23,871 nt of DNA from a virus, in IMG/VR virus record IMGVR_UViG_3300014962_000049, positions 1 to 23,871 of that record, one strand, 5' to 3'. The notes under the pieces are model-generated. The model made no database searches, was not told where the DNA came from, and saw nothing but the letters and a program-made list of their open reading frames with translations. This document shows positions 1-23,871 of this stretch, piece by piece. A program made the translations under genes and the position numbers. Numbering within the stretch: the first letter of the stretch is position 1; every line of letters starts with the position of its first letter.

Positions 1-1
1 C

Positions 2-205
2 TCCTACCGTGTGGCGTTCATGGTGCCCGACCCGTTCGTGGATGGTGACCTGTACGTGGTCCGTGAGTACAAGGATTACGGTGACTTGACACCCGTCTTG
101 GATGATGCTACGATTGAAGCGGTCGCTACCCTTGTGGAGTGGCTGGGTTCGCAACGTGACGTTCGGGGAGAGCGTGACGCTGTGTACCGTTCCTACTACA
201 TGTAG
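2..205 (+). CDS. Hypothetical protein, 5'-truncated by the window edge
   Basis: The reading frame is open from the first complete codon at 2 and ends at TAG 203-205, so only a C-terminal fragment of at most 68 residues is visible. A GTG at 11 could start it, but no ribosome binding site can be judged and the frame stays open upstream, so I treat it as partial. The tail is acidic and ends in a Tyr-rich stretch (YRSYYM). No motif or family is recognised. It is followed by a 124-nt gap containing two inverted repeats, so it may end an upstream transcript. Confidence 0.5.
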   Translation, partial: SYRVAFMVPDPFVDGDLYVVREYKDYGDLTPVLDDATIEAVATLVEWLGSQRDVRGERDAVYRSYYM

Positions 206-329
206 TAGTTAGCGTTCGGTTGGTGGATATAACACCCATCGGTTACGGTGGGTGCCACTATCTGTCCATCGGACGATGCACAGAACCACACACACGGTGT
301 GTGTGGATTGACACATACGGAGGTATGTC
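206..329 (+). promoter_or_regulatory. Leader region with two inverted repeats upstream of the DUF3846-like gene
   Basis: This is the only gap between the partial first gene and the gene at 330. It holds a -10-like TATAAC at 228-233 with no convincing -35. A 9-bp hairpin follows (233-241 with 246-254, loop GTTA, one G-T pair). Next is a perfect 10-bp inverted repeat around a single G (286-295 with 297-306). Last comes a small stem presenting the ribosome binding site (313-318 with 323-328, loop GGAG). No T-run follows the first hairpin, so a classical intrinsic terminator is not supported. Promoter, operator or leader roles are inference. Confidence 0.35.
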
Positions 330-923
330 ATGTTGAAAGCAGGAGTGTTGTTCCCGACCGGTAACGGAACCTATCCGGACCCCGTGTTCATTGACGATTA
401 CAAGGACATTCAGTCGGCGGTCGGTGGCGTGTTCACCACCGTGTCGTTCCGCACCGAAGCAGACGGACGCGAACTTGCGTTGGTCGGCTACCTGCCCGAC
501 GAAATGTACGAACGCAATCAGGACACAATCAACTGGTACGCCAGTGCCCTGTTCCAGCAGGAACTGTACGGCCCGTGCGTCGTGACATGGGCGTTGTCCC
601 CCAACGGCTATTATGATGGTGACATTCACGACATGCCCGAGGATGTGTCCGTGTTCCTGTTCGGACCCTTCACGCAGAAGGTTGTGGAAGCGTACACTCA
701 AGCAGGGTTGATGGGCATGATGTTCAACAACGCCGTCAGGGATGGTGTCCTCACGGAGGATGAGTTGGATGAACTCATGGACTTCATTGAAGCACAAAAC
801 AACGACGACACCAGCGACTACACGGATGCCGACCGCATCCGCATGTTGGTGCTGTTGAACCGTGTGGAGAACTACGTTCTCATGGAAGAACTCAAGCAGA
901 ACAACGATAGTCAGGAGTCATAA
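330..923 (+). CDS. DUF3846-like phage protein
   Basis: 197 residues. The first ~110 residues follow the pattern of DUF3846-type phage proteins: a short 'VFIDDYKDIQSAVGG' segment, a strand-rich stretch, a 'YLPDEMYERNQDTINWYASAL' type helix (split here as the LPDE and NWYASAL elements), then a 'YGPCVVTWA' strand. These proteins are common in actinophages and have no known activity. The C-terminal ~80 residues are acidic and helical (repeated DEL/DELMD). The ATG at 330 has a good GGAGG at 319-323. The stop codon overlaps the start of the next gene (TAATG), suggesting coupling. The family assignment rests on pattern memory; length and acidic tail are seen directly. Confidence 0.55.
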   Translation: MLKAGVLFPTGNGTYPDPVFIDDYKDIQSAVGGVFTTVSFRTEADGRELALVGYLPDEMYERNQDTINWYASALFQQELYGPCVVTWALSPNGYYDGDIHDMPEDVSVFLFGPFTQKVVEAYTQAGLMGMMFNNAVRDGVLTEDELDELMDFIEAQNNDDTSDYTDADRIRMLVLLNRVENYVLMEELKQNNDSQES

Positions 924-1093
924 TGGCTAAAACTGGTACGGACGGGGCGGAGAAATCCGCCCCGTCATACAAGGCAGGTAAGTACAAGTGTCCGAAGTGC
1001 GCGAACACTATTCAGGTGTTCATCACAATGTCAGCCCCGCCTGTGTGCGGGAAGCACCCGACCGGTGCCGTCATAATGGAGGTAAAAAAGTGA
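923..1093 (+). CDS. Small zinc-ribbon-like protein (56 aa)
   Basis: A 56-residue frame from ATG 923, overlapping the upstream TAA by one base, to TGA 1091-1093. It carries CPKC at residues 23-26 and C42/H45 near the C-terminus. This C-x2-C...C-x2-H arrangement would bind one zinc ion like a treble-clef or zinc-ribbon knuckle. AGGAG at 913-917 is a usable ribosome binding site. Codons 7-15 contain a perfect 11-bp hairpin (941-966) that also constrains the protein. Function is unknown; phage miniproteins of this sort may bind nucleic acid or host RNA polymerase, which is inference only. Both ends overlap neighbours, which supports it being real. Confidence 0.65.
   Translation: MAKTGTDGAEKSAPSYKAGKYKCPKCANTIQVFITMSAPPVCGKHPTGAVIMEVKK
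941..966 (+). other. Perfect 11-bp hairpin with GAAA tetraloop inside the zinc-ribbon gene
   Basis: GACGGGGCGGA (941-951) pairs fully with TCCGCCCCGTC (956-966) around a GAAA GNRA tetraloop, starting 18 nt into the coding sequence. It has no T-run, so it is not a standard intrinsic terminator, but some actinobacterial terminators lack U-tracts. It may fold in the mRNA and affect expression of the downstream genes. Confidence 0.5.
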
Positions 1094-1392
1094 GCAGTTA
1101 CGATGCACAAGCGGTGCATGCCGCATGGATGGAAGTGGACAAGGAACGCCTAGGGGCGTTGCGTATGGCGAATGAGGAGATTCGCAGATTGGAGAAAGAA
1201 GTGGAACGGTTGAGTGAACGTCGGGAGATTACGGAGTTCATTACGGTGGACCAAACGGAGAATGGGCGTATTCGCATGTCGGTCCACCTGTTGGATGACC
1301 CGAACCAAACGGTGTTCTCGCTGGTGCGAGACACGTACTATGAGTGTCTGCGTGATTGGAAGAAGTTTGATGGATGGATGGTGAACCAATGA
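1090..1392 (+). CDS. Hypothetical coiled-coil protein (100 aa)
   Basis: The start is taken as GTG 1090, which overlaps the upstream TGA (GTGA) and has GGAGG at 1078-1082. An upstream ATG at 988 in the same frame would overlap the zinc-ribbon gene by 106 nt and is unlikely. Residues ~20-45 (EEIRRLEKEVERLSERRE) form a clear heptad coiled coil. The rest is a mixed segment ending in a Trp-rich motif (DWKKFDGWMVNQ). No family is recognised. It ends in an ATGA overlap with the next gene, so the two are probably translated together. Confidence 0.65.
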   Translation: MSSYDAQAVHAAWMEVDKERLGALRMANEEIRRLEKEVERLSERREITEFITVDQTENGRIRMSVHLLDDPNQTVFSLVRDTYYECLRDWKKFDGWMVNQ

Positions 1393-1778
1393 GCGGATGT
1401 GGCGTGGACATGCACGACGACGACTGCCTGTGTGATGTGGTCATCACGGACCCGACCCCTATCAGGGTTGCGGATGGCGTGAACAGCATGTGGATGGGAC
1501 CGGAGGTGTGCAAGGTGCGAGGCTATGGCATCCCGTGGACCCCCGACACCATATTGGATTACTTCTCCGACCTTTGTACGTTCTACGACAGGTGGTCTGA
1601 ACTGCAGAATCAGAAGGGTGCCAATACAAACAACGGCCCACACCAGCGGATGGTGCAGTTGCTTAAGCAGGGCGTTGCCGGTAAGGACATACGTCGCATC
1701 ATCTACAAGGAGTTCGGTGTTGAATATAGTCGGGCCGCCGTTTCTAAATGCAAAAGTAGACTTGGTTTGATTCCATGA
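1389..1778 (+). CDS. Putative HTH-containing protein (129 aa)
   Basis: The start ATG 1389 overlaps the upstream stop (ATGA); an in-frame ATG at 1374 is possible but overlaps more. The N-terminal half has several cysteines (C4, C13, C15, C41, C63) and no known motif. Residues ~84-127 (from PHQRMVQLL through GKDIRRIIYKEFG to SRAAVSKCKSRLG) resemble a resolvase/transposase-type helix-turn-helix, with a helix, a GKDI turn and a recognition-like helix ending in KSRLG. This suggests DNA binding, perhaps a small regulator. Its stop lies inside the 12-bp palindrome ATGATATATCAT (1775-1786), which could be an operator; that link is inference. Confidence 0.55.
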   Translation: MSGCGVDMHDDDCLCDVVITDPTPIRVADGVNSMWMGPEVCKVRGYGIPWTPDTILDYFSDLCTFYDRWSELQNQKGANTNNGPHQRMVQLLKQGVAGKDIRRIIYKEFGVEYSRAAVSKCKSRLGLIP

Positions 1779-1786
1779 TATATCAT
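1775..1786. promoter_or_regulatory. 12-bp perfect palindrome in the gap before the nuclease gene
   Basis: ATGATATATCAT is a perfect palindrome that contains the stop codon of the HTH-like gene. It is followed two bases later by TTGACA (1788-1793). It has the size and symmetry of a dimeric repressor half-site pair. No good -10 follows the TTGACA at 17 bases, so a promoter here is weak. Operator function is inference. Confidence 0.25.
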
Positions 1787-1815
1787 GTTGACACACTAGA
1801 ACTGGGAGGTTCCCG

Positions 1816-2652
1816 ATGAGATTCCATTCGTCCACTAAGCGTGTGTTCGTACGCCAGTCGTGGCTGAACGACATGATGCTGTGTCCCGAGAGGGCACGCT
1901 TGGGTAAGGTGATGCCGAACATGCGTACTGGTTCGGACGCTACCCTCATGGGTACCGCCGTACACTATGCGATTGAACGCGGCATTAATGACGAGATGCA
2001 AGGGCATGACCCCGACAGTTTGTCGGAGATTGCACTCACGAAGTTCGTTGACTTGCAGGCAACGGAAACGTGGAAGGAAACGAACATTGACCCGCAGAAA
2101 TACGATGCCTATATTGAGTCTATGGTGACCGCATGGCACGACGAGATTGCACCTACGCTGGTGTTCGGCGGGAGGGTGGAGTACCAGTTCGCTTACCCGC
2201 TGGGCATTGAGGTGCAAGGATGGTCGGTGTGGTGCGAAGGAACCATTGACTATGTGGACCCGAACGGTGTGGTGTACGACTGGAAAACAGCGAACCGTTC
2301 CTATAATGCTAGGGATAAGCAGTCCACTGCGATTCAGCCGACCGTGTACGCTGGTGCTGTCGCATCCATGGGTTGGTCGGAGTGGCCCGTTGACTTCAAG
2401 TACGGTGTCATGTTGCGTCAAGAAAAACCGAAGTCGCAGATTGTTTCCGTGTCACGTAATGAGTCGCACATGCGGTGGCTGCGCCACGCAGTACGACCGC
2501 TACTGGAAATGGCGATGGCAGTTGGCGAGGACAAAGTGTGGGTGTTGAACGACACAAGCGCACTGTGTTCCGAGCGTTGGTGTTCGTACTGGTCCGTATG
2601 TAAAGGTGCTTTTCTGTCACCTGTTGACATGTCGGTACCGGATACTGTATAA
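1816..2652 (+). CDS. Cas4/RecB-like PD-(D/E)XK nuclease, probable Fe-S cluster
   Basis: 278 residues with the RecB/Cas4 nuclease motifs in order: GTAVH with H50, E122 in a VEYQF strand, GTIDYVD with D145, the D155-W-K157 catalytic pair (DWKTA), and Q174-x3-Y178. Four cysteines (C23 near the N-terminus; C251, C256, C262 near the C-terminus) match the split arrangement that holds an iron-sulfur cluster in Cas4/AddB-type nucleases. Likely role: a DNA exonuclease or end-processing enzyme in phage replication or recombination. No CRISPR genes are nearby, so adaptation is not implied. ATG 1816 has GGGAGG at 1804-1809. It ends just before the iteron-like region that precedes the replication genes. 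Confidence 0.85.
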   Translation: MRFHSSTKRVFVRQSWLNDMMLCPERARLGKVMPNMRTGSDATLMGTAVHYAIERGINDEMQGHDPDSLSEIALTKFVDLQATETWKETNIDPQKYDAYIESMVTAWHDEIAPTLVFGGRVEYQFAYPLGIEVQGWSVWCEGTIDYVDPNGVVYDWKTANRSYNARDKQSTAIQPTVYAGAVASMGWSEWPVDFKYGVMLRQEKPKSQIVSVSRNESHMRWLRHAVRPLLEMAMAVGEDKVWVLNDTSALCSERWCSYWSVCKGAFLSPVDMSVPDTV

Positions 2653-2679
2653 CTGTAAACTGTCAATAGTAATAACTGT
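2644..2679. repeat. Iteron-like ACTGT direct repeats
   Basis: ACTGT occurs at 2644-2648, 2652-2656, 2659-2663 and 2675-2679, with spacings of 8, 7 and 16 bases (about one, one and two units), in an AT-rich stretch. The first copy overlaps the end of the nuclease gene. Regularly spaced short direct repeats next to AT-rich DNA, just upstream of helicase and primase genes, are typical of replication origins or regulator-binding arrays. Copy number is small, so this is suggestive only. Confidence 0.35.
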
Positions 2680-2717
2680 TCTGTTTTGTCCATGCCAATA
2701 GTTATTGGAGGATGGTG

Positions 2718-2745
2718 TTGACAAAGCCGATAGGTGCCCTGTAAC
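2718..2745 (+). promoter_or_regulatory. Candidate promoter ahead of the helicase/primase cluster
   Basis: A perfect -35 hexamer TTGACA (2718-2723) is followed after 16 bases by TGTAAC (2740-2745), a fair -10. Transcription would begin near 2752, just at the 5' edge of the cloverleaf-like element. The -10 lies in the loop of an 8-bp inverted repeat (2732-2739 with 2748-2755, one G-T pair), which could instead be an operator. This is a by-eye match to the sigma-70 consensus. Confidence 0.35.
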
Positions 2746-2757
2746 TTGGGTACCTAT

Positions 2758-2832
2758 GAGGGACGGGCAGTCACTAGGCTTAAGTGACGGCTACGGCCCG
2801 ATAAGATAGTGGACCTCCACTGTTCGTCCCTC
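2758..2832 (+). ncRNA. Candidate structured RNA or cruciform, cloverleaf-like, 75 nt
   Basis: A closing 8-bp stem (GAGGGACG 2758-2765 with CGTCCCTC 2825-2832) encloses three hairpins. These are a 6-bp stem with a 7-nt loop (2770-2775 with 2783-2788), a 3-bp stem capped by a TACG tetraloop (2789-2791 with 2796-2798), and a 5-bp stem with loop ACCT (2808-2812 with 2817-2821). The size is tRNA-like. However, the 6-bp arm lacks U33, no TTCGA T-loop is present, and the arm order is wrong for a tRNA. I recognise no riboswitch or ribozyme consensus. It could be a 5' leader element of the gene at 2871, a free ncRNA, or a DNA cruciform at an origin. Confidence 0.4.
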
Positions 2833-2870
2833 ACACATTCCACACAAACAACACACCAAGGAGGCGTGTT

Positions 2871-3317
2871 ATGAATACCCCAACCAGCAAGGACCAGTCC
2901 ATCATCACTCAGGTAGCCGCGAAGATTGCGGCTGACCTTACCCCTAAGTCGGACGATGTAATGAAGAACATTTCCGATTGGGTCATGGCGTTTGATGCCT
3001 GTGCCGAGGCGTTGCTCGCCAAGGCCATGTACAATGAGGGCCACAGCGCACCCAGCGCACCGGCCCCGACCGCAGACCCCGTTCAGGTGGCAACCGAGCG
3101 CATCATGGAAGCGTTCCCGAACAGCACCGTCCAGCAGTTTGAGGTGCGAGTCAAGGGCCAACAGCACGGACCCCTGCCCGAGTGGCTGGCATCCGCATGC
3201 CGTGCCAAGGGCGTGACCGAGGTGTGGGACAACCGTGACAAGTTGTCGCAGAACCCGAAGCGTCCGTGGTTCAAGTCCACCACCACCGAGGATGCCTTTT
3301 GGGCACCACGCAAGTGA
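2871..3317 (+). CDS. Hypothetical protein at the head of the replication cluster (148 aa)
   Basis: 148 residues; ATG 2871 has a near-perfect AAGGAGG (2858-2864). The N-terminal ~55 residues are helical. A short Ala/Pro linker (HSAPSAPAPTADP) follows at ~58-70. The C-terminal ~75 residues are basic, with 'PLPEWLASACRAKG' and a Trp/Pro-rich end (KRPWFKSTTTEDAFWAPRK). This conserved-looking C-terminal block is of a type seen in many phage proteins of unknown function beside replication genes. DNA binding or helicase loading is conceivable from position but not shown. It sits directly upstream of the DnaB-like helicase with an 11-nt gap, so it is very likely co-transcribed with it. Confidence 0.7.
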   Translation: MNTPTSKDQSIITQVAAKIAADLTPKSDDVMKNISDWVMAFDACAEALLAKAMYNEGHSAPSAPAPTADPVQVATERIMEAFPNSTVQQFEVRVKGQQHGPLPEWLASACRAKGVTEVWDNRDKLSQNPKRPWFKSTTTEDAFWAPRK

Positions 3318-3328
3318 GGTAAAACATA

Positions 3329-4405
3329 ATGACAACCTCCGAGTTCACGGAGCGTTGGGCGGCACTGGGGCGGGGCGAGCATATCGCCCCGCCCGAACCG
3401 TCTATACGCACACATAAGTTCTACGAACCGCTGGTGAAAGCGGCTGACGAATACGTACATTGGGCACAACATCCGAACGACCGTATCTATACGGGCTTCA
3501 AGGACTTGGACGCGGAGATGCGTGGCATCGCCCCGTCCGAACTATGCCTGATTAACGGGTACTCGCACTCAGGTAAGACCCTGTTCCTGTTGCAGATTCT
3601 CGTAGCCAACGCTGACAAGCCGGTAATATATTTCTGTCCCGACGAACCACGCACACTCACGCTCATCAAGTTGGCGTGCGTAATGCATGGTGTGGACGCG
3701 AATGACCTAGAGCATAGGATTGCGAACGCTGACCCCAACGCGATTGCGTTGTTGCGTCAGACCGCACAGGACCACTTCCCCAAGTTGGCAGTGTTTGACC
3801 AAATGATGACACTTAATGACATGGAGAAAGCCATGGCTGAGGTGTCTGATATGTGGGGCAAGCCTGCGCTTATGGTGTTTGACTATTTGGAACTGTTGCA
3901 GGGTGGAGGCGAGGACGTACCGTCCAAAGCAAACACCATCAAAGCGTTCGGCAAGCGTCACAATATACCGCTGTTGGTGTTGCACCAGTCGTCACGCACC
4001 GCAGGTGCAGACGGCAAGAAGATGACCATCTCCTCGGGTGCGTACGGTGGCGAGCAGCAGGCCACCCATATTGTGGGTGTGCGGCGCAAGAAGTTTGAGA
4101 TTGAATCTATGATTCGTGACGTTGAGGAACGCATTGAACGTGCGACCACCAGCACCGAACGGCTCATGGAGAAACTGGACTCCTTGCGTTACGACTTGCG
4201 TATCCATCAGAACACGCTGACGGTGAACCTAGTCAAGTGCAAACGTCCTGCGTCCGTCCTGTTGGACGACATGGACTTTGAGATTGAATACGGCACCGGA
4301 AGGTTGACAAGGTTGCCTAACGGTGTGCTTCCATGGAAAGCCAGCGACGAACCCGTAAGCGAGGACGACACTGAGCAGTTGTCCATACTAGATGAGGATT
4401 GGTGA
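3329..4405 (+). CDS. DnaB-type replicative helicase (RecA-fold ATPase)
   Basis: 358 residues with a RecA/DnaB ATPase core: Walker A GYSHSGKT (77-84), the DnaB-type 'FCPDEP' with candidate catalytic Glu E106, Walker B LMVFD with D185, the LLVLHQSS sensor (H219/Q220), a GG/Gln patch near 240-244, and a C-terminal 'LTVNLVKCKRPAS' strand like the DnaB 'vvKnR' end. A coiled-coil insertion (about 255-290) sits before the last strands. There is no DnaB N-terminal primase-binding domain, as in many phage helicases. Role: ATP-driven 5'-3' unwinding at the phage fork. ATG 3329 has GAGG at 3317-3320. The stop overlaps the primase start (TGATG), which fits a helicase/primase pair. Confidence 0.88.
   Translation: MTTSEFTERWAALGRGEHIAPPEPSIRTHKFYEPLVKAADEYVHWAQHPNDRIYTGFKDLDAEMRGIAPSELCLINGYSHSGKTLFLLQILVANADKPVIYFCPDEPRTLTLIKLACVMHGVDANDLEHRIANADPNAIALLRQTAQDHFPKLAVFDQMMTLNDMEKAMAEVSDMWGKPALMVFDYLELLQGGGEDVPSKANTIKAFGKRHNIPLLVLHQSSRTAGADGKKMTISSGAYGGEQQATHIVGVRRKKFEIESMIRDVEERIERATTSTERLMEKLDSLRYDLRIHQNTLTVNLVKCKRPASVLLDDMDFEIEYGTGRLTRLPNGVLPWKASDEPVSEDDTEQLSILDEDW
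3368..3394 (+). other. Perfect 11-bp GC-rich hairpin inside the helicase gene
   Basis: GGGCGGGGCGA (3368-3378) pairs fully with TCGCCCCGCCC (3384-3394) around the loop GCATA, starting 39 nt inside the helicase gene (codons 14-22). It has no downstream T-run, so it is not an obvious intrinsic terminator. Its core resembles the 941-966 hairpin. Confidence 0.5.
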
Positions 4406-5301
4406 TGAACCCACATTTGTTGGGCCTGTACGTTTCCCTGTTCCGTGGCAGGGGTGATGTGTACGGGCACGAAGAAGGACGGTGCGTCAAGGAACCCTTG
4501 ACGACCGACATATTCGCCGGACATTTGACCGGCATGACTTTGCCTATTGGCGTATACCCTATTGTGCCTTTGCGCGGCGGCTTCCACGTAGTGTGGGGTT
4601 GCTCCGACATTGACATTGAGGCCCTGCCGATGGCGCGCCGCATCCAACATGCGTTGGAAGCGGCAGGCATTGTGTCATGGGTAGAGCGTTCACGCTCCAA
4701 GGGCTACCATGTGTGGGTGTTCGCCGCAGGATTGGTGCCTGCGTCAGACATGCGTCGCATGTTGCTACTAGCGCACCAAGTTGCAGAGGTGCCAGCCCGT
4801 GAAGTCAACCCCAAGCAAGAGGTGCTGACCGGTGGCAACTACGGCAACTATGTACGTCTGCCCTACCCCAACATCTATGACCTTAGCACTGACAAGCGTA
4901 GAGTGCTAGACCAATATGACAAGCCGGTTCCGTTTGAGCAGTTCGTCATGGACGCACACGCCACACGTAACCAGCCCGAGGACATAGCACGCATCGCCGC
5001 ATTGTGGGTGCCACCAGCACCGACCGTAGCGGTACGCAATCTGCAGGTGTGTGAGTCTGTAGACGAAGCGTTGCGCAAGTTGTCCCCGCTCGGGAAAGTG
5101 ATATGGCGTGACGGCCCCCTTGAGGGCCGTGACCGTTCATCCACGCTGACCAAGTTGGCACACGAATGTGTGCGTTCAGGTATGAACCCGAGCGAAACCA
5201 AAGTGCTGATTACCGACGCAGACCTACGGTGGGGCAAATATCACATGCGCCCCAACGGCGAGATGGAGATTGACAAACTAGTAGTACGAGTCTTTACCTA
5301 G
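4405..5301 (+). CDS. Archaeo-eukaryotic primase (AEP), TOTE-like
   Basis: 298 residues from ATG 4405, overlapping the helicase stop; upstream in-frame TTG 4399 and GTG 4402 are less likely. The N-terminus has the 'LFRGRGDVYG' signature of TOTE-type AEP domains. The metal-binding pair is D68/D70 in CSDIDIE, followed by SKGYHVW (S98, H102), and 'NPKQEV...GNYVRLPY' (135-154), the nucleotide-binding third motif. Residues ~218-298 form a PriCT-like helical C-terminus (RDRSSTLTKLAHE, then a 'DADLRWGKY' end). Role: de novo primer synthesis, possibly some polymerase activity, with the adjacent helicase. No TOPRIM/DnaG-type primase is seen in the window. Confidence 0.82.
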   Translation: MNPHLLGLYVSLFRGRGDVYGHEEGRCVKEPLTTDIFAGHLTGMTLPIGVYPIVPLRGGFHVVWGCSDIDIEALPMARRIQHALEAAGIVSWVERSRSKGYHVWVFAAGLVPASDMRRMLLLAHQVAEVPAREVNPKQEVLTGGNYGNYVRLPYPNIYDLSTDKRRVLDQYDKPVPFEQFVMDAHATRNQPEDIARIAALWVPPAPTVAVRNLQVCESVDEALRKLSPLGKVIWRDGPLEGRDRSSTLTKLAHECVRSGMNPSETKVLITDADLRWGKYHMRPNGEMEIDKLVVRVFT

Positions 5302-5316
5302 AACTAGGAGGCAACT

Positions 5317-5592
5317 ATGGATAACCCACATCACAAATATGAGGACGCTTCTAATACGTGGAGCGAGATTGACTGGAGCAAGGTTCCTGATGCTCCAACA
5401 TATACGGATAACGTGGAAATCACCAGCACGAAACTGCGCCGGTTGCGCAGGTATCAGGACCGCCACGATTATGCGATGGCACTAGTGCCGTCATGTAAGC
5501 GGCTGGGCTACGGCACGAACCCGCGCTGTTTGTGCGGTGACGAATGTCGGCTTGTTGATAGTTACTTGAAATGGAGAGAGAATGACTGGTGA
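5317..5592 (+). CDS. Hypothetical protein with C-terminal Cys cluster (91 aa)
   Basis: ATG 5317 is preceded by AGGAGG (5306-5311), whose first bases form one arm of a short hairpin with the previous gene's end (5297-5301 with 5304-5308). The N-terminal ~45 residues are acidic. A basic helix follows (TKLRRLRRYQDRHD, ~38-51), then a small Cys-rich tail (C60, then CLCGDEC at 70-76) ending in YLKWREN. The cysteines could bind one metal ion. No family is recognised. The last 11 nt overlap the next gene, so coupled expression is likely. Confidence 0.6.
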   Translation: MDNPHHKYEDASNTWSEIDWSKVPDAPTYTDNVEITSTKLRRLRRYQDRHDYAMALVPSCKRLGYGTNPRCLCGDECRLVDSYLKWRENDW

Positions 5593-5878
5593 GATTGACA
5601 CACCGTGGTGGCACCCGATTGAAACGGGTGGCACACTGGATTGCATGCAGTGCCCGTACAACTCGGGCACCAACTGGCGTACTCTGTTTGAGAAAGAGTG
5701 TGACCATTATGATGATGCGATTCAGATGTGGCGCGGCACCCGCGAGGACCTCAGGTATGCACACCACCTAGGGGAAATGATGCGTAACGTCATCACGAAC
5801 GTCTATAGTGGGCGTGGACTCCCCGAGGATGTGGCAGACCTGTTGCATACGTGGGACGAGCAGTTCCGTGGAGAGTGA
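5582..5878 (+). CDS. Hypothetical protein with CxxC motif (98 aa)
   Basis: ATG 5582 overlaps the end of the upstream gene by 11 nt; GGAGAG at 5573-5578 can serve as ribosome binding site. Residues 1-30 contain paired Trp (TPWWHPI) and C20-x2-C23, with C38 further on. The middle is helical and acidic. The C-terminus (LPEDVADLLHTWDEQFRGE) resembles short regulatory or partner-binding tails. No family is recognised. Its final codons (RGE, stop) are shared in sequence with the end of the next gene, a trace of the local duplication described there. Confidence 0.55.
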   Translation: MTGEIDTPWWHPIETGGTLDCMQCPYNSGTNWRTLFEKECDHYDDAIQMWRGTREDLRYAHHLGEMMRNVITNVYSGRGLPEDVADLLHTWDEQFRGE

Positions 5879-6092
5879 CGACATTGTGACCACACTACGA
5901 AACGAATGTCAATGCTCCGATGATTGCAGGGCATCAAACGACCCATGCATTTCCATGCGAGCCGCTGATGAGATTGAACGCCTACGGGATGGCATTTTGA
6001 AGTATGTGGCAACTATTAGCGACTGCTATTGCACCCCTGCTATGGAAAGAGATGCATTGGAACTGTTGAAAGGAGTGTGGCGTGGAGAGTGA
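5868..6092 (+). CDS. Small 'ESDDIVT' phage protein, copy 1 (74 aa)
   Basis: GTG 5868 gives a protein starting (M)ESDDIVTTLRNE with a C-terminal 'AADEIERLR' helix. This N-terminal DDIVxxLR plus AADEIERLR pattern is widespread in short phage and prophage proteins of unknown function. It has seven cysteines, several between the two motifs (CQCSDDC), possibly metal-binding. The frame overlaps the preceding gene by 11 nt, and the same 11-nt overlap sequence recurs at the next junction. The protein next door (6082) is a paralogue, so this pair arose by tandem duplication. The start is chosen by that shared junction. Confidence 0.65.
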   Translation: MESDDIVTTLRNECQCSDDCRASNDPCISMRAADEIERLRDGILKYVATISDCYCTPAMERDALELLKGVWRGE

Positions 6093-6114
6093 TGACATTG
6101 TGACCCGACTACGG
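5868..6114 (+). repeat. Repeated gene-junction sequence between small paralogues
   Basis: GTGGAGAGTGAYGACATTG then TGACC occurs at 5868 and again at 6082, each time straddling a stop/start overlap so that both upstream proteins end in RGE and both downstream proteins start with ESDDIVT. It marks a tandem duplication of about 214 bp including the coding unit. Confidence 0.7.
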
Positions 6115-6282
6115 GAAAGCATCGCAGATGGCCGTGGTATTTGGGATGGAGACGCAAAAGAAGCTGCTGACGAGATTGAACGCCTACGTGCAGAACTAGT
6201 TATGGCTGTGAAATGGCGCGACAACTATAAGTTGGCGTGGCAACGCGGCACCAAACCATTGGAGGAATATGGCAATAGGTAG
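6082..6282 (+). CDS. Small 'ESDDIVT' phage protein, copy 2 (66 aa)
   Basis: GTG 6082 starts a paralogue of the preceding protein: (M)ESDDIVTRLRES at the N-terminus, then AADEIERLRAEL, but without the cysteines of copy 1. Both starts lie in the same nucleotide context, GTGGAGAGTGA followed by YGACATTGTGACC, overlapping the upstream stop. AAAGGAG at 6069-6075 is the likely ribosome binding site. The C-terminal helix (VKWRDNYKLAWQRG) is amphipathic. Function is unknown. It overlaps the next gene by 14 nt. Confidence 0.65.
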   Translation: MESDDIVTRLRESIADGRGIWDGDAKEAADEIERLRAELVMAVKWRDNYKLAWQRGTKPLEEYGNR

Positions 6283-6502
6283 TGGCGCAGAGATAGGTGT
6301 CAAGTTCGGACGTTGGGGGGAGATGACACCCGAACAACAGGACGAATGGTCCCTAGGTTTACGTGCCCGTTTTGGTGACAACCTTCTAAAAGGTTATGCT
6401 ATATTGGCGTATCCGAAACGATACGAGAACGGGGATATAGATGGCAACACGCAAGAAGAAACACACCTGCGTGATACCACACAAGCCGATAGCGAAGGGT
6501 AG
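6269..6502 (+). CDS. Hypothetical protein overlapping rusA (77 aa)
   Basis: ATG 6269 has a strong GGAGG (6261-6265), though at short spacing. The protein has a short Gly-rich start, a 'MTPEQQDEWSLGLRARFG' helix and a hydrophilic tail. It overlaps the RusA frame by 62 nt out of phase. RusA cannot start later without losing its conserved N-terminus, so either this is a genuine long overlap or this protein's tail is unconstrained sequence. No family is recognised. Confidence 0.5.
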   Translation: MAIGSGAEIGVKFGRWGEMTPEQQDEWSLGLRARFGDNLLKGYAILAYPKRYENGDIDGNTQEETHLRDTTQADSEG

Positions 6503-6788
6503 GCCACGCCTAGGTCGGCGGGGCCGTGTGTTCACACCACAACGCACACTGGACGCAGAGGCGGCTATCGCCGCGTCGTGGGACGGACCCAAGTTTGAAG
6601 GCCCACTGAAACTCAGCGTCACATTCCGCAAGGATGAGATGCTGGTGACCGTGGAAAAGTATCCGGATGGCAAGTCCCCCTTGCGGGGGGATGTTGACAA
6701 CTATTTGAAAACTGTAATGGATGGACTCAATGGAATCGCATGGGAAGATGACAAGCAAGTGTTCGCCGTTGTTGCGGAGAAAACATGA
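6441..6788 (+). CDS. rusA: RusA-like Holliday junction resolvase
   Basis: 115 residues. The N-terminus (VIPHKPIAKGRPR, then GRVFTP) and the central 'LRGDVDNYLKTVMDGLNG' followed by 'WEDD' match RusA. D84, D86 and D104 align with the E. coli RusA catalytic aspartates D70, D72 and D91 by spacing, and K90 matches its adjacent basic residue. Role: magnesium-dependent cleavage of four-way junctions, resolving recombination or replication intermediates before packaging. It is slightly short at the C-terminus for the family. ATG 6441 has only a weak GGGG upstream. The stop overlaps the next start (ATGA). Confidence 0.88.
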   Translation: MATRKKKHTCVIPHKPIAKGRPRLGRRGRVFTPQRTLDAEAAIAASWDGPKFEGPLKLSVTFRKDEMLVTVEKYPDGKSPLRGDVDNYLKTVMDGLNGIAWEDDKQVFAVVAEKT

Positions 6789-7264
6789 GTAAGAACCAAT
6801 CAGATTACGACATTCCGCCCAACAAATATAACTTTCACGAGGACTTAAAGTATGGAAAAAAAGGAGAACAACTTGTTGAATCGTTTTTACAGGCTCTATC
6901 AGGCGGCGCATTTGAAGTCAAGACAGACCGCTACCGGAATGGGCGTATGGTGGTGGAAACTATGCAACACCCCCGAAGAAAACTCAACGAGGACGGAACC
7001 GAATACTGGAAACCCTCCGGAATCGCAGTAACAAAAGCCGAATGGTGGGTGTACGTGTTCACAATGGACGGCAAGCAGGGCGCGTTCCTGATTGTGTCAG
7101 TCCCGCGCCTGAAACGGTACCTCAAGAAACACAAGAACCGTCTACAAGTCATTGACTTTGCGAAGGCTAGTTCTAACCCGTCCAAAGGATATCTGCTGCA
7201 ACCCGAAGATGTATTAGACCTGACAATCAACCCTGATTATGATGAAGTACGAACCAACAAATAA
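6785..7264 (+). CDS. Putative PD-(D/E)XK-like nuclease with EVKTD motif
   Basis: 159 residues, with the start coupled to rusA by an ATGA overlap. After a 'YGKKGEQLVESFLQ' helix (E28 candidate) comes 'FEVKTDRYRNGRMVVE' (about 43-58), then 'PSGIAVTKAEWWVYVF' (~77-93). A helical Glu, an E-V-K strand with a following Asp, a second Glu and a 'SGI..T.A.WW' stretch are shared by a set of phage proteins resembling T7 endonuclease I/resolvase-type PD-(D/E)XK folds. Next to RusA this suggests another DNA-junction or end-processing enzyme. The assignment is from motif pattern; catalytic residues are inferred. The C-terminus is basic (LKRYLKKHKNR). Confidence 0.5.
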   Translation: MSKNQSDYDIPPNKYNFHEDLKYGKKGEQLVESFLQALSGGAFEVKTDRYRNGRMVVETMQHPRRKLNEDGTEYWKPSGIAVTKAEWWVYVFTMDGKQGAFLIVSVPRLKRYLKKHKNRLQVIDFAKASSNPSKGYLLQPEDVLDLTINPDYDEVRTNK

Positions 7265-7577
7265 AGCGGGGACAAGCGAGTACGAACTGTTGATGCAACC
7301 GTTCGTGTATGATGACCCCGAAACGTACGAACCCGACTGGGAACTGCTAGAGATTGTCAGCGAAACATTGGAGCAGATGTCCCCGCAAGACAGAGACATT
7401 ATTGCTGGTGTCTACTACATGCGGATGACGTTTGAAGAACTAGCCGACCACATTGGTACACGCGCCAAGTCTCACGCTTGGCGCAAGCACCGTCAAACAT
7501 TGGACCGATTCAAAGAAGCCTTAACAACAAACCCACGATACGTGGAACACATTAGGAGACATAATGACAACCTATAG
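7239..7577 (+). CDS. Sigma-70 region 4-like HTH protein (112 aa)
   Basis: Starts at ATG 7239 or 7242, overlapping the upstream gene by 23-26 nt. The N-terminal ~45 residues are acidic and Tyr-rich. Residues ~45-100 (LEQMSPQDRDIIAGVYY, then MTFEELADHIG, then KSHAWRKHRQTLDRF) match the layout of sigma region 4: 'LP..R.vi', then an HTH with 'FEELA..IG', then a basic recognition helix. Region 2 is absent, so it cannot be a full sigma factor. It may be a DNA-binding regulator or a terminase-small-subunit-like HTH. A late-transcription role is possible but inferred. Confidence 0.5.
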   Translation: MMKYEPTNKAGTSEYELLMQPFVYDDPETYEPDWELLEIVSETLEQMSPQDRDIIAGVYYMRMTFEELADHIGTRAKSHAWRKHRQTLDRFKEALTTNPRYVEHIRRHNDNL

Positions 7578-8052
7578 AACATGGGACGAGGGTGCGCTCG
7601 GCGCACTCCAGCACCTGCAAGTGTTCGCAGGGGAACTGCGACGCGACGACCTTGTACTCAACGCCTGCTTTGAAGGTTTGGGTGCATACGTTCGTAGCAA
7701 CGCGATTGACCAAACCAGTTACACCACCGCCGTTGACCTTATTGAACGTGCCGGTATTGCGGCGTTGCACATCCTCGCAGAGGATGGCGCATACGACCGT
7801 GACGCTATGCACCGACTGCTGGTCAGCAAACAGCACGACTATGGGCACAAGAACATTCTGCATTTCGGCATCACCGGAGTTGCCGTGCGCCTGTGCGACA
7901 AGATTGCACGCATGAACAACCTGCTTGCCCGTGGCGGTGACGCAAAGAACGAAGCGTTGACAGACACCTACACGGACATACTAGGATACGCAGCAATCGC
8001 CCTCATGTTGGAGGACGGTTCGTTTGAACTGGAGTTGAAAACAGATGGGTGA
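7564..8052 (+). CDS. NMAD1 / DUF1599 nucleotide modification-associated protein
   Basis: 162 residues with ATTAGGAG just upstream of ATG 7564. The C-terminal ~75 residues carry the NMAD1 (DUF1599) signature: 'SKQHDYGHKNI' (88-98), 'RLCDKIARMNNL' (109-120) and 'EALTDTYTDILGYAAIA' (130-146), giving conserved H91/D92, D112/K113/R116 and E130/D134/D138, an all-helical likely metal-binding core. The family is known from phages and is predicted to act with modified-nucleotide pathways, probably on nucleotides. No thymidylate-synthase-like or glycosyltransferase partner is visible here. The N-terminal 85 residues are helical with no known motif. Confidence 0.75.
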   Translation: MTTYRTWDEGALGALQHLQVFAGELRRDDLVLNACFEGLGAYVRSNAIDQTSYTTAVDLIERAGIAALHILAEDGAYDRDAMHRLLVSKQHDYGHKNILHFGITGVAVRLCDKIARMNNLLARGGDAKNEALTDTYTDILGYAAIALMLEDGSFELELKTDG

Positions 8053-8317
8053 ACAAATGTACGGAAAAAACCCTGACGCTAAAGCGTTTATCCTTGGGGA
8101 AAACACCATCCACATGGACGACAAGTTCGTGCTGGCAACCTTGGTGGCACTCATCTCCATCTTGGAAATGAACAACCCTAACATCAGCGAAGCAATCTCA
8201 TCCATGGCGGAAACAATCTATGAACACATCAAAGAAGCCGACACTAGTGAACTTGGACAAACTAGAGCAAACCTTAGAGTCATTACTGGCGGAGGCGAAA
8301 CAGACGAAACTGCCTAA
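8045..8317 (+). CDS. Hypothetical protein (90 aa)
   Basis: ATG 8045 overlaps the end of the NMAD1 gene by 8 nt; a second in-frame ATG at 8057 is possible. The first ~60 residues hold a 'DDKFVLATLVALISILEMNN' segment that is amphipathic rather than clearly membrane-spanning, followed by acidic helices. No family is recognised. Its last 71 nt overlap a small out-of-frame gene at 8247, so its C-terminal tail (Gly/Glu-rich) may be unconstrained. Confidence 0.5.
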   Translation: MGEQMYGKNPDAKAFILGENTIHMDDKFVLATLVALISILEMNNPNISEAISSMAETIYEHIKEADTSELGQTRANLRVITGGGETDETA

Positions 8318-8384
8318 CGCCTATGTTGGTGACATTGTGGAGATGCGCAAAGTAATCAAGATGATGCGAGCGAATCGTGGATGA
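8247..8384 (+). CDS. Small helical protein (45 aa), GTG start
   Basis: From GTG 8247 to TGA 8382-8384 there is a 45-residue frame: a charged helix (LDKLEQTLESLLAEAKQ), then 'LPNAYVGDIVEMRKVIKMMR'. It fills the otherwise empty 8318-8376 gap and its stop overlaps the next gene's GTG start, which suits this operon's style. It overlaps the upstream frame by 71 nt and has only a weak AAGAAG-like ribosome binding site. Function is unknown. Confidence 0.45.
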   Translation: MNLDKLEQTLESLLAEAKQTKLPNAYVGDIVEMRKVIKMMRANRG

Positions 8385-8637
8385 ACAACCGCTACCGTTC
8401 AACCCCGACGACCTCGCAGAACTAGAGGCACGGTTCGCCCGAGTCACCAGCGACGAAGAAGAAGGCTACAGTGTGGAGTTGATTATGTCACGGGCGATGG
8501 CCCGAGACATGCTGGAAAACTGGTTCTCCGCACTCATGGGAGTACCCGAAGCAATCAGCCGCGTATTCGTAGAGTACGCCCACATCATGTCCAACATCAT
8601 GCTCGCCGTCCAAGAGGACGACCGCGACCTACCCTAG
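8377..8637 (+). CDS. Hypothetical acidic protein, last gene of the rightward arm (86 aa)
   Basis: GTG 8377 to TAG 8635-8637. The first ~25 residues are acidic (FNPDDLAELEARFARV). A helix 'ELIMSRAMARDMLENWFSALMG' follows, then a partly hydrophobic 'VFVEYAHIMSNIMLAV' helix that is too polar for a sure membrane segment. A holin role is tempting next to the endolysin, but strand and hydrophobicity argue against it. Its stop overlaps the endolysin's stop on the other strand by 9 nt. No family is recognised. Confidence 0.55.
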   Translation: MDEQPLPFNPDDLAELEARFARVTSDEEEGYSVELIMSRAMARDMLENWFSALMGVPEAISRVFVEYAHIMSNIMLAVQEDDRDLP

Positions 8638-9102
8638 GCGTTTGTCAATCGGAGTGGCATTACGCCACGCCGATTTCGTGGTTTCAATATGCAACCACTT
8701 AGCCCACGGCTGCCCCATCCCCGTAGTAGGAGAATCAGGCTGAGACTTCCAGCCACCCTCATCGGGGGCGGGGCGAGTGGACCGCCAAATCGTACCACCA
8801 TAATAGTCGTGGATAGCCTGAATACCCAACTCGTCAGAGTGCTTGACCAGCCAGCGGATAGCCGCCTGACCCTCGCGCCGGTTCTCGTACCGCCAATCCC
8901 ACGCGGCACCAAACGAGTGCGACGACATGCTGTCCCCGCCCCTAATAGGGCGAATACCAAACAAACCAAGGTTTGTTCCACCCCAACGCTTCATCACATA
9001 ATCCTTGAGAGCCATCAAGTTCGGTGACGCTTTACGGAACCGAACCTTGTCGGCCTTGGTGGCGTTCTGCCAGTTGTAGAAATCAGTTGTGTTCACAGCC
9101 AT
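8629..9102 (-). CDS. Endolysin, M15-type peptidoglycan peptidase
   Basis: 157 residues, leftward. 'MSSHSFGAAWDWRY' carries the M15 zinc-ligand motif (H62, D69 in S-x-H-x2-G-x-A-x-D), and 'AKWLHIET' supplies the late H138/E140 as in 'WHfE' motifs of D-Ala-D-Ala carboxypeptidase/L-Ala-D-Glu endopeptidase enzymes. Role: cleaving the peptide part of host peptidoglycan for lysis. There is no signal peptide or separate cell-wall-binding domain, so a holin elsewhere is expected. ATG 9100-9102 has AGGAG. The ribosome binding site overlaps the stop of the giant protein upstream. It is the last gene of the leftward arm. Confidence 0.82.
   Translation of the reverse strand: MAVNTTDFYNWQNATKADKVRFRKASPNLMALKDYVMKRWGGTNLGLFGIRPIRGGDSMSSHSFGAAWDWRYENRREGQAAIRWLVKHSDELGIQAIHDYYGGTIWRSTRPAPDEGGWKSQPDSPTTGMGQPWAKWLHIETTKSAWRNATPIDKRLG
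8647..8675 (+). terminator. Candidate terminator hairpin at the convergent junction
   Basis: AATCGG (8647-8652) pairs with CCGATT (8670-8675) and GTGGC (8654-8658) with GCCAC (8664-8668), with one A-G mismatch and a 5-nt loop. It lies 10 nt past the stop of the last rightward gene and inside the 3' end of the endolysin gene. Only TTTCG follows on the plus strand, so the U-tract is weak; on the minus strand there is none. Termination of rightward transcripts is plausible but unproven. Confidence 0.4.
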
Positions 9103-9110
9103 AATGTCTC

Positions 9111-12100
9111 CTAATCATTCGGGGGAATCAAACCCCGCTCCTCAAGAACCTTCGCAAACTCCCTAAGTGCGAACTGTCGGTTAATCGCTTCACCTCTCTG
9201 CTGTTGTTCCCCCACCTTACGGACAGGAACACCAATCCAGTTAGCAATACTAGAAAGTTGACGTTCGCCATACGATGCTTTGCCTCCAGCAACACCTCCA
9301 CTGAGACGCTGAGCCTGCGCAAGCGGAGGAAGCATGGCGTTCGGCGCATACTGCGCCTCGCTAGAAATAAGCAGTCGCCCATCCTTGTCGCGCTTACCGA
9401 TGGACTCAATCCCAAGGGCGTTCGCTAGCCACGCAATCGCGGCATCAGTGCCCTTGGCTTCCTCATATTTGTCGGTGAACGGGATGTCCGTATTGAACTG
9501 TTTACCTGCGATGATTTCCAACGGAACCTTAGCAATCGGTGTCACCATACCCAGTAGTTTCTGCGGGTTAGCGAACTGTGCGGCCTGCCCCTCAAGACGG
9601 TTAAACGGCAAGTCGGGTGTAGCGACCCACCCGCCACCGATACCGAGAGCGTTCATGTCACGCATCCACTGCGGGAGGAACAGGTCGGCATCCGGAGGAA
9701 ACTGCTTTTTGATTTTCTCATGCGTCGCGTACACGCTTGGACGCGACCACTGGTTAGCAATCTGCAACGGCACATTACGGGTGGACCAAATCCAAAACGG
9801 CACCCACTTCTTAGCCTTCTCATCCAGCGCAGACAAGTCGCTATAATCAAAGTGGTACCGCTTCACCCGCGCCAACGCTTGGTCAAACGTCATGCCTTGT
9901 TCCAGCGACTCCAACGCCAGCGGCATACGAACCGCCATCTCGGCACGTTCGTTCAACTTGCGGAAAAACTTGGTGGCCTTATTGTTGATTGCCCGTTCAG
10001 CCCACGTAGCACCAATAATCGGTTCAGCCAACTCGTCCACCTGACCACCCGACGATGCGGCGGCAACCTTACGCGCCTGCTCTAGCAACATGCGCTCTGC
10101 CTCAGGGAAGTCATCCAGCCACTGGGCACCCTTCTTCTCAATAGCGAACATGGCTTTCGCACCACGAACAATATTTTCGGTAGTAACACCAGCAATATAG
10201 TTGTTCACCGTCGCAGACATAGCATTACGTACCACAAATCCCGTAGACATCATCGCATACGTTTTGAAGAACCGCATATACCAGTCATAGCCCTTGGCAA
10301 ACTTTCCTTGTTCTGCGAGATTGCGCAACTTCAACAGATTTGGTCGCCAGTTGTCCAACAGTTCCTGCGGAACCTGAACCCCCAACGCCTCAATCTTTTC
10401 CCACCCATCAAGAATATCGTCAACCATCTGCCCACCAAGGATTCCTTCCTTGGCGGCAGTCAACTGTGCTGCACTCGCAGGGATTTCTTGCGTGGACAAC
10501 CAAGCCAACTTCGCTTCATCAGCATGCAGAATCGTTGTCAACGCCTCGTACGCACGACGCTCCGCGTCGGGCAATAGACCCATGCTGTCAATAGACTGCT
10601 TGACCCTGCGCTGCCAAATACGGGTTTCTTCGGCAGCCGCTCCACGCGGCGGCCTCAGTCGCATAATCTCCTCAAGGTTTGTCACCTCATTACGCAACAG
10701 TTCACCGGTAACATCGTTCCAGTTCTTGAGAGCAATCTGCTGGTCCATCAACATAGCCAGCCGTTCCTCATATTTCATCTGACGCTTAAGCAAACGCTCC
10801 GCCGCCGCACCAGCCTTTGCCTCAGTACGCGCAATCTCGGCAAGCATCCGCTTCTCCGCAGTAGAATACTTGGCATCTGCTTTCGCCAGCATCTTCTGCG
10901 CTTCCTCCCGACCAACACGCACACGCTTGCCATCAATCGTGATACGCAACTTGCCTGTCTTAAGATACTCGTCCATCAACTGTTCAGTCTTAGCGACGCG
11001 CTTCGCGGCGGCAGACGACATACCAGCCAACTGCCCCCGCGTCTTTCGTGCCTCGGACTCCAGCGTTTGACGGCTCGCCAAACCCAACTCTGATTCCATC
11101 AACTGGTCGGCAGTAGCCACCATTTCCATCTGAGCATTAAGGCTCGCAGTCTCATAATCAGAGTTTACAATGGAACGCACAAACGACGAGTCGGCTGTGC
11201 GTTGCACAATATCCTGCGGATTGCTCGGGACACCGACCTCAGGCAGTTTCTGCCCATACTTGGGGTCCAGCAGAACCGAAAACACCTCATCACCGCTGTC
11301 GTAAATACCGTCAGCAATAGCCCTAGGAGCAATAACACCAACGCGCCCATCGTTCATCAAGTGCGCACCAATAATGTCGTCAACAATCTGACGGGCAACT
11401 TCGTCCGACCCCTCATACGAATAGCGGCTAGCCACACCACGGAACGACTCATTCAAAGCATTAAACGCATCCTCAATAACCCCATGCGTAATGCCCCCGT
11501 CCGGAATAGGCATCTCATTCAGGAAGTCCAACGTCTGAATCAGTTGCGCTTCCTCCGGATACATGTCAACAAACATCGGGTCCAACTGGCCTGTCTGCCT
11601 AAAGTTCACGAACTCCTCGTAGAACACCTGACCATCCATACCGGCGTTGTCCATAGCCACCCGAATATAATCAGGCAGATACTCCTCACCGAACAAACCA
11701 CGGAAATCCGCAGGGCGACGCAAGTCAATCAAAGCGTTCTCGTTCGGAGCCTGAACAGCAATATACTGTGGGTTGTTCAGCGAACCCTTATCGGGGATGG
11801 TGTCCAGCACCTTGTATGGTGCCACCCCGTCAGGGAGTGGCACCAGCGCATCCTCAACACCATACACCAGTCCATCAGGTGCATACGTGGCCTTGGCCCT
11901 AGCCTCAGCCAACGCCTCAAACCCAGCCAAGTCATCTTCCAGTTTCAACTGTGCAGAAATCAAATCGTCCCGCGCATTATCAAACTCGCGGGTCGTGGGC
12001 AGTTCATCCAACTGCTCACGAATAGAGTTCAAACGGGCACGCACCTCCCGCACCTCGCGTGCGGCAGGAATCCCCTGCTTCTGCAAAATCCGTTCAGCAA

Positions 12101-14336
12101 GGACATTCACATCATCAGGAATATTCTTTGCCTTCGGATACATTACTGCATAAATCTTCTTAAGTTCAGCCGACACAGCCAACTCCGTAGCATCGCCCTT
12201 TTCAAGAGCCAACTTCAACCGCTCACGGAACCGCACCAGTTCCTTGTGGGCAACAGAGAAGTCTCCGCGCTGCTGCGCAGTCTTAGTTGCGGCAGTGGCA
12301 CGCACCGACTGCAACTCTGCATCCACCTGCTGCAACAGCACCTGCACCTTGGCAATCTCATCAGCAGTCATCTTCGTCTGCCTTATATTGCCATCCAATA
12401 CCTGCTTAGCCAGCGACTGGGCACGCTGCGCGAACCGTTTGGTTCCGCGCTGAGCCTGCGCAATACCAGTATTAACTTTTGCCTTCAAGATTTTTTCGCT
12501 ACGCAACAACTTCTCATGCGCCTTCGCCAGTGTAGCCACCAACTCCTTGTCAGGCACAGCCTTCTGAATAACAGGCTTCATCGCTTCGGGACCAAAGTCC
12601 ATTACGCGCCGCGCCCAAGCCTCGCGGCCCTTCGCAGCAGCCATAGAATACGCATACGAATCTGCAATAGCAGGCAAACTAGTGTCAAACCATTCCTTCA
12701 CACCAGTCTTTTCATATGCAATCTTATTCAAACCATCAATCGTTGCCTGCTCAGGAGTCAAATCCTTGACACCCATAAACTCACCACCGACACGGGCCTT
12801 ACGGTAACGGGCGGCACCCACCGCGCTAGTCAGTTCCTCAACCGACAAGTCATCAGGGTTCCACTTTGTGGACGACACATTCTTCGGGGAGAAAATCCAC
12901 CGCCGCGCCTCATCGGTAATCTTGTGGTGAATATAATCATCTACGAAAGCAATCTCTTTAATGTCGGTACCATAATCAATACCAAACTTTCGGTACACAT
13001 CATTAACACTTTCACGCATCCGATTCTGCCAGCCTCTAAACTGGTCAGCAAACGCCTGCACCTCGGGCGTAGCCGCGTCATAAAACGCTGGCGACTCCAC
13101 AGCACGCCGCACATCCTGCGAAACCCCCGCCTTATCAATGTCGTCAACAAGTTGACGCACCTCAAAAGCATTGTCCTTGTACGCCGTATTCTTCACACCC
13201 TTGAAATAGCCTGCCGCGCTATGAGCGGCGGCAACCTTCACAACCTCATCGTCCTCAATGCCAAGGTCGCGGCCCAAACCAGCGGCAACGCTGGCACGTG
13301 CCGACTTCGGAGTGAAAAACTCCAACGCTTTCGGAGACACACCATAAACAGCGTCACCAATCTTCGTACGCGCACCCACAAACGGAGCAGCCGCAACCTC
13401 GGCTGCCTTATCTGTATTCGGAATCACCTTCCCAGCAAACTTGATACCAGCCTGCAAACCCTCAGCATCCCGAATCTCCTTCGGAATAGCCCAAATACCA
13501 TAGCGTTCAATATCATCCAGTTTTCCAGCCAACTCCGGATACAGATTACGCATAGCAGTAGTAGCAAACTTGTCACGCAACGCACGCCGACCCACAGCAC
13601 CAGCAAAACCCGACGCGCCCAACGTCACATACGTCAACGGGTCAGTTACAACGTCCGTCACCAACTGTGCTGGAGTATCAATCCACTTAATACCAGTCTT
13701 ATACTTCGGGTCCTTAAACACGCCCCAGTTCGGGTCATTAGCCCTACGCCAAGCCTCCTCCGCGCTGGTCCAATCCAAGTCCTTCCAATCAGTACCACCA
13801 AAGGTAAACTCGGCTATATTTCCAGCAGGCTCCGCAACAAACATCGCCGCAGACTGCACATACCTACTAGCCTGAGACAACGTGTCACCAACAGTAGCCC
13901 CACCACTAAACGGAATCTCCGTGCCCAACACCTCGGCAACAGGTTCAAACACCGGACCCAAAATATTTCGCTTAACAAAACCCCACACACCCTTAGACGT
14001 ATCAGGCTTCTGACCCTGCTCAGCCAACTGACGGGCCTGCTTCAACAACTCCTCGGTATTACCCTGACCGCGAGCAATACGACTAGAAATAGTAGCCAGC
14101 GACTTGCGTAGTTCTTCCTGCTCCTGAGAGAAAGAAGTTTTCTGCGTAGACTCACTGCCACCATAGTTCACGCCCTTGACGGAACCCATCAACTGCCCCT
14201 GCGTTGTCCCCGCCATTGGCTTCTTGCCGCCAGCATACCCCTTAGAGGTGACACCAAGACCAGTTTGCTGTGTACCGCCGCCCTTCGGGGTCGGCGGTTT
14301 ACCAGCATTAGAAAAAGGAGAACCGTAAACGGCCAT
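9111..14336 (-). CDS. Giant virion-associated protein (1741 aa), probable internal/ejected protein
   Basis: 1741 residues. The N-terminal ~60 residues are a Gly/Thr/Lys-rich, likely disordered segment. Helical regions with heptads lie at about 595-815 and 1065-1250. The C-terminal third holds 'TGFVVRNAMSATVNN' (~1363-1377) and 'RYHFDYSDLS...KWVPFWIWSTRN' (~1492-1520), signatures I associate with very large structural or polyvalent proteins of podoviruses. Position after the nozzle, fibre and Ala/Gln-rich proteins and before the endolysin fits an ejection/internal virion protein. No transglycosylase or protease motif was recognised. The start ATG 14336 has GAAGGG upstream, overlapping the previous stop. 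An alternative view is a tape-measure-like protein, but no long-tail genes are present. Confidence 0.6.
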   Translation of the reverse strand: MAVYGSPFSNAGKPPTPKGGGTQQTGLGVTSKGYAGGKKPMAGTTQGQLMGSVKGVNYGGSESTQKTSFSQEQEELRKSLATISSRIARGQGNTEELLKQARQLAEQGQKPDTSKGVWGFVKRNILGPVFEPVAEVLGTEIPFSGGATVGDTLSQASRYVQSAAMFVAEPAGNIAEFTFGGTDWKDLDWTSAEEAWRRANDPNWGVFKDPKYKTGIKWIDTPAQLVTDVVTDPLTYVTLGASGFAGAVGRRALRDKFATTAMRNLYPELAGKLDDIERYGIWAIPKEIRDAEGLQAGIKFAGKVIPNTDKAAEVAAAPFVGARTKIGDAVYGVSPKALEFFTPKSARASVAAGLGRDLGIEDDEVVKVAAAHSAAGYFKGVKNTAYKDNAFEVRQLVDDIDKAGVSQDVRRAVESPAFYDAATPEVQAFADQFRGWQNRMRESVNDVYRKFGIDYGTDIKEIAFVDDYIHHKITDEARRWIFSPKNVSSTKWNPDDLSVEELTSAVGAARYRKARVGGEFMGVKDLTPEQATIDGLNKIAYEKTGVKEWFDTSLPAIADSYAYSMAAAKGREAWARRVMDFGPEAMKPVIQKAVPDKELVATLAKAHEKLLRSEKILKAKVNTGIAQAQRGTKRFAQRAQSLAKQVLDGNIRQTKMTADEIAKVQVLLQQVDAELQSVRATAATKTAQQRGDFSVAHKELVRFRERLKLALEKGDATELAVSAELKKIYAVMYPKAKNIPDDVNVLAERILQKQGIPAAREVREVRARLNSIREQLDELPTTREFDNARDDLISAQLKLEDDLAGFEALAEARAKATYAPDGLVYGVEDALVPLPDGVAPYKVLDTIPDKGSLNNPQYIAVQAPNENALIDLRRPADFRGLFGEEYLPDYIRVAMDNAGMDGQVFYEEFVNFRQTGQLDPMFVDMYPEEAQLIQTLDFLNEMPIPDGGITHGVIEDAFNALNESFRGVASRYSYEGSDEVARQIVDDIIGAHLMNDGRVGVIAPRAIADGIYDSGDEVFSVLLDPKYGQKLPEVGVPSNPQDIVQRTADSSFVRSIVNSDYETASLNAQMEMVATADQLMESELGLASRQTLESEARKTRGQLAGMSSAAAKRVAKTEQLMDEYLKTGKLRITIDGKRVRVGREEAQKMLAKADAKYSTAEKRMLAEIARTEAKAGAAAERLLKRQMKYEERLAMLMDQQIALKNWNDVTGELLRNEVTNLEEIMRLRPPRGAAAEETRIWQRRVKQSIDSMGLLPDAERRAYEALTTILHADEAKLAWLSTQEIPASAAQLTAAKEGILGGQMVDDILDGWEKIEALGVQVPQELLDNWRPNLLKLRNLAEQGKFAKGYDWYMRFFKTYAMMSTGFVVRNAMSATVNNYIAGVTTENIVRGAKAMFAIEKKGAQWLDDFPEAERMLLEQARKVAAASSGGQVDELAEPIIGATWAERAINNKATKFFRKLNERAEMAVRMPLALESLEQGMTFDQALARVKRYHFDYSDLSALDEKAKKWVPFWIWSTRNVPLQIANQWSRPSVYATHEKIKKQFPPDADLFLPQWMRDMNALGIGGGWVATPDLPFNRLEGQAAQFANPQKLLGMVTPIAKVPLEIIAGKQFNTDIPFTDKYEEAKGTDAAIAWLANALGIESIGKRDKDGRLLISSEAQYAPNAMLPPLAQAQRLSGGVAGGKASYGERQLSSIANWIGVPVRKVGEQQQRGEAINRQFALREFAKVLEERGLIPPND
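14274..14298 (-). other. Hairpin near the 5' end of the giant-protein gene
   Basis: ACCGCCG (14274-14280) pairs with CGGCGGT (14292-14298), and CCC (14281-14283) with GGG (14288-14290), with one bulged base and a tetraloop (TTCG on plus, CGAA in the mRNA). It starts 38 nt inside the gene, within the Gly/Pro-rich N-terminus. It could modulate translation of this very long gene; that is inference. Confidence 0.35.
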
Positions 14337-14340
14337 TCAA

Positions 14341-15288
14341 CTACCCTTCAACAGATAAACGTGTAGCAATCTTCGGCAACAACTTCTTAATGGACTCAGT
14401 ATACGGCGTGCCCTTAGCACCAGCCTTCTTCTTAGCCATCTCAAGAAAAGCCTTTTCAAACAGTTTCCTATCAGATTCGGCTGCCGCAATACTTTGCTGC
14501 AGCCGCTTATCCGACTTCACACCACCGCGCTTATACCAATCAGCCAAACCAGCAGAAGAAACCTGAGCCTTGTTCTGCTCAAACTCCTTAGACTTATACT
14601 TCTCACCAGCCATACGCTTAGCGATGCTTTCAAATGTTTCAGTTGGTGCGGGGACATCAGCCAACTCGGGCAAACCAATACGGTTACGCAACGCAGCAGC
14701 AACAGACGACTCGCCCTGACGGACACCCAACTCTTTACGCTGTTCCTGAAACGCCTTGTAGTTGCGTTCCATATCACGCCGCTGAACCTCGGCGTTCTTG
14801 CGTTCAACTTCTAACTGGCGATTATACCACTTAGGGGCATCCTCTTTTAGTTTGTCAAGAATCAGATACTTCGCACCCTCGTCAATCCCATACGACTGGA
14901 TAACAGTCGGGTCAGAAAAAAACGTTTCAATCTCAGCCACACGAATGGGGTTATTGCCAGCCTCAGCAACACGGGCAAAATAGTCGGCAGCCAAACGGCG
15001 TGCCGGTTCCTCCATCTGCGCCCACTGATAATCAATCTCATTAATCTCAGGCTCACTAGGAGAACCCGACGGGTCATACCACAAGTTCTCATTAAACCTA
15101 TCCAACCCCTCGGCGGCAGTACGTGCAGTACCGCGAACTTGAGAGAACACCTCAGGGTTCTTAACCATTACTTCAAGCAACTGACGCTGGGACAAACCGG
15201 CCTCATCAACAAGCGTGTTTATGTCGCCACCTGCCATGAGGTAGCGCATAATCTGCTCATAGGTCAAGTTATTCTTTTTAGAAGCCAT
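14341..15288 (-). CDS. Hypothetical virion-arm protein (315 aa)
   Basis: 315 residues; ATG 15288 overlaps the upstream stop by one base (TAATG). Largely helical and charged: an N-terminal segment with an HTH-like 'TLVDEAGLSQRQLLEVM' (about 26-42), a middle helix rich in Glu/Arg/Gln (VERKNAEVQRRDMERNYKAF) that should form a coiled coil, and a Lys-rich C-terminus (EMAKKKAGAKG). It is sandwiched between the Ala/Gln-rich internal-virion-like protein and the giant protein, so it is probably packaged or ejected. No family is recognised. Confidence 0.55.
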   Translation of the reverse strand: MASKKNNLTYEQIMRYLMAGGDINTLVDEAGLSQRQLLEVMVKNPEVFSQVRGTARTAAEGLDRFNENLWYDPSGSPSEPEINEIDYQWAQMEEPARRLAADYFARVAEAGNNPIRVAEIETFFSDPTVIQSYGIDEGAKYLILDKLKEDAPKWYNRQLEVERKNAEVQRRDMERNYKAFQEQRKELGVRQGESSVAAALRNRIGLPELADVPAPTETFESIAKRMAGEKYKSKEFEQNKAQVSSAGLADWYKRGGVKSDKRLQQSIAAAESDRKLFEKAFLEMAKKKAGAKGTPYTESIKKLLPKIATRLSVEG

Positions 15289-16436
15289 TACTTTTTACCT
15301 TTGGACTGCTTCTGTTTCGGCTTAGGCTTTGACTTTGTTTTCGGCGGCCCATACTGCGCCGCTGTCTGCGCACGCTGCGTAGCAGCACCAGTCAACCCAC
15401 CAATCAGTGCCTCAAGTCCCTGATTCAACAGCCCCTGACGAACTTCCTCAACACCAACATTTGCTCCAGCACGTTCGCGTGCAAGGTCTGCAAGCCCACG
15501 CTGCTGGTCAACAGCAAACTGTGAACCAAGCCGTGCCCGTTCCGCAGCCAAATCAGACAATAACCCCTGAGCCTGAGAACCAATAGCCCCCTCACCAGCC
15601 ATCCTCTGCAAAGCCAACTGCTGCAAAGCCCTAGACTGAGAAATACCAACATCGCCACGCGCAGCGGCCTGCATAGCCTGCTGCGCCTGATTCAACTGGC
15701 TAGCAGAACTACGCGCCATCTGAGCCAACTGACCAGCCAACAACGCATCCTGAGCAGACTGCGCCTGACTAGCCTCGCCACTAGCACCAAAACCTTGAAT
15801 GGAATCCAACAGCGGGTTTGCCTGAGTTGCCAACTGCACAATCGGAACATCTGAATAAGCCTGCGCTGCTGGGATGCCAGCCAAAGCCTGCTCTGTCGCC
15901 GTATTGATAGTCCCCACATTTCCCGTATATTGCTGCAGCAACGCCTCCATCGCAGCCTTACGCTGCGCCTCAATGCTGCTCTCGGCCTGAGAAAAATACG
16001 GATTATATGCAGCCATAGCCTGCTCGGGAAGCCCACGAAGCATAGCCTCCTGTTGAGCAAACGCCGGTTCATACATACCCTGCATCGCAGCCGCCTGCTC
16101 ACCAGCACGCTGCTGGTACAAGCCCTGAGCCTGACGACCAGCCTGACCCAACTGGCGGCTAGCCTGATAACCACGCTGAGCCATCGTCGCATCAGACGGT
16201 TTAGACGCTCCACCGCCACCGCCAACACCCCACAAAGACTCCCAATCAAACCCAGCACCAGCAGTGTCACCAAACATTTGATTATACGCTTCTTCGCCAG
16301 CAGCAGCCGCAGGATACTTGGGAACAACAACAGGTGCATTTACTTGAGCAGAACGAAAACGCGGGTCCACCAAACCCTTAGTGCCCTCGGGCTTATTCAC
16401 CCACTTTTTTGCGTTAGGGTCCCAATAGCGTGCCAT
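15288..16436 (-). CDS. Ala/Gln-rich internal virion-like protein (382 aa)
   Basis: 382 residues. The N-terminus starts with MARYWDPNAKKWV, a Gly run lies near residue 75, then about 250 residues of Ala/Gln-rich helix (many Q, A, and short QA repeats). It ends in a very basic tail (KTKSKPKPKQKQSKGKK). Such compositions are typical of podovirus internal/ejection proteins that sit inside the head around the portal and enter the cell with DNA. ATG 16436 has a weak AGG. The stop overlaps the next gene's start (TAATG). The functional call is by composition and position. Confidence 0.55.
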   Translation of the reverse strand: MARYWDPNAKKWVNKPEGTKGLVDPRFRSAQVNAPVVVPKYPAAAAGEEAYNQMFGDTAGAGFDWESLWGVGGGGGASKPSDATMAQRGYQASRQLGQAGRQAQGLYQQRAGEQAAAMQGMYEPAFAQQEAMLRGLPEQAMAAYNPYFSQAESSIEAQRKAAMEALLQQYTGNVGTINTATEQALAGIPAAQAYSDVPIVQLATQANPLLDSIQGFGASGEASQAQSAQDALLAGQLAQMARSSASQLNQAQQAMQAAARGDVGISQSRALQQLALQRMAGEGAIGSQAQGLLSDLAAERARLGSQFAVDQQRGLADLARERAGANVGVEEVRQGLLNQGLEALIGGLTGAATQRAQTAAQYGPPKTKSKPKPKQKQSKGKK

Positions 16437-16457
16437 ACTAATACCTGCCTTGTTCCA

Positions 16458-16868
16458 TCAGTAAGCCCCCAAACTCTTAAGAGTAGAGGCACTATTGATA
16501 ATGTCCATCTGCTGTTGCATCCGCAAAGCAGTCAAAAAGTCCTCAAGTTCAGCCTGTTCCCCAGCCTCGCGCATGGCAATAGAGTTCAACTCCTCCTGCA
16601 TATTCTGAGTTTCGGCACCCAAATCACGCTGCAGATTCTCCGCATACCGAGACAAACCACGACGCATAATGCCCGACTGGACCGACGGGCCGCCAAGGCC
16701 CCGTCGCCCATACCCCGACAAAACCTGACCATAACCCTCTTGATACTGTCGTTCAATATCAGACAACTTGCGTGTGCCACGCTGTTGCCCATAGAAACTA
16801 GCCTGCTGATTAGCCAACGATTGAGACAAGCGGCGACGTTGCGCCCCCGCTTCCGTATACATAGCCAT
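16458..16868 (-). CDS. Small virion-arm protein, Gln/Arg-rich (136 aa)
   Basis: ATG 16868 with GAGGT upstream; a second ATG two codons later also fits. The sequence is hydrophilic: 'RRRLSQSLANQQASFYGQQRG' style at the N-terminus (split as RRRLSQSL and YGQQRG), a Gly/Arg patch (GRRGLGGPSVQSG) around 55-66, then an acidic helix (QAELEDFLTALRMQQQ). It resembles short internal virion or ejection components found next to large helical proteins in podoviruses. No family is recognised. Confidence 0.55.
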   Translation of the reverse strand: MAMYTEAGAQRRRLSQSLANQQASFYGQQRGTRKLSDIERQYQEGYGQVLSGYGRRGLGGPSVQSGIMRRGLSRYAENLQRDLGAETQNMQEELNSIAMREAGEQAELEDFLTALRMQQQMDIINSASTLKSLGAY

Positions 16869-16870
16869 GA

Positions 16871-17044
16871 TTACCTCACCCTAGATTTGTTAGTCATGTC
16901 CCCGCCACCAGTACGCGCCTTCAAGTCATCAATCTCTTTATTCAATCTCGCAAACTCTTGCGAGATTGAACGAAATATCTGTTGCAACGCCAAAGCATCA
17001 GAACCCTCTAGCGTGGACAAAAGCGGAGTGAACCAATCAGCCAT
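16871..17044 (-). CDS. Small coiled-coil protein (57 aa)
   Basis: The most likely start is ATG 17044, giving MADWFTPLL...; an upstream in-frame ATG at 17116 would overlap the fibre gene by 68 nt. The middle (LQQIFRSISQEFARLNKEIDDLKA) is a heptad coiled coil, ending in a Gly-rich, basic tail. It could be a small oligomerising tail or packaged protein. The gene contains a perfect 13-bp inverted repeat (16941-16970) in its coding region. The ribosome binding site is weak (TAAGAAT). Confidence 0.5.
   Translation of the reverse strand: MADWFTPLLSTLEGSDALALQQIFRSISQEFARLNKEIDDLKARTGGGDMTNKSRVR
16941..16970. other. Perfect 13-bp inverted repeat inside a small gene
   Basis: TTCAATCTCGCAA (16941-16953) and TTGCGAGATTGAA (16958-16970) are exact complements around ACTC. 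It is the longest perfect stem I found in the window. No T-run follows on either strand, so it is not an ordinary terminator. It could be a processing site, a binding site or an mRNA hairpin separating the tail-fibre and internal-protein segments. Confidence 0.5.
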
Positions 17045-17048
17045 ATTC

Positions 17049-17954
17049 TTACAGTTTGATAATATAGTTAACAACAATATACGGCTGCAAAATGTTATGC
17101 GCTTGACCGCTACCAATAGGGCCAGTTGAACCAGTCACATCGTGAGAGTGCGCAAGGTTAGCATCGGCAGAGGAGCCAGTAAAACCATGGTCGTGGCTTG
17201 AACCTTGAGTATTAGTTGTTCCACTTCCTGTGTGCCTATGCAGTCCATTTGTTGATGTGATAATGTTGCCTTCTCCCCCCTGATATGGGGCAGAAGAAGC
17301 AGCATCAACTGCGTTGATGGCATTAACAATAGTAAAACCAGCACCGTGTGTATGATTTCCATTGTCTGTAGTTTCAAAAGAATAATCATGCGTATGCGTT
17401 CCGCCAGCGGTAATATCATAAGTACCAACACCATGCTGGTGATTTCCAAGTTGTGAGTTTGTGGCAAGGGTGCCATCGCCGTGTTGGTGGCTCGGGAGTT
17501 GTGCTTCCGTCAATGTATGTGTTTCCGCTCCACCTGTCGCCGCAAGTGAAGCAAACGTGCCGCTAGCGGCCTTACCAACAGGAACACGACCAGTTAGAAT
17601 CGGCACACGGAATGTTCCAGCGGCAGGCGCAGCCTGACCGCCAGCAGTATTATAGGTAGAACCAATCACCGCATAAAGTGCGGCATACGTTGTCTGCGAC
17701 AACGCCTGCCCATCGCACATCACCCAACCAGCAGGAGCCGTAGCACCGGCATATTGCACAATACTACCAGTTGGAGTCAGCAACTGAACTGCGCTTGTAG
17801 CCAACTTGTCGCTAGTGATTGCGCCAGTGTCAATGTTGCTACCGTCAGCCAAACCTTCTGAAAAAGTTTTGACAGCAGTAAAGTTAGTATTCATTTCCGA
17901 CGCAACAATAGGTGTTGCGTCAATAAACGAATAAGGAATAGTCAAAGTAGCCAT
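17049..17954 (-). CDS. Tail fibre/receptor-binding protein with phage tail-collar domain
   Basis: 301 residues. The N-terminus (MATLTIPYSFIDATPIVASEMNTNFTAV) is the type seen on phage fibre proteins (shown only as a short N-terminal idea: IDATPIVASEMNTNF). Residues ~60-135 contain the tail-collar pattern 'PAGWVMCDGQALSQTTYAAL' then 'GTFRVPILTGRVPVG'. The C-terminal half has seven H-x-H pairs (SHQH, NHQH, THTH, NHTH, LHRH, SHDH, AHSH), as in the metal-binding needle of T4 gp12, where trimers hold a metal ion line. Likely role: adsorption tip. The start overlaps the nozzle stop (TAATG) and GAAGGG lies upstream. Confidence 0.85.
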   Translation of the reverse strand: MATLTIPYSFIDATPIVASEMNTNFTAVKTFSEGLADGSNIDTGAITSDKLATSAVQLLTPTGSIVQYAGATAPAGWVMCDGQALSQTTYAALYAVIGSTYNTAGGQAAPAAGTFRVPILTGRVPVGKAASGTFASLAATGGAETHTLTEAQLPSHQHGDGTLATNSQLGNHQHGVGTYDITAGGTHTHDYSFETTDNGNHTHGAGFTIVNAINAVDAASSAPYQGGEGNIITSTNGLHRHTGSGTTNTQGSSHDHGFTGSSADANLAHSHDVTGSTGPIGSGQAHNILQPYIVVNYIIKL

Positions 17955-19588
17955 TAACCGGTAACCCTTCTTGAGTTGAACTTATATCCGATACTGTTGA
18001 TTCCCCACGCCTGAGAAGGCTGCCCAGTGAACTGCAACTGAATAGTCTTAGCCAAACCAAGGTTTTTCCCACGTTTAATAATAGAAGAAGCAGTACCCGA
18101 CGACCAAAAACTAGAACCCCACAAACTGGAACCCCACAAACCCAAAGAAGTTCCACCCTGAATCAGATTGAACTCGCGTCTAAAGTTCTGTTCAGTCTCA
18201 TTAAAGTCATGGTAAACCTTGACATTAACGGCCTGAGGAACTTCCGCCTCCTTCATCACAATCTCGGGGCGACGAAACATCTTCTTCTGCATATATGAGC
18301 CACCATCAAACCACTTCGTCCGATAGTAACTGGTGAACCCCGCTTCTGTCCCCGCTATATTGTCGCTAGCAAAATCGTACTGGTCAACATTCAACACACG
18401 CGGCAGCGTGGGATGAATCATTAAACGGTACTGCACATTATCTGTTGCCCTAAAGTTACAACCAGCAATAACACCATAACCATCTGCTGTTTGAAACATG
18501 GTGTATGCCCCCAACGTGGGGTCAAACACCAAGTTAATCGTTGGCTGCACAGGGAGCGTACCAGTCGTACTATAAGGCAGGGACAACCAAACGCGGCCTC
18601 CTACCCAAGAAACACTGATTCCATCAGGGTCGCTAGCCGACACGTACCCCAAGTCAATAATAGAACGGACATTTGCAAAAGCGTCCGTGATACTATTGCC
18701 GTCTGTGAAAAACAAGCCGCGACCAAGAGAATAAAAATATATTCCAGTGTCAGTAGTGCAGATTGCATGATGGCTTTGGCAACCCAAAGAACCACTAAGT
18801 TCAATCACCTGAAAGTTAGTGTCGTCATACCCATAAAGCAGGAACGTCGCATTAGGCTTGAAGATAACCAACTGACCGTTAGCAACAGCCATACCTTGGA
18901 TGCCTTCTCCACCGGCAGCAATATCAATATAATCCTCGGCTCGCCAGTTATCAGGAATAAACTCATGCGACCAACGAATACGATTCGGGTAAGCGATACC
19001 ACCTTCGGTCGTATTTGCGGCAAACATCTTGTTTGCATGAACAGTCAAATGTTCCGCTTGAGGAATCTTACCAGCACCCACACTAGGTGTACCCAGCGTC
19101 TGCTGCCATGCATCAGGGTTAGTGCCACTAGCCGTTAGCGGCGTAGCGTAAACATCGCTAGTTCTCCAACGGTATCCGCCAGCAGTGGCAGCAGAACCAG
19201 TAGCAATATAAAGAAAGTCACCCCACGCAGCCATACACGCACCATGAGGACTATTCGCTGTTACATCCGTAGGAGTACCGGCATTATTCCACTGCAACTT
19301 AGAAAAGTTAGAACCAGTAGACTTATAGACCTTCGTCAAATCAGTTAGCATCACATGCGGAGTAGTCCCGTAGAATGGAGTCAACTTCTGCGGGGTCCAT
19401 GTGCCACTAGCAATAACCGGTGTAGAGTTAATGCGCTCCATTCCACCGCGAGAAAACACACCACCACGCGGGTCAATCTCAACATTCAACATCTTGGGAG
19501 ATTCGTTGTCAGCCAACTGAAACTGGTCCGACCTCAGGTTCAACCCGCCCGTAAAGTCCTGCTGCTGAAAAATGTTGATACTAGCCAT
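17954..19588 (-). CDS. Tail nozzle / beta-propeller-like tail protein
   Basis: 544 residues. The N-terminus has 'FTGGLNLRSDQFQLADNESP' then 'NVEIDPRGGVFSRGGMERIN', the pattern I know from podovirus tail nozzle and stopper proteins (T7 gp12-like). The body is strand-rich with many aromatic and Gly residues, consistent with a propeller. A C-terminal segment has two near-repeats (SLWGSSLWGSSFWSSG). It is downstream of the adaptor and upstream of the fibre, the expected tail-tube order. The start overlaps the adaptor's stop (TAATG). Call based on pattern and position. Confidence 0.72.
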   Translation of the reverse strand: MASINIFQQQDFTGGLNLRSDQFQLADNESPKMLNVEIDPRGGVFSRGGMERINSTPVIASGTWTPQKLTPFYGTTPHVMLTDLTKVYKSTGSNFSKLQWNNAGTPTDVTANSPHGACMAAWGDFLYIATGSAATAGGYRWRTSDVYATPLTASGTNPDAWQQTLGTPSVGAGKIPQAEHLTVHANKMFAANTTEGGIAYPNRIRWSHEFIPDNWRAEDYIDIAAGGEGIQGMAVANGQLVIFKPNATFLLYGYDDTNFQVIELSGSLGCQSHHAICTTDTGIYFYSLGRGLFFTDGNSITDAFANVRSIIDLGYVSASDPDGISVSWVGGRVWLSLPYSTTGTLPVQPTINLVFDPTLGAYTMFQTADGYGVIAGCNFRATDNVQYRLMIHPTLPRVLNVDQYDFASDNIAGTEAGFTSYYRTKWFDGGSYMQKKMFRRPEIVMKEAEVPQAVNVKVYHDFNETEQNFRREFNLIQGGTSLGLWGSSLWGSSFWSSGTASSIIKRGKNLGLAKTIQLQFTGQPSQAWGINSIGYKFNSRRVTG

Positions 19589-20298
19589 TACTGCCCCAGC
19601 GTACGACCAAGGTTCTGCAACCAGCCTTTATAGGTAGGGCGACCAGTAGTCGCCCCATGAGACATAATCAACGGTCCATGGCTAGTAGGCTTCTGAATAT
19701 TATTAGCAGCCAAAGCGACACCTTCATCAAATGACTGCTTATAGACGGCAGACATCTGAGCATCCTCTAACTGTTGGTATACACGCGAAACAGCGTAATA
19801 TACCAGCGGGAAATGCAAACTAGGATGAGCGTCAACCTCATCATTCAAACCAACCCAGTCAACAGGTTCACGATACCCGCGGCAAGTCATCTGCCGCGCC
19901 GTATTCGGCTTCGGATACAAATGAATACGGTCATTCCACACCGAATAAAACAACGGGTCGCCAGCCGTATCATAAGAACCAATGTAGGTGCCCTCAGCCT
20001 CCTCGTAACCTACCATCTCAAGTCGGGCACCCACACCAGTATTATCCACAATAGAAACAACCTGAGAAATCGGGTCAATCGTAAACGACGAAATCACATA
20101 CGCACGAACATTAGGTGTAGTCGTAAACGTAAACGATGTTTCCAACCAAGGCCACCGCTTATTAATATCCAAAATCCTGTAGTAGCCGTCACGAATATAC
20201 AGATTCAGCAGGCTGTCAGGAAGGTCCTCAGTATCCAAATCCACAATCTGACGGACAGTTTCCCGCAACTGGCTAGCGGTCATCTTAGCGTAAGCCAT
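19588..20298 (-). CDS. Head-tail adaptor (connector) protein
   Basis: 236 residues. It opens with 'MTASQLRETVRQIVDLDTED', then a 'LLNLYIRDGYYRILDINKRWPW' region, then strands. This is the layout of the phage adaptor/tail tubular protein A family: 'LR..v..i.D' helix, 'in.gy..i....WP' helix, then strands around 'LYPKPN'. Role: a ring joining the portal to the tail nozzle. Upstream and downstream genes (capsid group, nozzle) support this. ATG 20298 overlaps the upstream stop (TGATG). Confidence 0.75.
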   Translation of the reverse strand: MAYAKMTASQLRETVRQIVDLDTEDLPDSLLNLYIRDGYYRILDINKRWPWLETSFTFTTTPNVRAYVISSFTIDPISQVVSIVDNTGVGARLEMVGYEEAEGTYIGSYDTAGDPLFYSVWNDRIHLYPKPNTARQMTCRGYREPVDWVGLNDEVDAHPSLHFPLVYYAVSRVYQQLEDAQMSAVYKQSFDEGVALAANNIQKPTSHGPLIMSHGATTGRPTYKGWLQNLGRTLGQ

Positions 20299-20552
20299 CA
20301 GTCACCCTCCGGTTCTTCCTTGTCCACGCTAACAACCTCAGGTTTAAACTTGCGGATATGGCCCATGCAGTATTCCGTGCCCTTGGCGCGGATACCCTCA
20401 CAGGTATCCTCGTTTGCGGAACACTTATTGCCGCGCCCCACATAGGGGGCGGAACCAGTAGCGATACGGGAACCGGCTGTAGGCGCAAGCCGTATGCCGG
20501 TTACAGGGGCACCGTGGTATGCGTGGGCGGGGACAGAACCTTTAATACTCAT
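20298..20552 (-). CDS. Small Cys-rich protein with C-C-C-H motif (84 aa)
   Basis: ATG 20552 starts the protein (a TTG one codon upstream is possible), with GGGGT upstream. 'GNKCSANEDTCEGIRAKG' then 'YCMGHIRK' gives a C-x6-C-x10-C-x2-H spacing that could bind zinc. This pattern is familiar from small actinophage structural-arm proteins of unknown role. It ends in an acidic tail and its stop overlaps the adaptor start. It may be a capsid- or connector-associated small protein; function unknown. Confidence 0.55.
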   Translation of the reverse strand: MSIKGSVPAHAYHGAPVTGIRLAPTAGSRIATGSAPYVGRGNKCSANEDTCEGIRAKGTEYCMGHIRKFKPEVVSVDKEEPEGD

Positions 20553-20573
20553 CAATAATACCCCAAATGTTCC

Positions 20574-21974
20574 TTACTTGCCCTTCATTTCTTCATACCC
20601 AGTCTGAACACGCTTAGGCTCAGCACGCTTCATTCGGGTATCAACAGCCTTCTTCTGCATCGGAATCAACACATTCTCTCGCACATTCTTAGCAATCCTG
20701 CGGAGAGCAACCTTTTCTGCCGTGGTTTCCGCACCATCAATCATCGTCTTGAGTTGCTTCTCAATATCTTGGATTGGCTTAAGGGCAACTTTGGCGTTCT
20801 TTTCCATTTTAATCAGACCCCTAATAAGAGAGTCTAGTTCGGAACTGCCACGGGCCAAAGTCTGTTTATCTATTTCCAAAGCCTCAAGCAAAGCATCAGC
20901 CTCGCCAGCAGGTTGCGCTGGCCTCGGCAGCGCGTAGTTATCCGCCCCATACCGTGGCCCACGCTGGGCTGGGTCAACAGAACGGGTTGCGCCGATATCC
21001 TCAAGTGGCGACTCAAAAGGTCTATTAACTTCGCCGGTAGCAGCATTAATAAACCCGCCACGGTTACCCTGAGCGATTTCCTCACCACGAATAGCCATAC
21101 GACGCAGCCGCGCATCGTTAGCCAAATACGGGTTCAACGCCCCCGACTCAAACGCTTCAACCTCAGCAGGCATAATGCCGCGCAACTGCTCCAACGCCTC
21201 AGCCCTCAAACGCTCCTCGGTTCTAGCGGCAAGTTCCTTAGCCTCGCGCTCTGCTTTCTTCTGAGCGGCAACAAGTGCTTTCTGCCGCGCAGCACCAGTC
21301 AACGACTCGTCAATAACAATATCGTCGTAAATCCTAGGTTTATCATTAAAACTTTTAAGAATATTCTCAGGATTAAAAACAACATCCATCATGGTAGCAG
21401 GTACAATATTACCTGCCTCATCCAACTTATATCCGAACTTCGCAGGAGGTTCAGGTTTAATCTTCTTGGCAGCACCCTTTAATGCTACTTCGGCAGCATC
21501 ATCAACAACACCACCTGCAGCAGACTTTAATGCAGCCTTAGCCGCATCGTCAGCCACGCCACGAGCAGCAGACTTCAATGCTACTTTTGCTGCATCATCA
21601 GCCATACCAACGCCGGGGAATAAAGCCATCGCAGCCAATATAGGATTCTCCAACCCACCCTGACCACGGACCATATTCTCAATCTCACGCCCAGCCAAAA
21701 GATTATCCGTCAACCAGTCAGTAGCACGCTGCGGATTTACAAAAGTCTTAGCAACCTCATCGGGGTTTTCCATCGCCCAACGCACGGGGTCATACGTAAG
21801 CCCTTTAACCATATTGCCACCGAAGTCAGCAACCCGACCAAAGTTATCAGCAGCCGTAGAAGCAACACCGCCGATGATGTCCCCGCTAACGTCAACCAAA
21901 GCATCCAGCCACGAACGACCCTTCTTCTTTTCCCCAACCTTATTGCGCTCACTGGGGTTCCGCGACTGTGCCAT
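20574..21974 (-). CDS. Hypothetical virion-arm protein with 16-residue tandem repeats (466 aa)
   Basis: I prefer ATG 21974, six bases downstream of ATG 21980, because AGGGG lies immediately before the first ATG but at good spacing for the second. Residues 124-171 are three 16-residue repeats (GMADDAAKVALKSAARG type: ADDAAKVALKSAA, ADDAAKAALKSAA, VDDAAEVALKGAA). The rest is helical and charged, with a basic C-terminus. It sits between capsid and adaptor genes, separated from the capsid gene by a strong terminator hairpin. It may be a head-completion or packaged protein. No family is recognised. Confidence 0.55.
   Translation of the reverse strand: MAQSRNPSERNKVGEKKKGRSWLDALVDVSGDIIGGVASTAADNFGRVADFGGNMVKGLTYDPVRWAMENPDEVAKTFVNPQRATDWLTDNLLAGREIENMVRGQGGLENPILAAMALFPGVGMADDAAKVALKSAARGVADDAAKAALKSAAGGVVDDAAEVALKGAAKKIKPEPPAKFGYKLDEAGNIVPATMMDVVFNPENILKSFNDKPRIYDDIVIDESLTGAARQKALVAAQKKAEREAKELAARTEERLRAEALEQLRGIMPAEVEAFESGALNPYLANDARLRRMAIRGEEIAQGNRGGFINAATGEVNRPFESPLEDIGATRSVDPAQRGPRYGADNYALPRPAQPAGEADALLEALEIDKQTLARGSSELDSLIRGLIKMEKNAKVALKPIQDIEKQLKTMIDGAETTAEKVALRRIAKNVRENVLIPMQKKAVDTRMKRAEPKRVQTGYEEMKGK
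21462..21605 (-). repeat. 48-bp tandem coding repeat, three copies
   Basis: Encodes the three consecutive 16-residue repeats in the 466-residue protein (residues 124-171). The copies differ at several bases and residues, so it is an old expansion rather than a recent slippage event. Copy-number variation between relatives would be expected if it is a spacer helix. Confidence 0.6.
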
Positions 21975-21995
21975 AAACATCCCCTATAAAACAGA

Positions 21996-22025
21996 AATGG
22001 TGGGGGGCTTACTCCCCCCACCATT
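21996..22025 (-). terminator. Intrinsic terminator after the major capsid gene
   Basis: AATGGTGGGGGG (21996-22007) pairs perfectly with CCCCCCACCATT (22014-22025), 12 bp with a 6-nt loop. On the minus strand it is followed by TCTGTTTTATA, a U-rich tract of the kind used in intrinsic termination. A smaller hairpin (22035-22040 with 22049-22054) lies between it and the capsid stop. It should cut off much of the transcription from capsid into downstream genes, raising capsid and scaffold output relative to tail genes. Confidence 0.8.
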
Positions 22026-22061
22026 ATCCGTCATGTTCCCCGTTCTAAGGGAACGCTGAAA

Positions 22062-23006
22062 CTACGCCGTCTTAGCGGTCAACTTGCCCTGCTTCTTACG
22101 GTTGCGGCAGGTCAGGTTACCGTAGCACATGATGAGCGCGTACTGCGCGTCCATGTTCTCCGGACGGACGAACTCGGTCTGCGAGAACCACTTGCCCGAG
22201 TGACCGACGAGGGTCAGGTACTTGCTATTCAGGAAGAACATCGTACCAGCGGGGCAGTGGACATCGTAGGTCACCGGAGCAGCCTTGAACAGCAGGTTCT
22301 GAAAACCAGCATCTGCAGTCTTGGTGTCGGTGTAACGCAACTGCGGCTGCAGCAGGGCCTCATACTTCTCAAACAGGGTCTGAGTCGTAAGAACCATGTC
22401 GGGGTGGTCGTTGCCGACCGACACCGTGTTGTATGCCGTAGCCATCTGCGCAAGCGTGAGGGCACCAGCGGTGTTTTCCTCATACGAACGCCACCAAGTG
22501 TTGTCGGAATCCGACGAGTCAATGCCACCAACGGTGTTGCCCGACTCAACGAGGTTTCCGAGGCCGTTCCAGTTCTTGCCCGAGTTGCCGGTGCCGTCAC
22601 CGAAGAACATTTGGTTGAAACCTTCACGCATGGACTCCTCAGCCTGCATAATCTTGGCTTCAAGGAGGTTGATGATTTCGGCTTCGCCGTTGTTCTTCGC
22701 TTCCTCAATGCCGGAGATGGCGATGGATGCAGCGTACTGCTTCCAATCGTACTCGGCAGCCGAGATGCCACTCTGAGCAGTCAGCGAGATGGTGTCATAA
22801 CCGGAGTACGAAGCAACCGTGGAGTTCTGACCATAGACCAGCGGCTCCACAATCTTCGTGCCACCGTCCAGCATGCGGATGCGACCCTTATCCATGAGGA
22901 AGTAGGTCAACGGGCGTGCCGTGAACACGTTGTCGGTCAACTGGTCGCGGTAGTTCGCAAGCGTAGTTGAAAGAAGGGTATCAAAGTTAGAGTTTCCAGC
23001 AGCCAT
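22062..23006 (-). CDS. Major capsid protein
   Basis: 314 residues. Sequence features fit a HK97-fold phage capsid protein: an N-terminal arm, the central 'PLVYGQNSTVASYSGYDTIS' strand region, a helix around 'LLEAKIMQAEESMREGFNQM', 'FGDGTGNSGKNWNGLGNLV' in the middle, and a C-terminal 'GTMFFLNSKYLTLVGHSGKWF' then FVRPENMDAQYALI, a pattern common in podovirus capsids. It follows a scaffold gene by 18 nt with AAAGGAG as ribosome binding site and is followed by a strong terminator. Conservation of the family is known to me in general; the exact subfamily is not. Confidence 0.85.
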   Translation of the reverse strand: MAAGNSNFDTLLSTTLANYRDQLTDNVFTARPLTYFLMDKGRIRMLDGGTKIVEPLVYGQNSTVASYSGYDTISLTAQSGISAAEYDWKQYAASIAISGIEEAKNNGEAEIINLLEAKIMQAEESMREGFNQMFFGDGTGNSGKNWNGLGNLVESGNTVGGIDSSDSDNTWWRSYEENTAGALTLAQMATAYNTVSVGNDHPDMVLTTQTLFEKYEALLQPQLRYTDTKTADAGFQNLLFKAAPVTYDVHCPAGTMFFLNSKYLTLVGHSGKWFSQTEFVRPENMDAQYALIMCYGNLTCRNRKKQGKLTAKTA

Positions 23007-23024
23007 TATAGGCTCCTTTCTAGG
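23007..23024 (-). promoter_or_regulatory. Strong ribosome binding site for the capsid gene
   Basis: The 18-nt spacer between scaffold stop and capsid start reads, on the minus strand, AGAAAGGAGCCTATA before ATG. AAAGGAG at good spacing should give high translation, as expected for the most abundant virion protein. Confidence 0.6.
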
Positions 23025-23819
23025 TTAAAAGTTTGCGTTGAGTTGTTCCTTAGCAGCAGCCCAAGCATCACGAATAGACCGGATAGGTTCAGCCTGCTGA
23101 ACAATCCCAGCACCACTAGCACTAGAACCGCCAGCAACAACTGCTGCACCACGCTTAGCATCCACAACCTGCTGCTCTGCAGCAGCCTGTCGTGCCTGTG
23201 CCTGTTGCCTCAGTTCCACTTCACGCATAATCTTGTCAAACGCAATCTGCTTGTAAACCGCTTCAAGGTCGGTGGTGTCCATCCGGAGTGCAGTAGTCAC
23301 CACCTCAGAAGGGTCAAAATCAGGATACTTATCTTGCAAACGAGAAATCTCGCGCTCAACTTGCTGCTGAGCCTGATACTCCTCAAACTGTGCAAGACGC
23401 TGGTCCAAGTTGCGGTACTTAGCCTCAACAGGGTCCAACTCCTCCTGTTCCATCATCATGCCATCCATCATGTCGGAAGCGGCTTGACGGCTAATGCCGT
23501 AATGCCGCGACAACAAGTCAATCGTGGCAGCAGGGTCCCTATCAAGTGCAGTCTGCAAAGCACTAGCGAACTGCATCTGCTCTCGCTGTTGTGCTAGTTC
23601 CTGCGTCTTTCGGGTATAATCTGCTTGACGCTGGTATCCGGAGATAGCCTCAGTCAAAGGAATATACTGTTCCTCGCCGTCAATCTTTACAGGCACCTTG
23701 TATGTGCTGTATTCCTCAACGGGCAAAATAGGTTCAGAACCTTGACCCAATGTGTCGCTTGCTACTTCGGTTGACCCAACGGGTTCCGTATCAACGACGT
23801 TTGCGATGTCCTCGCTCAT
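23025..23819 (-). CDS. Capsid scaffolding protein
   Basis: 264 residues, acidic N-terminus, then 'YKVPVKIDGEEQYIPLTEAISGYQRQADYTRKTQELAQQREQ' (in pieces: GEEQYIPLTEA, GYQRQADYTRKTQ), the pattern typical of phage scaffolding proteins. A long Gln/Glu-rich coiled coil and a Gly/Ser linker to a basic C-terminal helix (IRDAWAAAKEQL) complete the layout: the C-terminal end usually binds the capsid protein. It is immediately upstream of the capsid gene. ATG 23819 has AGGAG at 10 nt. The portal gene is expected to the right of the window. Confidence 0.82.
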   Translation of the reverse strand: MSEDIANVVDTEPVGSTEVASDTLGQGSEPILPVEEYSTYKVPVKIDGEEQYIPLTEAISGYQRQADYTRKTQELAQQREQMQFASALQTALDRDPAATIDLLSRHYGISRQAASDMMDGMMMEQEELDPVEAKYRNLDQRLAQFEEYQAQQQVEREISRLQDKYPDFDPSEVVTTALRMDTTDLEAVYKQIAFDKIMREVELRQQAQARQAAAEQQVVDAKRGAAVVAGGSSASGAGIVQQAEPIRSIRDAWAAAKEQLNANF

Positions 23820-23871
23820 TATGTTTTAACTCCTAGAGTCCTAGAGTGGTTGCTCTACCTATATATAAACC
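23820..23871 (-). promoter_or_regulatory. Leader upstream of the scaffold gene with tandem 8-bp repeat
   Basis: On the minus strand this holds a TATATATAGG stretch and two head-to-tail copies of CTCTAGGA (23831-23838 and 23839-23846), the proximal one including the AGGAG ribosome binding site. The distal copy could pair with the proximal (CTAG with CTAG), placing the site in a small hairpin. TATATAT could be a -10, but the -35 would be off the window or unclear. Confidence 0.3.

Follow-up and report, generated by a model that had tools for sequence, protein, structure and literature searches.

What is encoded in the gap in front of the replication genes of an uncultured phage that is represented by a contig of 23,871 nt (IMG/VR record IMGVR_UViG_3300014962_000049; this whole stretch is referred to as the window)? 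On the 5' side of the gap lies the gene of a PD-(D/E)XK exonuclease (1816-2652). On its 3' side follows, on the plus strand, a gene for a protein of 148 aa (2871-3317), which is the putatively controlled gene and is always found just upstream of the helicase gene (alignment A1); it precedes the genes of a DnaB-like helicase (the next gene, 3329-4405, plus strand, assigned with PHROGs/Pfam) and of an archaeo-eukaryotic-type primase. Positions 2732-2832 fold with -50.7 kcal/mol versus -32.4 +/- 3.5 kcal/mol for shuffled sequences (z = -5.2), and none of 200 shuffles was as good. The initial annotation saw here a cloverleaf-like architecture, in which a perfect 8-bp closing stem encloses three hairpins, one of them with a TACG tetraloop. 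The closing stem is real, but its length was understated: this stem, P1, comprises 15 contiguous pairs, two of them G-U, between the plus-strand positions 2757-2771 (UGAGGGACGGGCAGU) and 2819-2833 (ACUGUUCGUCCCUCA), a form that is backed by the relatives and by dinucleotide shuffles of the gap (P = 0.005). The three inner hairpins do occur in the minimum-energy fold, where half of a CCUCC sequence is paired, but the relatives do not keep them (including GGC-TACG-GCC). What the relatives support is not a cloverleaf but a single long stem, P1, with an inner helix P2 that varies and a (G)ACCUCC that is left unpaired. P2 of the window is formed by CACUA (2772-2776) and UAGUG (2807-2811), both on the plus strand, and L003 (CGCUA/UAGCG), L004 and L002 have a helix in the corresponding position, with pairing assigned by inspection and energies computed. 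The displayed segment G-ACCUCC (2812-2818, plus strand, CCUCC core 2814-2818) is located between P2 and the 3' strand of P1.

The fold does not belong to one of the common RNA classes. ARAGORN found no tRNA in it, and Rfam 15 gave no match at the gathering score or at E<=5, which agrees with the earlier view that it is neither an ordinary tRNA nor a recognised riboswitch or ribozyme; a tRNA mimic, which had been offered as one explanation, finds no support in a fold that gives no tRNA call and whose cloverleaf is unconserved. The core of a type II hammerhead (CUGANGA plus GAAA between stems I and III) is absent from the window, as is GGACGAAA. A U-run as in an intrinsic terminator is absent 3' of the stem, and P1 is followed by CACAUUCCAC.

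Using the helicase and the 148-aa protein as queries, 88 distinct upstream regions were collected from IMG/VR phages, and 21 hairpins remained after removal of near-duplicates as a non-redundant set from uncultured phages, each from the gap that precedes one and the same small gene. No hairpin is found where the 148-aa gene overlaps its 5' neighbour or begins within about 60 nt of it, so that many relatives with a short or missing gap are devoid of it, and a long hairpin is present in most gaps of more than about 95 nt. Exceptions among the long gaps, which do not have the usual hairpin, are L012/L015, L137/L145 and the group L198/L202/L277/L279; the latter contains ACCUCC in another arrangement and was excluded from the counts. 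The nearest sequenced phage DNA gave no match to the window, and no relative was found in GTDB genomes, hence no hint to a host. For the 148-aa protein itself, Pfam, PHROGs and PDB gave no clear match, an AlphaFold model with Foldseek no usable fold match, and INPHARED no direct match, although a single record of an uncultured podovirus (MW202803.1) is matched by the C-terminus of a distant family member. This C-terminus is strongly conserved in the family (QHGPIPEWL...VWDNRD...NPKRPWFK...AFWAPR).

P1 comprises 10-15 pairs in the relatives, and more if one mismatch is allowed. Its sequences are unrelated across lineages, e.g., GGGGUCAGCCGACG in L301, GUGUCGGGGUUUCC in L282 and GGACGGGGAGCGGU in L313, and it nevertheless beats dinucleotide shuffles of its own gap in all 21 leaders (P = 0.005-0.015). 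The compensatory stem changes in related phages that had been called for as support for an RNA were found in the alignments A7 and A8. In A8, the alignable group, all P1 cells are paired (100%) and both sides have changed at seven out of nine pairs; the covariation score of the whole structure is 0.483 compared with 0.158 after shuffling and at most 0.102 with slid partners, and the score of A7 is 0.350 compared with 0.227 after shuffling. Among the deviations from Watson-Crick pairing in the stems there are 14 G-U, no A-C and one other, P1 having been detected on Watson-Crick pairs alone. A G-U pair is tolerated in a plus-strand RNA stem, whereas in DNA both G-T and A-C are mismatches. This asymmetry points to selection of the element as plus-strand RNA, and judged from these sequence comparisons the hairpin is real. 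The proposal of a new structured leader RNA is the one that fits an element which covaries, has no Rfam family and is part of the leader of the gene that precedes the helicase gene.

The initial annotation mentioned neither a promoter nor the conserved CCUCC. A -35-like TTGACA (2718-2723, plus strand), which recurs with the same spacing in L002, is followed after an 18-bp spacer by a -10-like TAACTT (2742-2747, plus strand), with a predicted start just 5' of the hairpin. All 21 leaders have a TANNNT upstream of P1, the plausible ones ending 5-18 nt before it, and 12 of them contain the extended -10 element TGNTANNNT, compared with 5.5% in shuffled sequence, and therefore the transcripts probably start at or just before P1. 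The further 8-bp hairpin that had been described in front of the fold exists as a near-palindrome of 10 positions including one G-T (arms ATAGGTGCCC / GGGTACCTAT; 2730-2757, not assigned to a strand), but it overlaps the -35/-10 promoter and would remain mostly untranscribed, because the proposed start site falls just before the hairpin. In L002 this place is taken by a palindrome with other arms; both are centred on the -10 element and may represent an operator for a repressor.

Downstream of P1 the leaders share their order with an A/C-rich, G-poor linker (2834-2857 in the window, plus strand; 42% A, 30% C, 17% U, and 11% G over the 21 linkers), followed by the Shine-Dalgarno (SD) sequence, in the window AAGGAGG (2858-2864, plus strand), the proposed partner of CCUCC. 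The leaders of A7 and A8 contain a conserved UGUAAUACC-like sequence right after P1, which also opens leaders without the hairpin. The SD of the 148-aa gene often forms the loop of a hairpin with a 5-bp stem. In many relatives it is exposed by a small hairpin, for example CAAGC[AGGAG]GCUUG or GCAUCU[AGGA]GGAUGC; the stem differs between the relatives, and the version in the window (2850-2869) is weak. An SD-hairpin as obligatory partner of the element was considered and rejected, since such hairpins occur with as well as without the leader element (54% and 31% significant, respectively).

The sole sequence common to nearly all loops is CCUCC. It is present in 19 of the 21, where 1.39 would be expected and 2000 loop shuffles gave a maximum of six. 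CCUCC is the core of the anti-SD sequence of the 16S rRNA and as such the complement of a ribosome-binding site. With P1 formed it lies mostly inside an unpaired segment of 6-9 nt, so that the leader contains an unpaired complement of its SD; in the window this holds for the comparative form alone, which is 3.2 kcal/mol above the minimum-energy fold. The structural setting of the segment varies: it is a bulge 3' of P2 in the window, L301, L314, L003, L004, L005 and L166, a 5'-side bulge in L297, and an apical loop in L313, L182 and L014. Coding sequence shows no depletion of CCUCC. Coevolution of CCUCC with the own SD was tried as an explanation and rejected, because the pairing energies between loop and SD show no preference for the own SD over those of other leaders (P = 0.82) and just the shared core pairs. 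In L181, L036, L313, L301, L282 and L284 the own SD is GGAGA or GGAGC, and CCUCC is still kept in the loop.

The element is not restricted to one gene. We scanned 25 records of relatives, whole or nearly so, for CCUCC-hairpins and additionally searched after one conserved early gene, and an analogous hairpin was found before a second, different early gene in at least eight relatives. These include L361 (GACCCUCC) as well as L364/L022, L019 and L014 (UAUCCUCC), whereas L366 (CCCCUC) and L368 (AACCUC, partly within the stem) carry variants. L011 and L040 have (C/U)ACCUCC with covarying stems, and both are without the element at the first position. Besides L011 and L040, hairpins before the second gene are located at L361:3850 and L366:8691, and on the minus strand at 15557 in L364 and 6428 in L365. 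In six further relatives (L370, L372, L374, L376, L392, and L037) the hairpin in the gap before this second gene is replaced by the motif of a type II hammerhead ribozyme.

Taken together, we favor an element that controls translation in cis by pairing of its loop with the SD downstream, and we assign this reading a probability of roughly one half. The claims on structure and sequence are strong; pairing with the SD of the same mRNA is likely, as far as sequence can tell, and would presumably lead to repression, which some signal may relieve. The element would be the 5'-terminal hairpin of the mRNA that opens the replication gene cluster, in which the long rigid P1 presents CCUCC in a short unpaired segment. 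Once transcribed, the SD (GGAGG) would pair with the displayed CCUCC across the flexible A/C-rich linker, leading to a long-range pseudoknot if the SD is free and to a loop-loop contact if it lies in a small hairpin. Such pairing would compete with the 30S subunit, and in this way the element may set or switch the synthesis of the 148-aa protein and, through translational coupling, that of the helicase. Pairing within the same mRNA is proposed because of the exact complementarity to the SD, the free structural setting and the repeated placement of the element before SDs. Besides the missing preference for the own SD, it speaks against this reading that CCUCC is half paired in the minimum-energy fold of the window and that the hairpin is absent from many relatives.

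The complementarity could instead be a recognition sequence. A role as operator for a protein of the phage or its host, e.g., the 148-aa product, is rather unlikely, although the layout has a precedent: gp32 and gp43 of phage T4 repress their own mRNAs via a pseudoknot or hairpin tens of nucleotides upstream of the start codon and a sequence over the ribosome-binding site (PMC3014915), and the gene here is linked to replication as well. However, the T4 operators are read by the gene's own protein, whereas the leader described here conserves an anti-SD sequence and has no known protein. CCUCC is kept whether the unpaired segment is an apical loop or a bulge on the 3' or the 5' side, which is easier to explain by base-pairing than by a protein that makes one fixed contact; no nucleic-acid-binding fold was recognised in the 148-aa protein, relatives retain this protein without the hairpin, and an unrelated second gene bears the same element. 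The last point favors action in cis, too. Action in trans is in our opinion unlikely; in that case the early leader would bind the SDs of other mRNAs, of the phage or the host, or would titrate a factor by imitating the 3' end of the 16S rRNA. The missing energy preference for the own SD and the retention of CCUCC at SDs other than GGAGG leave room for a trans role, and likewise for a protein site, but inspection revealed no terminator by which a small RNA could be set free, a leader could hardly match the number of ribosomes, and the repeated position right before an SD suits cis.

It is improbable that the element is a mere 5' stabiliser or processing hairpin with an incidental CCUCC. These genomes do hold many perfect intercistronic hairpins 15-60 nt before genes with an SD, but the loops of those before late genes are purine-rich (e.g., AGUAAG) and do not contain the CCUCC that the leader loops have far above chance. 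An antitermination RNA of the nut/put type that modifies RNA polymerase is even harder to reconcile with the data: the site is promoter-proximal and the untranslated C-rich, G-poor linker could favor Rho, but no boxA-like element was recognised by eye, the loop context is variable, and the exact SD complementarity would be left without explanation. A DNA cruciform, which had been suggested for an origin, or a single-strand replication origin would fit the site just upstream of the replication genes, but can practically be dismissed, given the G-U bias of the stem deviations and the many relatives that have the same genes without the hairpin.

Compared with known systems, the preferred cis-acting control element resembles SD-sequestering leaders and pseudoknot riboswitches such as preQ1 and SAM-II, which likewise carry an SD complement within the leader. 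Unlike these it has no conserved ligand pocket and no Rfam match, and stem sequence and topology are free, with just the stem and the displayed CCUCC conserved. Regulatory RNAs with C-rich loops, such as RNAIII of Staphylococcus aureus, also have a hairpin loop complementary to SDs; they act in trans as small RNAs, whereas the element described here is part of the leader of the adjoining gene. No description of the element was found in searches of the open-licence literature, and this phage leader RNA with its displayed anti-SD is apparently undescribed. The element adds a leader-RNA motif of phages that is missed by sequence searches and Rfam, because almost nothing but CCUCC and the pairing is conserved, and it is a testable case of SD/anti-SD control with minimal design. 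Speculatively, and with considerable doubt, one could go further and assume an undescribed class of phage RNA, whose members would have nothing in common but a rigid stem that exposes the core of the 16S anti-SD. Such an RNA would be a transferable module in front of several early genes, where self-cleaving hammerheads could take its place, and would mimic the anti-SD tail of the ribosome, in cis or trans, to time early translation.

Type II hammerheads (RF02276) are already known from intergenic regions of phages (PMC3088659). They have a catalytic core, which the element in the window does not have, and their motif fills the equivalent early-gene gap in other members of this phage group. As an anti-SD hairpin or a hammerhead motif occupies the same operon position in one phage group, both may have related roles in shaping early mRNAs. 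About 22 hammerhead motifs were counted in 12 or 13 of the 25 related phage records and none in shuffled controls; they score 24-27 bits with Rfam Hammerhead_II, below the gathering score of 37. Many of them end some 20-40 nt upstream of an early-gene SD, and the sites include L372:8495 and 9055, L370:13248 and 14215, and, on the minus strand, 10126, 7784, 7508 and 6742 in L374 and 9067, 8696 and 5653 in L365. In nearly every motif, stem II consists of GGAC/GUCC; once the RNA has been cleaved, GUCCAG could base-pair with the SD that follows (CUGGA). The gaps before late genes contain perfect hairpins of 12-15 bp some 20 nt upstream of the SDs, and the 6-nt loops of these hairpins are rich in purines (AGUAAG, AUGAAG); examples lie on the minus strand at 7709 in L357, 8595 in L359 and 15729 in L371.
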